Positions 1 through 64,000 of a DNA stretch of 64,000 nucleotides are shown here, in pieces. A model generated the notes under the pieces. It was not told the DNA's origin, made no database searches, and saw nothing but the letters and a program-made list of their open reading frames with translations. The DNA lies in assembly GCF_030539875.1 (NCBI RefSeq), contig NZ_JAUNXI010000010.1:1-64000 (forward strand). The letters are read 5' to 3'. Position 1 is the first letter of the stretch. Each line of letters starts with the position of its first letter. The DNA is from Methanobrevibacter sp. Lineage in GTDB: Archaea; Methanobacteriota; Methanobacteria; Methanobacteriales; Methanobacteriaceae. The translations under genes were made by a program, and so were the position numbers.

Positions 1-53
1 CCGGGTCTCTAACGTGGCAGGCTAGAGTCTTAACCAGGCTGGACTAACACCGC
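1..53 (-). tRNA. tRNA-Gly (anticodon GCC), 3' part cut off by window edge
   Basis: On the minus strand the acceptor 5' strand GCGGTGT (53-47) is followed by TA, a D arm with the GCCTGGTTA loop, and an anticodon stem CTAGC/GTTAG closing the loop CTGCCAC. The anticodon is GCC (16-18), which reads glycine GGC/GGU codons. The variable loop and the start of the T stem (CGGG) reach base 1, so the T arm and acceptor 3' strand lie outside the window. No intron is seen in the anticodon loop. Confidence 0.9.
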
Positions 54-106
54 ATGAAAAGTAACAACAAATAAACTTATGTTTTAATAATATATAAACC
101 TTTGCA

Positions 107-1534
107 TTACTTATTTACAATTTGCTTAATAACAAGCTTATCTTCATCATCGATTGTTTTGACTAAGATAATCACAGCAAAGTATACAACAAATGACACG
201 GCCATTGCAATCCATAAATTGAAATTGAACATGTATAAAACAGTTCCAAGGACAAGTGACGCAAATATTATCTTTAAAATATCATAAATTAAATGCCTGT
301 CAGGAAGCTGGCCGATTTTTTTAATCATGTATAATTCCAAAATTAAAATCAGAACTTCACTTAAGACTGTGGCGAATGAAGCGCCATAAACTGAATATTT
401 TGGAATTAGAATTAAGTTTAAAACAACATTGAATATGGCTGCAACAGAATATATTTTTGTAACCGAATATTCCTTGTGGGAAGCATTCAATATTAATGAA
501 CATGCACCGTTAATAAACAGGAAACATACTGTCCATATCAATATTTTCAAAACATCTCCTGCTCCGACAAACTCTGATCCGTAAATTGCAATAATCTGAT
601 TTCCATAAAATGAAGTGAAAACCGCAATAGGTATTGTAACCAATGACAGATACTTAATTGATTTTATAAAGCTGAAATGCAGCAGGTCTTTTTCACCTGC
701 AAAGAGTTTACTCATTACCGGGAAAATTACCGCCGAATAAATTGAATAAAACAGTGCAAGAACACTTATTAATTTGTAAGCTGAGTTATAAAGGCCTGTA
801 GCATAGGTTGAAGCAAACTGTGTAATCATTACAATGTCAATTGAATAGTAGATTGTATAAAATAGGCCGGTCAGAGCAAAAGGAATTCCTGCCTTTATTA
901 AAACCTTATAAAAACCAAAATCAAAAACCAGTTTAGGTTTGATAATGTGCTTTCGTATTGAATAAACAGCATAGAGCAATGCAATTGCATTGGCTAAAAT
1001 ATATGCAAAAGCGATTCCGATAAGTCCGAAATCAGTCAGCACTACAAGACAAATAAAAACAAATGTCAGTACACTAAGAATTATGTTTGTAATAGCCTGA
1101 TATTTGATCTTTTCATGAGCCTGAAAGGAGGAAAAGAACACATCATGGAATGTTTTGATTAAAAATTCAAATGCAAACAGCAGACAGATTCCAATCACAT
1201 AACGGTCCCATCCAAGGAGAAATGAAGCAAGAAATATAATGGCCAGATAAAAAATGGCCAGAAATATCTTAAGGGACAGGGTGTTGTTTAAATATTTGTC
1301 CTCGTTTTCAAAATCTGTCGAAATGGCCCTTACAAGATAAGTAAAAATGCCGAAACTTGCAAATACACCGAAAATTGTGGAAAATGAAACTGCTGTACCG
1401 AAAATACCATAATCAGATGGTCCAAGATATCTTGCAGTTAAAATTGTCCAAACAAAAGCAAGTATGCTGGTTAAAACTTGAGATGCCATTAACCAGCTCA
1501 TATTTGCAAATATCGTTTTTACTTTATTGGCCAT
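107..1534 (-). CDS. Polysaccharide/oligosaccharide flippase (Wzx/MATE-like), 475 aa
   Basis: A multi-pass membrane protein with roughly 12-14 hydrophobic segments. The N-terminus (NMSWLMASQVLTSILAFVWT, then ARYLGPSDYGIFGTA) is typical of the polysaccharide biosynthesis/RfbX family, which flips lipid-linked glycans across the cell membrane. Length fits the family. The ATG at 1534 is preceded by AAGGTAAT. It lies 9 bp after the methyltransferase gene upstream and is probably cotranscribed with it and tgtA. It could export a precursor of the surface glycan handled by the 15-29 kb genes, but no sequence evidence ties it to one substrate. Confidence 0.85.
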   Translation of the reverse strand: MANKVKTIFANMSWLMASQVLTSILAFVWTILTARYLGPSDYGIFGTAVSFSTIFGVFASFGIFTYLVRAISTDFENEDKYLNNTLSLKIFLAIFYLAIIFLASFLLGWDRYVIGICLLFAFEFLIKTFHDVFFSSFQAHEKIKYQAITNIILSVLTFVFICLVVLTDFGLIGIAFAYILANAIALLYAVYSIRKHIIKPKLVFDFGFYKVLIKAGIPFALTGLFYTIYYSIDIVMITQFASTYATGLYNSAYKLISVLALFYSIYSAVIFPVMSKLFAGEKDLLHFSFIKSIKYLSLVTIPIAVFTSFYGNQIIAIYGSEFVGAGDVLKILIWTVCFLFINGACSLILNASHKEYSVTKIYSVAAIFNVVLNLILIPKYSVYGASFATVLSEVLILILELYMIKKIGQLPDRHLIYDILKIIFASLVLGTVLYMFNFNLWIAMAVSFVVYFAVIILVKTIDDEDKLVIKQIVNK

Positions 1535-1543
1535 GCTATTACC

Positions 1544-2212
1544 TTAAATTTTTCTTGCAGTTACGCAAATCCATCCGTTTTCATCATTAATGTAAGCTTT
1601 AAAATCTTTAAAACCTGTTTTTTCAAGGGAATATTCCAAAACGTCCTGTGAATAGATTTTCATATCCAATAGTTCAACCAGGTCATCATATTTCTCCATT
1701 TCCCCTTCCCTATAAACAACTTCATTGCAGAAAAACACAAGGCCATCCTTTTTAAGAACCCGGTTAACCTCTTTCAAGTCGCTGATAAAGTCCGGCCAGA
1801 AGTAAATTGTTTCAAAACCTGTGACAATATCAAAAGTTTCACTATCAAAGGGCATCTTGGAAACAGAACCTTCCAAAACATCGACAATGCCTTTGTCAAT
1901 GAATTCACGGTTAAATCTGGTTGATTTTTCAACGCTTACATCAGAATAGTCGATTCCAACAACTTTCCCATCATCTGAGATTTGTTTTGCAAATCGTTCA
2001 ATGTTTTTTCCGCCGCCGCAGCCTATATCCAGTATTTTGCTGTCAGGTTTAATTTCAAAATGGCTTACGCCCCACTGGGCCATAAGTTCATGAGACTCAT
2101 TCATCCTATCCAGTATCTGATGGCCCAACTCGCCAACTGGTTTTCTTGCATTTACAATAAGTTTCTTGTCTTCAATATTGTTGCCTGTATTAACTTTATT
2201 ATCATCAACCAT
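1544..2212 (-). CDS. Class I SAM-dependent methyltransferase, 222 aa
   Basis: Motif I is clear (KILDIGCGGGKNIERFAKQI, about residues 60-79), followed by an acidic post-I motif (VVGIDYSDVSVEKS) and a motif IV-like FDIVTGFETIYFWPD. This is the Methyltransf_11/25 type fold acting on a small molecule or other unknown acceptor. A short polar N-terminus precedes the domain. It starts 4 bp after the tgtA stop, so it probably shares its transcript. The substrate cannot be read from the sequence. Confidence 0.85.
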   Translation of the reverse strand: MVDDNKVNTGNNIEDKKLIVNARKPVGELGHQILDRMNESHELMAQWGVSHFEIKPDSKILDIGCGGGKNIERFAKQISDDGKVVGIDYSDVSVEKSTRFNREFIDKGIVDVLEGSVSKMPFDSETFDIVTGFETIYFWPDFISDLKEVNRVLKKDGLVFFCNEVVYREGEMEKYDDLVELLDMKIYSQDVLEYSLEKTGFKDFKAYINDENGWICVTARKI

Positions 2213-2216
2213 TATT

Positions 2217-4196
2217 TCACTTTCCCATTCCTTTACGTGTTTTAATAGCCTGTCCTGTTTGGAGTTCTTTTATTTCACATGCCCCGAGCAACGCTTTTCC
2301 GTAAGCAAGCAATTCGTCTTCTTCGTTTACTATTAAAACCTCATCATTTGACCTTATGCTGTCGTCACAGTCAACTACAAACTTACAGAATACACTTTTT
2401 CCATCAAGTGCAAATGGTTCAGAGTCCTTGTTTACAACAACCCTGTTTTTTGGATAATCCATTCTGTTGTGGAGTCTTTTTGCACCCTCTTTTGATAAGA
2501 CAAGAAATGCGTCAGATGCCCTCATATTGACAAGCAATACTTTACCGTCATATATATGTCTTATTTTTCCTGTTTTCTTACTTTTTTCAATATTGATGTT
2601 TCCGGAAAATAACGCTTCACCGGCACCTACTCCAAATTGATAATCGGCAATTGCCTTTATTTTTCTAGTGTCGTCTTTAGTGTATCTTATATCTGGTGAA
2701 TCAATGCATTTATTATACAGTCCCAAATCAAGGTCATTAGTTATTCTTGAATGGATTAAAACCTGATCATAATATTCGCTGAATTCCATTACAAAGTCTT
2801 CTAAAAATTCGATTGCATCGACATCACGTATTTTTGGAGCTGCACTTTGACTTAGAGGATAAACTTCATCGATTTCAAGAGGGATTAACCCAAATGGAAC
2901 GTCCAGTACCATAAAGTCAGAGTTTTCCAGATCAATTTCATGCTCCTCGCCGTAGCTGTAAAATTCTCCAAGTTTACCTGAAATAAACTTAGAGTAAGGC
3001 TTTTTTGTTGGAGGTAGAACAATCAGGTCTCTCTTTTTGGGCATTTCACGTAATTTTTGCAAATGCCTTAACACTTCAGGCCTTGTTAATGATTCAGGAC
3101 CTGTGTAGAAAAATGCGGATTTTTTACTTCTCGGATCGTATCTTTCCAAGTCCTGGGAATAGCTTCCGAGCTGCCTTACCGCATCTAAAAGAGCAGGATG
3201 AGCTCTGCAGCGTTCTTCTACAAGTTCCATTAAGCTGCCTTCATAAATGGCCTGTCTAATCAATCTTAATTCTGCAAATGAAACATGCAGGTTATGTTGA
3301 GCAATCAGATCCCTTCTCTGTTTTTTAGGCATTGCCCTTAAGTCGTCGGGAGTGTATCTGGTACATACTTCACATGAACAGGGCATTTCCTGTAAATTTT
3401 CAAGTTTATAGGTTCCTCTTGTTGTTAAAAGCCTGTCATCCTCTGCATACAGTATATACGCTGCCGAATCAAATAAGTCACAGCCCATTGCAACGCACAA
3501 TGCAAAAATCATAGGATGTCCCGCTCCCATCAGGTGGCGAGGAACGCTGTCTGACAGTTCCCTGACTGAGTTCATCACAACATCAACCAGGTCCTTATAG
3601 TGATAGGATTCCATCAGAGGAACAACCGCACCTATCGGATATAAATCAGCATCAAGTTTTGAAAGTTCGCGGGCGCATTTCTCTCTTAAGTCGGGAAATG
3701 TTGAACCCTGAACAACAGAATTCAGCAACATTTCAATTCCATTTTCTTTTTTAAATTCAACGGCTTCCTTTGCACGGTTTAATGTGATTTGCAAATCATC
3801 TTCAGCTTTTTGCCTGTCGACAAATGGAGCTGTCGGGATATCGAGGCTTGTTCCTATATCTGTTTTAATCAGTTCCTGAAACTCGATTACCTCACTGTTG
3901 GTTATTTCAACATCACCATAAACAGACAACTGAAAAGAACCTGAATCAGTCATGACCGGGCCGTCAAAGTTAATTAGCTTATGCAACCCTTCATCAATTG
4001 CCTTTTGTTTTAATTCTTCGTCTTTATAAATAAGATAGGCATTTGTAATAACAATCTCGGCACCATACTTTCCAACATCTATCGCCTGTTTGCGGGGATG
4101 GATAACCGGCATCAAGGCGGGAGTTTTTACATTGCCGTGTTTGGTTTTTAAAACGCCAACACGCCCCATATTATCTTTTGCTTTAATCTCAAACAT
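2217..4196 (-). CDS. tgtA: tRNA-guanine(15) transglycosylase, archaeosine type
   Basis: Replaces guanine-15 in the tRNA D loop with preQ0, the first step to archaeosine. At 659 aa it has the archaeal architecture: an N-terminal TIM-barrel transglycosylase domain (residues 1-340), central C1/C2 domains and a C-terminal PUA domain (about 585-659). Visible residues are DSGSFQ (84-89), the likely nucleophile D243 in DLFDSAAY, and a zinc site with C273, C275, C278 and a nearby histidine (H301 or H304). It heads a minus-strand run with the methyltransferase and flippase and is divergent from the gene at 4373. Confidence 0.95.
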   Translation of the reverse strand: MFEIKAKDNMGRVGVLKTKHGNVKTPALMPVIHPRKQAIDVGKYGAEIVITNAYLIYKDEELKQKAIDEGLHKLINFDGPVMTDSGSFQLSVYGDVEITNSEVIEFQELIKTDIGTSLDIPTAPFVDRQKAEDDLQITLNRAKEAVEFKKENGIEMLLNSVVQGSTFPDLREKCARELSKLDADLYPIGAVVPLMESYHYKDLVDVVMNSVRELSDSVPRHLMGAGHPMIFALCVAMGCDLFDSAAYILYAEDDRLLTTRGTYKLENLQEMPCSCEVCTRYTPDDLRAMPKKQRRDLIAQHNLHVSFAELRLIRQAIYEGSLMELVEERCRAHPALLDAVRQLGSYSQDLERYDPRSKKSAFFYTGPESLTRPEVLRHLQKLREMPKKRDLIVLPPTKKPYSKFISGKLGEFYSYGEEHEIDLENSDFMVLDVPFGLIPLEIDEVYPLSQSAAPKIRDVDAIEFLEDFVMEFSEYYDQVLIHSRITNDLDLGLYNKCIDSPDIRYTKDDTRKIKAIADYQFGVGAGEALFSGNINIEKSKKTGKIRHIYDGKVLLVNMRASDAFLVLSKEGAKRLHNRMDYPKNRVVVNKDSEPFALDGKSVFCKFVVDCDDSIRSNDEVLIVNEEDELLAYGKALLGACEIKELQTGQAIKTRKGMGK

Positions 4197-4372
4197 TTAT
4201 TAAACCCTATTCTTTTTTGATAAAATAAGATTTAATTTAGAAATTATATAAATTTTGCTCAAAGAATAATTGAAAATTAGTTTGAATATATCTAAGTCCT
4301 GTTTGGAAAAAATATTTATCTGTTTTTAAAATATCTTTATAATAAATAAAACCCAAAATTAGTTTAGATAAA

Positions 4373-5596
4373 ATGAGTTATGAAAACAGCGCTAGAATAA
4401 TTAATGACGATATTTTCGATTTGGTAAACGAATATTTTGACATGGAGCGAAGTAGTCAAAATAATGAAAGCAGAGTTGATTTTTTTAATACTTACAGAGA
4501 TTATTTTGTTTTAACAGATGATGGATCCTATTCTATTAATTCTAAAGAAATAAACCATAAAGTTGAAACGTTACATACATCTACAGGCGCCATAAGCGAA
4601 TCATTTGAGAAGTTTATCAGGCCGATGAAATTCAATTACTCCAAAGACATTGCCATTCTGGACATTTGTGCAGGATTGGGATACAACACATCAGCGGCAA
4701 TAGCAGATTTTATTAAAAACAGTTCTGATTTGGATTTGCAAATTGACATGGTCGAAATTTCAAAGGCAACCCTTGCCTGCGGACTTTTAGTCCCCTCCCC
4801 AATACCTGAACACGACATAACTAAAAAGGCCATTGAGGATGAATTAATAAAACAGGATTATGCCTCATCAAGCCTTGAAGAATGTGAAATTCCAAAAAAC
4901 ATTGACATCAATGTCTTTATTGAAGATGCGAGGCAGACCGTTCAGAATCTTGCCGACAGCACTTATGATGCAATATTTCTAGATCCGTTCAGTCAAAACA
5001 TGGCTCCTGAATTGTTTTCCCTTGAATTTTTTAGGGAATTTAAAAGAATAATAAAGGATGATGGAATTGTTGCAACCTACACTTCATCAGCACCGGTCAG
5101 AGCAGCATTTATTGAAGCCGGCTTCAATATAGGATTGGGCCCAATATTCGGAAGAAAACAGGGAGGAACACTAGCCAGTCCAAAACCTGAAATGCTTGAT
5201 TATTCACTGCCTAAAAATGATGAAATAAGAATCGCACTATCAGATGTTGGAATCCCATTTAGAGATCCCGGACTAAATAACCCGAGCGAATTTATCTTAA
5301 ATGAAAGAACAGAGGAAAGGCACCTTGCCCGCCACAATACTAAAATTTCATCTGCCGTTAAAACACCTATCTTTTTAGGAGATGAAATGGATGACGAGAA
5401 ACTGAAAAGGCGTGTTGAGAGAAACCTTGCCAAAATGAATATTCCATCTACAACCTCAGATGAGGCGCTATACATTATTGAATGTGAAAAAAAGTACTCA
5501 GAAAAACAGGACGAAAAGAACAATTCGACAATCAGAATTTTAGATATGAAAAACAGACTGAAAAAAGTTAAAAAAGGAAACTATGATTCAACATAA
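4373..5596 (+). CDS. MnmC-like (DUF752-type) SAM-dependent methyltransferase, 407 aa
   Basis: Carries a degenerate SAM motif ([15 protein letters not shown], about 97-111) and the signature [18 protein letters not shown], followed by [19 protein letters not shown]. This is the MnmC methyltransferase-domain pattern, which in bacteria finishes mnm5-uridine in the tRNA wobble position. No FAD oxidase domain is present. The C-terminal 100 residues are charged and of unknown role. Archaeal homologues are commonly linked to tRNA modification, which fits the neighbouring tgtA, but the substrate is inferred. A possible TATA box (TTTATAATA) lies about 30 bp before the ATG. The 3' end overlaps the convergent adhesin gene by 16 bp. 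Confidence 0.8.
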
Positions 5597-7458
5597 TTTC
5601 CGCTTTTAAGCAGGTATGCCTCTTCTTTTGATGACTCGACATAACCTGATACCATAGTTAAATCTCTGCCTGTACCGTCATGGTTGTGTCCGAAAACAGA
5701 CCAGTCAGCATCACAATACTGTTTACCTCCGGTACAGTGCATACATATAATGATACCTTCACAGCTGCCTCCCTCACCATGAGCTGGACGGCTGTCGGTT
5801 GCAGGAAAAGTTCCATAATCTGTAGATTCATCTTTCGCCCAGAAAATACTCCAGTAAAGCTCATTACCTCCGCAGATAGGACAGATTCTTAAAAATTCAG
5901 CCTTATGGAACCTATATCCATCAGGGTCTGCTGAAGAAGACTGTTTACCAATAGCCAAAATAGTTTTACCGTCTTCTGAAACACCAAACTGATTATAGGA
6001 TTTTCCCTGGCTCGGTTCTACAACAGTGATTTTTTTATTTAGTGTATATCCGGTTGCCAAATCCTTGCAGACCACATTATATACCCCTTTATTAAGAGTG
6101 AACTTGACTTTGGCAATACCCTTTGAGTCTGTTTTGACAGTATGTGTTGTTCCGTCAATAGTTATCTGCATGTCAGTATTTTTAGCTACGCTGCCGCTTT
6201 GCTGTAAGAGAGTTGCTTGGAAAACCCCTTCCTTACCTTCTCTTGCACTAACATCATTTGCTTTAATTGAAGCCAATTTAACAGTTACCTTTTTATTCAG
6301 CACATAGTTTGTAAATGGATCAACACATTTAAAGTTATAAGTTCCCTTTGCCAGTTTGAAGTTGACTGTAGCAACACCTTTTGAGTCTGTTTTAACGGTT
6401 TTTTTAGCTCCGTCAACATAAACCTTCATGTAAGTATTTTTAGCTAAGCTTTCACCTTTGTAAAGTGTTACCTTGAACTTTGAAGTGGTTCCGGTAAAAA
6501 CGGACATTGAATTTGCATATAGTGTCGGTGAAACTGTCAGAGTGTTGGTTCTTTTCTCACCAGTATTTGTGTTGATTGAAACGATTTTGTAAGTTCCAGG
6601 TTTAGAAATTACCTTAATGGATGCAATACCCTTGGAATTGGTTTTTTTGTAGAAATAAGTTCCCTTGGTGTAAAACTTGATTGTTTTACCCGCTAAAACC
6701 TTACCGTTTTTTCCGTAAAATTTCGCCTGGAATACTTTTGAACTTAAATAATGCTTTTTAAGATTGCTTGACACAATTGAAGGTTTAACAGTAAGCTTAT
6801 TTGAAATTTTATATCCGTTGGGATGTATTGCATAAATTGTATAAGTGCCAACTTTCAAATCCAAATTCAAGCTAGCAACACCCTTGGAATTAGTCTTTTT
6901 GGAGTAGGTCTTCCCGGCTACTTTAAATTTAATGTAAGTATTGGCCAGCGGCTTTCCATCGGGTTTTAAAAATGTGGCTGAATATTTCGCAACATGCTTA
7001 TAAGTTGTAGTAAGATCACTTCCCTTTACAACCGGCAACACATTAATATTGTTCTGTGCAGTCAAATTGCCGTAATAAACAGTGACTATATAATTGCCAG
7101 GATATAAATTTATAGGCATTGAAACCTTACCTGAATTGTCAGTATTATAAGTGTAATTGACCTTGTTGATGTTTAAAATCAGAGATGCATTCTCAACAGG
7201 TTTATCCCAATCATATAAAGTAACCTCATAGTTGGACGGGCCTTTATAATACTTGTTTACATCATTACCGTTTAATGTATAATTCTCTTCAGAATTTAGA
7301 GTAGTGACATTATCATCTGCAGATGGAATATCATAATCCTCCGATGGAGGTTCATCATCCACCTCATCAGTCATATTAGTATCAACTGCAGAAACTGCAG
7401 AAACTGATAAAATAAAAACTAATGTCAATATAATAAAACTAATTTTTTTATTAAACAT
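5581..7458 (-). CDS. Secreted Ig-repeat adhesin-like protein with C-terminal Cys-rich module, 625 aa
   Basis: An N-terminal signal peptide (basic MFNKK, hydrophobic core, cleavage near SAVSA/VD) is followed by an acidic linker. Then come about five tandem Ig-like beta repeats of 80-85 residues (roughly 70-480), each with a recurring K-T-(N/D)-S-K-G-(V/I)-A motif and G-T-Y strands. This matches the adhesin-like proteins common in Methanobrevibacter. The last 140 residues differ: they contain CPICGG, CEG, CMHC and YC motifs, suggesting metal binding or disulfides. No C-terminal membrane anchor is seen, so cell-wall attachment may be through this module. The gene stands alone and overlaps the convergent methyltransferase gene. 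Confidence 0.8.
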
Positions 7459-7843
7459 AATAAAACCATTTAATATTTTTCTTATAGATAAATAGATATA
7501 TGATTTTATGTATAAAAATCTTTTGATTTATGAAAAAAGCATAGACAAGTCTAAATTAAAAAAATAAAGAAATTTGAGACTTAAAAAAATAATAAAAACA
7601 TTAAAATATTTGAAAACAGCAACAAAAGATGAAAATAAACAGAAATATCAATATTCAAAATAAGAAATGATTAAAAAAATGTTGATGAGTTCAACATTTA
7701 ACAAACATCATTAGGAGATGTTTTTATCCGGTAAATACAATTCCAAAAGAATAATATGCGAAAAATTAAAAAGCAGGATATAATATGCTTCAAGATAAGA
7801 ATTGAAGAGCACATATTAAAAAATGGAAAATAAGGTAAAAACC
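7459..7843. other. Intergenic region between glmS and the adhesin gene
   Basis: AT-rich spacer of 385 bp with no supported coding frame. It contains two perfect inverted repeats near 7677-7723, one of which is called as a terminator for the glmS operon. The part nearest 7459 should hold the adhesin promoter on the minus strand. Confidence 0.6.
7671..7699 (-). terminator. Hairpin plus T-tract terminator for the glmS operon
   Basis: AAATGTTGA (7677-7685) and TCAACATTT (7691-7699) form a perfect 9-bp stem with a 5-nt loop. On the minus strand the stem is followed directly by a run of T residues (the A run at 7673-7679). It lies about 145 bp past the glmS stop. A second stem, AAACATC/GATGTTT (7703-7723), sits just before it. 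Confidence 0.5.
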
Positions 7844-9628
7844 TTATTCAACAGTTACGCATTTTGCCAAATTTTTAGGCTGGTCAGGGTTATGGCCCTT
7901 TTCAAGAGTGATGTAATATGCAATTAGCTGCAGCGGGACAATATACACCAAAGGTGCGATAATCTCGCTTACCTCACTATTGATTGCAATGAAATCATCT
8001 GCCTTATCCATTATAGTTTCATCGTCGCAAGCGCCGATAGCCAGCACATTAGCCTTACGGGATTTGACTTCTGCCAGATTGCTTTTTGTCTTTTTGTAGC
8101 TATCTCCAGGAGGAATTATTACAACTACAGGAATTCCTTCATCAATTAAAGCCAAAGGACCGTGTTTGAGTTCACCTGCAGCATATCCCTCACCATGAAT
8201 ATAGGTGATTTCCTTAAGTTTTAAAGCTCCTTCAAGAGCGGTAGGATATGAGTATCCTCTTCCAAGATAGAAGAAGTCGCGGGCGTAGTTATATCTTTTT
8301 GAAATTTCTTTAATAAAGTCGATGTTTTCAAGAGCCTCATCAATAAATCCCGGCACTTTATCCAGTTCTTCAAGCAGCTGCGTATCCTCAGCAAGCAGTG
8401 CTGCAAATAAATAGATTGCAGAAAGCTGAGCCACATATGTTTTTGTTGCAGCAACACCGATTTCAGGACCTGCCTGAGTTTGAATTACGTATTTTGCCCT
8501 TCTGGTAATTGATGATCCTGCCACATTAACAATTCCAAGTGTTTTTGATGTTTTATTTGCAACATCCAATGCCTTAAGCGAATCGGCAGTCTCGCCGGAT
8601 TGTGAAATAAATATGGCCAATGTTTTGTCATTTAAAGTGTTTGCAGAGTATTTAAACTCGGAAGCCAGAATAACATCAGTGGGAACTCCTGCAAGAGATT
8701 CTATTAAATATTTTCCAGTTAAAGATGCGTGATAAGATGTTCCGCAAGCTACAAAGCAGATTCTTTGAATATCTCCAATATCATCGATTATTTCCTGAAT
8801 ATTGTCCTTTTGAGTTAAAGTGTTTCTAACAGCGGCAGCCTGTTCGTTGATTTCTTTAATCATGAAATGGTCATATCCCTCTTTTTCAGCCATTTCAGGC
8901 GTCCAGTTAATGGTGTCAATTTCCTTGTTGACCGGATTGTCAAACTCGTCATGGACAACAACGCCGTTCTTATCCAAGATAACAATTTCACCCTTTTCAG
9001 GATAGATTATATCACGGGCATATTTTAAAATAGCAGGGGAATCAGATGCAAGATAATAACCTTCCTTGCCGATTCCAACAATTAGCGGAGAGTCTTTGCG
9101 TGTTGCAACAATTTTATCAGGTTCCTTTGTTGAAATTGCGGCAATTGCATAAGATCCGTCAAGTTCATCAATGGTTTTTCTAACGGCATGCTCTAAATCA
9201 AAACCTTCATCCATGAATTTTCGAATCATATGGGGAATAACTTCTGTGTCGGTTTCTGATTTGAATTTATGACCTTCAGCCATTAACTTCTCCTTGATTT
9301 CCACGTCATTTTCTATAATTCCGTTGTGTACAACTGCAACAGTATTTTCTTCATCGACATGAGGATGTGAATTTAATTTAGAAGGATTTCCGTGTGTTGC
9401 CCATCTCACATGAGCAATACCCATATTTCCAGGCATGTCCCTAAGATTTAACTTATCATCAACCTCCTTGATTTTCCCCTTGTCCTTTTTGATGTGGAGC
9501 TTATTTCCGCTAAAAGTGGCCAATCCTATTGAATCATACCCCCTGTATTCAAGTTTGGAAATACAGTCAAAAAGAATCGGAGCCACGTCATCGTCATTTT
9601 TCAGTATGCAACCAACAATTCCACACAT
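7844..9628 (-). CDS. glmS: Glutamine-fructose-6-phosphate aminotransferase (isomerizing)
   Basis: Makes glucosamine-6-phosphate from fructose-6-phosphate and glutamine, the entry to amino sugars for pseudomurein and surface glycans. MCGIVG at the N-terminus supplies the catalytic Cys2 of the glutaminase domain (1-230). Two SIS sugar-isomerase domains follow (about 280-420 and 450-590) with CGTSYHASLTGKY, SQSGETADS and the C-terminal NLAKCVTVE ending. Length 594 aa is close to the usual 600. Its ATG directly abuts the cobA stop, with GAGGTGAT inside the cobA end as ribosome site. It is the last gene of the purC-purS-purQ-cobA-glmS run; no glmS-type ribozyme leader is possible in this position. 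Confidence 0.97.
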   Translation of the reverse strand: MCGIVGCILKNDDDVAPILFDCISKLEYRGYDSIGLATFSGNKLHIKKDKGKIKEVDDKLNLRDMPGNMGIAHVRWATHGNPSKLNSHPHVDEENTVAVVHNGIIENDVEIKEKLMAEGHKFKSETDTEVIPHMIRKFMDEGFDLEHAVRKTIDELDGSYAIAAISTKEPDKIVATRKDSPLIVGIGKEGYYLASDSPAILKYARDIIYPEKGEIVILDKNGVVVHDEFDNPVNKEIDTINWTPEMAEKEGYDHFMIKEINEQAAAVRNTLTQKDNIQEIIDDIGDIQRICFVACGTSYHASLTGKYLIESLAGVPTDVILASEFKYSANTLNDKTLAIFISQSGETADSLKALDVANKTSKTLGIVNVAGSSITRRAKYVIQTQAGPEIGVAATKTYVAQLSAIYLFAALLAEDTQLLEELDKVPGFIDEALENIDFIKEISKRYNYARDFFYLGRGYSYPTALEGALKLKEITYIHGEGYAAGELKHGPLALIDEGIPVVVIIPPGDSYKKTKSNLAEVKSRKANVLAIGACDDETIMDKADDFIAINSEVSEIIAPLVYIVPLQLIAYYITLEKGHNPDQPKNLAKCVTVE

Positions 9629-10348
9629 CTAATCACCTCGATACTCATAAATGTCCCTATACATATTTACAACATCACCAATTATCAAAATAGCAGGAGT
9701 GTTGATTTTTTTATCTGAAATATCGCCTAATGTACCGAATACAAGATTTTGATTTGGCAGTGTTCCGCTTTCAATTGCACAAACTGGAGTGTCGGCTGAG
9801 CGATATTTCATTATTTCAGTTGTGTTTTCTTTTATTTTTCCAATTCCCATTAGAATAATTAATGTATCAGCAGTATAATCCCAATGAACCTGATTTTCAG
9901 CTTTTGTCGGATCTTCATGACCGGTTACAAGAGTAACTGATGTTGCCACGCCTCTGTGAGTTACAGGCAGTCCTAAAGAGGTCGGTGCGCCAATAGCTGA
10001 AGTTACACCCGGAATAACTTCAAATTTGATATCATGTTCCATTAAAGCCAGTATTTCTTCTCCTCCGCGACCAAAGACAAAAGGATCTCCCCCTTTTAAT
10101 CTCACAACATTTTCATGATTCCGAGCCTGTTTTATAATTAACTCATTGATTTCATCCTGAGTTTTATAGTGCTCACCTGCCTTTTTACCAACATATATTC
10201 TTTCTGCAGCATCCGGAGCATGAGCCAATATTTCATCATTAGCCAAATAATCATATAAAACAACATCAGCCTTATTTAAAGCCTTAACGGCTTTAAGAGT
10301 TATTAAATCAGCATCTCCAGGTCCCGCACCAATTAAATAGACTACCAT
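9629..10348 (-). CDS. cobA: Uroporphyrinogen-III C-methyltransferase
   Basis: SUMT adds two methyl groups from SAM to uroporphyrinogen III, giving precorrin-2 for cobamide, F430 and siroheme. It shows [18 protein letters not shown] at the N-terminus and [18 protein letters not shown], both family signatures. I choose the ATG at 10348 (239 aa) because GTGAT stands 4 bp before it; the in-frame GTG at 10357 directly follows the purQ stop and is probably part of that ribosome site. No CysG-type dehydrogenase domain is fused. Its place in a purine operon is a matter of gene order rather than pathway. Confidence 0.93.
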
Positions 10349-10357
10349 CCATATCAC

Positions 10358-11002
10358 TTATAAAAATCCTTTAAAGAAATTCAAACCGTCATCAGACCCG
10401 AATATTGTCTCACAGGCCCTTTCAGGGTGAGGCATCATTGCAACAACAAGGCCGGATTCATCACATACGCTTGTAACAGCTTCCATAGACCCATTAGGGT
10501 TTTTGCCTTCAAACTGCAAAACGATTTGGTCCTGATCCTTTAACAAATCAATGTCTTCTGTGTAAAACCTTCCTTCCGCATGCGCAATAGGAAGAGAAAT
10601 TGTTTGATTGTTTTTAAACGCTTTTGTAAACGGGGTTCTGTTAGTTGCAACTTTTAAATCAACCCATTCACAATTGAATTTGGGATTTTCATTTGTAATG
10701 AAAATTCCTGGAATAAGACCTATTTCCCCTAAGATTTGAGCGCCATTACAAATTCCAAGTACAGGCTTTTCCTCTTTTACCAGTTCTTTGATTCCATCAA
10801 TGACAGGAGTGATGGAAGCCATTGCGCCTGCTCTTAGGTAATCTCCATAAGAAAATCCTCCTGGAATAACAATGCCGTCAAAGTCAGTTAGCTTTTCTTC
10901 ACTCCACCAAACATATTCCGGTTCAAGGCCTGCTAACCTGCAGGCTTGTGCAACATCCCTGTCACAATTAGTTCCCGGAAATCTGATTACTCCAATTTTC
11001 AT
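10358..11002 (-). CDS. purQ: Phosphoribosylformylglycinamidine synthase, glutaminase subunit PurQ
   Basis: Supplies ammonia from glutamine to PurL in step four of purine synthesis. The class I amidotransferase triad is visible: C85 in [10 protein letters not shown] and the HPERACE motif near residue 192. Length 214 aa is typical. It lies 8 bp downstream of purS, its complex partner. PurL itself is not in the window. Confidence 0.96.
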
Positions 11003-11010
11003 TTTCCCAC

Positions 11011-11277
11011 CTATTTACCGCAAGCCATGTTCTGTGGAATAACATTGATTTTATAATCATGAATAACAGGATTACAAAGTAATCTTTCACACATGTCCAC
11101 TACGTTTTCTCTAATAACTTCCCTGTCTTCACCTTCCATTTGGAACTTAATGGTTTCAACAGTTTTCACGTTTTTAACTTCATAACCTAGCAAATCAAGA
11201 GACCTTTCAATTGTAGTGGCTTCAGGGTTTAACATGCCACTTTTAAGTGAGATTTTAATTTCAATATCGAATAACAT
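11011..11277 (-). CDS. purS: Phosphoribosylformylglycinamidine synthase subunit PurS
   Basis: The small 88-aa subunit that bridges PurQ and PurL in archaea and Gram-positive bacteria. It has the beta-strand opening [20 protein letters not shown] and the [13 protein letters not shown] motif. It follows purC directly and precedes purQ. Confidence 0.94.
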
Positions 11278-12006
11278 TTAAATCACCTTTTCATCATCAG
11301 GAACAATTCTATTATAAACTTCTATATAAGCATCCATGACTTCACTGTCTTTTCCTTTTCTAAATAATTCTTTATCCAGCATCTCCAATGTTTCACTATC
11401 CCACAATCTGCATCCGTCAGGAGAGATTTCATCACCTAAAACAATGTTTCCATCTTTATCCTTACCGAATTCGACTTTAAAATCAACTAAAATAATTCCA
11501 ACATCGGCAAACAATCCAGATAAAACTTCATTGATTTCCAGTGCCTTTTGGGTTAGGATATCGATTTCCTCCTGAGTAGCTATTCCCAGTGCCTTGATGA
11601 TTGAATCATTAAGCATTGGATCATGGTATTCATCATTTTTATAATCCATTTGAACAATCGGAGGATTCAATTTAGTGCCGTCCTCAATAGGATAATTGCG
11701 CACTAAGCTGCCTGTTGCAATATTTCTTATGATAACCTCAATAGGAATCATTTCAAGTTTTTTTGCAAGCATCATATTTGGTTTGGGCAAATCAAGAAAC
11801 TGAGTTTGAACACCGTTTTCTTCCAATACTTTAAATATCTTGGAAGAAATTACTGCATTATAAGAACCTTTATTACTCATTACCTCTTTTCTTACACCAT
11901 CACCAGCAGTCATGTCATCTCTAAACTCGATGATTACCTCATCGTCGTTATCTGTGGTGAATACACTTTTTACTTTACCACTATTAATTAACTCTTTTTT
12001 GTTCAT
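11278..12006 (-). CDS. purC: SAICAR synthetase (phosphoribosylaminoimidazole-succinocarboxamide synthase)
   Basis: Condenses CAIR with aspartate using ATP in purine synthesis. Family motifs include SGKVKSVF near the start, IPIEVIIRNIATGS and VDFKVEFGKDKDGNIVLGDEISPDG. I choose the ATG at 12006 (242 aa); an in-frame GTG nine bases upstream is less likely. First gene of the operon, with a TATA-like element about 50 bp before the start. Confidence 0.96.
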   Translation of the reverse strand: MNKKELINSGKVKSVFTTDNDDEVIIEFRDDMTAGDGVRKEVMSNKGSYNAVISSKIFKVLEENGVQTQFLDLPKPNMMLAKKLEMIPIEVIIRNIATGSLVRNYPIEDGTKLNPPIVQMDYKNDEYHDPMLNDSIIKALGIATQEEIDILTQKALEINEVLSGLFADVGIILVDFKVEFGKDKDGNIVLGDEISPDGCRLWDSETLEMLDKELFRKGKDSEVMDAYIEVYNRIVPDDEKVI

Positions 12007-12053
12007 GATATCCACAAAATTATTAAATTATTATAATGTAACTTATGGCATTA

Positions 12054-12067
12054 ATATTATATAAAAA
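12054..12067 (-). promoter_or_regulatory. purC: Putative TATA box for the purC operon
   Basis: On the minus strand a TTTTTATATAATA element lies about 50 bp before the purC ATG, in the only intergenic space in front of the five-gene run. Identified by eye as an archaeal TATA element; no BRE is clearly resolved. Confidence 0.4.
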
Positions 12068-12090
12068 TAGTTAAAAAAAAATAGTAGTTT

Positions 12091-12375
12091 TTACAATTTA
12101 TTAATGTAAGTCACATCACCATCGCTAATGCCAAATTTCATTCCATTTAAAGAACCGTTTGAAAGTTTAGACAATACAGTTAAAGGATATTCATCATTTG
12201 GTTTTATAATCAGCTGATGCGTAACATTTTGACGTGTTTTAACTACTATTTTATAGTTTTTATCGATTTTGAACAGTTCCCCATCAAGAAATACTTCATT
12301 TAACCTTTGGTTTAAAAGATATTGGGGAAACTCTTCCTGAATGTTGAAATGCTTTAATAAATCATCAAAAATCAT
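12091..12375 (-). CDS. Hypothetical protein, 94 aa
   Basis: A small soluble protein starting MIFDDLLKHFNIQEEFPQYL and rich in alternating hydrophobic residues, suggesting a mixed alpha/beta fold. No family recognised. The ATG follows the stop of the membrane-anchored gene upstream by 5 bp, so the two form a pair. A run of A residues at 12073-12081 gives a T-tract terminator on the minus strand shortly after the stop. Confidence 0.7.
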   Translation of the reverse strand: MIFDDLLKHFNIQEEFPQYLLNQRLNEVFLDGELFKIDKNYKIVVKTRQNVTHQLIIKPNDEYPLTVLSKLSNGSLNGMKFGISDGDVTYINKL

Positions 12376-12380
12376 TTAAA

Positions 12381-12740
12381 TCATTCCAAACTCGGAAGCT
12401 TATGTTGGTCTGAATCATATGAAGAACCAATTAATTCACCGGTTTCTAAATCAAACTGGCGAAAACCTCCATCCTTATAAGTGACTTCACGGAAATAACC
12501 TCCGCCATTTTGCGCATTATATTCAATTGTTTCACTTACAATATCACTGTCACCGGCATCGGTTTTATTTTCCAATGTGGCGTTTTTGACAGTCTGTGTT
12601 GTGTTGTTGGATTCTTGAATCGGACTGATAGTGGAATTAGAATTATTTGAATCATCCTTCATAGAAGTAAATCCGACTGCTCCTCCGACAATTAGCAGCG
12701 CGATAACAATTCCAACCAAAATTATAACATAGTCTTTCAT
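12381..12740 (-). CDS. Membrane-anchored hypothetical protein, 119 aa
   Basis: One N-terminal transmembrane segment (about residues 4-24, ending VGGAVGFTS) is followed by an Asn/Ser/Thr-rich linker with several N-x-S/T sites and a C-terminal beta-rich part (GGGYFREVTYKDGGFRQFD). The orientation suggests an exported domain tethered at the membrane. GAGGTGAG precedes the ATG. The same layout (one helix, then polar linker) is seen in the divergent 68-aa gene at 12841. Function unknown. Confidence 0.75.
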   Translation of the reverse strand: MKDYVIILVGIVIALLIVGGAVGFTSMKDDSNNSNSTISPIQESNNTTQTVKNATLENKTDAGDSDIVSETIEYNAQNGGGYFREVTYKDGGFRQFDLETGELIGSSYDSDQHKLPSLE

Positions 12741-12807
12741 ATTTTCTCACCTCACTAAACTTTCAATAGATATATAAATATAGCCATTAAAATACTTTTC
12801 CATTCTA

Positions 12808-12817
12808 TTTATATATA
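12808..12817 (+). promoter_or_regulatory. TATA box of a probable leaderless transcript
   Basis: TTTATATATA is centred about 28 bp before the ATG at 12841. Archaeal TATA boxes sit about 26-27 bp before the transcription start, so the mRNA would begin at or beside the start codon. No ribosome site is visible before that ATG. Confidence 0.5.
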
Positions 12818-12840
12818 CCATAAATCAGATATTATTTAAT

Positions 12841-13047
12841 ATGAATATGAAAAATGCCGCAATTCTTTTAATATTTCTACTTGCAGTAATGGGTTTGATA
12901 ATCGGCGTTTATTACAGTGAAGTAGACGATATTGAAAAAACCTCTCAAAAGTCCAAAACAGTAATAGAGGAATCAAACGGCACCCTCACTTTTTCTTTAG
13001 AAAAAACCAGTGAAAACAATGATCTGATTGATAAATACTTCACCTGA
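12841..13047 (+). CDS. Small membrane-anchored protein, 68 aa
   Basis: Starts MNMKNAAILLIFLLAVMGLI, one hydrophobic helix, followed by a polar, acidic tail of about 45 residues. No homologue recognised. It is divergent from the 119-aa anchored protein and has its own TATA box. The stop is directly next to the end of a decayed gene on the other strand. Base composition and the clean frame make it plausible despite its size. Confidence 0.6.
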   Translation: MNMKNAAILLIFLLAVMGLIIGVYYSEVDDIEKTSQKSKTVIEESNGTLTFSLEKTSENNDLIDKYFT

Positions 13048-13284
13048 CTAAACAGCCAATAGACAATATTTAATGAAAATCTTGTGTATAATCAAATTCA
13101 CCCCACAATATACCAACCCATTAAGGAGGTTTGCTGAAGCATCATCAATTGATTGATGTACTTTAAATTCAATTAATGCATAATCGCAATCACTTAAAAC
13201 CAATACACAATCAGCTCCAAATCATGCAGGTCATGTAATAAAGTTTTCCACAACAACCAGAAATAAGCCGCCAAATCCATATAA
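13048..13284 (-). pseudogene. C-terminal remnant of a DUF4143-type AAA ATPase
   Basis: On the minus strand, a frame ending at the TAG at 13048 reads GADCVLVLSDCDYALIEFK, then SIDDASANLLNGL. This closely resembles the end of DUF4143 ATPases, in which a D-A-V-(V/L) strand is followed by (Y/F)-A-L-I-E-(I/F)-K and I-D-x-A-x-x-N-L-L. Just upstream, in frame but behind stops, is GFGGLFLVVVENFIT, like the G-x-L-F-E-N-x-V-I stretch of the same domain. No start or ATPase domain remains, so this is a truncated, frameshifted relic. Confidence 0.6.
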
Positions 13285-13441
13285 CATAAATTTTTAAAAA
13301 AAATCCGTAAGAGTAAATCAAATAGATGACTTAAATCTTTTCTGGTGCATCTGAAATTTTAAAAGAAACTGGATTAAATGAGATATTAAATTATTTGGAT
13401 TAAACCAACATCTAAAATCAATTCTACAAAATTAAATCAAT
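13285..13441. other. Spacer after the DUF4143 relic, no gene seen
   Basis: Rest of the 428-bp gap between 13047 and the transporter gene. AT-rich with stops in all frames. It may hold more of the decayed ATPase gene, but I could not recognise any in translation. Confidence 0.4.
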
Positions 13442-13476
13442 AAAAAAAAAGAAAGGAGTTATAGTTTAACTATAAC
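13442..13476 (-). terminator. Stop-overlapping hairpin terminator of the NSS transporter gene
   Basis: GTTATAGTT (13458-13466) and AACTATAAC (13468-13476) form a perfect 9-bp stem that reaches the first base of the stop codon complement. On the minus strand it is followed by a T run (A run at 13442-13450). Confidence 0.5.
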
Positions 13477-14963
13477 TATACTCTATTTTCAGCATTGTCC
13501 CAATCTGAATTTTTAGCCGGAAGAATAGTGAATATTAAACTAGCTATCAATAAAACAGCCGCTGAAATGATTGTAAATATTAACTGGTCCATGCTTCCAT
13601 TGTTTATTACATCAATCATTCCGCCAACCCAAATGACAGTTACGAAGATTGGTAAAATATATTTAACAACAACAATCCACCATTTACCGAGTTTAATAGA
13701 TTTACTTTGACTATTTAAGAAATCAATCAATTTTTCAGCTTTGAATATCCAAGCAAATACAATACATTCAGCTACAACACCAATCAACAGCGCTATCTGA
13801 TTAATAAATGTATCCACAAATCCAAGCAATGTTCCTCCATAAGCTGTTGCATAAAGCATAGAGACAGCAGCACCGACAATACATAAAATTGTCATTGTTT
13901 TGGATCTTGTTAGGCCAAACTTATTTTGAATTGAAAAAGACAGAGGTTCAATTGTAGATAAGATACTTGTAAGGCCTGCAAGGTAAACAGTCAAGAAGAA
14001 CAGTGGTCCAAGCACTAAAGCCCAATTGCCCAATACATTAAACACTGCAGGATATGCAACAAATACAAGACCTGTTCCTTGAGTTACAAGGTCTGCTACA
14101 GCAGTTCCTGATTGTAAGGACATGTAACCTAAAATTGAAAATACACCCAATGCTGCAAAGTTCTCAAATAGGGAATTTGCAAGAACAATGGAAATAGTGT
14201 TTGTAACCAAATCTGAATCGTCTTTTGTATAACTTGCATAAGTAAATGCAATAGACATACCTAAACTTAGGGAAAATACAATCTGACCGAAAGCAGCCAT
14301 CCAAATTTCAAAATGAGTCAGAAGTGACCAGTCAGGATCAAACAGCTCAGATAGACCAATAGAAGCACCAGGTAATGTAAGTGAAAATGCCACAATAATA
14401 ACCATAATAAGGAACAAGAGAGGAACTAACACTTTTGATACTTTACCTAAACCTGATTCCAGGTCTTTGTGAGAAATAAACCAAATAACAACCCAACCAA
14501 TAAGCATTGCAATAGCAATTACAGGAATGAAACTGAATAAACCGGTGTAAGCTTCGCTAGATTGCAAAAGAGTAGTTGCAAAGAAATTGTTCGGGTCTGC
14601 TCCCCACCCTTTAAAGAAACTTAAAATCATATATATTCCGTCCCAACCAAGAATAGCTGAGTAATAAATCATAATCATAAATACAGCAACTGGCAAAAAC
14701 CAGCCCAAATACTCCCATTTGGAATTAATCTTTCTGATAGCTTTTGCAAAAGAAGATTTATAATTATATCCGACACCATATTCTAAAATCAAAAATGGAA
14801 TTCCCATTAAAAGAATTGCAACAATATAAGGGATGTAAAATGCTCCCCCACCGTTAGAATAAAGCACATACGGATATCTCCAAATGTTTCCAAGACCAAC
14901 TGCAGAACCAATCATCGCCAAGATGAATGAAAGGTTGCTGCCCCATTCATTTTTATCTGCCAT
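13476..14963 (-). CDS. Sodium-dependent transporter, neurotransmitter:sodium symporter (NSS) family
   Basis: A symporter of the LeuT fold, usually importing amino acids with Na+. The family opening is clear: WGSNLSFILAMIGSAVGLGN followed by IWRYPYV and GGGAFYIPYI. About 12 hydrophobic segments cover the 495 residues, the usual length. The ATG at 14963 is preferred because GGAAATT is better spaced before it than anything before the ATG at 14972. Substrate is unknown. It is monocistronic, with a terminator over its stop codon. Confidence 0.92.
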   Translation of the reverse strand: MADKNEWGSNLSFILAMIGSAVGLGNIWRYPYVLYSNGGGAFYIPYIVAILLMGIPFLILEYGVGYNYKSSFAKAIRKINSKWEYLGWFLPVAVFMIMIYYSAILGWDGIYMILSFFKGWGADPNNFFATTLLQSSEAYTGLFSFIPVIAIAMLIGWVVIWFISHKDLESGLGKVSKVLVPLLFLIMVIIVAFSLTLPGASIGLSELFDPDWSLLTHFEIWMAAFGQIVFSLSLGMSIAFTYASYTKDDSDLVTNTISIVLANSLFENFAALGVFSILGYMSLQSGTAVADLVTQGTGLVFVAYPAVFNVLGNWALVLGPLFFLTVYLAGLTSILSTIEPLSFSIQNKFGLTRSKTMTILCIVGAAVSMLYATAYGGTLLGFVDTFINQIALLIGVVAECIVFAWIFKAEKLIDFLNSQSKSIKLGKWWIVVVKYILPIFVTVIWVGGMIDVINNGSMDQLIFTIISAAVLLIASLIFTILPAKNSDWDNAENRV

Positions 14964-15118
14964 AATTTCCATTTTCCTATAATTTATAAAATATAATTTT
15001 TGTAAGTAATATATTAAATAAGTTACTTTTAGTTTGAGGAATTTTTATTCTTATTCCATAACAGCAGCTATAAAATGAGCAAAACATTATTTTTATAAAT
15101 ATAAAATAGTGATGATAA

Positions 15119-15955
15119 TCAATATTTTCCAAAATCTATTGTTTCAGTAATATGATTATATCTATCTTCCTTTGGAGGTAATTGCATATAATCTCCATAC
15201 AAACTTTTTAAAATATGATCATAATTAACAGGAACGTTAACTTCAATATCTTCAAATTTAATCTTTGTTATTGATTTAAAATCATCTCTGCGAAATATTA
15301 GAGGATACTCTTCTGCAGTAGCAGAGATATCAAATACATATTCTGAATTTGAATTTTTATATTTCCTTAAAAATGACAAACATCTTTTATTTAATGTAGC
15401 TGGTTTTATTTTAAGTAAATTTAAAATGTGATAACCTGTGTGAGTTATTACTTTTGTAATGAAAGGCAGATTATCCAGTTTAATTTTAGACATTATTAAT
15501 AATTTGTTATATAAAAATGATTTTTTAAGCTGATAACTTCTTTTGAACTTACCTTCTGCCAAATCATCTAAAACAAATATGTCCATATTTATCCCAATAT
15601 GAAAATCAACTTGACTAACCCAACCTTCTTCGAATTTAGTGCCTTTAATCATTAATTTGGAAAGTAAATGAAAATAATCCTTTTCTGTTTCATTAGATAA
15701 TAATTCATAAGTTTCATTGTTAGATGCGATGAAAATTTCTTTAAATTTCTCAAAATCATCTCTAAACATAATTACATCCAAATCATCATCCCATGGAATA
15801 AACCCGTTATGCCTGACAGCACCTAAAAGAGAGCCGGCATACATATAATATGTAAGATTGTTTTCCTCACAAATTTTAATGAAATCTTTTAAAATCATTA
15901 ATTCAAGATTTTGCAAGTGATTTAATGTTTGATTATCATATTCAGTGTATTTCAA
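15119..15955 (-). CDS. LicD family phosphotransferase, 278 aa
   Basis: LicD proteins move phosphocholine or other phospho-alcohols from a CDP carrier to a glycan. The core motif GSLLGAVRHNGFIPWDDDLD spans residues 41-60 and includes the acidic metal-binding cluster. It ends PPKEDRYNHITETIDFGKY, nearly like the end of the second LicD at 22254, so the two are paralogues. Last gene of the left operon, 13 bp after phosphonopyruvate decarboxylase. That context suggests its donor is a CMP-linked phosphonate, which is inference. Confidence 0.9.
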   Translation of the reverse strand: MKYTEYDNQTLNHLQNLELMILKDFIKICEENNLTYYMYAGSLLGAVRHNGFIPWDDDLDVIMFRDDFEKFKEIFIASNNETYELLSNETEKDYFHLLSKLMIKGTKFEEGWVSQVDFHIGINMDIFVLDDLAEGKFKRSYQLKKSFLYNKLLIMSKIKLDNLPFITKVITHTGYHILNLLKIKPATLNKRCLSFLRKYKNSNSEYVFDISATAEEYPLIFRRDDFKSITKIKFEDIEVNVPVNYDHILKSLYGDYMQLPPKEDRYNHITETIDFGKY

Positions 15956-15968
15956 AATATCCCTTTTT

Positions 15969-17087
15969 CTATTGGTCTAAAAAATTCATAAAGTTTTCTT
16001 TGTTTTCGATTGCGGTTGTAGTTGGTCTTCCTAAATCTGCACGAGCGCCAATTGAAGATAAAACTTCAATAAAACATAATTTACCCATATCCTTTACTTT
16101 CATGAGTTCATTATCCAGATCTTTAAGATTATCAACAGACACTGCATAGGAATAACCGCATGCTTTTGCAATTGTAACAAGATTCATATTTGACGCTACA
16201 GTCGGCATTCCGCCAACGGTTTCATGAGCTCCATTATTAACTACAATATGGATTAAATTATCCGGATTAACATTTCCAACAACAGGCATTGAACCCATAT
16301 GCATTAATAAAGCGCCGTCTCCATCAACGCACCAAACCCTTTTATCAGGTTTATTTACTGCAACGCCCAATGCTATTGAAGAAGAATGCCCCATAGAACC
16401 TACAGTTAAAAAGTCATATTTATGAGCTTGTTTATTAGATTCCCTTATTTCAAATAGCTCACGACTGGCTTTGCCTGTTGTTGATATAATCGGATCTTCA
16501 CCAGACACGCTGACAATGTGTTCTATGATTTCTTCACGATCCAGTTCATTATCATTTTCATAAACGACTTTTTCATCATATGTTAAAGCGTTTTTACGAA
16601 TAACAAACGCAACACTTTTACCTGTTTTAAGAACTTTATTAAATTCATCCATGACTTCATTAAGCTCTCCAACAGTAGTTTCGCAACTAACAGCAAAGTT
16701 TTCAATATCCATTAAATCAAGCAGGTCACAGGTGATTTTTCCCTGATAGATATGCTGAGGTTCGTCATGAATTCCAGGTTGTCCTCGCCAGCCAATAACA
16801 AAAATAGCAGGAATGGCATAAACTTGATCGTTTAAAAGAGATGCAACAGGATTGATAATATTGCCTTCACCGCTATTTTGCATATAGACAACTGGAACCT
16901 TGCCAGTAGCTAAATGATAACCAGCTGCAAGAGCAGTACAATTACCTTCATTAGCGGCTATTAAATGGTGTTTTTCATCAATACCATATTCATTCATTAA
17001 ATAATTGCATAATGCTTTCAGTTGTGAGTCTGGAACACCAGTATAGAATTCACAATTCAAAACATTAACAAAATCTTCAACTTTCAT
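15969..17087 (-). CDS. aepY: Phosphonopyruvate decarboxylase
   Basis: A thiamine-diphosphate enzyme that decarboxylates phosphonopyruvate to phosphonoacetaldehyde, pulling the unfavourable PEP mutase reaction forward. Visible are the catalytic E47 in AANEGNCTALAAGYHLATG, the TPP motif from GDG (256-258) to NN (284-285), and the family tail GARADLGRP (346-354). Length 372 aa is full. It sits in one tight operon with PEP mutase, which makes true decarboxylase function much more likely than another TPP activity. Confidence 0.95.
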   Translation of the reverse strand: MKVEDFVNVLNCEFYTGVPDSQLKALCNYLMNEYGIDEKHHLIAANEGNCTALAAGYHLATGKVPVVYMQNSGEGNIINPVASLLNDQVYAIPAIFVIGWRGQPGIHDEPQHIYQGKITCDLLDLMDIENFAVSCETTVGELNEVMDEFNKVLKTGKSVAFVIRKNALTYDEKVVYENDNELDREEIIEHIVSVSGEDPIISTTGKASRELFEIRESNKQAHKYDFLTVGSMGHSSSIALGVAVNKPDKRVWCVDGDGALLMHMGSMPVVGNVNPDNLIHIVVNNGAHETVGGMPTVASNMNLVTIAKACGYSYAVSVDNLKDLDNELMKVKDMGKLCFIEVLSSIGARADLGRPTTTAIENKENFMNFLDQ

Positions 17088-17098
17088 TATGATTAATC

Positions 17099-18280
17099 CT
17101 ATTTATTTAATTGTGGAGTTATTATTTTATCAATGAGGAAATTTGCAGTTTTTTCAATTTCATCATACTTTACTTCTTTTGGCAAATCTTCGCCAAAAGC
17201 TTTTTCTACTTTTTTAATCAAATCATCGGTGTAGATTAATGTTGAATCACGAATATCCTCTACACCATCCAAAGCTAATGATTCCCTGTTTGCTTTGTCC
17301 ATTTCATCAAAAGTAAATACTGATTCATCAATCCATGCAGAAATTTCATCATCTTTATAACCAATAATTACCGGATATCCTCCAATATGGCCAAATGCTC
17401 CTGGTGAAAATACTTTCTGATTTTTACCTGTACGGATTGCATCGATTACAGCAGAAATGATACGGTAGTTACTTGAAGCATTCATCATGTTTCTTTTTTG
17501 GTCAACAGGCATGCTGATTGAACATTCTTTGAAAATATCTTCATGAGGAATATCTTGCTCTTCACCTTTATAATATATTTTAAGAGGCAGATTCACACCT
17601 TCAGTTTGTCCTTCCTTACTAAGGCATACATCATGAAAATGAGATGCTGCAAAATTAAAGTCAACATTCCAGAAATCATCAACTCCCAAAATATCTGCTA
17701 CTGCAAATTTCATTCTAGGAATCAGATGATTTAAATTTCCACTTCCAAAGTCAGGATATGCTTTTTCAGCACTTTTAAGCCATGGAATTACAGCATCAGA
17801 ATAAGAAGTATTAATAACAACCGCATTTGCATCTGCGTTTTCACATGCATCCATAATATTTTTTGTAAATTTAATAGATAATGGGGTCCAGATACCGTAA
17901 GCCCTTACATTGCTCCATGATATACTTCCATATTTAAGGCCGGGATATGCTCTGCTTGAGTTAACAATGAAATCAGGGTCATATTTACTTATTGCTTTTT
18001 CTATTGATTGAACATCATTTAAATCAACACCTGATTCAATTTCAATTTGAGATTTATTAAGTTCACGAATAAGTCCCGCAACACGAACAATATTAACATC
18101 AGATTGCATTTTCTCATAGTTTCTTCCAACAACAACTAATTTTATTGCAGGGTCATTTTTACTTACTAAAAAGTCCAATAAGTAAGTTCCAACACTACCT
18201 AATCCGATAATCATTATTGTAATTTCATCATCATTTACATGTTTTTCCACAATTTTTAATCTTTCATCTAAAGTTTTCAT
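17099..18280 (-). CDS. Rossmann-fold dehydrogenase of unassigned specificity, 393 aa
   Basis: A dinucleotide site is visible at residues 23-36 (MIIGLGSVGTYLLD), followed by VVVGRNYEKM, DPDFIVNSSRAYPG and VVINTSYSDAVIPWLK, patterns reminiscent of the lactate/malate dehydrogenase or saccharopine-dehydrogenase-like folds. The C-terminal half (FNFAASHFHDV, FSPGAFGHIGGYP) matches nothing I know. It lies 11 bp before the decarboxylase gene and 1 bp after the nucleotidyltransferase gene. Because no aminotransferase is present in the operon, reduction of phosphonoacetaldehyde or a later intermediate is an attractive role, but this is inference. Confidence 0.65.
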   Translation of the reverse strand: MKTLDERLKIVEKHVNDDEITIMIIGLGSVGTYLLDFLVSKNDPAIKLVVVGRNYEKMQSDVNIVRVAGLIRELNKSQIEIESGVDLNDVQSIEKAISKYDPDFIVNSSRAYPGLKYGSISWSNVRAYGIWTPLSIKFTKNIMDACENADANAVVINTSYSDAVIPWLKSAEKAYPDFGSGNLNHLIPRMKFAVADILGVDDFWNVDFNFAASHFHDVCLSKEGQTEGVNLPLKIYYKGEEQDIPHEDIFKECSISMPVDQKRNMMNASSNYRIISAVIDAIRTGKNQKVFSPGAFGHIGGYPVIIGYKDDEISAWIDESVFTFDEMDKANRESLALDGVEDIRDSTLIYTDDLIKKVEKAFGEDLPKEVKYDEIEKTANFLIDKIITPQLNK

Positions 18281-18281
18281 G

Positions 18282-19052
18282 TTATTTCCTCCAATAATCT
18301 TTTATATTCTGATAATCCTCACGGGTATTGCAATTAACCCAATGCTTTAATCCAATAATCTCAATATCTTCATTATTTTCCATTAAATCTAAATATTTTT
18401 GAATAATTCCCAAATTTGTATCTTCAATAAGGTTATTGTAAAAATTATCATTTGCCTCTCTAAGCAATCCCATATCCTTAAACTTCCAAGTTTGACCAGA
18501 ATTAAAAATAGCTTTAAATGGTTCGCTTAAACTTAACAGCCCGTGATTACTGTTAAATAAGTAATGGTATTCATTATTTTTATTTTGATAAAGAACAACA
18601 GATTTGTTTGAGGAAATTGGTTCTCTGTTAAATGTTAGAACATTTTTATCGGATTTGACTATTTTTGCAAATGACTCATTATCAATATCCAGATCGCCTT
18701 CAACAAAAAGCACTTCATCAATTTCATCAAAATTATTTAAAGCTTCTTTAATTCCCAGGTATAAACTGTAACCGGAACTTAAATCACTGAAATGATCATT
18801 TTCAACAAGAATAATTTTTTCTTGCAAAACCTCTGGAATTTCCTCATCAATATATCCGGTTAAATCAGAATACCTGTATCCTCCAACAATGATTATTTTA
18901 TCATAGCTCTCTAATTTTTCAAGCATATGAAAAATCAGCGTATCGTGAGGATTCTCTTCATAATATAAACATTTCAATATCTTTTCATCCTCGGGAATAT
19001 CTTTATTAAATCTAGTGGAAATTCCTGCAACAGTAATAATGGAAATTTTCAT
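18282..19052 (-). CDS. LicC/PntC-like nucleotidyltransferase, 256 aa
   Basis: NTP_transf_3 type fold: ISIITVAGISTRF replaces the usual G-x-G-T-R-(F/L) P-loop, and DEVLFVEGDLDIDNESF supplies the metal-binding acidic pair. LicC makes CDP-choline, and the related PntC domain makes CMP-2-aminoethylphosphonate. Next to PEP mutase, phosphonopyruvate decarboxylase and LicD, activation of a phosphonate with CTP is the simplest reading. The aminotransferase domain that PntC fusions carry is absent. Confidence 0.8.
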   Translation of the reverse strand: MKISIITVAGISTRFNKDIPEDEKILKCLYYEENPHDTLIFHMLEKLESYDKIIIVGGYRYSDLTGYIDEEIPEVLQEKIILVENDHFSDLSSGYSLYLGIKEALNNFDEIDEVLFVEGDLDIDNESFAKIVKSDKNVLTFNREPISSNKSVVLYQNKNNEYHYLFNSNHGLLSLSEPFKAIFNSGQTWKFKDMGLLREANDNFYNNLIEDTNLGIIQKYLDLMENNEDIEIIGLKHWVNCNTREDYQNIKDYWRK

Positions 19053-19060
19053 TTACACAC

Positions 19061-20065
19061 CTAATTTTTTGTGTAGTTTTCAACACATTCAGTTAATCCT
19101 TTATCTAAATCAATTATTGGTTTCCAATTAGTTCTTGCTTTAATTTTTTCAGTTGACAACAATCTTCTTTCAGGATCAGATTCACGATAACCTTCAAATT
19201 TAATAACTGGTTCTGCAATGCCCATTTTTTTTGCAATTAAAATTGTTAAATCAATAATGGAAATTTCTTCATCAGTAGCAACATTGTAAATAGTCCCATC
19301 AAGGGCAGAATCAGTTTTTGCCAAATTAAGTACTGCACTGCAACTGTCATAATTATTCAAAAAGGTTCTGCAATTCTTTTTAGAATTTTCAAGTAATACA
19401 ACTTCCCCATTATTTTTAAAGCTATCTATAATATGTGGAATAATATGCTTTGGATATTTTTCATCTTTGCTGTAAACATTAGCAAAACGAATAGAACATC
19501 CTTTGATTTTACCGTTGTCAACTGCATCTTTGATGAAAAACTCAGTTAAGAGTTTGCCGGTTGCATAACTAGTCCTTTGACTATGTTCTGCATCAGACAT
19601 AGTGATAAAATCAGATTCTTTAACTCCCCCATCTTCATTCCAAGAATTCATTGAATATATTTCTGAAGTAGAGCAGTTAATGTATTTTTCAGCACCTACA
19701 CGAATGGCCTGCTGTAGAAAATTATTCATACTAACGACATTAGTTTCATAAGTTTCATAAACCTTATAGAAATGTTCTGTATGAACAACAGCAGCACAAT
19801 TAATATAGATTACTTCATCAAAGTCCTTTTTAATTTCAACAACCATTGATTCGATTTTATTCATGTCTTCATCATTATTTAAGTCATATTCATAAAAATC
19901 AAAACGGCCATCATCAATACAGTCGCTTACAGTATCGATTGAAGATGCATAAAAGTTATCAAAACCAATGACTTTTACTTCATCGTCCTTTTGATTTAAT
20001 AATTGACGAACCAACTCATTACCAGTCATTCCGGTAACGCCACTAATTACATATAATATTTTCAT
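19061..20065 (-). CDS. NAD-dependent epimerase/dehydratase (extended SDR), 334 aa
   Basis: Begins MKILYVISGVTGMTGNELV, the SDR glycine motif, and has the catalytic set CSTSEIYS and SYATGK (the Y-x-x-x-K pair). It belongs to the NDP-sugar epimerase/dehydratase group. The ATG at 20065 has AAGGTGACT before it; the upstream in-frame ATG at 20086 lies inside the previous gene and is rejected. It may make the sugar that receives the phosphonate, or act on a nucleotide-linked intermediate. The start is 10 bp after the phosphoesterase stop. Confidence 0.85.
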   Translation of the reverse strand: MKILYVISGVTGMTGNELVRQLLNQKDDEVKVIGFDNFYASSIDTVSDCIDDGRFDFYEYDLNNDEDMNKIESMVVEIKKDFDEVIYINCAAVVHTEHFYKVYETYETNVVSMNNFLQQAIRVGAEKYINCSTSEIYSMNSWNEDGGVKESDFITMSDAEHSQRTSYATGKLLTEFFIKDAVDNGKIKGCSIRFANVYSKDEKYPKHIIPHIIDSFKNNGEVVLLENSKKNCRTFLNNYDSCSAVLNLAKTDSALDGTIYNVATDEEISIIDLTILIAKKMGIAEPVIKFEGYRESDPERRLLSTEKIKARTNWKPIIDLDKGLTECVENYTKN

Positions 20066-20075
20066 AATAGTCACC

Positions 20076-20807
20076 TTAAATTCCATGTTCTAATCTTTTT
20101 CTATAAAAATCATCAACACTCCCATCATATAAATCCATTGCATCATGTTTAGGATATTCAACTGATTTTAATTCAACGGACATCAAATTAGTGTTTAAAA
20201 CTGCATATTGAGCATTGGGATTATGATTTCTAGGTTGGCCAACAGAACCTGGATTAATAAATAATACTGATTTTCTGTTTCTCATATCAGGATTGTCAAA
20301 TTCATAAAATTTTTGAAAAACATGAGGATAATGAGAATGTCCCGATAGAACAATATCATAATCAATGTAATTTCCATTTAGATTATCTGGAAAAATTGCT
20401 TTCCAATAATGATCATCTAAAGACCCGTGGACGGCTAAAACATGTTTTTCACCTATTTCAAATTCAAATTTGCCTTCCTGAACCAAATTGTTATTTAAAT
20501 AATCTCTAGATTCACTAGTTAATATTGAATCGGTGAATTGTGCCGATTCGACACCTCTTGTACTTGAAAAATGGTTAAAATCTTTTGTCAAAATAGCTTT
20601 TTCATGATTTCCCAAAATATTGCAAATAATTTTTGTTGAAAAATTATCGCGGATAAAATCAACAACTTCATTTGATTGCATTCCATAATCAATTAAATCC
20701 CCTAAAAGAATTACGGAATCAATATCCTGTTTAATTAAATCTTTAAAAACTTCTTTTAGGGCAAATAAATTCCCATGGATGTCTGATAAAATTGCATATT
20801 TTGACAT
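20076..20807 (-). CDS. Calcineurin-like metallophosphoesterase (YfcE/MJ0936 type), 243 aa
   Basis: All metal-ligand motifs are present: DIHGN (8-12), GDLIDYG, GNHEKA, AVHGSLDD and SGHSHYP. Members hydrolyse phosphodiesters or phosphomonoesters. Within the phosphonate operon it may clean up a nucleotide intermediate or release a phosphate from a precursor. Ribosome site AGGCGAT before the ATG; 9 bp after PEP mutase. Confidence 0.88.
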   Translation of the reverse strand: MSKYAILSDIHGNLFALKEVFKDLIKQDIDSVILLGDLIDYGMQSNEVVDFIRDNFSTKIICNILGNHEKAILTKDFNHFSSTRGVESAQFTDSILTSESRDYLNNNLVQEGKFEFEIGEKHVLAVHGSLDDHYWKAIFPDNLNGNYIDYDIVLSGHSHYPHVFQKFYEFDNPDMRNRKSVLFINPGSVGQPRNHNPNAQYAVLNTNLMSVELKSVEYPKHDAMDLYDGSVDDFYRKRLEHGI

Positions 20808-20816
20808 TTAATCGCC

Positions 20817-22124
20817 TTATAACTCATCAATCAATGTAATAATCTTCTTAATAGATAATAATTCCTCATCAATTTCATGTGCTCTGTGATGTTTTAAAAT
20901 GCTTTTCGCAGCATTTTGCATTGCCGGGAAAGCAGCCCGCAATAACTGATTTGCATAGATTACTATATTAACTCCATGTGCAGTTAATTCTTCTTCAGTG
21001 ATTGTATTAAACGAAGATGGAACGACAACGATTGGAGTTTCACTGTCTTTCGCTCTGAATTTATCACAGAACTCCAAAATTTCATCCGGTTCTTTTCTTC
21101 TGCTGTGAATCATAATTCCATCTGCACCAGCATCACGAAACGCAAATGCTCTTTTAAGTGCATCTTCCATACCCTGTTCAAGAATAAGGCTTTCAATCCT
21201 TGCAATAATCATGAAATCATCAGATATTTGCGCATTCTTACCTGCAGATATTTTTTCACAGAAATGTTCAATTTCATCTTGAGTTTGTTCCACTTCTGTT
21301 CCGAAAAGGGAGTTTTTCTTCAATCCAATTTTATCTTCAATAATAACTGCTGAAACACCCATTCTTTCAAGAGACCTAACTGTATAAACAAAGTGTTCTG
21401 CGATTCCACCAGTATCCCCATCAAAGATAATCGGCTTTGTTGTAACTTCCATAATATCATTGATTGTTCTGAATCTTGAAGTCATATCAACTAATTCAAT
21501 ATCAGGTTTTCCCTTTTCAGTACTGTCGCATAAGCTTGAAATCCACATTGCATCAAATTGATCAATTTGTTCATCATCAGCTATGACTGTTTTTTCTGCA
21601 ATTAATCCGGTTAATCCGCTGTGGACTTCGATTGTTTTAACAACAGGTACGATTTTTAATAATTTCCTTAATCTTGCTCTTCTAAGCTCAGGCATGGCTA
21701 ATTTTTCTCTCATCTGCCTATCAATTTTTTGTATTTTTTCATTGAAAGTATAAGGAACTTCAATTAATTCCCCGCCATATTCTTCAAGAACAGAGATAAT
21801 ATTTTTCCTTATTACTTTCATTGAGTCTTCAACCCAATTATCTCCATGGATAATGTAATCTGGACGAAGTTCACGAACAACATCATCATACATTATTTTA
21901 TCCTGAACAATGACTTTTTTTACATCTGGAAGTCCTTTAACTAATTCCATACGTTCTTCAGTTGTCTTTAATGGGAACCTATTATATTTCACCATTTCAG
22001 AATCACAAAGAACACCCACAACCACATCACCATATTTTTTAGCTTCATTAATTAAATTTAAATGACCATCATGAATAACATCAGTGCAAAAACATGTATA
22101 TACAATCGGATTATCAGACCTCAT
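20817..22124 (-). CDS. Cytidylyltransferase / phosphoenolpyruvate mutase fusion, 435 aa
   Basis: The C-terminal domain (about 155-430) is PEP mutase, which rearranges PEP to phosphonopyruvate, the first committed step of nearly all phosphonate synthesis. It has DGDTGG (235-240) and the diagnostic E-D-K-x5-N-S motif (EDKIGLKKNS, 263-272) that separates true mutases from isocitrate-lyase relatives. The N-terminal domain (1-140) is a TagD/GCT-like cytidylyltransferase with HDGH (18-21), probably activating a phospho- or phosphono-alcohol with CTP. First gene of the left operon, preceded by AAGGTAAT. Confidence 0.95.
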   Translation of the reverse strand: MRSDNPIVYTCFCTDVIHDGHLNLINEAKKYGDVVVGVLCDSEMVKYNRFPLKTTEERMELVKGLPDVKKVIVQDKIMYDDVVRELRPDYIIHGDNWVEDSMKVIRKNIISVLEEYGGELIEVPYTFNEKIQKIDRQMREKLAMPELRRARLRKLLKIVPVVKTIEVHSGLTGLIAEKTVIADDEQIDQFDAMWISSLCDSTEKGKPDIELVDMTSRFRTINDIMEVTTKPIIFDGDTGGIAEHFVYTVRSLERMGVSAVIIEDKIGLKKNSLFGTEVEQTQDEIEHFCEKISAGKNAQISDDFMIIARIESLILEQGMEDALKRAFAFRDAGADGIMIHSRRKEPDEILEFCDKFRAKDSETPIVVVPSSFNTITEEELTAHGVNIVIYANQLLRAAFPAMQNAAKSILKHHRAHEIDEELLSIKKIITLIDEL

Positions 22125-22253
22125 AATATTACCTTAATTAATTATTAATTATATAATAATAACTATTAATTCATTTAAAAAAGAAAATATTTAAAAATTT
22201 CTAACAATATATAAGTTATCATTTAATAAAAAAAATAATTTGCGGAAAATACT
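22125..22253. promoter_or_regulatory. Divergent promoter region of the phosphonate and LicD operons
   Basis: The 129-bp AT-rich gap is the only space between the two oppositely directed operons. On the plus strand CAATATATAAG (about 22207-22217) is a TATA candidate about 40 bp before the LicD ATG. On the minus strand TATATAATTAAT and TTTAAATA are candidates for PEP mutase. Sharing this space makes joint control plausible. Confidence 0.45.
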
Positions 22254-23087
22254 ATGTTTAAGTCAAAGCGATATGATGATGAAACATTAGAACATCTAAA
22301 GAAAGTTCAGATGAAAATTTTAAAATACTTCATTAAAGTTTGTGAAGAAAACGATTTAACTTATTTTATTTATGGAGGAAGTTTACTTGGAACTATACGG
22401 CATAAAGGATTCATTCCATGGGACGATGATATTGATGTTATAATGTTTAGAAAAGACTTTGAAAAATTAAATAAGATTTTTGAAGAAGATATCGATGAGA
22501 AATATAGATTCATCAATGTTTTAAATGAGGAAACCTACCACTACACATGGGGCAGATTAATGCTGAAAAATACTGTAATTAATGAATGGTGGGCCAGTCA
22601 AGTTGATTATACGCAAAATATTTTTATTGATGTTTTTATTTTAGACAATATTCCCAAAAACGGATTCAAAAGGTTCATCCATAAATGGACCAGTTTTTCA
22701 CTTAATCAACTGACAATGTATGCTTTTCTTAAATTTGACAATGAATCAAAACTTAAAAAAATATTTCAGCAAGCAGTACATTACTTATTAAGAATAATTC
22801 CGATTTCACCTTACAATATTAAGAAAAAATGCGTGAAATCCTTCTCCAAATATCAATATGAAGACTGTGATGAAGTATGCGATTTTCCGGCAATATGTCA
22901 AATGCCCGTATACAATAAAAAGGATTGGATACCTCCAAAAAAAGCACAATTTGAAGATATTATGGTTAATGTACCTAATAATTACGATAAAATTTTGAAA
23001 AGAAGTTATGGAAACTATATGGAATTGCCTCCAGTTGAATCAAGATTTCGTCCGGCTCCCGATGAAATCGATTTTGGCGAATATTAA
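22254..23087 (+). CDS. LicD family phosphotransferase, 277 aa
   Basis: Second LicD of the locus, with GGSLLGTIRHKGFIPWDDD at residues 41-59. The same family includes the animal enzymes fukutin and FKRP, which transfer ribitol phosphate from CDP-ribitol. It is followed at 13 bp by a GpsA-like gene and then an IspD/TarI-like cytidylyltransferase, suggesting its donor is a CDP-polyol rather than a phosphonate. First gene of the right operon, with GCGGAAAAT rather than a strong ribosome site before its ATG. Confidence 0.9.
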   Translation: MFKSKRYDDETLEHLKKVQMKILKYFIKVCEENDLTYFIYGGSLLGTIRHKGFIPWDDDIDVIMFRKDFEKLNKIFEEDIDEKYRFINVLNEETYHYTWGRLMLKNTVINEWWASQVDYTQNIFIDVFILDNIPKNGFKRFIHKWTSFSLNQLTMYAFLKFDNESKLKKIFQQAVHYLLRIIPISPYNIKKKCVKSFSKYQYEDCDEVCDFPAICQMPVYNKKDWIPPKKAQFEDIMVNVPNNYDKILKRSYGNYMELPPVESRFRPAPDEIDFGEY

Positions 23088-23100
23088 ATCGGTGAAAACT

Positions 23101-24069
23101 ATGAAATTAAATGTTGGAGTTATTGGCAGCGGTGCAATGGGAACTGCAATTTCACAGTCAATAGCTGAAAATGTAGACAAATTATTTTTATATGCAAGAA
23201 GAGAGGAGATTTGTAATGAGATTAATTCCAAACATTACAACTCCCAATATTATCCGAATTTAAAATTAAAAGATAATATAATTGGAATAAATGATTTTAG
23301 TAAACTGAAAGATGCAGACATTATTTTTTTATGCATCCCATCATCAACCGTTCGAAATGTGACAGAAGAGTTAAATGATTATATTTCCAAAGACTGCATT
23401 CTGGTTACAACTGCAAAAGGAATGGAAGCCAATACAAACAAACGCATGACAGAAATAATTGAAGAGACAACAAAAAGACCGGCAGTTGCATTGTCAGGTC
23501 CCAATATTGCCTCTGAAATGGCTCAGAATTTATCTACTGCAACAACTATTGCATGTGACAATAAAGAATATTTAACAAAAGTGAAAAATTCATTAGAAAC
23601 TAAAAAGTTTAAGGTAAACACAAATACTGACGTTATTGGAACAGAATACTGCGGCATTCTTAAGAATGTGGTTGCAATCAGTCAGGGAATATGTGAAGGT
23701 TTGGACATTAATGATAATGCGAGGTTTGCATTATTTACTAAAAGTTATAATGAAACAAAAGAGATTATCGAAGTTTTAGGTGGAAAAAGAGACATTGTTG
23801 ATGATTATTGCGGATTTGGAGATATAATCACAGCATCCACATTATCAGTTAGTAGAAACCATACTTTAGGTGTTTTATATGGTCAGGGGATTGTTGTTGA
23901 TGAAAAATCGTCAGGAATTCTATTTGAAGGCAGAAACACAACAGTTATTCTAAAAGGAATTTGTGAAAAATATAACCTCAATAGCCTGACTGTTGATTTT
24001 GTATATGATGTTATTGTGGAAAAAAACAATCCGAAACTGGCATTTAATAATTTCTGGGACGGTTTATAA
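23101..24069 (+). CDS. Glycerol-3-phosphate dehydrogenase-like protein (GpsA family), 322 aa
   Basis: Begins MKLNVGVIGSGAMGTAISQS, the NAD(P) site. ALSGPNIASEMA, CGILKNVVAISQG (with the catalytic lysine) and GFGDIITAS followed by VSRN match GpsA. It would interconvert dihydroxyacetone phosphate and sn-glycerol-3-phosphate, or act on a related polyol phosphate. Archaeal lipids use sn-glycerol-1-phosphate, so this enzyme is not needed for membranes and is best explained by the surface-polymer context. ATG at 23101 with GGTGAAAAC before it; the earlier frame extension into LicD is rejected. Confidence 0.85.
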   Translation: MKLNVGVIGSGAMGTAISQSIAENVDKLFLYARREEICNEINSKHYNSQYYPNLKLKDNIIGINDFSKLKDADIIFLCIPSSTVRNVTEELNDYISKDCILVTTAKGMEANTNKRMTEIIEETTKRPAVALSGPNIASEMAQNLSTATTIACDNKEYLTKVKNSLETKKFKVNTNTDVIGTEYCGILKNVVAISQGICEGLDINDNARFALFTKSYNETKEIIEVLGGKRDIVDDYCGFGDIITASTLSVSRNHTLGVLYGQGIVVDEKSSGILFEGRNTTVILKGICEKYNLNSLTVDFVYDVIVEKNNPKLAFNNFWDGL

Positions 24070-24070
24070 T

Positions 24071-24772
24071 ATGATTTTTGCAGCAATGCTTGCTGGTGGA
24101 ATCGGAACCAGAATGGGTTTGAATAAACCAAAACAGTTTGAAATTGTTGGTGATAAACCTATACTCATACATTCTACCGAAACATTTCTAAAAGTAAATG
24201 AAATTGATAGAATTATTGTTTCATCTCCTGAAAAGTTTATTGACCGAACCAAAGAATTAATCAACGATTATTTTCCGGATGATGAAAAAATTGCCGTTAT
24301 AGCTGGCGGTGAAACACGAAATGACACTATCCTGAATTCAATAAAGTACATAAAAGAAAATTACTCAGATGAAGATCATATTTTGATTACGCATGATGCT
24401 GCCAGAATCTTCGTAAGTGAAAGTTTAGTTAAAAAAAGTATTGACAGTGTAATCAACCATGATGCTGCAAGTCCGGTAATGCCTGCTGTTGACGTTATAT
24501 TTGAAACCAAAGAAGAAGGAAAACTAACAGACATTCCCCTCCGCAGGAATTTAGTGCATGCCCAGACTCCTCAAAGCTTTAAAATTAATAGATTTATGGA
24601 AATATACTCCAATTTAAATCAGGAGGAAATAGATACATTGGATGAAGCAATGATGCTGTTCTTCCTGAGAGACGGAGATGTAAAATTATTTAAAGGAGAA
24701 TCAGGTAATTTTAAAATTACTCGAAACATAGATTTGAAAATTGCAGAAGCATATTTAAATGAAATAAAATAG
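24071..24772 (+). CDS. IspD/TarI-like cytidylyltransferase, 233 aa
   Basis: CTP-binding loop LAGGIGTRMGLNKPKQF (7-23), AGGETRNDTI (78-87) and HDAAR (108-112) are characteristic of IspD, TarI and human ISPD. Archaea use the mevalonate route, so MEP synthesis is unlikely; TarI/ISPD-type synthesis of a CDP-polyol fits better. It starts 1 bp after the GpsA-like gene, pointing to a substrate made by that enzyme. The exact polyol (ribitol, glycerol or other) cannot be read from the sequence. Confidence 0.85.
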   Translation: MIFAAMLAGGIGTRMGLNKPKQFEIVGDKPILIHSTETFLKVNEIDRIIVSSPEKFIDRTKELINDYFPDDEKIAVIAGGETRNDTILNSIKYIKENYSDEDHILITHDAARIFVSESLVKKSIDSVINHDAASPVMPAVDVIFETKEEGKLTDIPLRRNLVHAQTPQSFKINRFMEIYSNLNQEEIDTLDEAMMLFFLRDGDVKLFKGESGNFKITRNIDLKIAEAYLNEIK

Positions 24773-24781
24773 CTTGATAAA

Positions 24782-25801
24782 ATGAAAAACTTAAATCATG
24801 ACACCAAACCCAAAAAAGAGAGAATATTTTATTACGATTTCCTAAGGGCTTTTGCAATAATTGCAGTTATTATTTGTCATGTCGACCATTTCTTTGGTCC
24901 GCTAACCGGCACAACCCAAATTATTGCTCAAATGACTTTTCATGATATTGGAAGAATAGGTGTTCCTATCTTTTTAATGATTAGCGGAGCGCTTCTCTTA
25001 AACCGCGAGTATCCTGATTTGGGACAATTTTTAAAGAAGAGATTTGCACGTATTATTTATCCTTTTATTTTTTGGATTATCTTAATTTTAGCTCAGCTTA
25101 CATATTACGGTTATAATCAGACATTTATCTGGAATGTGTTTATCGGAGAACCTTCAATTACCTGGTATTTTTGGGTTTTAATCGGGATTTATTTGTTTTT
25201 GCCTATCCTCAATTCATTTGTTAAGGAGTATGGGGAGAATGGTTTAAAATACTTTTTGGCCATTTGGTTTATGATAATGGTTTTAAAGACATTCAATTCC
25301 TATCCTTTATGGGCCAATTTTGATTTAAGCTATTTTGCAGGTTATGTTGGATACCCAATTTTAGGATATTATTTGGCCAATAAAGAATTTAAAGTAACTG
25401 ATGCTAAAATGTGCATTGCAGGATTTGTTACTCTTTTAATTTCTTTAGGAGTGTTTGTTTATTTGAATTATTACAGCAGCAATTTAATCAGCCTAATTTA
25501 TCAAAACATTCCAATAATATTTATGGGTTCAGGTTTATTCATATTTGTCAGATACCTTGACAAGTTAAACAAGTTTAACTCAATTAAAGACAATTTCGTC
25601 GGAAAAGCGATTATTTCATTAAGTGTGTGCAGTTATGGGATGTATTTTTCACATGTGCTTGTGGTTAAATTCCTATCCTACTACAATCCCCATTCCCATT
25701 TAATGTTTCCAGTGATGTTTGCTTCAATTATATTTTTATCCTGGCTGCTGCCCTATGTGTTAAGTAAAATCCCTTATGTGAAAATTTTCAGCGGATTATA
25801 A
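24782..25801 (+). CDS. Membrane acyltransferase 3 family protein, 339 aa
   Basis: About ten transmembrane segments. The family start FYYDFLRAFAIIAVIICHVD carries the conserved Arg and His of acyltransferase 3 (OatA/WecH/NodX type) enzymes, which move acetyl or other acyl groups onto exported carbohydrates. It ends the right operon, 9 bp after the cytidylyltransferase, and probably O-acylates the same surface polymer. Confidence 0.88.
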   Translation: MKNLNHDTKPKKERIFYYDFLRAFAIIAVIICHVDHFFGPLTGTTQIIAQMTFHDIGRIGVPIFLMISGALLLNREYPDLGQFLKKRFARIIYPFIFWIILILAQLTYYGYNQTFIWNVFIGEPSITWYFWVLIGIYLFLPILNSFVKEYGENGLKYFLAIWFMIMVLKTFNSYPLWANFDLSYFAGYVGYPILGYYLANKEFKVTDAKMCIAGFVTLLISLGVFVYLNYYSSNLISLIYQNIPIIFMGSGLFIFVRYLDKLNKFNSIKDNFVGKAIISLSVCSYGMYFSHVLVVKFLSYYNPHSHLMFPVMFASIIFLSWLLPYVLSKIPYVKIFSGL

Positions 25802-25836
25802 ATCCTAAAAAGAAGCGGTTTGAAGTTTTAACAATG

Positions 25837-25892
25837 AAAGTAATTTGCGTTTCTCTTGTTTGAACTTATCCGCCGAATATAATTACTTTTTT
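25837..25892 (+). terminator. Possible terminator after the LicD-acyltransferase operon
   Basis: AAAGTAATT (25837-25845) and AATTACTTT (25881-25889) can pair perfectly over 9 bp with a 35-nt loop, and the second arm merges into a run of T residues to 25892. The loop is unusually long for a terminator. Confidence 0.35.
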
Positions 25893-26099
25893 AAAAATTA
25901 ACCAGCATAATCACTGAAAAGATTTTTAAATAATATTAATATAGTGCAAATCAAACAATATGATTCCTATCAATGTTAAAAAGCAATTTTATCTGATATA
26001 TAAACTCAATTCAATTCCAATAAAAACAGCATTTAACATAATATTATAAACCAATAAAAACAAAATATAGAACATTATAAATTAATGAAGGTAATATAA

Positions 26100-26870
26100 A
26101 TGTCAAAACCCGTTGTTGCAATAACAAGACCTAAGGACAGGGCGAAACAGGCTTGTGATATTGTAGAAAAATTAGGTGGAACAGCAATTCTTGCACCAAC
26201 ACTTGATTTGAAGCCTGTAAACAGCGAATCTTTAAAGGAGTTAGTTAAAAGAAAAGATGAACTTGATTGGATTGTTTTCACATCACCTACAACCATTGTT
26301 TCATTAAATAAATTTTATCCCGGCTTTATCAATAGCCTCAATTGTAAATTGGCAGTTATTGGAAACAAGACTGGGAAACTCGCTGAAGAAAATGGTTTAA
26401 AGGTTGATTTGATTCCCAAAGATTTCACAGCAGAAGGCCTTATTGAGGAATTTGAAAAACTAAAGATTAGAGACCAGATAATTGGAATCCCCAGAACCGC
26501 TTCTGCAAGACCTGTATTGCCCGAAAGATTGGAAGAACTTGGAAATGAAGTTATTTTAGCCGAAGCATACAAATCATTATTTCCAATGGATAAGAATGCA
26601 ATAAAAAATTTAATTTCCAAAATTGAAAACAGAGAAATTGATGCAATCACATTTACAAGTCCGCTGACTGTTGAAAACTTTTTTGAAATAGCCGAAGACA
26701 AGCAAAAAATAGCTAATTTATTATCCGAAAACCTATTGACAGTCTGCATCGGCCCAATTACTGCAAGAGTTCTGGAAAAATATGGCATTACCTACATTTA
26801 CCCCGACACGTACACAGTTCCGGATATGATGGAATTATTATTTAAAACATGGAGAGAACAAAATGAATGA
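26100..26870 (+). CDS. hemD: Uroporphyrinogen-III synthase
   Basis: Cyclises hydroxymethylbilane with inversion of ring D, on the route to F430 and cobamides. Weakly conserved family, but SKPVVAITRPKDRAKQACDI at the start, DWIVFTSPTTI, GIPRTASARP and ITFTSPLTVENFFEI with TVCIGPITARV are its recognisable motifs. Length 256 aa is usual. AAGGTAAT precedes the ATG. Its end overlaps the glycosyltransferase start by 8 bp. Confidence 0.92.
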   Translation: MSKPVVAITRPKDRAKQACDIVEKLGGTAILAPTLDLKPVNSESLKELVKRKDELDWIVFTSPTTIVSLNKFYPGFINSLNCKLAVIGNKTGKLAEENGLKVDLIPKDFTAEGLIEEFEKLKIRDQIIGIPRTASARPVLPERLEELGNEVILAEAYKSLFPMDKNAIKNLISKIENREIDAITFTSPLTVENFFEIAEDKQKIANLLSENLLTVCIGPITARVLEKYGITYIYPDTYTVPDMMELLFKTWREQNE

Positions 26871-27966
26871 TAAAATAAGCATTATTCTACCAATATTTAA
26901 TGTTGGCGATCATCTAAGAGGAGGAATTGATTCACTTATCAATCAGACAATTGGAAATGAAAACTTGGAAATCATTATGGTTAACGATTGTTCGACTGAC
27001 GGGTCAGGTGAAATCATAGATGAATATGCCGAAAAATATGAGTGTTGTACTGCAATACACCATGAAAAGAACAGTGGTGCAGCATATACTCCACGAAATA
27101 CAGGTATTGAAGCCTGCAGTGGAGATTATATAATGTTTTTAGACCCTGACGACAGATACACACCTGATGCCTGTGAAACATTATATAATGTTGTTAAAAG
27201 AAATAATGCAGACGTTGCCTTCGGACGCTTTAGAAGAATATTTGAATATGGAGGCAAAGTTCAAAAATCATTTTCACCATATTTAGACAGTCTGGAAAAT
27301 TCATATCCTGATGAAACACTTGAAACTGCAAATTTTTTAGATATTCCTGACTTTATCTGGGATAATTTTGTAGAGAAATTCCTTTACGGCAAAACTCTGG
27401 AAGTAACTTACCCGAGAGACTCACCTCTCGATACAATCCGCGTTGATAACATTGAACAGGAACCTGATTTATTGAAAATGGCTCCAGCCGTGTGGAGTAA
27501 AATTTATAAAAGAGAATTAATAATGGATAATGATTTAAGATTCCAGCCATTCGTTTCAGGTGATGACCTGGCATTTTCCCTGGAAGCATTGCTAAAAGCA
27601 AAGGGCATTGTCTTTTTAAACAATTTCATTTGTTATGATTACTATATCAGGGATCTGCCTGATGACAAATCAATTACCAATAACGTCAATGTGAAACTAT
27701 TAAGTGAGCTGATGGAATCATACATTTACTGTAGGAAATGCACTGAAGGATTTCCAAAAGAGATTCAAACAGTTTCCCTGAATCCTCATTTGTTTCACTG
27801 GACAAATTCATGGAAACATTCTCCATTTACCCGAGAAGAAAACAAATTACTGCTAAGTAAAGTAAATGAGCTTAAAAATATCCATAAAAGTGATTTTAAA
27901 ACTAAAATGCTGTTAAGTTCAATGACAAAAGCCCTTGAATCTAAAATTCAAATTCAAAAGGAGTAA
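26863..27966 (+). CDS. Glycosyltransferase family 2 protein, 367 aa
   Basis: GT-A fold with ISIILPIFNVGDHLRGGIDS, IIMVNDCSTDGSGEIIDEY and the metal-binding FLDPDDRYTPDA (D-x-D equivalent). The C-terminal half is longer than in minimal GT2 domains and carries no clear membrane helix. Overlaps hemD by 8 bp and is followed after 4 bp by UDP-galactopyranose mutase, so it may add galactofuranose to a surface glycan; the acceptor is unknown. Confidence 0.9.
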   Translation: MNDKISIILPIFNVGDHLRGGIDSLINQTIGNENLEIIMVNDCSTDGSGEIIDEYAEKYECCTAIHHEKNSGAAYTPRNTGIEACSGDYIMFLDPDDRYTPDACETLYNVVKRNNADVAFGRFRRIFEYGGKVQKSFSPYLDSLENSYPDETLETANFLDIPDFIWDNFVEKFLYGKTLEVTYPRDSPLDTIRVDNIEQEPDLLKMAPAVWSKIYKRELIMDNDLRFQPFVSGDDLAFSLEALLKAKGIVFLNNFICYDYYIRDLPDDKSITNNVNVKLLSELMESYIYCRKCTEGFPKEIQTVSLNPHLFHWTNSWKHSPFTREENKLLLSKVNELKNIHKSDFKTKMLLSSMTKALESKIQIQKE

Positions 27967-27970
27967 AATA

Positions 27971-29065
27971 ATGACCGATTATAAATATGTAATTGTAGGC
28001 GCCGGACTTTCTGGTTTAACAATAGCTGAGAGAATTGCAAATCAGTTGGATGAAAAAGTTTTAATTATTGAAAAGCGCGACCATATTGGAGGCAATGTTT
28101 ATGATTTTTACCAGGACGACCTCCTGATTCAGAAATACGGTCCTCACATTTACCATACAAACGATAAAAAAGTTCACGATTACCTTTCACAGTTTACACA
28201 ATGGATTGATTACGTGCACAGGGTATTGAGCTATGTTGATGGAAAGCTTGTGCCTATGCCAATCTGTATTGATACCTTAAATAAATTGTATGACCTTGAC
28301 CTGGATGAAAATTCAATGAAGGAATGGATTGATGAGCATAAAGAAGATATTGATGAGATAAAATCCTCCGAAGATGTTGTTCTTAAAAATGCCGGAAGGG
28401 ATATTTACAATAAGCTGTTTAAAAACTATACTGAAAAGCAATGGGGAACCTCAGCAGCTGATTTAAGTCCAAGCGTCATTTCAAGAATTCCTTTTAGATT
28501 CAATCATGACGACCGATACTTTGGAGACACATATCAGGGAATGCCGAAAGAAGGATTTACAAAAATGTGTGAAAACATGGCAAAATCCGATAACATTGAA
28601 ATTATCCTCAAAACAGATTATAAAGATTATATAGATAAAATCAATTACGAAAAACTAATCTACACCGGCCCGATTGATTACTTTTATGATTATAAGTACG
28701 GGGAACTGTTATACAGATGTCTGAACTTCGTATATGAAATCTTAAATCAGGATTCCTATCAGGAGGTAGGTGTTGTAAACTATCCTAATCATCCATACTT
28801 TACAAGGATAACCGAATTTAAAAAGTTAACCCAGCAGAAGGCCGATGGAAAGACAGCCATCATGAGGGAATATCCAGGATTCAATGGTGAGAAATGTTAT
28901 CCATATCCAACAGAGGAATATTTGGATAAATTCAAATTATACGAAGCGGAAATGGAAAAAGAAGAAAATGTAATATTTGCCGGAAGATTAGCCAAATACA
29001 AATATTACAATATGGATTTAGTAGTTAAAGATGCATTAGAAATTTTTGAAAAACAAATCAGATAG
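27971..29065 (+). CDS. glf: UDP-galactopyranose mutase
   Basis: Flavoenzyme converting UDP-galactopyranose to UDP-galactofuranose. FAD site YVIVGAGLSGLTIAERIA and IIEKRDHIGGNVYD; substrate-site patterns KYGPHIYHTND, YTEKQWG and YTGPIDYFYDY are present. Length 364 aa with the ATG at 27971; an upstream in-frame start inside the glycosyltransferase gene is rejected. It implies a galactofuranose-containing envelope glycan. Confidence 0.96.
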   Translation: MTDYKYVIVGAGLSGLTIAERIANQLDEKVLIIEKRDHIGGNVYDFYQDDLLIQKYGPHIYHTNDKKVHDYLSQFTQWIDYVHRVLSYVDGKLVPMPICIDTLNKLYDLDLDENSMKEWIDEHKEDIDEIKSSEDVVLKNAGRDIYNKLFKNYTEKQWGTSAADLSPSVISRIPFRFNHDDRYFGDTYQGMPKEGFTKMCENMAKSDNIEIILKTDYKDYIDKINYEKLIYTGPIDYFYDYKYGELLYRCLNFVYEILNQDSYQEVGVVNYPNHPYFTRITEFKKLTQQKADGKTAIMREYPGFNGEKCYPYPTEEYLDKFKLYEAEMEKEENVIFAGRLAKYKYYNMDLVVKDALEIFEKQIR

Positions 29066-29073
29066 GTGTTGAC

Positions 29074-29343
29074 ATGATTGCAATATGGCCACAGTATTTA
29101 AATAAAGACTTGTCCCTTAGCGAAGGTCGTAAAATATCTATTGAAGAGTCTGTTAAGAACCCTTCAATTAACGAAATTGAAAGAGCACTGAAAAGACTTG
29201 GATTTACATACAATTTGGAAAAAGACAAGGCATATCCTGGAAAATGGTATGAAAAATCCGGAAGAGTCCTTGTTGAATGGGAAGGAACAAAATTAGACCT
29301 TATACGAGAAGTTAGTTTAAAAATCAAAGAACTCAGAAACTGA
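29074..29343 (+). CDS. srp19: Signal recognition particle 19 kDa protein
   Basis: An 89-aa protein binding 7S RNA helices 6 and 8 for SRP54 loading. MIAIWPQYLNKDLSLSEGRK and the (Y/F)PGKWYEKSGRVLVEW stretch are family hallmarks. GGTGTTGAC before the ATG. Confidence 0.95.
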   Translation: MIAIWPQYLNKDLSLSEGRKISIEESVKNPSINEIERALKRLGFTYNLEKDKAYPGKWYEKSGRVLVEWEGTKLDLIREVSLKIKELRN

Positions 29344-29348
29344 TTAAT

Positions 29349-30755
29349 ATGCAAATACCCCAACCGATGCACGAACAATACCTCGAAGCAAAAAAGCTTA
29401 TCGAAAGCTCAAATGACATTAAGGTCTATTCACATATTGACTGTGACGGCATTTGTTCAGGTGCAATATTATCAACCATACTCGACAGGCAAAATAAAGA
29501 ACATGAAATCGAGTTTGTAAATTTAGACGTCTTGGATGACATGGACCTTAACCACGAACTTACAATATTTTCAGATTTAGGTTCAGGCCAAAGAGTTGAC
29601 TCAAAAGCCCGTGAAGGTCAGAAAATCCTCATCCTGGACCATCATCCTCCATTAAGGGATATTGATTACAGAGCCGGCAAAAATTATACTTTTTTAGAAA
29701 TCAATCCTATGCATCACGGCATTGACGGGTCATATGACGTTTGTGGCGGAGGATTATGTTATTTTCTTGGAAAGGAATTCGGATATACTGATTTAAGCTG
29801 GATTGGTGTTTTATCTGCAATTGGAGATATGCAAAACACTAAAACTGGCCATTTTGAAGGTTTAAATGAAATAATACAACAAGATGCAATTGACGGAGGA
29901 TATCTCAAGCTAACAAAGGATGATTTAAACATTTACGGCAGAAACTCAAGACCTCTCTTCGTTGCCCTTTCTTACTTTAGTGATGTAAAACTGCCGATTA
30001 CAAACAACACCAATGAGACAATGGCTATTCTAGAAGAACTGGGCATTGATGAAAAACACAACCGAAAAACTTTAAACGAATTGACAATGGAAGAAAAAGG
30101 CAAGCTTTTCCAACGCCTTCTTTCAATGCTGGCAAAGGTTGTTCCGGGAAAATATATTCAGTATCTTCCCCAGTTAATCATTGGAGATTCATACACATTC
30201 TTAAAAGAAGATCCCTCCAGTTTTCTCAGAGATGCTTCTGAATTTTCAACAGCCATGAATGCATGCGGCAGAAATCATGAAGAAAAAATAGCCATGGAAG
30301 TTTTAAAAGGAGACAGATTTGTTGCTCTTGATGAGCTTGAAGATGTAAGCTTAAATCACAGGCGCAATCTTGCTCAGGCAATATCCGGTGTTGTAGAAAG
30401 CGATGATGCGAATATCATTGAATTGGAAAACCTGCAATACTTTGATGGAACCGGAATTAAACCAGAAATTGTCGGAACAATAACCGGAATGATTTTAGGT
30501 TACTGCAACTGGAAAAAACCGATTATAGGATTTGCTCAAACTGACGATACAGGCCTTAAAGTGTCTCTTAGATGTTCAAGATTACTTTCCTATGACGGAA
30601 TACACTTTGGAAACATTATCCGCAAAGTTGCAGGACAAGTCGGAGGAAGTGGAGGAGGCCACGCAATGGCTTGTGGCGCTTATATTCCGATTGATAAAAA
30701 AGACGAATTTCTCAAAGAGTTTAATGAAAATCTAAATGGCAGACTTACACTTTAA
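29349..30755 (+). CDS. DHH-family phosphoesterase, archaeal RecJ-like, 468 aa
   Basis: DHH domain with SHIDCDGICSG (28-38), a D-x-G-S/G metal motif FSDLGSGQRVD, and DHHPP (97-101). The C-terminal DHHA1-like domain ends GGSGGGHAMACGAYIP, the usual nucleic-acid-binding G-G-G-H. Archaeal proteins of this group are single-strand-specific exonucleases, some binding the GINS replication complex. The start lies 5 bp after srp19. Confidence 0.88.
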   Translation: MQIPQPMHEQYLEAKKLIESSNDIKVYSHIDCDGICSGAILSTILDRQNKEHEIEFVNLDVLDDMDLNHELTIFSDLGSGQRVDSKAREGQKILILDHHPPLRDIDYRAGKNYTFLEINPMHHGIDGSYDVCGGGLCYFLGKEFGYTDLSWIGVLSAIGDMQNTKTGHFEGLNEIIQQDAIDGGYLKLTKDDLNIYGRNSRPLFVALSYFSDVKLPITNNTNETMAILEELGIDEKHNRKTLNELTMEEKGKLFQRLLSMLAKVVPGKYIQYLPQLIIGDSYTFLKEDPSSFLRDASEFSTAMNACGRNHEEKIAMEVLKGDRFVALDELEDVSLNHRRNLAQAISGVVESDDANIIELENLQYFDGTGIKPEIVGTITGMILGYCNWKKPIIGFAQTDDTGLKVSLRCSRLLSYDGIHFGNIIRKVAGQVGGSGGGHAMACGAYIPIDKKDEFLKEFNENLNGRLTL

Positions 30756-30812
30756 TATATATAATATAAAATTAAATATATAAATTAATCAATTATAATT
30801 GAGGAATGAATT

Positions 30813-31619
30813 ATGATGAAGGCATTTAAAAAAAGAGGTGCTCTTACACATTTTCAAATTTTAAGTGAAATATCAAAACAAGATCCTCACCTCAAACAAA
30901 AAGATTTGGCTGATAAATTAGGAATTACCATACAGGCGGTTTCTGAAAATATTAAAACCTTAATCGAACTGGACTACATTAGTTCTAAAGATGGAAGATC
31001 ACCTTATAAAATAACACAAAAAGGTATTGAAAAAGTTAAAAAAGACGCAATTAGCTTGAGAAAATATTCCGATTCTGTTTTGGAAACTATGAATCATTAC
31101 AAAACCATCTGGCCAGCTATTGCAAATGAAGACCTTAAAAAAGGAGATCTTGTCGGCCTTTACATGGAAGATGGGGTTTTATACGCTCATAAAAAAGAAG
31201 AAAATGCTACCGGCGTTGTTTTAGAAGATGCAGAAGCCAATATGGACGTTTCCCTAACCAACCTTACCGGAATTATTGATGTTGTAAACGGGGAAGTTAC
31301 CCTCATTATTGTTCCGACCATCAAAGACGGCGGATCTAAAGCTTCCGATTTGGACTTGATTAAAAAGGTCTATGAAAAAGGAACAAACAGCGGTGAAAAA
31401 ATCAATAAGGTCGCATCGGCAGGTACTGTTTCCCGCGCGATTATAAACAAGTTAGGACTTCCCCTTGACATTGAATACGGTGCGCCACATGCAACTGCAA
31501 ATGCTGCCCGAAAAGGACTAAACGTTCTTGCAATTTGCGTTGGGGACATGAGCAAATCATTTACACGCGAACTTGAAGCTGAAAAAATCAAATACAATAT
31601 TATCGATGGGAAAAAATAA
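30813..31619 (+). CDS. Winged-helix transcriptional regulator with conserved archaeal C-terminal domain, 268 aa
   Basis: The N-terminal 80 residues are a MarR/ArsR-like winged helix (LKQKDLADKLGITIQAVSEN, then ISSKDGRSPYKITQKG). The rest holds a beta-rich segment and a C-terminal part (VASAGTVSRAIINKLGLPLD, HATANAARKGLNVLAI) that looks like a ligand or nucleotide-binding domain. GAGG precedes the ATG by 8 bp. It is monocistronic and convergent with the helicase gene; targets unknown. Confidence 0.75.
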   Translation: MMKAFKKRGALTHFQILSEISKQDPHLKQKDLADKLGITIQAVSENIKTLIELDYISSKDGRSPYKITQKGIEKVKKDAISLRKYSDSVLETMNHYKTIWPAIANEDLKKGDLVGLYMEDGVLYAHKKEENATGVVLEDAEANMDVSLTNLTGIIDVVNGEVTLIIVPTIKDGGSKASDLDLIKKVYEKGTNSGEKINKVASAGTVSRAIINKLGLPLDIEYGAPHATANAARKGLNVLAICVGDMSKSFTRELEAEKIKYNIIDGKK

Positions 31620-32903
31620 TTACTTTTCCCTTACCATCTTTAACAGACCTGCAGCCAGAAGTTCTGAATTTATTTTTTTATTTACGTTCTTTTTTACTGA
31701 TTCAAGATAAAAGTCATCCACTTCTTCAAGTTCAATGAGATTTTTAACATTGTCCAGAATCATGTTATTTTTAATATATTCAACTTCCTTAAATGAAGGA
31801 ATCTTTTTTTCGGCAATTTTGGTTTTATTGACCTTTTTAATAGCATTGAATCTCTGAATCTCATCTCTTGAAACTAAAGTAAAAGCATATCCGATTTTTC
31901 CCGCCCTTGCAGTTCGCCCAATCCGGTGAATATAATTTTCAGGATTCTGGGGAACATCGTAATTGATAATAACATCCAGATTGTCAATATCCAATCCCCG
32001 TGCTGCAACATCAGTTGCAACCAAAATGGAAATGTTTCCATTTCTAAATTTATTCATTACACGGTTTCTTACTTTTTGAGTCATGTCTCCATGAAGGCTG
32101 TCAACAGAATATCCTCTTTTTCTTAAATGCTTTTCAACATAATTTACTCCCTTTTTCGTATTGCAGAATATTAATGCCAGTTTGACGTCATATACATCAA
32201 GCAGTCTTGTCATGTCTTCAAATTTATACTTGATATTGCATTTGAAAAAGTATTGTGTTATTTTTGGAGTGTTTTTCTTATTTGAAGCTATTTTGATAGT
32301 TTTTGGATTTTTCTGATATTTTTTAGCAATTTTTTTTATTTCATCGGGAATTGTAGCTGAGAAAAGTAGCGTTTGTCTGTTTACAGGAGTGTTTTTTAAA
32401 ATAAACTCAATATCATCAATAAATCCCATATTCAACATTTCATCTGCTTCATCTAAAACAACACTTTCAATACCTATCAAATCCAGGTTGCCTCTTTCAA
32501 TATGGTCAATTACACGACCGGGAGTTCCAACAACAATATGAACGCCTTTTTTTAAAACTCTGGTTTGTTTTCCTATTGGCTGGCCACCATAAACTGCTAA
32601 AATTTTAAGTTTTTTAATTTTTGAACCTACTTTGGCAAGTTCATCAGCCACCTGCATACACAGTTCTCTTGTTGGACACAGGACAATGGCCTGGGGAGAC
32701 CTGTCTTCAATGAAAATTTTTTCAATAATTGGAACTGCAAAAGCAAGAGTCTTGCCAGAACCTGTTTGTGCCTGGCCAATAATGTCACTGCCCTTTAAGG
32801 ATTTGGGAATGGACATTTCCTGAATAGGTGTTGTTTTTGCAAATCCCATTTCTTTTATGGCCTTTTTAATATTATCTGAAATATCCAAGTCATCAAAATA
32901 CAT
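31620..32903 (-). CDS. DEAD-box RNA helicase, 427 aa
   Basis: All helicase motifs are visible: the Q motif FAKTTPIQEMSIP, AQTGSGKT, PTRELCMQV, VGTPGRVIDH, DEADEM, FSATIPDE, FCNTKKG, ATDVAARGLDID and HRIGRTARAG. It unwinds RNA duplexes, probably in RNA decay, ribosome assembly or cold adaptation. The C-terminal 70 residues are a basic extension without a named domain. Its stop abuts the stop of the convergent regulator gene. Confidence 0.95.
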   Translation of the reverse strand: MYFDDLDISDNIKKAIKEMGFAKTTPIQEMSIPKSLKGSDIIGQAQTGSGKTLAFAVPIIEKIFIEDRSPQAIVLCPTRELCMQVADELAKVGSKIKKLKILAVYGGQPIGKQTRVLKKGVHIVVGTPGRVIDHIERGNLDLIGIESVVLDEADEMLNMGFIDDIEFILKNTPVNRQTLLFSATIPDEIKKIAKKYQKNPKTIKIASNKKNTPKITQYFFKCNIKYKFEDMTRLLDVYDVKLALIFCNTKKGVNYVEKHLRKRGYSVDSLHGDMTQKVRNRVMNKFRNGNISILVATDVAARGLDIDNLDVIINYDVPQNPENYIHRIGRTARAGKIGYAFTLVSRDEIQRFNAIKKVNKTKIAEKKIPSFKEVEYIKNNMILDNVKNLIELEEVDDFYLESVKKNVNKKINSELLAAGLLKMVREK

Positions 32904-32938
32904 TACATAAATATTTGATGAAATAACTATATAACAAT

Positions 32939-33799
32939 TTAGATTAATTTAGATTGAAGAGATTTCTGAGGAAAATGGGATAAATACTGAAATATTTCCT
33001 GAGGATTGTTCATGAGTCCGTGTTTCTGTGTTTTTTTATTAAAAATAGACATTAACTGTTTAGAATTTGGACTTGGAAGGGAGTATCTATTTCCGAATTC
33101 TTCAATATATTTTTCCTTAAGACCCGGAAAGTGTTGGTCTAATTTTTTGTAGAAATACTCGCGATTGCCTTTTCTTAAAGTAAGGCCCATCTCAATACAT
33201 AATATGCCCTTAACATTGGCATCAATACAGAAATCCAAAATAGAGTTAATATTATCAGACGTGTCGTTAATATAAGGCAGAATAGGACATAGCCAAACAA
33301 CAGTGGGGATGCCTTCTTTGTTTAATTTCTTTAATGCATCTACTCTTTTTGATGTTTCACATACACCAGGTTCTAAAATTTTGCACAGGTCATCATCTGC
33401 AGTGGTTATTGTCATTTGGACAACAACTTTTGATTTTTCATTGATTTTTTTAAGCAGATCCAAGTCTCTAAGCACAAGATCAGATTTTGTAATGCAGGTA
33501 AATCCAAATCCATATCTGTTAATCAATTCCAATGATTTGCGTGTGAATTCTAGATTTTTTTCAAGAGGCATATAGGGATCAGACATTGCACCGGTTCCAA
33601 TCATGGCTTTCGGTCTTTTAATGAGTTGTTTTTTAAGAAGACTTAACGAATTTCTTTTAACGGCAATATCTTCAAATTCATGTTCCATTTTATAAATCTC
33701 ACTTCTGGAATCACAATAGATACAACCGTGAGTGCAGCCCCTGTAGATGTTCATTCCGTTTTTTGGCGACAGTATACTTTTCGAGGTGATATAATGCAT
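32939..33799 (-). CDS. Radical SAM protein, SPL-like family, 286 aa
   Basis: The iron-sulfur cluster motif is C22-x3-C26-x2-C29 within NIYRGCTHGCIYCDSR, and the family patterns IGTGAMSDPYMPLEK and FTCITKSDLVLRDLDLL place it with spore-photoproduct-lyase-like radical SAM proteins of the Rv2578c group. Substrate unknown. It is divergent from the Cas4-like gene, 59 bp away. Confidence 0.85.
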   Translation of the reverse strand: MHYITSKSILSPKNGMNIYRGCTHGCIYCDSRSEIYKMEHEFEDIAVKRNSLSLLKKQLIKRPKAMIGTGAMSDPYMPLEKNLEFTRKSLELINRYGFGFTCITKSDLVLRDLDLLKKINEKSKVVVQMTITTADDDLCKILEPGVCETSKRVDALKKLNKEGIPTVVWLCPILPYINDTSDNINSILDFCIDANVKGILCIEMGLTLRKGNREYFYKKLDQHFPGLKEKYIEEFGNRYSLPSPNSKQLMSIFNKKTQKHGLMNNPQEIFQYLSHFPQKSLQSKLI

Positions 33800-33858
33800 A
33801 AAGTTAGTTTTGATTTTGAAAGATAAATAATTATACTTTGAAAAATATATAACAGATT

Positions 33859-34545
33859 ATGGAGCAAAAAAATATCATCGAATATTCAAAAGAACATGAA
33901 TTTAAAGACCACCCTTCAGTAAAAGGTCTTCAGATAATTGAAGATAAAAACAATTTCCCAATTAGCTGGTTGAATCAGCAAGGATACTGCGAGTATCAGC
34001 TATATCTCGAGCATGTCAAAGGGATAAGAACACCTTCAACACCTGAAATGACACACGGAAGTGCTGTTCACCAGCAGCTTGAGGACATTTTCAAACAGGA
34101 CGCAACACCAACAACACTTCCCGAAGCCGTTGAAACTTCAAAAGAAAAGGCAATAATGTCAAGAGAATGCTTTGTTGTTTCACCTTCTTACGGGATTAGA
34201 GGATATATCGATGAAATAAGAATGAAACCTGACGAAATAGTGATAATCGATGACAAACCCGGAAGAACACCCTACCAGTCAACAATGAATCAGGTAAGAG
34301 CCTACTGTCTTGCTTATAAAGATATGGTGGGGGATGAGAGAAAAATCAAAGCTGCACTTCGTGAAAGAGGCACTGAAAATCTCTTTTGGATTGAAATATT
34401 CACTCCTGATGTTGAAAAGGAAATTGAATACACCATCAAAAGGATGCACAGGTTGTTTGATGGAACCAAACCATTTATGCCGACAAAAAATCCTAAAAAA
34501 TGCCACTCCTGCAGATTCAAACATGACTGCGAACATGCCCAGTAG
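33859..34545 (+). CDS. Solitary Cas4/Dna2-like nuclease (PD-(D/E)XK), 228 aa
   Basis: A RecB-type nuclease with an iron-sulfur cluster. Four cysteines are in the expected places: C44 (GYCEYQLYL) and C215, C218, C224 (CHSC then C before EHAQ). The nuclease core shows HGSAVHQQLE, GIRGYIDEIR (D118) and VIIDDKPGR (D131, K133). No CRISPR array or other cas gene is nearby, so a role in DNA repair or replication ends rather than spacer capture is likely. It is followed after 6 bp by the thermonuclease-like gene. Confidence 0.85.
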   Translation: MEQKNIIEYSKEHEFKDHPSVKGLQIIEDKNNFPISWLNQQGYCEYQLYLEHVKGIRTPSTPEMTHGSAVHQQLEDIFKQDATPTTLPEAVETSKEKAIMSRECFVVSPSYGIRGYIDEIRMKPDEIVIIDDKPGRTPYQSTMNQVRAYCLAYKDMVGDERKIKAALRERGTENLFWIEIFTPDVEKEIEYTIKRMHRLFDGTKPFMPTKNPKKCHSCRFKHDCEHAQ

Positions 34546-34551
34546 ATTAAA

Positions 34552-35001
34552 ATGAATAAAAAAACCATTTCAATTATCCTGCTGACAGCATTTTTAATTA
34601 CAACAACTTTAAGCCTAACGAATTCATTTCTAGAAGACAATGCAACTTCCAAAAATCAAACCGGAACACTGATAATCAACAATAAGACTGTCCACTATGA
34701 GAAGACAGGAAAATGCGTAGATGTGATTGATGGAAATACCATACAAGTTTATGGCGTCGGCAAAGTTCAGTTAAATCAGATAGGAAGCCCAAAACCTGAA
34801 GCCAAACAGTTTGTTAAGGACAACTGTCTTGGAAAAACCGTATATTTGGATATTGACGATAAACAGCCTGAAGACAGATATGGTCGTATAGTGGCTATTG
34901 TTTATACAGACACCATTGACGTTAATAAAGAACTGCTTGACAACGGTTTCGCCAATGTATCTTATTTCACACCAAGTGAATTTAAAAAAGGAGAAGTTTG
35001 A
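34552..35001 (+). CDS. Exported thermonuclease-like (SNase/OB fold) protein, probably not catalytic, 149 aa
   Basis: A signal peptide or anchor (residues 1-23) precedes an SNase fold: GKCVDVIDGNTIQVYGVG, DRYGRIVAIVY and VNKELLDNGFANVSYF. Of the three staphylococcal nuclease catalytic residues, only the arginine in DRYGR (R112) is clear. By eye alignment the R35 position is Q73 (in KVQLNQIG) and the E43 position is K81 (in GSPKPEA). It may bind rather than cut nucleic acid outside the cell. Confidence 0.8.
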   Translation: MNKKTISIILLTAFLITTTLSLTNSFLEDNATSKNQTGTLIINNKTVHYEKTGKCVDVIDGNTIQVYGVGKVQLNQIGSPKPEAKQFVKDNCLGKTVYLDIDDKQPEDRYGRIVAIVYTDTIDVNKELLDNGFANVSYFTPSEFKKGEV

Positions 35002-35089
35002 TTATTTAATATTTCCATGTTAAATCAACAAACAAACACTATTCCTTACAAATCCAGTTTAACAAAAGAAAACTTAAACTAATTTAAGT

Positions 35090-35124
35090 TAAAAAAAAGT
35101 AAGAAGTGAGCCTATTTAAGCTCA
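35090..35124 (-). terminator. Terminator at the end of the RDD gene
   Basis: TGAGC (35107-35111) and GCTCA (35120-35124) can pair around the stop codon, and the A run at 35091-35098 gives a T tract on the minus strand. The stem is short (5 bp). Confidence 0.35.
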
Positions 35125-35513
35125 TCAATAACTGTTGTTTTTGAAATGGTGTTTAGAAACCTGTCGGTTTTCAGCATTTTTCCAACAGCCCAATCAAAAA
35201 CAATCGGAATCCAATAAATTTTAGTCAAATTACGTACAATCGCCTGAGGCCATGAAATATAATTTCCATTGTTAGACACTACCTTTAAATACATTAATGA
35301 TTTGCCGACACTTGCTCCTTCAAGCTTTTCGCATAAAACAAAGTAAACCATTATTAAAACAGGGACAACATATGGGAAGAAATGATATATTTCATAAGAA
35401 TCAGCAGGATTAACAACTAAAGACAATAAATAAGACACAATCCACATAAATGCTGAAACAACAAAGAAATCGATTATGTATGCGCCGACTCTTCTTGTAA
35501 ATACACTTGCCAT
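35112..35513 (-). CDS. RDD family membrane protein, 133 aa
   Basis: Starts MASVFTRRVGAYIIDFFVVS, the R-x-x-A-x-x-(I/L)-D signature of RDD proteins, and has VGKSLMYLKVV followed by a third hydrophobic segment. Three transmembrane helices. RDD proteins are small membrane proteins of uncertain, possibly transport, role. It starts 9 bp after hypE. Confidence 0.85.
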   Translation of the reverse strand: MASVFTRRVGAYIIDFFVVSAFMWIVSYLLSLVVNPADSYEIYHFFPYVVPVLIMVYFVLCEKLEGASVGKSLMYLKVVSNNGNYISWPQAIVRNLTKIYWIPIVFDWAVGKMLKTDRFLNTISKTTVIDELK

Positions 35514-35522
35514 CTTATCACC

Positions 35523-36545
35523 TTAACATACTCTAGGAACTGGATCTGCAATAGGCGCTTCAAGAATCCTTTCACCACCAATAGGAGTATTAACCACAAC
35601 ATAATCCCCTTCGACTACTTCACCAATAATAGCTGCGTTTTCACCGTATTTTTCGCCTTTGATAGCTTCAAGTATTTCTTCGGCTTTATCGGCTTTAACT
35701 CCCATAACGACTTTTCCTTCGTTAGCCACTTCAAATGGATCAATACCCAGCATTTCAGATACTGCATGAACTTCTTCCTTAATTGGAATAGCTTCCTGTT
35801 CAAGAACAACTCCCACACCAGCTTTTGACGCCATTTCATTAATGGCATTTGCAAAACCGCCACGAGTAGGGTCTTTCATAGCAGTAACTCCACCAATTTC
35901 CAAAGCTTTCTTAATAATATTCCACATCGGAGCAACATCAGATTTCAAATCGGTTTCAAATCCGAAACCTTCTCTAAAAGACATTAAACTCATTCCGTGA
36001 TCACCTAAACTGCCGGTGATGATGATTTTATCTCCAACTTCCAAAGTTGAATCACGAACTACTTCGCCTTTTTTAGCAAGGCCAATTCCTGTTGTAACCA
36101 TAACAATGCCGTCAAGTTTATCCTGAGGCATCACCTTAGTATCGCCTGTAATTACAGCAACATCAACTTCCTGACAAGTTTCATTTAGTGATTTGATGAT
36201 TTTTTCCAAACTTTCAATTGGAAATCCTTCCTGCATGATTATTGCATTAGCAAGTGCTAATGGACGGGCACCCATTACTGAGACATCGTTAATAGTTCCG
36301 GCAGCAGAGATTCTGCCAATATCTCCTCCAGGGAAAAATAGTGGATCAATAGTATGGCCGTCAGTTGTTAAAACAATTTCATAATCATCACCAATAGGAA
36401 TTGATGCGCCATCATCTAATGCATCTAAACTAATACCGTCATTTACGCTTTTTTTAGTAATATTATCCAAAATTGTACTGGCGATTAAATTAGCCATTAC
36501 CTCTCCACCAGCACCATGATTCATACTAATTTTATCTTCTGACAT
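35523..36545 (-). CDS. hypE: Hydrogenase expression/formation protein HypE
   Basis: Converts the thiocarbamoyl group on its own C-terminal cysteine to the cyanide ligand of [NiFe]-hydrogenases. AIR-synthase-like fold with MNHGAGGEVM, DDGASIPIG, TTDGHTIDP and MKDPTRGG; the chain ends PVPRVC, giving the required terminal cysteine. 340 aa, full length. Hydrogenases are central to hydrogenotrophic methanogens. Confidence 0.97.
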   Translation of the reverse strand: MSEDKISMNHGAGGEVMANLIASTILDNITKKSVNDGISLDALDDGASIPIGDDYEIVLTTDGHTIDPLFFPGGDIGRISAAGTINDVSVMGARPLALANAIIMQEGFPIESLEKIIKSLNETCQEVDVAVITGDTKVMPQDKLDGIVMVTTGIGLAKKGEVVRDSTLEVGDKIIITGSLGDHGMSLMSFREGFGFETDLKSDVAPMWNIIKKALEIGGVTAMKDPTRGGFANAINEMASKAGVGVVLEQEAIPIKEEVHAVSEMLGIDPFEVANEGKVVMGVKADKAEEILEAIKGEKYGENAAIIGEVVEGDYVVVNTPIGGERILEAPIADPVPRVC

Positions 36546-36611
36546 TTTATCTCCTGATTATTAAATAATCTAATAAAAAGATATTTGTAAAAACATGTAT
36601 ATTAATTTAGT

Positions 36612-36648
36612 TAAAAAAAAAGAGAATTTAAAGAAAAATCTTTAAATT
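36612..36648 (-). terminator. Hairpin terminator over the rps8e stop
   Basis: AATTTAAAGA (36625-36634) and TCTTTAAATT (36639-36648) form a perfect 10-bp stem with a 4-nt A loop, covering the stop codon. The A run at 36613-36621 gives a T tract on the minus strand. Confidence 0.5.
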
Positions 36649-37016
36649 AAAATTCCGTTGATAACGCCATCCTGACCAGGTCTGGATGTTACTTTAGCAT
36701 TACCTTCAGGAGTTTCTACAATAGCACCTTTGGTAATGATGTTTCTTCTTACGTAGTTAGGGTTTGCAGTGTTTTCAACTACGTTGAGAATGTCCACAAC
36801 TTTGGTTTTACCATCAGCGCCGGTTAAATTGATTTTGTTACCAGTAGCTAATCTGAGTTTTTCGTTTCCGCCACGGGTTCTAATTTTTCTTAATTTTTTT
36901 TCGTCTAATCTAGTTTCTGCTGGGTCTCTTCCTAATTCGGATTTTCTTTTTCCACGGTTTGCAACATTTCTTGCACCGGAAGGACTTCTAGTTGATTTTC
37001 CTTGAGAAATTGCCAT
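36642..37016 (-). CDS. rps8e: 30S ribosomal protein S8e
   Basis: Archaeal/eukaryotic S8e. [20 protein letters not shown] and the repeated R-x-x-x-x-K pattern with [16 protein letters not shown] are typical, and 124 aa is the usual archaeal length. Stands alone, with a terminator over its stop codon. Confidence 0.96.
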
Positions 37017-37208
37017 TATTTCACCTAATAAATATAATTTATAAATTAATAATCGCTGTCAATAATCCTCTTTTCAATTAAATCATCTGCAAGATAATTT
37101 GATAACTTAATTTTGAGAGCAAAAAAGAGTCTTAATGAATAATGATAATTAAATATTACTCTATCATCATATATAAATGTTTTATTTTAAAAGGTAAAAA
37201 GGACAATT

Positions 37209-37439
37209 TTATTTTTTATTTTTTAAAATGAATTCATCAATTAGTTTGTCAAAATCTTCTTCAGACATGCTTTTATCATTAGTGGCTTTTAATATTTTAT
37301 CAATTTCTTCAGGTGAAACATCATCACCTAAAAAAGATATTAGCAACTCCTTTAAGTCATCGTCATCAATGTAAGCCTCTTTGTTGGAGATTATCTGACC
37401 TTCTTCATCGTAAAAATAATATGGAATATCCTTATTCAT
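37209..37439 (-). CDS. Small acidic hypothetical protein, 76 aa
   Basis: Starts MNKDIPYYFYDEEGQIISNK and continues with two acidic helical stretches (DDDDLKELL, SPEEIDKIL and SEEDFDKLIDEF), faintly like paired EF-hand or helix-turn modules, but no canonical calcium loop is seen. The ATG at 37439 has AGGTGGA before it; the in-frame GTG upstream is part of that site. It lies 15 bp after the next acidic gene. Confidence 0.65.
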   Translation of the reverse strand: MNKDIPYYFYDEEGQIISNKEAYIDDDDLKELLISFLGDDVSPEEIDKILKATNDKSMSEEDFDKLIDEFILKNKK

Positions 37440-37454
37440 TAATTCCACCTATTA

Positions 37455-37772
37455 TCAGTTTTCATCAACAAATTCATAATATACGATACCATATGGGTCA
37501 TCATCGAAAAACCATTCCATTGGCTCCTCAACGATTTCATCATCAACAAATTCTTCTTCTACTTCATCAGCGCCTTCTACCTGAATAACGATATTAACAT
37601 CATCATCTAAACTTTCAACATCAATACCTAATTCATCTAAATCTATTACTAACTCATCGCTGTCGAAATCCTCAGGAACCACAATTACAATTTCATCTCC
37701 TGAGCCAACATTAATTTTTGGGTTTTCCAAGATATCTTCCTCCTGTATAAGAGTTATCTTAATATTTAACAT
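37455..37772 (-). CDS. Strongly acidic hypothetical protein, 105 aa
   Basis: More than a third of the residues are Asp or Glu, with clusters such as DEVEEEFVDDEIVEEP. Alternating hydrophobics in the first half (IKITLIQEED, EIVIVVPEDF, VNIVIQVEG) suggest three or four beta strands. No family recognised. It sits between the 76-aa acidic gene and a DUF2283-like gene, all on the minus strand, likely one transcript. Confidence 0.65.
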   Translation of the reverse strand: MLNIKITLIQEEDILENPKINVGSGDEIVIVVPEDFDSDELVIDLDELGIDVESLDDDVNIVIQVEGADEVEEEFVDDEIVEEPMEWFFDDDPYGIVYYEFVDEN

Positions 37773-37804
37773 TATTATATTATAAAGTTAATTAGGACAG
37801 TAAC

Positions 37805-38149
37805 TTAATAGTTACTATCCATTTCAAAATTCATGTAGGGAATCTGGAATTTGTTTTTACATTTAACCGAACAGATGCTCAAATCCTCGATAGACATGTT
37901 GAAATGCAAACATATTCTATCACAGTTTATCTTTATTTTAACATTCGAATTTTCCAAAATCTGTTTCGGTATATTTAACACTTCAGAGGCATTTTTTACA
38001 TAAATTGAATTTGGAAAATTGTTTTTATCAATTCCCAAAAAGATTCCACCTGAAATGTCAAAATCGGCGCAAAAACCCTTTTGTCCGTCAACTTTCCCAA
38101 CAAAAGTATCACTTACCTCATCATAGCTTGAAATTAACCTTTTTTTCAT
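37805..38149 (-). CDS. DUF2283-like protein, 114 aa
   Basis: Starting at the ATG at 38149, the protein opens MKKRLISSYDEVSDTFVGKV and contains ADFDISGGIFLGIDKNNFPN then VKNASEVL, which matches the Y-D-x-x-x-D-x-x-Y... G-(I/V)-x-(L/I)-x-(I/F)-D...(N/L)-A-S-x-x-L pattern of DUF2283. GAGGTTTGAT precedes this ATG. The frame remains open upstream to 38356, but that part overlaps the divergent polymerase gene and looks non-coding. Confidence 0.65.
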   Translation of the reverse strand: MKKRLISSYDEVSDTFVGKVDGQKGFCADFDISGGIFLGIDKNNFPNSIYVKNASEVLNIPKQILENSNVKIKINCDRICLHFNMSIEDLSICSVKCKNKFQIPYMNFEMDSNY

Positions 38150-38340
38150 TATATCAAACCTCAAACATATTATATTTAATTCAACATATAAAAAACACCT
38201 AAGAGCATTTGAAAAGTAATTTAAAGACAGTATTGAGCAAATATTATCATAATAAGGCATGAAAATTGAAATAATTTCAAAAAGTTGTTTTAGAAAAATA
38301 TTATTAATAGCTAAATCAAAATCTAAATTAGGTGTCAGTT

Positions 38341-39024
38341 TTGGTAAGTGAGACAAAAGAACAGTTAGAACTTGAAGAGGAAATCAAGGCCCAGGCCCAG
38401 ATATTCTTGAAATATCTTAACTCAACCCTTCCAGAAAGCATGGAATTAGAGTATGAGGGATTTTACAGAAGAGGATTTTTCGTAAGTAAAAAAAGATATG
38501 CCGTAATTGAAGATGGGGAAATTATAGCCAAGGGATTGGAACTTGTTAGAAGAGACTGGGCGCCTATCGTTAAGAAAACACAGGAATCTGTTTTGATGGC
38601 CATTTTAAAAGAAGGAGATTCTGATAAAGCCATTGCCCACGTTAAAAAAGTTTTAAAAAAGATTAAAAACGGTGAAATTGACAAAAAGGAAATGATTATA
38701 CATACACAAATCACCAAACCCCTTGATAAATACAAACAAATCGGACCTCACGTAGTGGCTGCAAGAAAAATCGAAGAGCACGGCATTAAAGTTGCGCGGG
38801 GAACAATTATCCAGTATATAATTGTTAAAGGAAAAGGTTCAATTAGCCAAAGAGCCGTTCCTTATGAGTATAGTGAAGGATTTGAGTATGACAAGGATTA
38901 CTACATCAACAACCAGTTAATTCCGGCTATTGAAAGGATAATGTACTCCTTCGGATATACAAAAAGGGACCTGGAAGATATGGCCCGCGGTGAAATCCAA
39001 CAAAGTTTAGATGCTTTCTTCTAA
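38341..39024 (+). CDS. polB2: Family-B DNA polymerase, small split subunit (PolB2)
   Basis: In Methanobacteriales the replicative family-B polymerase is made as two polypeptides; this is the smaller C-terminal piece, carrying the end of the palm and the thumb. The motif ending palm (YRRGFFVSKKRYAVIEDGEI), the K-G-(L/I)-E-x-V-R-R-D-W (KGLELVRRDW) and thumb motifs (QRAVPYEY, YYINNQLIPAIERI) are clear. The best start is a TTG at 38341 with AGGTG six bases before it; a GTG at 38332 overlaps that site. The large piece is elsewhere. Confidence 0.92.
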   Translation: MVSETKEQLELEEEIKAQAQIFLKYLNSTLPESMELEYEGFYRRGFFVSKKRYAVIEDGEIIAKGLELVRRDWAPIVKKTQESVLMAILKEGDSDKAIAHVKKVLKKIKNGEIDKKEMIIHTQITKPLDKYKQIGPHVVAARKIEEHGIKVARGTIIQYIIVKGKGSISQRAVPYEYSEGFEYDKDYYINNQLIPAIERIMYSFGYTKRDLEDMARGEIQQSLDAFF

Positions 39025-39060
39025 AAATTTAAATATTTTTAAAATTATATAAAGAACCAT

Positions 39061-39756
39061 ATGATTAAAAATAATGATGACCGCGTAGTCTTTTTTGATA
39101 TAGATGGAACATTATTGGATACTTCAAACTTTGCTGAAACTGCAAGAAAAGCAGCTATCGGATTGATGGTGGACAACGGTTTACCTCTTGATAAGGATGA
39201 GGCCTATGGTGTTTTAAAAACAATCATACGTGAGAAAGGATCAAATTACAACAGACACTTTAATGTATTAACCCAAGTAGTATTGGGCCATGAAGATCCT
39301 ATGCTTATAGCTCTGGGGATAGTTACATACCACAATGTTAAAATGGCACTTTTAAGACCTTATGCAGAAACTATCGACACATTAATTTACCTTAAAAGCC
39401 AGGGATATCGTTTAGCAGTAATCTCAAATGGAATAACAATTAAGCAATGGGAAAAACTAGTCAGACTCAACGTTTATTCATTTTTCGATGCAGTAATCAC
39501 ATCTGAAGAGGTTGGTAAGGAAAAGCCCAACAAGCTGATTTATGATGTTGCACTTAGAAAGATGGACGGCAATCCTGAAAAATCCGTAATGATTGGAAAT
39601 AAACTTAAAGAAGATGCTTTAGGTGCAGTTAATGCTGGAATGAGTGCTATTCTTGTAAATTCAGTTATTACAGAAGAAGACAGGGATTACATTAAAAAAG
39701 AAAAATTAGATATTACAATCATTGATGATATTGGTGATGTGAAAACAGTACTGTAA
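39061..39756 (+). CDS. HAD-superfamily hydrolase (TIGR02253-like), 231 aa
   Basis: FFDIDGTLLDTS supplies the nucleophile and acid Asp, AVISNGITIKQ motif II, KEKPNKLIY the lysine and VMIGNKLKEDALGA motif IV. An alpha-helical C1 cap lies between. Members dephosphorylate small metabolites. No clear ribosome site precedes the ATG; TTTAAATATT lies about 28 bp upstream, compatible with a leaderless transcript. Confidence 0.88.
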   Translation: MIKNNDDRVVFFDIDGTLLDTSNFAETARKAAIGLMVDNGLPLDKDEAYGVLKTIIREKGSNYNRHFNVLTQVVLGHEDPMLIALGIVTYHNVKMALLRPYAETIDTLIYLKSQGYRLAVISNGITIKQWEKLVRLNVYSFFDAVITSEEVGKEKPNKLIYDVALRKMDGNPEKSVMIGNKLKEDALGAVNAGMSAILVNSVITEEDRDYIKKEKLDITIIDDIGDVKTVL

Positions 39757-39770
39757 TCACCAATAACTGT

Positions 39771-40550
39771 TTATTTTAAAAAATCAAGCTCCAGGGTCAC
39801 AGGACAGTGGTCAGAACCATATACATCATTTAATATTCCGGCAGATTTTACATTATTTTTCATTTCCTCATTTACATAAAAATAATCCAATCTCCAGCCG
39901 GCATTCCTCTCACGTGCACGAGTCCTGTAACTCCACCAGGTAAAGTTATTCTCGCCTTTGTCAAAGATTCTAAAAGTATCAACAAAACCCGCTTCTTCTA
40001 ATTTATCAAGCCATTCACGTTCTTCAGGCAAATACCCTGATTTTCCCTCACAGTTTTTAGGATTATAAACATCAATCGGATTGTGGGCAATATTATAATC
40101 ACCGGTGATAACCAAATTTTTCCCCCTGTTTTTCAAATCAACAAGCTGGTCCAATAAAGCATTGCAGAATTCAACTTTAAAGTCCAGTCTTTTAGCTTTC
40201 ATGCCGCTATTCGGGAAATAAATATTAAATAAAATAAAGTCAGGATATTCAATTCTTAAAACTCTTCCTTCACCGTCAAGCTCTTCAATGCCCAAACCCC
40301 TAACGATTTTAGCAGGTTCCAATTTAGAGTATGTTCCAACACCACTATACCCTTTCTTTTGAGCTTCATTGAAAAATTGATGAAAACCGTCAGCATCAGC
40401 TAATTTCTTAGGAATTTGATCTTTAGTGGACCTTACTTCTTGAAAGTTGATAATGTCGGCATCGGCATTATCAAACCAGTTCCAAAACTCTTCTTTTTTA
40501 CAAACAGCCCTAATGCCGTTAACATTCCAAGAAACAAGCTTAATTGACAT
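39771..40550 (-). CDS. xth: Exodeoxyribonuclease III / AP endonuclease
   Basis: KLVSWNVNGIRAV at the start, NFQEVRS (metal Glu), GDYNIAHNPIDVYNPK and GSDHCPVTLEL at the end are the full set of ExoIII motifs. Cuts DNA 5' to abasic sites. 259 aa, usual length. Its ATG overlaps the pheS stop by one base (TAATG), showing translational coupling. Confidence 0.96.
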   Translation of the reverse strand: MSIKLVSWNVNGIRAVCKKEEFWNWFDNADADIINFQEVRSTKDQIPKKLADADGFHQFFNEAQKKGYSGVGTYSKLEPAKIVRGLGIEELDGEGRVLRIEYPDFILFNIYFPNSGMKAKRLDFKVEFCNALLDQLVDLKNRGKNLVITGDYNIAHNPIDVYNPKNCEGKSGYLPEEREWLDKLEEAGFVDTFRIFDKGENNFTWWSYRTRARERNAGWRLDYFYVNEEMKNNVKSAGILNDVYGSDHCPVTLELDFLK

Positions 40551-42094
40551 TATAATTCGACTCCCCTGTCAATAGGCAATTGGCGAAGCCAATTGATATC
40601 ACTTTTGTAAAGCATACGAATGTCTTCCACATCATATCTAATCATTGCAAGTCTTTCAATGCCCAGACCAAAAGCCAGTGCAGGTTGGCTGATGCCTAAA
40701 GGTTTTAATACTTCTGGCCTGAACATTCCTGCCCCTCCAAGCTCGATCCAGCTTTCCTTTTCTTCGAGATAAATTTCGGTTTCAGTTGACAAGTAAGTGT
40801 ATGGGAAGTAAGCAGGCCTGAACCTTACTTCAAAACCTAATTTTTTATAAAACTCTTTTAAAGTTCCTAAAAGATTTTGGAAACTGATGCCCTCATCACA
40901 GACAAGTCCTTCAACCTGATGGAACTCAGGCAAGTGTTTGTAATCAAAAGTTTCTCTCCTAAATACCCTTCCAACTGAAAACATCTTTATTGGAGGTTCA
41001 TGTTGGAATAAATGTTTTGTAGATATTCCTGTTGTATGGGTTCTTAAAACACTCTGGCGCGCAATATCTTCATCCCAATCATATTGCCAGCCGATTGAAC
41101 CCGTATCCGCACCGGTTTCATGAGTTTCAGCAGTGAGCTTTACCAAATCCATATCAGGTAAATCGCAGGTTAAGGGATTTTTTAAATAGAATGTGTCCTG
41201 CATTTCACGAGCTGCATGGTCCTGTGGCTGGAAAAGTGAATCAAAGTTCCAGAATGCTGATTCAACATAATGCCCGTTGTCTTCTGAAAATCCCATATTC
41301 AAGAATATTTCCCTAATTTCATCAATGATAATTCTTAGAGGGTGCTTTTTACCTGCAAAAACAACTGGAGCTTCAGCAGTGATATCGTAAGGACGATACT
41401 GTAAATTTTTCCATTCCCCATCCTTTAATTGTTGGTGTGTTAATTGAGTAGCCTGTTTTTGAATAGTGAAACCATGTTTAAGAATTGCATCACCTTTATC
41501 CAAAAGTTTAAAAGAATGTGAGGTGTTCTTTTTAATATTCAATATATTTTTCCTGTCATTTAACTTTTTAAATCCGTCCAACAAATCATCGGACAATTTG
41601 TCTTTGATAATTTTTTTGGTTTCGGCCAATTTACTTAATAACTCTTCATCATCGCCTAATCTGTCTTTAAAACTAACTCCCATATCAGTGACTTTAACAA
41701 CACCCTTATCGATTTGAGCCCAGTTTTTACGACGTAACCATCCAATAGCTATGTTGGATTCTTTTTTATCAAGTCCAGAAGCGCTGGCCAAATCTTTCAT
41801 GTGTATCTCTTTTTTATCGGCTAAAACATCAAGAATTTTACGTTCCGGAAGTTTATTATTTGCAAAATCCAAACCTGCATCAGATAGGGAGATTTCCTCT
41901 TCAACATCCTTTTCCACTTCAATAATGTCTTTTGAAGCAAGAGATCCTGCCGCACTCATAACTGATTTAATGTCCATAGAGGTTTTACGAGCAATGTCTT
42001 CAGGATTTGCATCAGGATTTGATTCCAATTCTTTTAAAAGTTTCTTTTCGTAAATATGCAATTCATTAATGGTTTTTTTAATATCCTCACTCAT
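40550..42094 (-). CDS. pheS: Phenylalanyl-tRNA synthetase alpha subunit, archaeal type
   Basis: Charges tRNA-Phe with the beta subunit, which is not here. The archaeal/eukaryotic form has an N-terminal region of winged-helix domains (1-200), then the class II core: [36 protein letters not shown] (motif 2) and [17 protein letters not shown] (motif 3). Length 514 aa is normal for this type. Confidence 0.96.
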
Positions 42095-42628
42095 TTAAAC
42101 ACCAAAAATTATAAATTAATAATATAATAATATATGTTCAAAATTATTTATAAAGATAATGTTAAAATCAAAAAAATACAATAAAGAAAAAAATTATTAA
42201 AAAAATTACATTGCAGAAATCCGATTTTGCATTTGCAAGAAAATTTTTTAAATCATGTTGCCCATGAAATTCTGATTTCTTTATCAGATATCTTCAATTT
42301 AATATTTAATTTTCGGATTTGTCTTAAAAAGCAGCTATTCATTAATATCTGGGAAATGATTAGTTGATTAAACCAGCAAAACTATAAAACTCCCTAAGGT
42401 TTACCCAATTAACAACTTGCGATTATCACAACAGAAAAAAATAAGAAATTATGAAAAGAAGAAAAGAAGCAGGAGGTATGGGGAAATAAAACCAGAATCT
42501 GATTACAACAGATTCCAATCAGGGAAATTGGGAATTTAACATAAAACACGAAAATCAAACTACAAAAAACAGAACACAACCTAAAAGTGATTTTTAGATG
42601 CTTAAAAAAAAAAAAATAAAAAAGTTGA
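42095..42628. other. Gene-free gap between pheS and the 107-aa gene
   Basis: 534 bp with no supported gene. A 95-codon open frame on the minus strand (42409-42696) is rejected as composition-driven. A long A run at 42604-42616 provides a T-tract terminator for the gene at 42629. The part near 42095 should hold the pheS promoter. The middle section has slightly higher GC and might be decayed sequence; I found no recognisable protein in it. Confidence 0.5.
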
Positions 42629-42952
42629 TTAGAATATGATTCTATTGCCTGTCCAATCAACCTCGTTGAATGCATCGGATTTCTTTTTATCTTCAAGATA
42701 TTGTGATGCGTCCCGATATAGTTTAACTCTAAAAATATCCGGATAAGCTATGTAGAGCATATCTCCGTTATCCCTAGTTTCTTTTACGTATGTGCTTTCA
42801 AATTTAATGATTGTATCTTCTTCTTTGTTGAAATGATGAACTTCATTTGCACATAATATTTTAAAATGGACAAAATCATCTTTTAGTAGCTCACTTACCA
42901 AATCTTCAATCAAAGGAGGATATTCAATATTTTTATTGTATTCGATTTTCAT
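42629..42952 (-). CDS. Hypothetical protein, 107 aa
   Basis: Starts MKIEYNKNIEYPPLIEDLVS; a soluble alpha/beta protein with aromatic-rich strands (YIAYPDIFRVKLYRDASQYL) and C-terminal VDWTGNRIIF. No family recognised. It is flanked by two gene-free gaps and ends at a long T tract. Clean frame and good start support it as real. Confidence 0.65.
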   Translation of the reverse strand: MKIEYNKNIEYPPLIEDLVSELLKDDFVHFKILCANEVHHFNKEEDTIIKFESTYVKETRDNGDMLYIAYPDIFRVKLYRDASQYLEDKKKSDAFNEVDWTGNRIIF

Positions 42953-43179
42953 TTTAAATTCCCCATTAATTTTAAAATTTCAACTGAAATTCAACACAGT
43001 TATGTAATAATCTTGAATTTAATCCTTAAATAGTTATTGAAAAGAGAATATAACTATATAATTAAGAAATACAACTCATTTGTTTGAAATACTGTTTTAA
43101 ATGTGATGAAAAAGATTATCAGATAAAATACGCATTTTGGATGCTTAAATAATAAAAAAAAAGTAAGGAAGAGAATTTT

Positions 43180-44058
43180 TTAATGAAAATTATCCTTTAA
43201 ATAGCTTACAAAAATTGAAGCTGCCGTTAAGTCTGCAGTTGTTCCGGGATTATATTTATTTTTAAAGAGAAACTCATCAAATTCCTTAAGTTTATCCTTA
43301 AAATCAGGTTCGTCTTTTAAATTAAGTAAATCCCTAGTCATCATAGAAATTTTTATAGCTTCATCTGCCCCGTATTTTCTTGAAATTAAGGTATCAGGAA
43401 CTTGTGACAATATTGTCAGGAATGTTAAAATGCAACTGTCATTTTTAGACTTCTCCTGTGCCAATTTATGATAAGCAGGATAACCTATTTCAAAAACAGC
43501 CGGCATGTCCGATGTCATCTCACGCGCCAACATATCCCATGGAGCTGAAATTTTTAAAACATCATACATGGTCTGTTTATTTTCTCTAAGCTCATTTTTG
43601 GCATCGTCACTGGCCACATCATATTCATCCTGATTACCCATTCCCCCGGCATCTGCAATATTAATTGCATCATACAAATCACATGCATCATCAACAGAAG
43701 TATTTGCCATCAATAATTTAACATTTTCACGGATTTCATCAAATGAACTGCTAATGGCTGCTGCTGCTGCGATTGGAGTAATCATCATGACGATTCCAAG
43801 ATTAGTGTTGTTATTAATCCATTTATCGGTTTCGGCTACTGCCTGCAAGATGTATTTGCCCAGCAGAGGGTTTTCAATATCAACTTCACTGCATGCTTCA
43901 CGAACAGCATCTCCAATTACAATTCCGCTGATTATAAAGTCTTCGAAAACCATATCCTCATAGTCACGAGTTCTGTGAACATTTCCAGGTTTCGGATATC
44001 CGCTTACTTCAAGGGCTGAAGCGATTTGAGCCATTTTTGCAATTTCTTCTGCTTTCAT
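43180..44058 (-). CDS. Triphosphoribosyl-dephospho-CoA synthase family (CitG/MdcB-like), 292 aa
   Basis: CitG makes the prosthetic-group precursor of citrate lyase. The family motif [20 protein letters not shown] is present near the start, with [27 protein letters not shown] and [14 protein letters not shown] further on. Citrate or malonate lyase genes are not in the window, so the true substrate may differ. Its ATG overlaps the hemB stop by 4 bp (ATGA), a strong sign of coupled translation. Confidence 0.85.
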
Positions 44059-45059
44059 TCTATCACATCATTAAAAAGCAGGTAGGGTGCGAAATTTGTG
44101 ATTATTAAGTCTGCCCCTGCTCTTTTTATTGACAGCAATGATTCTGTAATTGCCCTTTCAGTCAAGAATCCCTTTTCAATAGCCGCCATAATCATTGAAT
44201 ATTCCCCGCTTACATTGTATGCAACTAAAGGCAGCATAAACTCATCGCGAACCATGCGGACCACATCAAGGTATGGAAGTGCAGGTTTTACCATTAAAAA
44301 GTCACATCCTTCAATCACATCAAGTTCGCATTCACGAATCGCCTCTATTGCATTTCCAGGATCCATCTGATAAGATTTTCTATCACCTAAATGAGGTGAT
44401 GAACATGCTGCAACTCTAAATGGTTCATAAAATGCTGAAGCGTATTTTGCTGAATAAGACATGATCATTACATTACAATACCCATTTTCATCTAAAATTT
44501 CACGAATAGCTTTTACCCTGCCATCCATCATATCCGAAGGTGCAACAATATCGGCACCTGCCTCTGCATGAGATAATGCGACTTTTGCAATATAAGGCAG
44601 TGATTCATCGTTTAAAATTTCAATTCCATCGTCAGCATCATCATTTTCTTTTATCATACCGCAATGGCCATGAGAAGTGTATTGGCACAAACATACATCG
44701 CTAATTATAACAAGATCTGTTTCTTTTTTAAGTCTTCTAATAGCTTTTTGAACAATACCTGTAGCAGAATAGTCAGGAGATGCGATTTCATCCTTGGTTT
44801 CTTCTTTCGGTATGCCAAATACAATAATTGATTTTAATCCCTTTGCCTCAAGTTTCTTTGCAAATTCAACACCACTATCAAGGGAATATCTAAATTCACC
44901 GGGAAGAGATGAAATTTCCTCTTTCTCCATTGCCTGAAGCTCTTCTTTAAAATATATCGGATAAATCAGGTCTTCTTTTAGAAGTTTAGTTTCACGAACA
45001 ATATCTCTAATTTTGGCATTTTTCCTAAGTCTTCTCATTCTTGTAGTTGGGAATTCCAT
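44055..45059 (-). CDS. hemB: Porphobilinogen synthase (delta-aminolevulinic acid dehydratase)
   Basis: Condenses two 5-aminolevulinate molecules to porphobilinogen for F430 and cobamides. RMRRLRKN, the zinc-binding [22 protein letters not shown], and the Schiff-base lysines in [18 protein letters not shown] and [11 protein letters not shown] are visible. ATG at 45059 (334 aa) is preferred: the GTGATT nine bases upstream is its ribosome site rather than a start. Confidence 0.97.
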
Positions 45060-45199
45060 AACAATCACTTAGTTTATAATTAAGATTAAAATTATTAATT
45101 AAATTTGTGGAAAAATATTAAATCCAGCATATTCATGGTAGACTTTAATATAATTTAAAAACAGATATTATTATAATAGTTATTAAAAAGAGGTTGAAC

Positions 45200-46300
45200 A
45201 TGTCAAACTCAATTGGTGAAAAATTTAAAATAACAAGCTTTGGATCAAGTCACGGTCCGGCTGTAGGCGCGATTATTGATGGATGTCCTGCCAATCTTGA
45301 ATTAACAAAAGAGGACATTCAAAAAGAACTTGATAAAAGAAAACCTGGAACAAGCAGCATAACCACTTCCAGAAAAGAAGATGATGAAGTTCAGATTCTT
45401 TCAGGAATATTTGAAGGTAAAACCGACGGCACACCAATTACAGGCGTTATTTTTAATAAAAACCAACATTCCAAAGACTATTCGCAATTTAAAAATACAC
45501 CCCGCCCATCTCACGGAGATTATGGCTGGATGATGAAGTATGGAAACTATGACTATAATGGCGGAGGCAGAGGAAGCGGAAGAGTTACTGTCGGACATGT
45601 TATCGGTGGCGCAATAGCTAAAAAACTTTTAAAAACGCAAGGAATCGAAATCATATCCCACGTTACTCAAATCGGAAATATTAAAGCCGAAGCGCAGGAA
45701 TACATCACCATAAAAGACAACATCGAAAAAAACCCAATCAGATGCGCTGATTTAAAAGCCGCTCAAAAAATGGAAAAACTGATTTTGGCTAAAAAGCAGG
45801 AAGGGGATTCTGTTGGAGGAATTGTAGAAACAATAGCCGTTGGAGTTCCTCAAGGATTAGGAGAACCTATTTTTGAGAGACTTGACGGAGACCTTGCAAG
45901 AATTTTAATGAATATCGGAGCTGTTAAAGGGGTTGAAATCGGCCTTGGTTTTGATGTAAGCAATTATTCCGGCTCCGAGATTAACGATGAATACCAAATT
46001 AATGACAATAAAATAACAACAAAAACCAATAATTCAGGAGGAATTATCGGCGGAATGAGCAATGGAATGCCCATTGTTTCAAGAATAGCAATCAAACCTA
46101 CACCATCAATTTCAAAATGTCAGGATTCAGTCAACTTAGAAAAAATGGAAAATGAAAAAATAGAAATTAAAGGACGTCATGACCCCTGTATCTGTCCTAG
46201 AGTAACTGCAGTGGCCGAATCAAGTACTGCAATTGTTCTTGCAGACCATATGATTCGCTCAGGATTTATCCATCCCACCAACTTAGAGAGAAAAATTTAA
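45200..46300 (+). CDS. aroC: Chorismate synthase
   Basis: Last step of the shikimate route, FMNH2-dependent. [20 protein letters not shown] at the start, [20 protein letters not shown] and the C-terminal [20 protein letters not shown] are family motifs. The ATG at 45200 (366 aa) has GAGGTTGAAC before it. The final bases overlap the end of the convergent MBL gene by 4 bp. Confidence 0.97.
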
Positions 46301-47220
46301 TTTCTCTTTATTATGGAAAGCTCATCAAACTCTTTATTTTTAAAGGAAGCCTGATATGAGTTCCTTCTGCCGCTGTTGAATAATGAATGACTAGTGCTGT
46401 GAACTGAAGATTCAACGTCCTTAAGTGAGATCAGCCTGAATTTTTTAGGGTTGTTATAGTTTATATTAAATGACAATCCGTCAAATGCAGCTATTGTTTT
46501 AACTCCTGTCTCTTTAGAAATCTTTTTAGCTTCAACAACAGGATTATTGGATATCATTTTAAGGCCCAAATGAGTCATTACAGCAACTTTCGGTTTTACT
46601 TTCTCAATCAAGGCAATAAAGTCATGTGAACACATATGTCCAGGTATTGTTTTATCTCCCGGCCTTAACACACTGGCCATCAGTATGTCTGCACCTTCAT
46701 GATAATAAGCCAGATCATCAAAATAGCTGGTATCTGCAGTGTAGGATAATTTAAATCCATTATAATCTATTTGAAATCCAACACCTACAGGATCGCCGTG
46801 GTGGGTTTCAGTACCTTTTATCTTAATCCCGTCAACTTCACAAACCTTATCAGGGTTCATTACAAATACTTTTGACTTTGACTGATGGTAATCGGAAATA
46901 CATGGCCCCCATTTCTCAAAGCCTTTTAAAACACTTGCACTTCCAAAAATACAACCTTTCTGTTTAGTCATTCCTTTAGTCATTGCTTCTATGAGAATTT
47001 CAGCATCATTATAATGGTCTGTGTGTGCATGGGAAACAAAAACACCATTTAAATTACGGGGATCAAATCCGAATTGGTAAGTTCTAACAAGGGCTCCAGG
47101 ACCTGGATCTATGTGATAATTCTTGCCATTGAGATTATCAATTCTAAAACCCCCAGTCATCCTTCTCTGGGAAATAGCGGAAAACCTTCCCCCGCCACTT
47201 CCTAAAAATGTAATTTTCAT
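46297..47220 (-). CDS. MBL-fold metallo-hydrolase, 307 aa
   Basis: Metallo-beta-lactamase fold with [20 protein letters not shown], the zinc motif [22 protein letters not shown] and [10 protein letters not shown]. It resembles RNase Z-like or PhnP-like single-domain hydrolases but lacks a tRNA-binding exosite. The C-terminal 50 residues are polar. It starts 11 bp after the DUF2121 gene. Confidence 0.85.
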
Positions 47221-47231
47221 TTAAACCGCCT

Positions 47232-48158
47232 TTATAATGAACATAAAATTATATCACATTTAAGAGAGGATTTATCTTTTTTAAGGCAGAGGTTTTCGTC
47301 TTCAATAACAACTTCATCTCCGATTTCCACATCATCCTTTTCAGTAATCATTAATACATTTTGTCCAGGCCCAGCCAACTGTTTCCAACTGCCGTCTGCT
47401 TTTAAAGCCTGTGTCTTATCATTTAATTGAATCTGCAACATATTTCCATCAACAGACACCACACGACCTATTTTACCTTCATCAAGTATTTTATTTGCAA
47501 GGTCTATTTCAATGCTCTGTTGGACAAGCTGTTCAGTCAGTTCCTGTCTGAACTTAGTCAATACTTTAATATCGTTGTCAATAGTTATGTTTAAATGTTT
47601 CTGGGCGTCGGATGCTGTGAATTTTGGTTGCTGCATTAGCACGTCACAGTTGTCACCGACAGTAGGTGTTTTAGAAGAAACCTCTTTTAATATGCTTTCA
47701 AATACATCTCCCATATACCTTAAACTAAAAGATGCTTTCCATTTTCTTGAAATTAAAGTTTCAGCCAATTGCTTTGCATAATTATTACCGAAAATAATAA
47801 CTCCGCTTTCACCTGCTTTACGTGACTTAACTTCAGAACCCAATAATTCGATAATCTGATAACCGTTGGTTGTTCCGTAAATCCTTCTTCTTTTTGTCTC
47901 GAAAGTTCCTTTAGTACTTACTTCCCCGCGGATGGAGTTTCCGACTACCTTCAATTTGCTGGCATCGTCAGTAATCTTAATTGAAATTCCAAGTTCTGAT
48001 GCCTTTGATAAAAATTCATCATCATTACCGATTGATCCGCTGTATAATTCCTCTTCCAATAACTTTAAATTCTCCTTATCACCAAAATATCCTATTCTTC
48101 TTTTATCCGCTGCCATTACACATCCTTTTTTACCTATGTAAGCAATAATTAAGCTCAT
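47232..48158 (-). CDS. DUF2121 family methanogen protein, 308 aa
   Basis: Starts SLIIAYIGKKGCVMAADKRR, which recalls the first strands of proteasome-like Ntn hydrolases, although no N-terminal Thr/Ser/Cys nucleophile is obvious. The C-terminal part (GRVVSVDGNMLQIQLN, VEIGDEVVIEDENLCL) looks like small beta-barrel modules. I recognise it as the methanogen protein family DUF2121; function unknown. TATATAAATATATAG about 75 bp upstream may be its TATA box. Confidence 0.7.
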   Translation of the reverse strand: MSLIIAYIGKKGCVMAADKRRIGYFGDKENLKLLEEELYSGSIGNDDEFLSKASELGISIKITDDASKLKVVGNSIRGEVSTKGTFETKRRRIYGTTNGYQIIELLGSEVKSRKAGESGVIIFGNNYAKQLAETLISRKWKASFSLRYMGDVFESILKEVSSKTPTVGDNCDVLMQQPKFTASDAQKHLNITIDNDIKVLTKFRQELTEQLVQQSIEIDLANKILDEGKIGRVVSVDGNMLQIQLNDKTQALKADGSWKQLAGPGQNVLMITEKDDVEIGDEVVIEDENLCLKKDKSSLKCDIILCSL

Positions 48159-48472
48159 ATTATCTCCTAATTTTGATATTTGACTAAATATGTTTAAAAT
48201 ATTTGAAATATCAATTTTTTAACAAATCTATATATTTATATACAAATCCTATATTATAAAGGTTAATATTAGATTGAAATAAAATGAAAGATGTTGTTTG
48301 TTTGCAATAAATAAAAAAGAAGTGTTAAAATTTCTTAAAACTATCAATTAGCAGATTAATTTAATTGTTAAACAATATATTTAAATAATAGTATAACATA
48401 AATTACAATTACCATAATTTATAATTATTTATCATTATAAATTATTGATTAAATCAATAAGGAGACAAACTT
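48159..48472. other. Divergent intergenic region upstream of acd
   Basis: 314 bp of AT-rich DNA between the DUF2121 gene and acd, with TATA candidates on each strand and no protein-coding frame worth calling. A 200-bp stretch in the middle shows no obvious motif. Confidence 0.5.
48374..48390 (+). promoter_or_regulatory. Putative TATA box for acd
   Basis: CAATATATTTAAATAATA lies about 90 bp before the acd ATG, implying a leader of roughly 60 nt. AAGGAGAC is the ribosome site just before the start. Confidence 0.4.
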
Positions 48473-50569
48473 ATGATAGATCTCAATAAAATGTTTAAAC
48501 CGAAATCTGTCGCTGTAATTGGAGCATCCAATACGCCAGGAAAAGTTGGGCACATCATAGTCGATAATCTTATCAACGATGGTTTTAAAGGCACAATTTA
48601 TCCTGTAAACCCTAAAGGCGGCGAAATTTTAGGTAAAAAAGCATATGCAAATATAAAAGACATCCCAGAAACAGTAGACTTGGCAATAATTACCATTCCA
48701 TCAGTATTTGTAAATACTGTTGTTAAAGAATGTGGTGAAATCGGTGTGCAAAACATGGTAGTTATTACTGCTGGTTTTAAAGAAGTGGGGGAAGAAGGTG
48801 CTAAATTAGAAGCTGAGTTAACAGCACTTGGTAAAGAATATGCTATAAATATTATTGGACCAAATAGTTTAGGAATTACTGATTCACATACACCGTTAAA
48901 CGGATCATTTTCACAAATGATGCCACCAGAAGGAAATATGGCATTTATTTCACAAAGTGGAGCTATGATGGTAGCTATCATCGACTGGAGTGTAACTTCC
49001 GGAATTGGATTCAGTAAAGTTATAAGTTTAGGTAACAAAGCAGGAGTAAGTGAAATTGAATTATTACAATACCTGGCAGAAGATGATGAGACAAAAGTAA
49101 TCATCTGTTACTTAGAATCTATTTCTGAAGATGAAGACTTTATAAGAACCATGAGGGAAACTGCACATAAAAAACCGATTATCGTACTTAAATCAGGTTC
49201 AAGTTCCGCAGGAGCAGAAGCAGCATCATCCCACACAGGAGCACTTGCAGGAAGTGACTTGGCATTTGATACCGCTTTTCGCCAATCAGGAATTATCCGT
49301 GTAGAAACCATGGCAGAATTATTTGACTTAGGTTTAGCATTCTCCAAAGCACCGCTTCCAAAAGGAGACCATGTGGCAATTGTCACTAATGCCGGTGGTG
49401 GAGGAGTAGTTACCGTAGACGCAATGGAAAAAACCGGATTGAAACTTGCTCAGTTTGACGAGGAAACCACTGCAAAACTGAAAAAATGTGTTACTGAAGA
49501 AGGAAGTGCAAAAAACCCTATTGACGTACTGGGAGATGCACCGGTACACAGATACAAAGAATCATTAGAAATCGTATTAAGTCAGGACAATGTTGACAGT
49601 TTAATCGTTATGGTTTGTCCTACCGCATCTGCAGACCCTGACGGAATTGCAAATGCAATCTTAGAAGAGAGAAAAGAATTTGACAAACCTATTATTGTTG
49701 TAAACATGGGCGGTCCGTCCTTTGAAAAAGCAAATGATATTTTAAGAGAAAACGGCGTACCAACATACGTATTCCCTGAAACTGCAGTAAAAGCGCTTCA
49801 AGCAATGACAAGATATGCAAAACTCGAAAACAGAGTATATGACGATGTTATTGATAACATAAGTGATGTTGATAAAGATGCTGTAAAAGCTATTTTTGAC
49901 AAAGTGAAAGCAGACGGCAGAGATACTTTACTCGGCAGTGAAGCATATGCTGTTGCTGAGGCATACGGAATTTCTGCAGCACCAATAAAATTATCAACAA
50001 GTGCTGAAGAAGCAGCCCAGCTTGCAGAAGAAATGGAATTCCCGGTTGTGCTTAAAATCGCATCTGATAAAATTTTACACAAATCAGATATTGGCGGAGT
50101 AAAAGTCGGAATCAACAGTGCTGAAGAAGCTAAAGCAACCTTTGATGAAATTATCGCAAATGCAAAAGCAGCACATCCAGACATTGTCCCTGATGGCGTA
50201 GAAGTGCAAAAAATGATGGATTCCGGTGAAGAAGTTATTGTTGGTATGATTCGTGACGAACAATTCGGACCGATGATTGCATTCGGTATGGGTGGAATCT
50301 ATGTTAACCTCATTGAAGATGTTTCATTCAACCTTGCAAAAGGTATGAGCTCACAAGAAATCGATGAGCAAATCAGCACCACCAAAGTATCCGAATTACT
50401 TGCAGGATACAGAGGAGAAGCAGCTTGTGATGTTGAAGAAGTTAAAGAAGCTATTAAAAGAGTAGCTAGATTAACTTTAGATTTCCCAGAAATATCCGAG
50501 TTAGACATTAACCCGATCTTCGTTTACGAAGAAGGTTCCAGTGCACTCGATATTAAAATCAAATTATAA
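48473..50569 (+). CDS. acd: Acetate-CoA ligase (ADP-forming), fused alpha-beta, 698 aa
   Basis: Interconverts acetyl-CoA, ADP and phosphate with acetate, CoA and ATP. The N-terminal CoA-binding domain starts KSVAVIGASNTPGKVGHII; the phospho-histidine is H254 in SSHTGALAGSD; the C-terminal ATP-grasp domain (about 480-698) has FPVVLKIASDKILHKSDIGG and ELDINPIFVYEEG. Both halves are in one chain, unlike the split enzymes of some archaea. A strong start (AAGGAGAC) and hairpin terminator suggest high expression as a single gene. Confidence 0.94.
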   Translation: MIDLNKMFKPKSVAVIGASNTPGKVGHIIVDNLINDGFKGTIYPVNPKGGEILGKKAYANIKDIPETVDLAIITIPSVFVNTVVKECGEIGVQNMVVITAGFKEVGEEGAKLEAELTALGKEYAINIIGPNSLGITDSHTPLNGSFSQMMPPEGNMAFISQSGAMMVAIIDWSVTSGIGFSKVISLGNKAGVSEIELLQYLAEDDETKVIICYLESISEDEDFIRTMRETAHKKPIIVLKSGSSSAGAEAASSHTGALAGSDLAFDTAFRQSGIIRVETMAELFDLGLAFSKAPLPKGDHVAIVTNAGGGGVVTVDAMEKTGLKLAQFDEETTAKLKKCVTEEGSAKNPIDVLGDAPVHRYKESLEIVLSQDNVDSLIVMVCPTASADPDGIANAILEERKEFDKPIIVVNMGGPSFEKANDILRENGVPTYVFPETAVKALQAMTRYAKLENRVYDDVIDNISDVDKDAVKAIFDKVKADGRDTLLGSEAYAVAEAYGISAAPIKLSTSAEEAAQLAEEMEFPVVLKIASDKILHKSDIGGVKVGINSAEEAKATFDEIIANAKAAHPDIVPDGVEVQKMMDSGEEVIVGMIRDEQFGPMIAFGMGGIYVNLIEDVSFNLAKGMSSQEIDEQISTTKVSELLAGYRGEAACDVEEVKEAIKRVARLTLDFPEISELDINPIFVYEEGSSALDIKIKL

Positions 50570-50607
50570 TTTCTCAAATGAGAAATTAACTCTTTTTATT
50601 TTTTTAA
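50567..50607 (+). terminator. Hairpin terminator of acd
   Basis: TAATTTCTC (50567-50575) and GAGAAATTA (50580-50588) form a perfect 9-bp stem with an AAAT loop, beginning at the stop codon and followed by TCTTTTTATTTTTTT. This looks like a bacterial intrinsic terminator. Confidence 0.65.
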
Positions 50608-50655
50608 ACTTTAATAAATATTAAATTCATAATAATAACCATGTTAGGTGATATT

Positions 50656-51030
50656 ATGGATGGTGAAATTGATTTAGAGTTATATACTATTTCTTTGATT
50701 CGGTTGAATTCTATTTTTCAAAAAATTGAAGATGAAAAAATAGTAACTGACATAATTTCAGACATAAACGATTGTTTTAATGATTTAAACCAATTAAATG
50801 AAGATATCTTAAACGATTTATCGCAAGCAGAAATTAACATTAATGAGTATGACCCATTTTTTGAAAATGGAATGGTGATGTTTCCAGAATATACTAAAGG
50901 TATTGATGAAATTATAGAAAAAATAGATGATGAAAACCTTAAAGCTGCATTGAATACTTTATCAGACCTTTTTGTGAAATTAATTAAAGTAGGTAATGAA
51001 TACTTTGAAAAAAGAGGCGCATTAAAATGA
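50656..51030 (+). CDS. Hypothetical helical protein linked to DUF447, 124 aa
   Basis: A largely alpha-helical, acidic protein (MDGEIDLELYTISLIRLNSI, with LNDLSQAEININEYDPFF in the middle). The ATG at 50656 follows GGTGAT by three bases, so the upstream ATG at 50641 is rejected. It overlaps the DUF447 gene by 4 bp and so is translationally coupled to it, suggesting a functional pair. No family recognised. Confidence 0.75.
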   Translation: MDGEIDLELYTISLIRLNSIFQKIEDEKIVTDIISDINDCFNDLNQLNEDILNDLSQAEININEYDPFFENGMVMFPEYTKGIDEIIEKIDDENLKAALNTLSDLFVKLIKVGNEYFEKRGALK

Positions 51031-51653
51031 AATTTGATTTATCCAAAATAGGAATTAAATCAGATTTGCAATATGAATGTATTACAACCACCATTAATAA
51101 AGACGGCGTGAAAAATGCAGGCGCATTTGCATTTGAATATTTAGGTAATGACAAAGTACATTGCCACATCTTTGAAGGATCAAAAACTTTAAAAAATATC
51201 CTAGATACTAACGAATACGTAGTTAACATAACACAAGACCCATTAGTTTTCACATATGCCACACTAGATTGTTTAGGCAATGAATATTATACTGATGATG
51301 ACTCAATAGCTATTATTAAAAACACTCTAGCTTACATTATTGTCGATGTTGAAAATGTTGAGATTAAAACACCTGAAAATTTCCCAATCAAAGGCGATAG
51401 CAATATCTATTTCATATATGGAAAAATCAGAGAATTAGTTATTAATGATGAAAGAGCAGCAGCATTCAGCAGAGGAATGTCTGCGTTGATTGAATCCTTA
51501 GTTAACTTTTCAAGATACAAAATAGTGGATGAAGAAAAAAGAAAAAAATACATGGACGAATTAATTGAAAATCAGAGAGTTATAAATAAAGTTTCAGATG
51601 AAAAAACTAAAAAGGCAATAGCTGATTTAAAATTTGAATACGAAAAATACTAG
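51027..51653 (+). CDS. DUF447 family protein (flavin-reductase-like split barrel), 208 aa
   Basis: DUF447 proteins are archaeal FMN-binding split-barrel proteins of unknown reaction. The barrel part shows YECITTTINKDGVKNAGAFA and NEYVVNITQDPLVFTYATLD; the C-terminal part is helical (FSRGMSALIESLVNFSRYKI). The ATG overlaps the preceding gene. Confidence 0.82.
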   Translation: MKFDLSKIGIKSDLQYECITTTINKDGVKNAGAFAFEYLGNDKVHCHIFEGSKTLKNILDTNEYVVNITQDPLVFTYATLDCLGNEYYTDDDSIAIIKNTLAYIIVDVENVEIKTPENFPIKGDSNIYFIYGKIRELVINDERAAAFSRGMSALIESLVNFSRYKIVDEEKRKKYMDELIENQRVINKVSDEKTKKAIADLKFEYEKY

Positions 51654-51811
51654 TTTTTAAAAAAAAGATAGGTTGTAAAAAGTTTAGACTTGAAACTATA
51701 AAAATTATTCATAAGAATCAAATTGCTTATACTCATATGCAGATTTTGGTCGTTATAGGACTATAAGCGCTTTTATATATTTTGAGAATGATTTCAATAT
51801 TATGTGAAATT

Positions 51812-52591
51812 TTATTGTCCAATCTTGTTCATTAAAAGTTCAGTAGACCATATATAATTATAAATACCATAAACCATTTCTACAAATTCATTGTATTGGT
51901 TCCATATTCCCATTGCTGTTTTAGGTAGTGGTTTGTTTTCTTTAATCTTGCAAAATGTTATTAGCATCTCTTTTTTATCCCTTATTACTAATTTAATAAA
52001 TGGAGTCTGAGTTATCTTCATTTCTAGATTCAATTTACTTATTTCTTTTATAATATCCTCTTCACCATATGATCCATTAAATATAGATCTTACATGCACT
52101 CCTTTTTTAATAGCTTTTTCTAGATTATCTTTCAATAGTCTGGATTCATCTTTAAACATTAAACCAACTAAAATAAATATTGATTCCTTAGCTCTTGATA
52201 TTATTTCCATTTCTTTTTTTAAGTTTTTTTCACTTCCATTGATTAACCATATCGGTGCTGGAACACTTGGGATTTGGTCCTGATATATGAAGTTTAGTTC
52301 ATTTTCAGCTTCATCTAGCTGTTCTTTAATATAACTTCTTGACTTTTCAAATACTTCATTTGGTGGTACTACATTAAACTTTAATGGCTTGCCATTTATT
52401 ATTTCAACAAAACCTTTTTTAGAAAGACTTTTAAGTACTGCATATACTTTTGATCTTGGTACCTTTGATTCTAGACTAATTTCTGTTGCAGTTGCAGAAA
52501 TTAATGACATAGTTGCGATGTATGCTTGAATTTCATATTCTGTTAATCCAAGGATTTTTAGAGCATTTATCGTTTTTTGATTTACAGACAT
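51812..52591 (-). CDS. TrmB-family transcriptional regulator, 259 aa
   Basis: N-terminal winged helix (LKILGLTEYEIQAYIATMSL, VPRSKVYAVLKSLSKKGFVE), a short coiled-coil linker and a C-terminal PLD-like ligand-binding domain (SIFILVGLMFKDESRL, KGVHVRSIFNGSYGEED). TrmB proteins repress or activate transport genes in response to a ligand. The ATG at 52591 is preceded by GGAGG. It is divergent from an ABC exporter, whose TATA box is framed by an inverted repeat, so control of that exporter and itself is likely. Confidence 0.9.
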   Translation of the reverse strand: MSVNQKTINALKILGLTEYEIQAYIATMSLISATATEISLESKVPRSKVYAVLKSLSKKGFVEIINGKPLKFNVVPPNEVFEKSRSYIKEQLDEAENELNFIYQDQIPSVPAPIWLINGSEKNLKKEMEIISRAKESIFILVGLMFKDESRLLKDNLEKAIKKGVHVRSIFNGSYGEEDIIKEISKLNLEMKITQTPFIKLVIRDKKEMLITFCKIKENKPLPKTAMGIWNQYNEFVEMVYGIYNYIWSTELLMNKIGQ

Positions 52592-52629
52592 TTTATCCTC
52601 CAATTATTGTTTTATTTTATACTATCTTA

Positions 52630-52663
52630 GTTACAAAAAGTATTTAAATATATTTATTGTAAC
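52630..52663. promoter_or_regulatory. Inverted repeat around the ABC exporter TATA box (operator candidate)
   Basis: GTTACAA (52630-52636) and TTGTAAC (52657-52663) are a perfect 7-bp inverted repeat with a 20-nt centre that contains TATTTAAATATATT (52641-52654), the likely TATA box. Protein bound here would block TBP. The repeat lies midway between the regulator and the exporter genes. Confidence 0.6.
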
Positions 52664-52685
52664 GTAAATACAGGAGTGAACAATT

Positions 52686-53411
52686 ATGATTTTTGCTGTA
52701 AAAACCATTTCGTTAGGAAAAAGTTATGGAGATTTCAGAGCCCTTGATAATTTAAATCTTAGAATAAAAAAAGGTGAAATTTATGGTCTTTTAGGTCCTA
52801 ACGGCGCTGGAAAAACAACAATTATTAAAATATTATGTGGTTTATTAAGTCCAACATCTGGTGAAGCATACATACTTGATAATAAGGTTCCAAATAAAAA
52901 AATTTCATCTGATATAGGTTATATGCCTCAAGAAACAGCACTTTATTCCGGGCTGACTGTTCATCAAAATATAAATTTTTATGCTAATTTGTTTGGTATT
53001 AAAAATAATGAAATTAAAGAAAAAGAAACGGAACTCTTAAAGTTTGTCGACCTTTATGATTGGAGAAATGAAATTATAGAGAATCTAAGTGGCGGAATGA
53101 AACATAGAGTATCGCTTGCCTGTACTTTAATTCATGACCCCAAGGTGATAATTTTAGATGAACCAACTGTTGGTGTTGATCCTGAACTTAGAATTTCCTT
53201 TTGGAATTATTTTAACAAACTAAAAGAAAAAGGAGTGTCAATACTACTTACAACTCACTATATGGATGAAGCAGAACGATGTGATAGAATTGGTCTCCTA
53301 AGTCATGGGCATTTAATCGCTGAAAACAGCCCTAAAGATCTTATTATTGAAACAGAAACAGATTCTCTTGAAGATGCATTTTTAAAATTTTCTAGGATGT
53401 GTGATAGATGA
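52686..53411 (+). CDS. ABC transporter ATP-binding protein, 241 aa
   Basis: Walker A GPNGAGKTTI, Q-loop YMPQETALYS, signature LSGGM, Walker B VIILDEPTVGVDP and the switch His in LLTTHYMDEAERCDR. The LDEPT-x-G-(V/L)-D-P form is typical of drug or polysaccharide ABC-2 exporters. AGGAGTGA precedes the ATG. It overlaps the permease gene by 4 bp. Confidence 0.95.
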   Translation: MIFAVKTISLGKSYGDFRALDNLNLRIKKGEIYGLLGPNGAGKTTIIKILCGLLSPTSGEAYILDNKVPNKKISSDIGYMPQETALYSGLTVHQNINFYANLFGIKNNEIKEKETELLKFVDLYDWRNEIIENLSGGMKHRVSLACTLIHDPKVIILDEPTVGVDPELRISFWNYFNKLKEKGVSILLTTHYMDEAERCDRIGLLSHGHLIAENSPKDLIIETETDSLEDAFLKFSRMCDR

Positions 53412-54544
53412 AATTTAATAGAATTTTTGCAGTTACAAAGAGAATATTCACAGATATAAAAAATGATAAACGGACAATGGGTCTTATTATACTTGCACCA
53501 ATACTTGCAATGACTGTATTTGGGATTGCTTTCAGTGGAGATGTTGAAAATATAGATGTAATTGTTGTAAATCATGATGAAGGATTTACAGTTCATGGAG
53601 AAGGTTTTAAATCTTTATCTCAAGACATACTCTCCAATATTGATGATAAAACAATAAACATACAATATATGGATAATGAAAATCAAGCATTAGATAAGGT
53701 TGAAAGAGGTGAGGTTTATGCAGTTATTAGTTTTCCACCTAACTTTACAAAAGATGTTTTTTCAGGTGTTAAAAATTCTAACTCATCAAATTCTGATATA
53801 ACGGTTAAAGCTGATGAAAGTATTGTGAATATTAAAACTGCAATATATAGTTCTTTAACAGATGCTCAAAAAATAACATTTGATAAAGAAGGATTTAAAT
53901 CTCCGGTTAACATTAATGAAAATCCAGTTTATGGAAAAAATGCCGAATTCATTGATTTCTTTGTTCCGGGAATAATGTCCTTTGTTGTTTATATTTTAAC
54001 GATATTACTTACTCTCATATCCTTTGTAGGTGAAAGAGTTTCAGGCACATTAGAAAGGATTTTAGCAACCCCTCTTACTGAAACTGAAATCATATTAGGT
54101 TATGGTATTGCTTTTAGTATAATCGGCATAATTCAATCTGCAATACTGATTATAATTGGAATATTAGTGTTTAATATTACAATAGTTGGAAATGTCCTAA
54201 TTGCCATTTTAGGAATATCCCTTTTAGCTATTGTATGTCAATCTTTAGGAATATTGCTTTCTAATCTTGCCGATAGAGTTGAACAAGCTATTCAATTTAT
54301 TCCATTTGTAGTGCTTCCAGCATTCTTACTTTCCGGAATATTTTGGCCAATAGAAGCAATTCCTCAGTGGCTTAGACCATTATCTTATTTAATACCACCT
54401 ACTTATGCTGCAAGGGCTTCCCGTGCAGTCATGATTAAGGGATGGGGTATTGATATGATTTGGATGGATCTACTTGCATTGACAATATTTGCATTTATCT
54501 TTTTAACAATGTCTGTTTACTCTTTAAAGACCAAAAAAGGATAA
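53408..54544 (+). CDS. ABC-2 type transporter permease, 378 aa
   Basis: One N-terminal helix, a large extracytoplasmic domain (about 45-180) and five to six C-terminal helices. The C-terminal signature SFVGERVSGTLERILATPLT followed by LPAFLLSGIFWPIEAIPQWL is the ABC-2 (YhgE/YadH-like) pattern. Works with the ATPase just upstream; a multidrug or lipid export role is likely but the substrate is unknown. Confidence 0.92.
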   Translation: MKFNRIFAVTKRIFTDIKNDKRTMGLIILAPILAMTVFGIAFSGDVENIDVIVVNHDEGFTVHGEGFKSLSQDILSNIDDKTINIQYMDNENQALDKVERGEVYAVISFPPNFTKDVFSGVKNSNSSNSDITVKADESIVNIKTAIYSSLTDAQKITFDKEGFKSPVNINENPVYGKNAEFIDFFVPGIMSFVVYILTILLTLISFVGERVSGTLERILATPLTETEIILGYGIAFSIIGIIQSAILIIIGILVFNITIVGNVLIAILGISLLAIVCQSLGILLSNLADRVEQAIQFIPFVVLPAFLLSGIFWPIEAIPQWLRPLSYLIPPTYAARASRAVMIKGWGIDMIWMDLLALTIFAFIFLTMSVYSLKTKKG

Positions 54545-54603
54545 ATTTTATTATAAATAAATTGTTGGTTGAAAACAAATTTAGGCCTATAAAATTTTAA
54601 AGT

Positions 54604-54646
54604 CAAAAAAAAAGAAAATTAAAAGCATAGTTAATTAACTATGCTT
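54604..54646 (-). terminator. 24-bp perfect palindrome terminator over the substrate-binding gene stop
   Basis: AAGCATAGTTAA directly followed by TTAACTATGCTT (54623-54646) is a perfect palindrome containing the stop codon. An A run at 54605-54613 gives a T tract on the minus strand about 10 bases past the stem. Confidence 0.55.
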
Positions 54647-55607
54647 CCCAGTATATTTTATCTTGAGGAATGGTTTTATTTAAAAGGCCAATGCTTACTT
54701 CAAGTGTTTGGAATTCATCTACATCTGCTTTGAAATCATTATCAATACCAGAAATAAATGGGAAACTAGCTAGAGAATCAGCTTCTAAACTCGCATCAGA
54801 TACAATATCTTCAGGCAAGAGTTTTACAACTTTATCTGCATTGCCATCTTTAACATTTTCATTGATGAATTCAGTTGCATTTTCATGGATTTTTACAATA
54901 GTTTTTGCTTGATCTTCATGGTTTTTGATGAAATCATCAGAAGCAACAACCACACAACATGGATGGTCCGGCAAGATTTCAGAAGAATCAGCCAATACAT
55001 GAGCATTGCTTTGATTTTCAGCAATGGACACATAAGGCTGATAAGTAATGATACCATCAATCTGACCTGCTTTTAATGCATCATTCATTGAAGGAACTTT
55101 CATTGCAGACACATTAACATCATCAATAGTCAAACCGGTTTGATTCAAATAGTAAACAAGTAGGGAATGTTGAATAGAAGCTTCCCCAGGAGTTGCAAGT
55201 GTTTTTCCTTTTAAATCAGCTGCAGATTGAATTCCAGAATTATCAGTTACAATAATACCTGAACCTTCTGTTTGAGCTGAAGAAATAACTTTAACAGGGA
55301 CTCCTTTTTCAATTGAAGATAAAACAGGAGTAATTCCAAGATAACCAACATCCACTTCACCACTAGCCATAGCAGTCATTAAATCACCACCATTATTAAA
55401 TTGGACTAGTTCAATGGAAATATTATTGTCATTATACATACCTTTAGCATCAGCAACAAATAACGCCGCATCGTGATCTGAAGGTAGGTAACCTATCTTT
55501 ACAGTGTCGTCTCCTCCCAAAAAGTTGAAAAGACCCATACTGGCCGAACCTATTACTAAAATCAAAGCCAGCACCAACACTAAAACAAATATAATTTTTT
55601 TATTCAT
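54639..55607 (-). CDS. NitT/TauT-type ABC substrate-binding protein, 322 aa
   Basis: An N-terminal membrane anchor or signal (residues 1-28) leads to a periplasmic-binding-protein type 2 fold: VKIGYLPSDHDAALFVADAK, FNNGGDLMTAMASGEVDVGY, DLKGKTLATPGEASIQHSLL and QIDGIITYQPYVSIAE. Related proteins bind nitrate, taurine, sulfonates or pyrimidine precursors. No lipobox cysteine is seen. No permease or ATPase of its class is adjacent. GGTGAT stands before the tandem ATGs; the second is better spaced. Confidence 0.88.
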   Translation of the reverse strand: MNKKIIFVLVLVLALILVIGSASMGLFNFLGGDDTVKIGYLPSDHDAALFVADAKGMYNDNNISIELVQFNNGGDLMTAMASGEVDVGYLGITPVLSSIEKGVPVKVISSAQTEGSGIIVTDNSGIQSAADLKGKTLATPGEASIQHSLLVYYLNQTGLTIDDVNVSAMKVPSMNDALKAGQIDGIITYQPYVSIAENQSNAHVLADSSEILPDHPCCVVVASDDFIKNHEDQAKTIVKIHENATEFINENVKDGNADKVVKLLPEDIVSDASLEADSLASFPFISGIDNDFKADVDEFQTLEVSIGLLNKTIPQDKIYWEA

Positions 55608-55723
55608 CATATCACCGTTAATTAATATTAACTACATGAATAAGTTATAAAAAAATAGATATAAAAACATTACTTTTTAACAGTGACATTCAGTATTAAA
55701 GAAAAGAAAGAAAAAAAAAGAAG

Positions 55724-56746
55724 TTATAATAACTCTTTTCTCAAATCAATAGTATCCTTTAAATCAGGACCTGTTGAAATAATAGTTACAGGAACTCCAG
55801 TTTCAGATTGGATTTCATCAATGAAAGCCTTAGTTTCAGCAGATAAATCACCATAGTCCTGTGTTCTTGCACAATTCGGATATAATTTGTCAACACATGT
55901 TAAAGCTATTTGAGTTGCGCCGTTGATTCTGCATGATTCCTTTGCAAGTTCCATGTCAAAGTATCCTATTCTTCTGCGTCTTCCGGTTACAACACCGTAT
56001 TCTTCAAGTCCTTTTTCTTCAGCTTCTTTTTGGCTCATTTCAGTTGGAAACGGTCCTTCACCAACACGAGAGATGTAAGCTTTAAATACATTAATGACTT
56101 CATCCACTTTAGTCGGGCCGACACCTACGTCAGCAGCAAAAGTAGATGCAGTAGTATCTTTACTGGTTACAAACGGATAGGTTCCATAATAAAGGGATAA
56201 AGCAAAACCTTGAGACCCTTCGATAAATACATCCTCACCATTGTCAATAGCTTCATTACAGGCAACTGACACATCAGTAATGTATTCCTCAAGTTCAGGA
56301 ACATCACGGGCCAAATCGATTGTTCTCATCACCCTGTCAGAATTTGCAGGTCCGCAGCCGGAACCTGTACTTCCGATTTTTTTAGCTAAATGTTCAGAGC
56401 TTTTATCTCTGCTTCTGTGATTCTCTGTAATAATTGCACATCTAGGATCGACGCACATTCTTTCTTTTACGTTATACTTCTTTAATTTATCAAATTCATC
56501 AAATAATACATCAGGATTTACTAAAACTCCTGCTCCAATCATGAGTTTAGCATCAGTATGTACGAAACCAGAAGGGGTTAATCTTAAACCATATTTCTCT
56601 CCATTAAACACTACAGAATGGCCCGCATTGGGTCCAACTCCTGCACGAGCTATAATATCTGGTTTATCATTGCCGCAAAGGTAAGTAATACATTTTCCTT
56701 TACCTTCATCGCCCCAGGCACCACCAACTAAAATACTACAAGTCAT
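55724..56746 (-). CDS. purA: Adenylosuccinate synthetase
   Basis: Joins IMP and aspartate with GTP on the way to [20 protein letters not shown] at the N-terminus is the GTP loop, and NAGHSV and [15 protein letters not shown] are further motifs. At 340 aa it is the short archaeal form, lacking insertions found in the 430-aa bacterial enzyme. A T tract follows the stop. Confidence 0.96.
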
Positions 56747-56933
56747 TTAATAACTCCTTAAAAATCAATATCAGAAAATAGTTAAATTTTCATAACAATA
56801 ATATTATATCATTAATGATTAAAAAGCTTTTGGAAATGAAAAATTTGAGTTCTTTCAAAAATTTAAGTGATTTTTAGTAAATCGCATTGTCTTCGTCCCA
56901 ATACTTTAATTTTAAATCAAATCTTTTTAAAAT

Positions 56934-58049
56934 TCATTTATCTGTTTTTAATAATTTTTTTATGTGTTTTGAGAAGTTTTTTAGGAAGCAATTGTCAATT
57001 TTATTGGATGTGATTGCAATTTTTGAGTCGATGAGGTAATTCGTAAGTTTTTTAAATTTAGGAATTATCAAATTAGATGGTAATTTACGAATAACTGATG
57101 GAACGTTTGAATCTAAATAAAATATTTTGTTTCTTTTTTCTTTAGCATTATTCATTGAATCAGTATCAATAATATCGAAAAATATTCTTTATAGTCTTGA
57201 ATTATTTTTATTTCTTCTTTAGAAGTGTTGTTTTTAGCAATATGGTCTCTAATTTCCCTGTTCATTAATTGTTTTGTGTGAAATGTGCAGAATTGTTGTT
57301 TAATTTATAATCTATCAATTGCTACTCTTTATTCTTGTTTTAAATCAGTCATTATACAATTTTTCTTTTGATTACTTAGTGATTGATTTAAAATGTTGTA
57401 TACGTTGTCCACTGCCTCTGAATCGACCAATTCTTTGGCCACTTTTGTATTTAGTTCTAAGTCGAATAAAACTAAAAGATACATCAAATTTCCATTCTTT
57501 TTAACCCAAATAACATCAAATAAATAATATCCAGAAAAACTCCAATTTTCATGCTTAATTTCATATTCTGACTTTAAAAATAATGTTTTCTATACTCTGA
57601 TTTGAGATTTCAATGTTATGTTCTTTTTTTAAAGAATTACAAATTTTATGAAGACTTCCATTAAAATAACTGCATAAATACCCAATATATTCAATTACAG
57701 GAATAATATATTAGCATTTTCATTAACAATACTTGTTAAATCAGCATAGATTACATGGCCACATTTATTACATTTATATTTCTGTACAACACAGTTTTGT
57801 TCCCCAATTGTTAAAAAAAAATTAATTTTCTATAATAAATACCATTTTTAACAACATCCCTAGAACCACTGGATTAAAATACTCATCACCATTTCTTGAA
57901 ACAAACAAAGAATCATCAATAGATTGACATCCATTTCAAGTTTTATCCTCATCTGTACGAAATCATGAAAACTCTGGAACAAAATCACAAAATTTAAATT
58001 GTTTATCAAATAAAATACAACTTTAGGCTTTTATATTTACTGTAGACAT
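56934..58049 (-). pseudogene. Decayed DDE-type transposase
   Basis: Joined across frames the minus strand reads as one transposase: DDSLFVSRNGDEYFNP, then KNGIYYRKL, a zinc ribbon QKYKCNKCGHVIYADLTSIV, PVIEYIGYLCSYFNGSLHKI, SNQSIENI, a DDE-like core (GYYLFDVIWVKKNGNLMYLL, then VLFDL and IMTDLKQE), QFCTFHTKQL, and a C-terminal stretch from 57155 to 56934. At least four in-frame stops and three or more frameshifts interrupt it, some at T runs. No terminal inverted repeats or target duplication were recognised. The likely original start is the ATG at 58049. Confidence 0.8.
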
Positions 58050-58149
58050 ATTAATATATTATCTTCACTTATTATATTAATTTTAATACTTCTAAATTAA
58101 AAATAAAGGAAAAATAGAACAGAAAAAATGTTGCTCCAAAAAATTAATT

Positions 58150-58524
58150 TCAATCCAAATCACTTAAGTTTTTGAAAGAGCCATCTCTTCCAAATTTGAT
58201 TATTACTATGGTAATTATAAATAGTATTAATAAAATCAATCCAAACCAATTAAAATACCAAAAAATTGAAAATAAACAAATAACACTATATAAAATACAT
58301 AATTGATTATTATTTTTAATTTTATATGATGATATGTAAATAATTAATGACAATGAGATGTCAACAATAGTGGTTATAATTAATGGCATTATCAAATCAA
58401 TATCAAAAAGTTCATTAAGATTAAATCTAACTACCATAAATATAATAAATAAAATCCACAAAATAATATACATTAAAGCAATATATCTTGCTAATTGACG
58501 ACCTTTATTCTTTCCTACAAACAT
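58150..58524 (-). CDS. Small multi-pass membrane protein, 124 aa
   Basis: Four predicted hydrophobic segments, beginning after the basic start MFVGKNKGRQLARYI. No family recognised. A strong GGAGGTAAT site overlaps the end of the upstream membrane-protein gene, so the two are coupled. Lies in the low-GC island beside a transposase relic. Confidence 0.65.
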   Translation of the reverse strand: MFVGKNKGRQLARYIALMYIILWILFIIFMVVRFNLNELFDIDLIMPLIITTIVDISLSLIIYISSYKIKNNNQLCILYSVICLFSIFWYFNWFGLILLILFIITIVIIKFGRDGSFKNLSDLD

Positions 58525-58528
58525 GTTA

Positions 58529-59299
58529 TTACCTCCACATCATTGATATTAATAATGTGGTTGTTAAAATTAATGATAAAAATGCATATTTTTTAAATCC
58601 TTTTTGTGTTTTTAATTCAAATGGAATTATGTTATTAATTTTATCTGGAGACAGTACAAAGCAAAATAAACAGAATGATAGTAAAAAATAAAATAAACTA
58701 TGATTCAAAGACATTCCATTTTGAAAAATACTTTTAAATATCCATAAAAGTGAAATGCCCATTGGACCATTACAAACCATAAGAGATAACATATAATAAT
58801 AGAATGGATGATACCCAAAAGTCATGCTATTTTTAAGGTCATTTAAATACTCTCTGCTTTCATTATTATATACATTTAATTTCAAAAACATAAATATTGG
58901 TGGGAAAAATTCTATTAAACTAAAAGCAATAGAGGAATACAAACCGCCCTGTTTAAAAGCTAAAATTCCAATACAAGTAGATAATAATCCACTAACTCCA
59001 AATAGAATGAAAACCATTCCCTGATATGAAATTCCTGGATGCATCATATCGAATAAGACATATTTTCCATTTAAATAATCACGTTTATAAATAATTAAAA
59101 TTATTATCAGTGATGAAAAAGATAAACCCATAAATGAAATTAATAAATAACTAAAATCTCCAATTAAAAAAGTAATGAAAACTGAAGTAATGAATGATAA
59201 GAATTCACATTCTATAATTAAACCCAATGCATAATATTTTAGTTCATATGAATTCAAATCTCTCCAACTAGTCCTCATAATCTCAGCGAATGATTTCAT
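58529..59299 (-). CDS. Multi-pass membrane protein, 256 aa
   Basis: About seven hydrophobic segments with short loops. The ATG at 59299 (MKSFAEIMRTSWRDLNSYEL) is chosen because upstream in-frame codons overlap the preceding pseudogene. No family recognised. Together with the 124-aa gene it directly follows the remnant of a large surface protein and may have served it, for example in export or self-protection; this is speculation. Confidence 0.65.
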   Translation of the reverse strand: MKSFAEIMRTSWRDLNSYELKYYALGLIIECEFLSFITSVFITFLIGDFSYLLISFMGLSFSSLIIILIIYKRDYLNGKYVLFDMMHPGISYQGMVFILFGVSGLLSTCIGILAFKQGGLYSSIAFSLIEFFPPIFMFLKLNVYNNESREYLNDLKNSMTFGYHPFYYYMLSLMVCNGPMGISLLWIFKSIFQNGMSLNHSLFYFLLSFCLFCFVLSPDKINNIIPFELKTQKGFKKYAFLSLILTTTLLISMMWR

Positions 59300-59312
59300 A
59301 ATATACACTATT

Positions 59313-60450
59313 TTATTTATTTTCAATTGCATCTTTAAATACTTGAGGAATAATATTAGTATTGAAAAAAATAATTATTTGATCAATAACTGAATCATCA
59401 TAATTGTTTTTTAATATTAACTCAATTGGACCATATCTAATCAAATTCTCATCAATATTGATTGAAGTTATAGTTGCAATTTTTCCTCCTTTTGAAAGTA
59501 TTATTCGCTCAACCGTAACTTTGGTAATTTGGGTGCCTATTTTTAAAGAACCTCCTAGCCCAATAAAAGATAAAACATTATCTAAAAGGAAAAATGCTGC
59601 ATCAATATATGTTATTTCCCCATCCAATAATCCATCAGCATATAATAATCCAACTTCTCCTGATGCAAATAAAAATATTCCGCAATAGATAATGGAATAT
59701 CTCCTGTAATTAATCCACCTGCTGTAAGAGTAATGCCTGCTGAAACTAACTCTCCACCTACAATTCCCACAATTAAATTAGTAAAAAACGATTCCACTTC
59801 AGATTCATCATTTCCAAGAGGATTATTGAATAAAATACTATTTATTAATAATTCTCAACTGATTCTAAATCAGAATACTCATTACTTGATTTATTTAATA
59901 TTTTTTCACCGTATTTCCATGCATTTTCGGTAATATTGTCATGATAACAGGGCATTGTTCCTAGTAACCCATAATTGCTAAAGTAATCCCGTACAATATC
60001 AGTTTCCAAATCTAAAAACCATAAATTACTATTATCATAAGCATGTTTGATAAAAATATAACCATTGCTTGTGAAAATCTCCAGAGTTTCATTGTTCATA
60101 TAACTTTCAATTAAACCAAGAGTAACACTGCCAATCTTTGTGGTATTCCATACATTATTACCCACCAATTGTTCAACTAAACTGAAACTGAAACTTGTAG
60201 CAAAATTAAACTTCCAAACATCACTATGGTTTCCTATTGTTTCACGACCCATATTATGGTCAGACTCACCAGTAATATACAAACTGTTATAATCATTACA
60301 TAATGAAACACATACAGGACTGATACGCTCCCATGTTACATTAAAATTACTTGCTGATCCATCAGCAACACAATCATTTTCATAAATCACAAGCAAAGGT
60401 GTTAAAAAAGTACCATATGCCGCTTTCATCAAACCAGGACCATATAAATC
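59313..60450 (-). pseudogene. Frameshifted, 5'-truncated remnant of a large surface protein
   Basis: Three minus-strand frames join into one product. Frame A (60450-59845) has GPGLMKAAYGTFLTPLLVIY, NFNVTWERISPVCVSLCND and MGRETIGNHSDVWKFNFATS. Frame B (about 59858-59612) has NPLGNDESEVESFFTNLIVG and GGELVSAGITLTAGGLITGD. Frame C (to 59313) has SGEVGLLYADGLLDGEITYI and FIGLGGSLKIGTQITKVTVE. Shifts fall near 59858 and 59690; both continue the protein sensibly. No start or signal peptide remains. It resembles the C-terminal part of Methanobrevibacter adhesin-like proteins, recalled without a search. Confidence 0.65.
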
Positions 60451-60469
60451 TTTTTAATCAAAACCAATA

Positions 60470-60649
60470 TTATAAATACATACTTAAATCGTTTTTGGGG
60501 AAGAGAACATAGGAATATATTAAAAAAAAAAATACTGCCCATGTTAAAAAGAATGCTTTGAAATTCAATTCACGATTAAAAAGGACATAACAATTATTCG
60601 ACAGATAATCATGAAACAACAGTAAAATTCCATCCGAAATCAAGATCAT
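60470..60649 (-). CDS. Possible small hydrophobic protein, 59 aa
   Basis: A frame starting MILISDGILLLFHDYLSNNC with two hydrophobic segments and ending PKNDLSMYL. The frame is open for about 30 codons further upstream, also hydrophobic (SVFIVFGYFIIVYHSIESFI), but has no ATG, GTG or TTG there. It could be a short membrane protein, or the tail of a membrane protein whose start was lost by a frameshift in the nearby T run. No ribosome site. Confidence 0.3.
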   Translation of the reverse strand: MILISDGILLLFHDYLSNNCYVLFNRELNFKAFFLTWAVFFFLIYSYVLFPKNDLSMYL

Positions 60650-60737
60650 GGCAATAAAACTTTCAATTGAATGATAAACAATAATGAAATAACCAAATAC
60701 AATAAAAACACTTATATGATAATAAAAAAGAATAAAA

Positions 60738-61325
60738 TCAACGTAACTTCAACGGGTGATTTTCACACATCGGGTCCTTAATAATATTTCTTTTCTGATG
60801 GTATTTCAAAAAGTAAAGCATCCACTGGTTGGAAAGTTCGCGAAGGGATGAATCGTCTAACCTTTCAAATGGTGAGAAGAAGTCCATCTGATCTCCCCCA
60901 ACGGCAATAGCTATCTCATCTGTTTCAATCAACATGAAAAAGTCATTTCGGATATTGTGAATGTCAAAATCTTCAACAACAGAAACTGTTTTTTCTTTTT
61001 TATAATTATGGTAAAAGGTATTTAAGTATTCGAAATCTATGAATTTAATATCCCTGACCTTAAACAATACTTCCTCACTTAACAGATGATGTTTATAGTT
61101 ATATTTTGACAGAAAATCAATATCCCATATATTATTGTAAAAGGCTGAGAAAAAAGAATCTTGGGCAAATCTGACAACCAGAGAAAAGCTCTCATCCATT
61201 CTCGGAGTCCCGAGTTCCACATCCATAAACTGCAAATAAATTGAATCTTGAGAAATTTCAATTGAAACTAATTTACCGGAATTAATAATAACATCCCGAA
61301 TTAACTTTAAAGACCTTGTATTCAT
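60738..61325 (-). CDS. Hypothetical protein, 195 aa, third gene after dapL
   Basis: Starts MNTRSLKLIRDVIINSGKLV. Soluble, rich in aromatic and acidic residues (FAQDSFFSAFYNNIWDIDFL, FMLIETDEIAIAVGGDQMDF). The ATG at 61325 overlaps the preceding gene's last bases with AGGTGTTAGG before it; a longer frame up to 61445 lies wholly inside that gene and is rejected. No family recognised. Its coupling to the two preceding genes suggests a shared role. Confidence 0.7.
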   Translation of the reverse strand: MNTRSLKLIRDVIINSGKLVSIEISQDSIYLQFMDVELGTPRMDESFSLVVRFAQDSFFSAFYNNIWDIDFLSKYNYKHHLLSEEVLFKVRDIKFIDFEYLNTFYHNYKKEKTVSVVEDFDIHNIRNDFFMLIETDEIAIAVGGDQMDFFSPFERLDDSSLRELSNQWMLYFLKYHQKRNIIKDPMCENHPLKLR

Positions 61326-61326
61326 C

Positions 61327-61917
61327 CTAACACCTATTCTTAACGAAAACTTCATATGCCCCTTCAATTTCATATTCCTTTTCGGGACTATATGACTTAT
61401 CCCACTTGAAGGGGTTAATTTCAATTTGATTGTTAATAGACTCATCCCAATTAATAGAGAAATTTTCCTCTTTCAGATATTTGAAAACGGTTTTACCGAT
61501 TTCAAGTGCCTTATCTTCATTATTTTCAAAATCACCAAATGTTATTTTTAATTTGCTGTCAAAAACAGCTTCCTCAACATCTTCAAAAGTATAAAAACAA
61601 AAACCTTCAGCTGAGAATTTATTATTATTCAGATGGACAAACAGTTCAAATGCATCGTTTACCCCCTCTTTGATATCATAGCCGCAATTATGAACAGCTA
61701 CAATGCCTTCACAAGCCAGGCCATTAAATGCATTTTCTAATTTTGCAAAGTTTTCATTTGAAAAATTATTAGAAGAAACAGAAAGACAGGACAAATCAAT
61801 ATCCTCATCAATAAACTGGTCTTCCAGTATCTCCATCATTTCCTCATTGTCAAAAAATCCGGATTTAGCAAGCAAATCTTTCATATATTCAAATTCATCA
61901 GCTAAATCTTGATTCAT
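61327..61917 (-). CDS. DUF6891-like protein, 196 aa
   Basis: Starts MNQDLADEFEYMKDLLAKSG after AGTGAT. The centre has CEGIVAVHNCGYDIKEGVND, then GFCFYTFEDVEEAVFDSKLK with ITFGDF, and FSINWDESINNQIEI near the end. This matches my memory of DUF6891, in which a phrase like G-x-x-F-Y-x-x-x-D-x-x-x-A is followed by an L-x-(I/L)-x-F-G strand and a W-D/N motif. Function unknown. It lies 7 bp after the DUF6882-like gene. Confidence 0.6.
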   Translation of the reverse strand: MNQDLADEFEYMKDLLAKSGFFDNEEMMEILEDQFIDEDIDLSCLSVSSNNFSNENFAKLENAFNGLACEGIVAVHNCGYDIKEGVNDAFELFVHLNNNKFSAEGFCFYTFEDVEEAVFDSKLKITFGDFENNEDKALEIGKTVFKYLKEENFSINWDESINNQIEINPFKWDKSYSPEKEYEIEGAYEVFVKNRC

Positions 61918-61924
61918 AAAATCA

Positions 61925-62614
61925 CTATTCCTCATCACCAAACATTAAAATACGGGTGATATTTCCTCTTTCAGTAAATCCTGCCATAACGCGGGCTTCG
62001 CCAATTTTGGCTAGATAAAATTCATCGTGAGGTTTAAAGCTATATCCTTTAAGCTTTGTATATGCTTCAAAAGCTACTTTCGGGAAAACATTGAAATTCT
62101 TTTGGAAAGTGTAGAAAGTATCTCTAAACTTTTCAACAGAATTATTTTCCTCGATTGAATCGGACTTGACTGCTACAAAAATATCCAATCCATCATCTGA
62201 AACTGCATAATAACCGTCAAAGCCTAAAATAGAGGTTGAAGCCATGGCAATAGTATGGCAAAAATCAAAATCTGCTTGAATTAATGGGGAGTTGAATTCA
62301 GGAACTTCAAATTTATCTCCAATTTCTTTGATTTCTAATGCGGAGAGAATTAAATCTTTACCAAAGATATCTTCATTATCCCATGCCCATGCCCACTGAT
62401 TTAAATCCTGTGAGTAGAAACCTAGTATTTGAACAGGCATTTCAATATCATTGAAGGAAATTACAGCATTTTCTATATCCAAATCTCCAATGGTCTCACC
62501 AATCAATTCTGACAGGTTTTCCTGTTTGTCAAGGGCTAGTGCCCCATACTTTGATAAAATTGTTTTAAATGAGTCGCCTTCTTCGATTGCTATTTCTTTT
62601 TCTATTGTTTTCAA
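61925..62614 (-). CDS. DUF6882-like protein, 229 aa
   Basis: Contains the tryptophan-rich LNQWAWAWDNEDIFGKDLI characteristic of DUF6882, followed by FCHTIAMASTSILGFDGYY and a C-terminal GEARVMAGFTERGNITRILM. The best start is a TTG at 62614 (MKTIEKEIAIEEGDSFKTIL), with AGGTG six bases before it; the GTG at 62623 overlaps that site. It follows dapL with almost no gap, so it probably shares its promoter. Function unknown. Confidence 0.65.
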   Translation of the reverse strand: MKTIEKEIAIEEGDSFKTILSKYGALALDKQENLSELIGETIGDLDIENAVISFNDIEMPVQILGFYSQDLNQWAWAWDNEDIFGKDLILSALEIKEIGDKFEVPEFNSPLIQADFDFCHTIAMASTSILGFDGYYAVSDDGLDIFVAVKSDSIEENNSVEKFRDTFYTFQKNFNVFPKVAFEAYTKLKGYSFKPHDEFYLAKIGEARVMAGFTERGNITRILMFGDEE

Positions 62615-62623
62615 TTTAAACAC

Positions 62624-63853
62624 CTAAAATTCTAATTTTGAAATTCTGTCCATTGCCTCTTTAGTATTTTCCAACGTATTAAATGCAGTAAGTCTCAAAT
62701 AACCTTCACCGCTTGGACCAAATCCTGAACCTGGAGTTCCAATTACGTTTGCCTCATTTAACAATAAATCGAAAAATGCCCATGAATCCATGTTGTTTGG
62801 AGTTTTAACCCAGATGTATGGTGAGCTTATTCCTCCATAAACTTCCAAACCTATATCGGACAAACTTTCGCGAATAATCTTTGCATTTGCCATGTAATAG
62901 TCAATGACTTGCCTAATTTCCTTTTGACCTTCCTCAGAATAGGTGGCTTCTGCTGCTTTTTGCACAGGATAAGACACACCATTGAATTTAGTTGTTTGTC
63001 TTCTACTCCACAACGGATTAATTTCAACTTCCCCTCCTTCACTGTCATATCCTACTAACTGTTTTGGAACAACTGTGTATGCGCAACGGGTTCCTGTAAA
63101 TCCTGCAGTTTTTGAAAAGCTTTTAAATTCAATAGCTACTTCTTTTGCACCTTCAATTTCATAAATACTGTGAGGAACATTATCTTCATTAATAAATGCT
63201 TCATAGGCAGCGTCAAATAAAATAATGGCTTTGTTTTCTTTTGCATAATCAACAAATACTTTTAACTGATCCTTGGTTAAAGTGGTTCCGGTCGGATTGT
63301 TCGGATAGCATAAATAAATAATATCAACAGGTTCGGACGGCAACTCCGGAATGAATGCATTTTCAGCATTGCATTTAAGGTAGGTTAAACCTTCATAAAC
63401 ACCATCTTTCATCTCACCTGTTCTTCCGGCCATCACATTGGTATCAACATATACTGTATAAACCGGATCGGTTACTGCGATTTTATTGTCAATGCCGAAT
63501 ATTTCCTGAATATTACCGGTATCACATTTAGCACCGTCGCTGATGAATACTTCTGAAGTGTCAATGTCAACACCGTATTTTTTATAGTCGTCTTTAATAG
63601 CCTGTGCTAAAAATTCATAACCTTGTTCCGGCCCATAACCCATGAATGTATCGGCATTTCCCATCTCCTCAACAGCCTCACTGAATGCTTTTACAACAGA
63701 AGGAACTAATGGCTTAGTAACATCCCCAATGCCCATTTTTATTACATTGGCATCAGGATTCTGTTTTATAAATTCCGCTTCTCTTCTAGCTACTTCAACA
63801 AAAAGATAACTGCTTTTTAATTTAAGATAATTCTCATTGATTTTAACTACCAT
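62624..63853 (-). CDS. dapL: LL-diaminopimelate aminotransferase
   Basis: A PLP enzyme converting tetrahydrodipicolinate directly to LL-diaminopimelate for lysine, the short route used by methanogens. [58 protein letters not shown] and the PLP-lysine region [17 protein letters not shown] are family marks, and 409 aa is typical. GAGGATTAAT precedes the ATG. It leads a run of four genes. Confidence 0.97.
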
Positions 63854-63869
63854 TATTAATCCTCATAAT

Positions 63870-63925
63870 AAATTATTAATCTAATATATATTTTATTTAA
63901 GCATATATAAAATAATTGTTAAATT
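63870..63925 (-). promoter_or_regulatory. dapL: Promoter region of dapL
   Basis: On the minus strand TTTTATATATGC and AAAATATATATTAG stand about 30-60 bp before the dapL ATG, either of which could be the TATA box. The rest of the window to 64000 is AT-rich with no gene. Confidence 0.4.
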
Positions 63926-64000
63926 AAAAATCATGTTGAATAAAAATTAATTTATAAAAAAAGTTTTTCTTCAACATGGATAAAAAAAGAAAGTGTGAAA

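Follow-up and report, generated by a model that had tools for sequence, protein, structure and literature searches.

In Firmicutes, TarI, a cytidylyltransferase with solved structures from S. pneumoniae (2vsi), S. aureus (6xhq) and B. subtilis (4jis), and the dehydrogenase TarJ, whose gene is directly linked to that of TarI, provide CDP-ribitol for wall teichoic acid. CDP-glycerol is made by TagD/TarD, and the TagD motifs are HxGH and RTxGISTT (PMC8262930). The product of human ISPD (CRPPA), associated with FKTN and FKRP, is CDP-ribitol (PMC4873967). Among methanogens, teichoic-acid gene homologues and high wall phosphate were reported for Methanobrevibacter ruminantium M1 (Leahy 2010; PMC2812497), and the outline of teichoic-acid-like genes in this species is therefore not new; the accessible part of that report, on the same organism group as studied here, mentions neither a gpsA-TarIa pair, nor a link between GpsA and CDP-polyols, nor a phosphonate operon.

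The locus described here lies in a window of 64,000 nucleotides from a gut methanogen with a Methanobrevibacter-type genome. Four genes, all intact open reading frames, are on the plus strand: a LicD/FKRP-family phosphotransferase of the nucleotidyltransferase fold (22254 to 23087; PF04991, 144 bits), a GpsA-family sn-glycerol-3-phosphate dehydrogenase (ATG at 23101, stop at 24069, with the open frame extending upstream to 23008; PF01210, 144 bits; PF07479, 106 bits), an IspD/TarI-family cytidylyltransferase designated TarIa (24071 to 24772; PF01128, 147 bits; NF001183), and an OafA-type membrane O-acyltransferase (Acyl_transf_3; 24782 to 25801; PF01757, 140 bits). Spacings of 13, 1 and 9 bases indicate a single operon, and the domain matches, intact frames and short gaps bear out the operon proposed by a sequence-only reading of this DNA. 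Chance juxtaposition can be dismissed because gpsA-TarIa recurs at 19 non-identical loci of related genomes. An AT-rich intergenic region of 129 bp (22125 to 22253) separates this operon from a divergent one. Promoter and terminator scanning of this archaeal locus, for which only bacterial promoter models were used, returned no more sites than shuffled controls.

TarIa has the family and fold of Firmicutes TarI, and in both systems the dehydrogenase gene is directly linked, but the archaeal dehydrogenase is GpsA rather than the MDR-type TarJ, and TarIa forms its own clade, with substitutions at positions that do not vary among tarJ-linked TarI. TagD/TarD enzymes have the same reaction and product as are predicted for TarIa, whereas the folds are unrelated, and TarIa (PF01128, IspD/TarI fold) failed assignment to TagD/TarD. 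The locus shares with human ISPD and FKTN/FKRP the logic of an IspD-fold cytidylyltransferase and a LicD/FKRP-fold transferase; TarIa, however, is nearer to bacterial TarI and is partnered with GpsA. By both sequence and fold, TarI was closer to TarIa than was IspD or human ISPD, in line with its earlier description as TarI-like: the match to TarI 4jis had an E value of 9e-54, and the top Foldseek matches, from a structure comparison suggested with the original claim, were S. aureus TarI structures containing CTP or CDP-ribitol. Identity to TarI structures was 35 to 39% across the fold-search alignments, and pLDDT in the TarIa model was <50 over most of residues 138 to 148.

gpsA adjoins TarIa in all 19 non-identical loci and tarJ in none (0/19), while other TarI genes of the same genomes and of Firmicutes have tarJ as a neighbor in 83 of 84 loci and gpsA in none; the single locus lacking tarJ sits at a contig end. 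The gpsA-TarIa link persists where gene order is reversed (locus L067) and where an opposite-strand gene is inserted (L064 and L065). Within the locus, constant co-occurrence is limited to TarIa and GpsA, and no transferase is strictly tied to them. All 19 linked loci belong to a single clade and so represent one conserved event rather than 19. In the searches made, TarIa was seen only in Methanobrevibacter and close relatives, and a scan of 80 loci, limited to the peptide patterns QTPQSF[NK]I and LDEAM[MV]LF, gave no bacterial gpsA-TarIa pair.

Phylogeny and residue conservation follow the same division. TarIa sequences form one archaeal clade (support, 100/100; stem, 0.79). In TarIa numbering, V111, P113, T135, T142, G164 and K195 are invariant in 27 of 27 tarJ-linked TarI and replaced in 19 of 19 TarIa, and the switches relative to all tarJ-linked TarI are V111 to A/S, P113 to I, D134 to S, T142 to V, G164 to A/S, T191 to D and K195 to a hydrophobic residue.

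These observations suggest that gpsA and TarIa probably form a functional unit producing CDP-glycerol, from which glycerol phosphate is moved to a cell wall glycan. GpsA (23101 to 24069) would reduce dihydroxyacetone phosphate to sn-glycerol-3-phosphate, and TarIa (24071 to 24772), with its altered conserved residues, would couple sn-glycerol-3-phosphate and CTP to give CDP-glycerol. A phosphotransferase would then transfer glycerol phosphate to the wall glycan, candidates being LicD of the locus or one of eight Glyphos_transf (TagF-type) domains encoded elsewhere in the genome. The gene identities, GpsA motifs, strict gpsA-TarIa versus TarI-TarJ linkage, clade separation and lack of any sign of an MEP pathway are direct observations, from which we infer the substrate and product of TarIa and the wall destination. 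The earlier claim of a CDP-polyol-type pathway is supported, and the high wall phosphate reported for M. ruminantium (PMC2812497) also speaks for the proposed unit.

The predicted activity of GpsA is based on membership and motifs. Both Pfam domains are present, the score against NF000942 (259 bits) just exceeds the cut-off of 257, and alignment with the solved GpsA structures 3k96 and 1z82 shows intact KG, KN, GD and SRN motifs, including catalytic and substrate-binding positions. GpsA of the locus has nevertheless been duplicated and has diverged, sharing ~50% identity with each of the two other GpsA of its genome, and the pair might instead convert another ketone, reduced by this variant GpsA, into a CDP-linked derivative of some other small polyol phosphate (a glycerol-phosphate isomer or a tetritol, for example). 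A third source of CDP-glycerol also looks redundant, because the genome has two further clusters combining GpsA and a nucleotidyltransferase, in both cases with a CDP-glycerol-phosphotransferase (Glyphos_transf); the makeup of these clusters at the same time favors CDP-glycerol as the destination of GpsA. In addition, TarI-family cassettes with different partners can be exchanged at the same island: at locus L083, one with an MDR dehydrogenase and a ribulose-phosphate epimerase replaces gpsA-TarIa. Against this, the motifs and the NF000942 score are those of a G3P dehydrogenase, and such a product is considered unlikely.

Slightly less credence is given to TarIa as an ordinary ribitol-5-phosphate cytidylyltransferase forming CDP-ribitol, with GpsA engaged in another reaction. 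The NCBIfam rule gives TarIa this name and thereby counts against CDP-glycerol; its score against the NF001183 model “D-ribitol-5-phosphate cytidylyltransferase” is 275.7 bits, far above the cut-off of 166 (the paralogue TarIb of the same genome scores 361). The nearest solved structures, including CDP-ribitol complexes, are TarI, and D109, R112, R158 and K215 are retained. However, TarIa lacks both a TarJ neighbor and the residues invariant in tarJ-linked TarI, and a separate TarI-TarJ pair (TarI plus an MDR dehydrogenase) elsewhere in the genome could cover CDP-ribitol supply. CDP-glycerol is therefore favored, since GpsA is the constant partner of a distinct clade with cleanly different conserved residues and a TarI-TarJ pair is already available for ribitol. 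Where the sequence-only reading had allowed glycerol or ribitol, the evidence thus speaks for the former and against the latter.

Archaeal lipids are built on sn-glycerol-1-phosphate, and the product of GpsA is the opposite isomer. The genome has one strong match to the G1P dehydrogenase family, for lipids, and PlsY was absent from all 31 genomes. Among 45 non-identical gpsA genes from three families of Methanobacteriales, 43 have TarIa, a TagD-like gene or some other nucleotidyltransferase gene ≤1.7 kb away; of the two exceptions, one is at a contig end and the other has such a gene at ~1.9 kb. This proximity to nucleotidyltransferases of the CDP-forming type suggests a wall-polymer role for GpsA in Methanobacteriales. 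Lipid-evolution studies list scattered archaeal GpsA as likely transfers, and their accessible text states no use for them (PMC5059525 and PMC6431249).

On balance, the evidence leans toward a broader proposal, that TarIa is a CTP:sn-glycerol-3-phosphate cytidylyltransferase born within the TarI/IspD family and that GpsA of Methanobacteriales feed CDP-glycerol to the wall rather than to lipids. If so, this would explain gpsA in archaea whose membranes do not use glycerol-3-phosphate, and the Methanobacteriales GpsA in the lipid-divide debate would be cell wall genes. The occurrence of GpsA in CDP-activation clusters offers a testable wall-polymer role and removes a possible misreading as lipid genes. 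The TarI/IspD family would also gain a glycerol specificity unrelated to TagD; the literature searched contained no characterized member of the family with glycerol phosphate specificity, and searches on archaeal CDP-ribitol or LicD found nothing on a gpsA-TarIa system.

The two outer genes of the operon are less firmly attached to gpsA-TarIa. LicD (22254) carries PF04991 and an invariant WDDDxD motif (W56-D57-D58-D59-x-D61), matches FKRP by sequence (E value, 2.6e-6) and has FKRP at the top of its fold search (~15% identity; query TM score up to 0.49), in agreement with the LicD/FKRP identity first assigned to it. Its clade stays beside the divergent phosphonate operon or a TagD-like operon even where gpsA-TarIa is absent, following the phosphonate operon more constantly than it follows gpsA-TarIa. 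Genomic context thus points to either operon, and LicD may serve the divergent one, which weakens its proposed role as dedicated transferase of the module. Acyltransferase orthologues occur in the same islands at varying positions and are only loosely linked to gpsA-TarIa; the PF01757 assignment holds, and the proposed O-acylation by this last enzyme is weak, because this is an island gene of shifting place. These patterns might indicate a purely physical cluster, in which GpsA supplies glycerol-3-phosphate to general metabolism or lipid synthesis while the products of the two outer genes cooperate with the phosphonate operon. This is very improbable given the strict gpsA-TarIa linkage despite rearrangement, the absence of PlsY and the nucleotidyltransferases near almost all sampled gpsA.

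A role for TarIa as the true IspD of the MEP pathway, with which its PF01128 match would agree, is ruled out for practical purposes by a TIGR00453 (IspD equivalog) score of 155.5 bits against a cut-off of 181.3, a DXR match in the genome limited to 35 Rossmann-like residues, and an encoded HMG-CoA reductase (E value, 1e-132). The same evidence upholds the earlier expectation of a substrate other than MEP, and a search of the genome for a complete MEP pathway, named beforehand as contrary evidence, found no sign of one.

The 7-kb phosphonate operon starts 129 bp upstream of LicD on the minus strand. The sequence-only reading mentioned neither this operon nor the second LicD, the TarI-TarJ pair, the extra GpsA clusters or a second phosphonate cluster. 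The first gene of the operon (20817 to 22124) encodes a CTP_transf_like domain (PF01467, 53 bits) fused to phosphoenolpyruvate mutase (TIGR02320, 412 bits; cut-off, 320). It is followed by genes for a metallophosphatase-like protein (20076 to 20807; domain assigned by inspection only), which is kept in the phosphonate operon of relatives, an NAD-dependent epimerase/dehydratase (19061 to 20086; PF01370, 92 bits), an NTP-transferase-like DUF6564 protein (18282 to 19052; PF20202, 311 bits), a saccharopine-dehydrogenase-like NAD(P) protein (17099 to 18280; PF03435, 27.9 bits) that is possibly a phosphonoacetaldehyde reductase, phosphonopyruvate decarboxylase (15969 to 17087; TIGR03297, 462 bits; cut-off, 312) and, last, the second LicD (15119 to 15955; PF04991, 149 bits). 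With both PEP mutase and phosphonopyruvate decarboxylase above their equivalog cut-offs, this is a phosphonate cluster. Cytidylyltransferase-PEP mutase fusions of the PntC/Fom1 type are known from bacterial phosphonate tailoring (PMC6697681). The divergent operon resembles these in its fusion, and also encodes phosphonopyruvate decarboxylase and LicD, but differs in being archaeal, in its dehydrogenase-like and DUF6564 genes and in lacking a transaminase. Its product is probably a phosphonate activated with CDP and destined for the same surface. Genes for phosphonates and CDP-polyols combined in one island suggest that gut methanogens carry a rich and swappable phosphate chemistry on their surfaces. 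Another phosphonate cluster is located elsewhere in the genome.

The genes for LicD (22254-23087), GpsA (23101-24069), an IspD/TarI-family protein here called TarIa (24071-24772), and an Acyl_transf_3 protein (24782-25801) are real open reading frames with strong domain matches, all on the plus strand as the sequence-only reading had placed them, and gaps of only 13, 1, and 9 bases indicate one operon. The window lies on contig C10 of its genome, G000 (1.82 Mb; completeness, 99.99), and the nearest named relatives of TarIa are in Methanobrevibacter MAGs, many of ruminant or other animal gut origin. For M. ruminantium, homologues of teichoic-acid genes and a high phosphate content of the wall were reported in 2010 (PMC2812497).

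G000 encodes a second TarI-family protein, 46% identical to TarIa, with an MDR alcohol dehydrogenase gene following it, i.e., the TarI-TarJ arrangement. Among relatives and their gene neighborhoods, TarIa adjoins gpsA in all 19 non-identical loci and tarJ in none, whereas 83 of 84 other archaeal and Firmicute TarI genes adjoin tarJ (the exception is at a contig end) and none adjoins gpsA; the two types were unmixed throughout. The gpsA-TarIa linkage is kept despite reversed gene order (locus L067) or an inserted opposite-strand gene (L064 and L065). TarIa forms a single, long-stemmed clade (support, 100/100), and residues invariant in 27 tarJ-linked TarI proteins are replaced in 19/19 TarIa, several inside conserved motifs (HDxVRPF to HDA/SRIF, QGQTPQ to H(A/S)QTPQ, and TDACK to DEAM). 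Linkage, phylogeny, and residues show TarIa to be a separate subfamily that has its own partner. The 19 loci represent a single inherited association and not 19 independent events.

The GpsA partner, whose motifs in the window agree with those of solved enzymes, points to sn-glycerol-3-phosphate as the predicted TarIa substrate. Of the glycerol or ribitol decoration originally envisaged, glycerol is favored by this invariable partner, and ribitol is disfavored, as the genome has its own TarI-TarJ pair. The gpsA-TarIa pair is a real, conserved archaeal unit, with CDP-glycerol as its most likely product. Characterized glycerol phosphate cytidylyltransferases belong, with two exceptions, to the TagD family (PMC8262930). 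No paper on gpsA-linked TarI was found in a literature search that covered few subscription journals.

TarIa is for practical purposes not an MEP enzyme: it scores 155.5 where the IspD equivalog model requires 181.3, and TarI is nearest to it in sequence and fold. TarIa exceeds the cut-off of NF001183 (ribitol-5-phosphate cytidylyltransferase), and its best sequence match is Bacillus subtilis TarI (4jis; E 9e-54), with IspD and human ISPD ranking lower. Its AlphaFold2 model (pLDDT, 83.5; pTM, 0.85) best matches Staphylococcus aureus TarI structures, including CDP-ribitol complexes, and then IspD and ISPD. HMG-CoA reductase is present in G000 (E 1e-132), and a genome search for DXR returned nothing beyond a 35-residue scrap, in keeping with the non-MEP substrate proposed from sequence.

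The other two gpsA genes of G000 each lie ahead of a nucleotidyltransferase gene (PF00483/PF12804), with Glyphos_transf genes; the genome has eight Glyphos_transf domains. gpsA is present in 28 of 60 relatives, and 43 of 45 non-identical copies in loci fetched from three families of the order lie ≤1.7 kb from TarIa, a PF00483/PF12804-type nucleotidyltransferase, or a TagD-like gene. The remaining two are at a contig end (L134) and ~1.9 kb from a nucleotidyltransferase (L144). Among three single-contig genomes, G021 contains both gpsA and TarIa, and gpsA accompanies a nucleotidyltransferase in G026 (the L144 case) and G131. Lipid use of sn-glycerol-3-phosphate looks unlikely, as PlsY was absent from the 31 genomes examined and G000 has one strong match to the G1P-dehydrogenase family. 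In the accessible text of the lipid-divide papers, GpsA of Methanobacteria is listed with no role, and Yokobori et al. reported that they found no informative gene structure (PMC5059525; PMC6431249). We hypothesize from these neighborhoods that GpsA supplies CDP-glycerol synthesis for wall polymers; the gpsA-TarIa unit is of interest chiefly because it opens the role of archaeal GpsA to testing.

LicD at 22254 belongs to its family (PF04991, with the invariant W-DDD-x-D) and matches FKRP by sequence and by fold (model pLDDT, 91). Its clade adjoins the phosphonate operon described below, or an alternative TagD-like/aminotransferase operon, also where gpsA-TarIa is absent there. In six other genomes, a different LicD clade holds the place before gpsA. 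A LicD gene there is thus common, but the one at 22254 may serve the product of the phosphonate operon. The acyltransferase (ACYLTRANSFERASE) has orthologues at variable positions within the same islands and is an unproven candidate member of the gpsA-TarIa module. In G064, the LicD orthologue (L051:7151-7965) is broken over two frames, possibly by a frameshift or sequencing error, beside intact gpsA and TarIa.

The four-gene account stood but overlooked a divergent minus-strand operon (22124-15119) across a 129-bp AT-rich gap. It encodes a CTP_transf_like-PEP mutase fusion, a metallophosphatase-like protein, an epimerase, DUF6564, a saccharopine-dehydrogenase-like protein, phosphonopyruvate decarboxylase, and a second LicD. 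PEP mutase and the decarboxylase pass equivalog cut-offs, identifying a phosphonate pathway. About 60% of bacterial PEP mutases have a direct nucleotidyltransferase fusion, and the PF01467 type, to which the window's fusion belongs, accounts for about a quarter of all (PMC6697681). The saccharopine-dehydrogenase-like gene occupies the expected place of a phosphonoacetaldehyde reductase or transaminase. G000 has a further phosphonate cluster of different build (L019:2976-7178, contig C20), comprising an NTP transferase, a cytidylyltransferase-PEP mutase fusion, a decarboxylase, and an iron alcohol dehydrogenase, with LicD nearby.

In relatives, the phosphonate operon is replaced, opposite the same LicD clade, by genes for a class-V aminotransferase, a TagD-like cytidylyltransferase-GFO/IDH oxidoreductase fusion, and LicD (L057:2930-6151, L060:4661-7910, and L020:8073-11426); by inspection, L020 adds an OCD-like gene. 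By inspection, a sodium:neurotransmitter-symporter-like transporter gene (13476-14972, minus strand) adjoins the LicD-ended operon in the window. In L060, L062, and L082, orthologues of this gene lie beside the TagD-like operon, and the transporter may therefore import a substrate. In L083 (5154-7574), a TarI-family gene, an MDR dehydrogenase gene, and a ribulose-phosphate 3-epimerase gene stand in for gpsA-TarIa in the same island, which suggests that polyol cassettes are swapped within it. In L085 (6973-8993), a gene named by inspection as a GatZ/KbaZ-like aldolase subunit comes after a more distant TarI-family gene, and the two are possibly another such cassette. Immediately downstream of a long gene (~535 aa) with an NTP-transferase-like start, relatives of the family carry a distant IspD/TarI-family gene (L086:4756-7076, L087:4745-7053, and L088:6512-8822). 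Elsewhere in the window, the product of a minus-strand gene (5581-7458) is, by inspection, secreted, carries repeated Ig-like segments, and is of the adhesin-like type that these methanogens commonly have.
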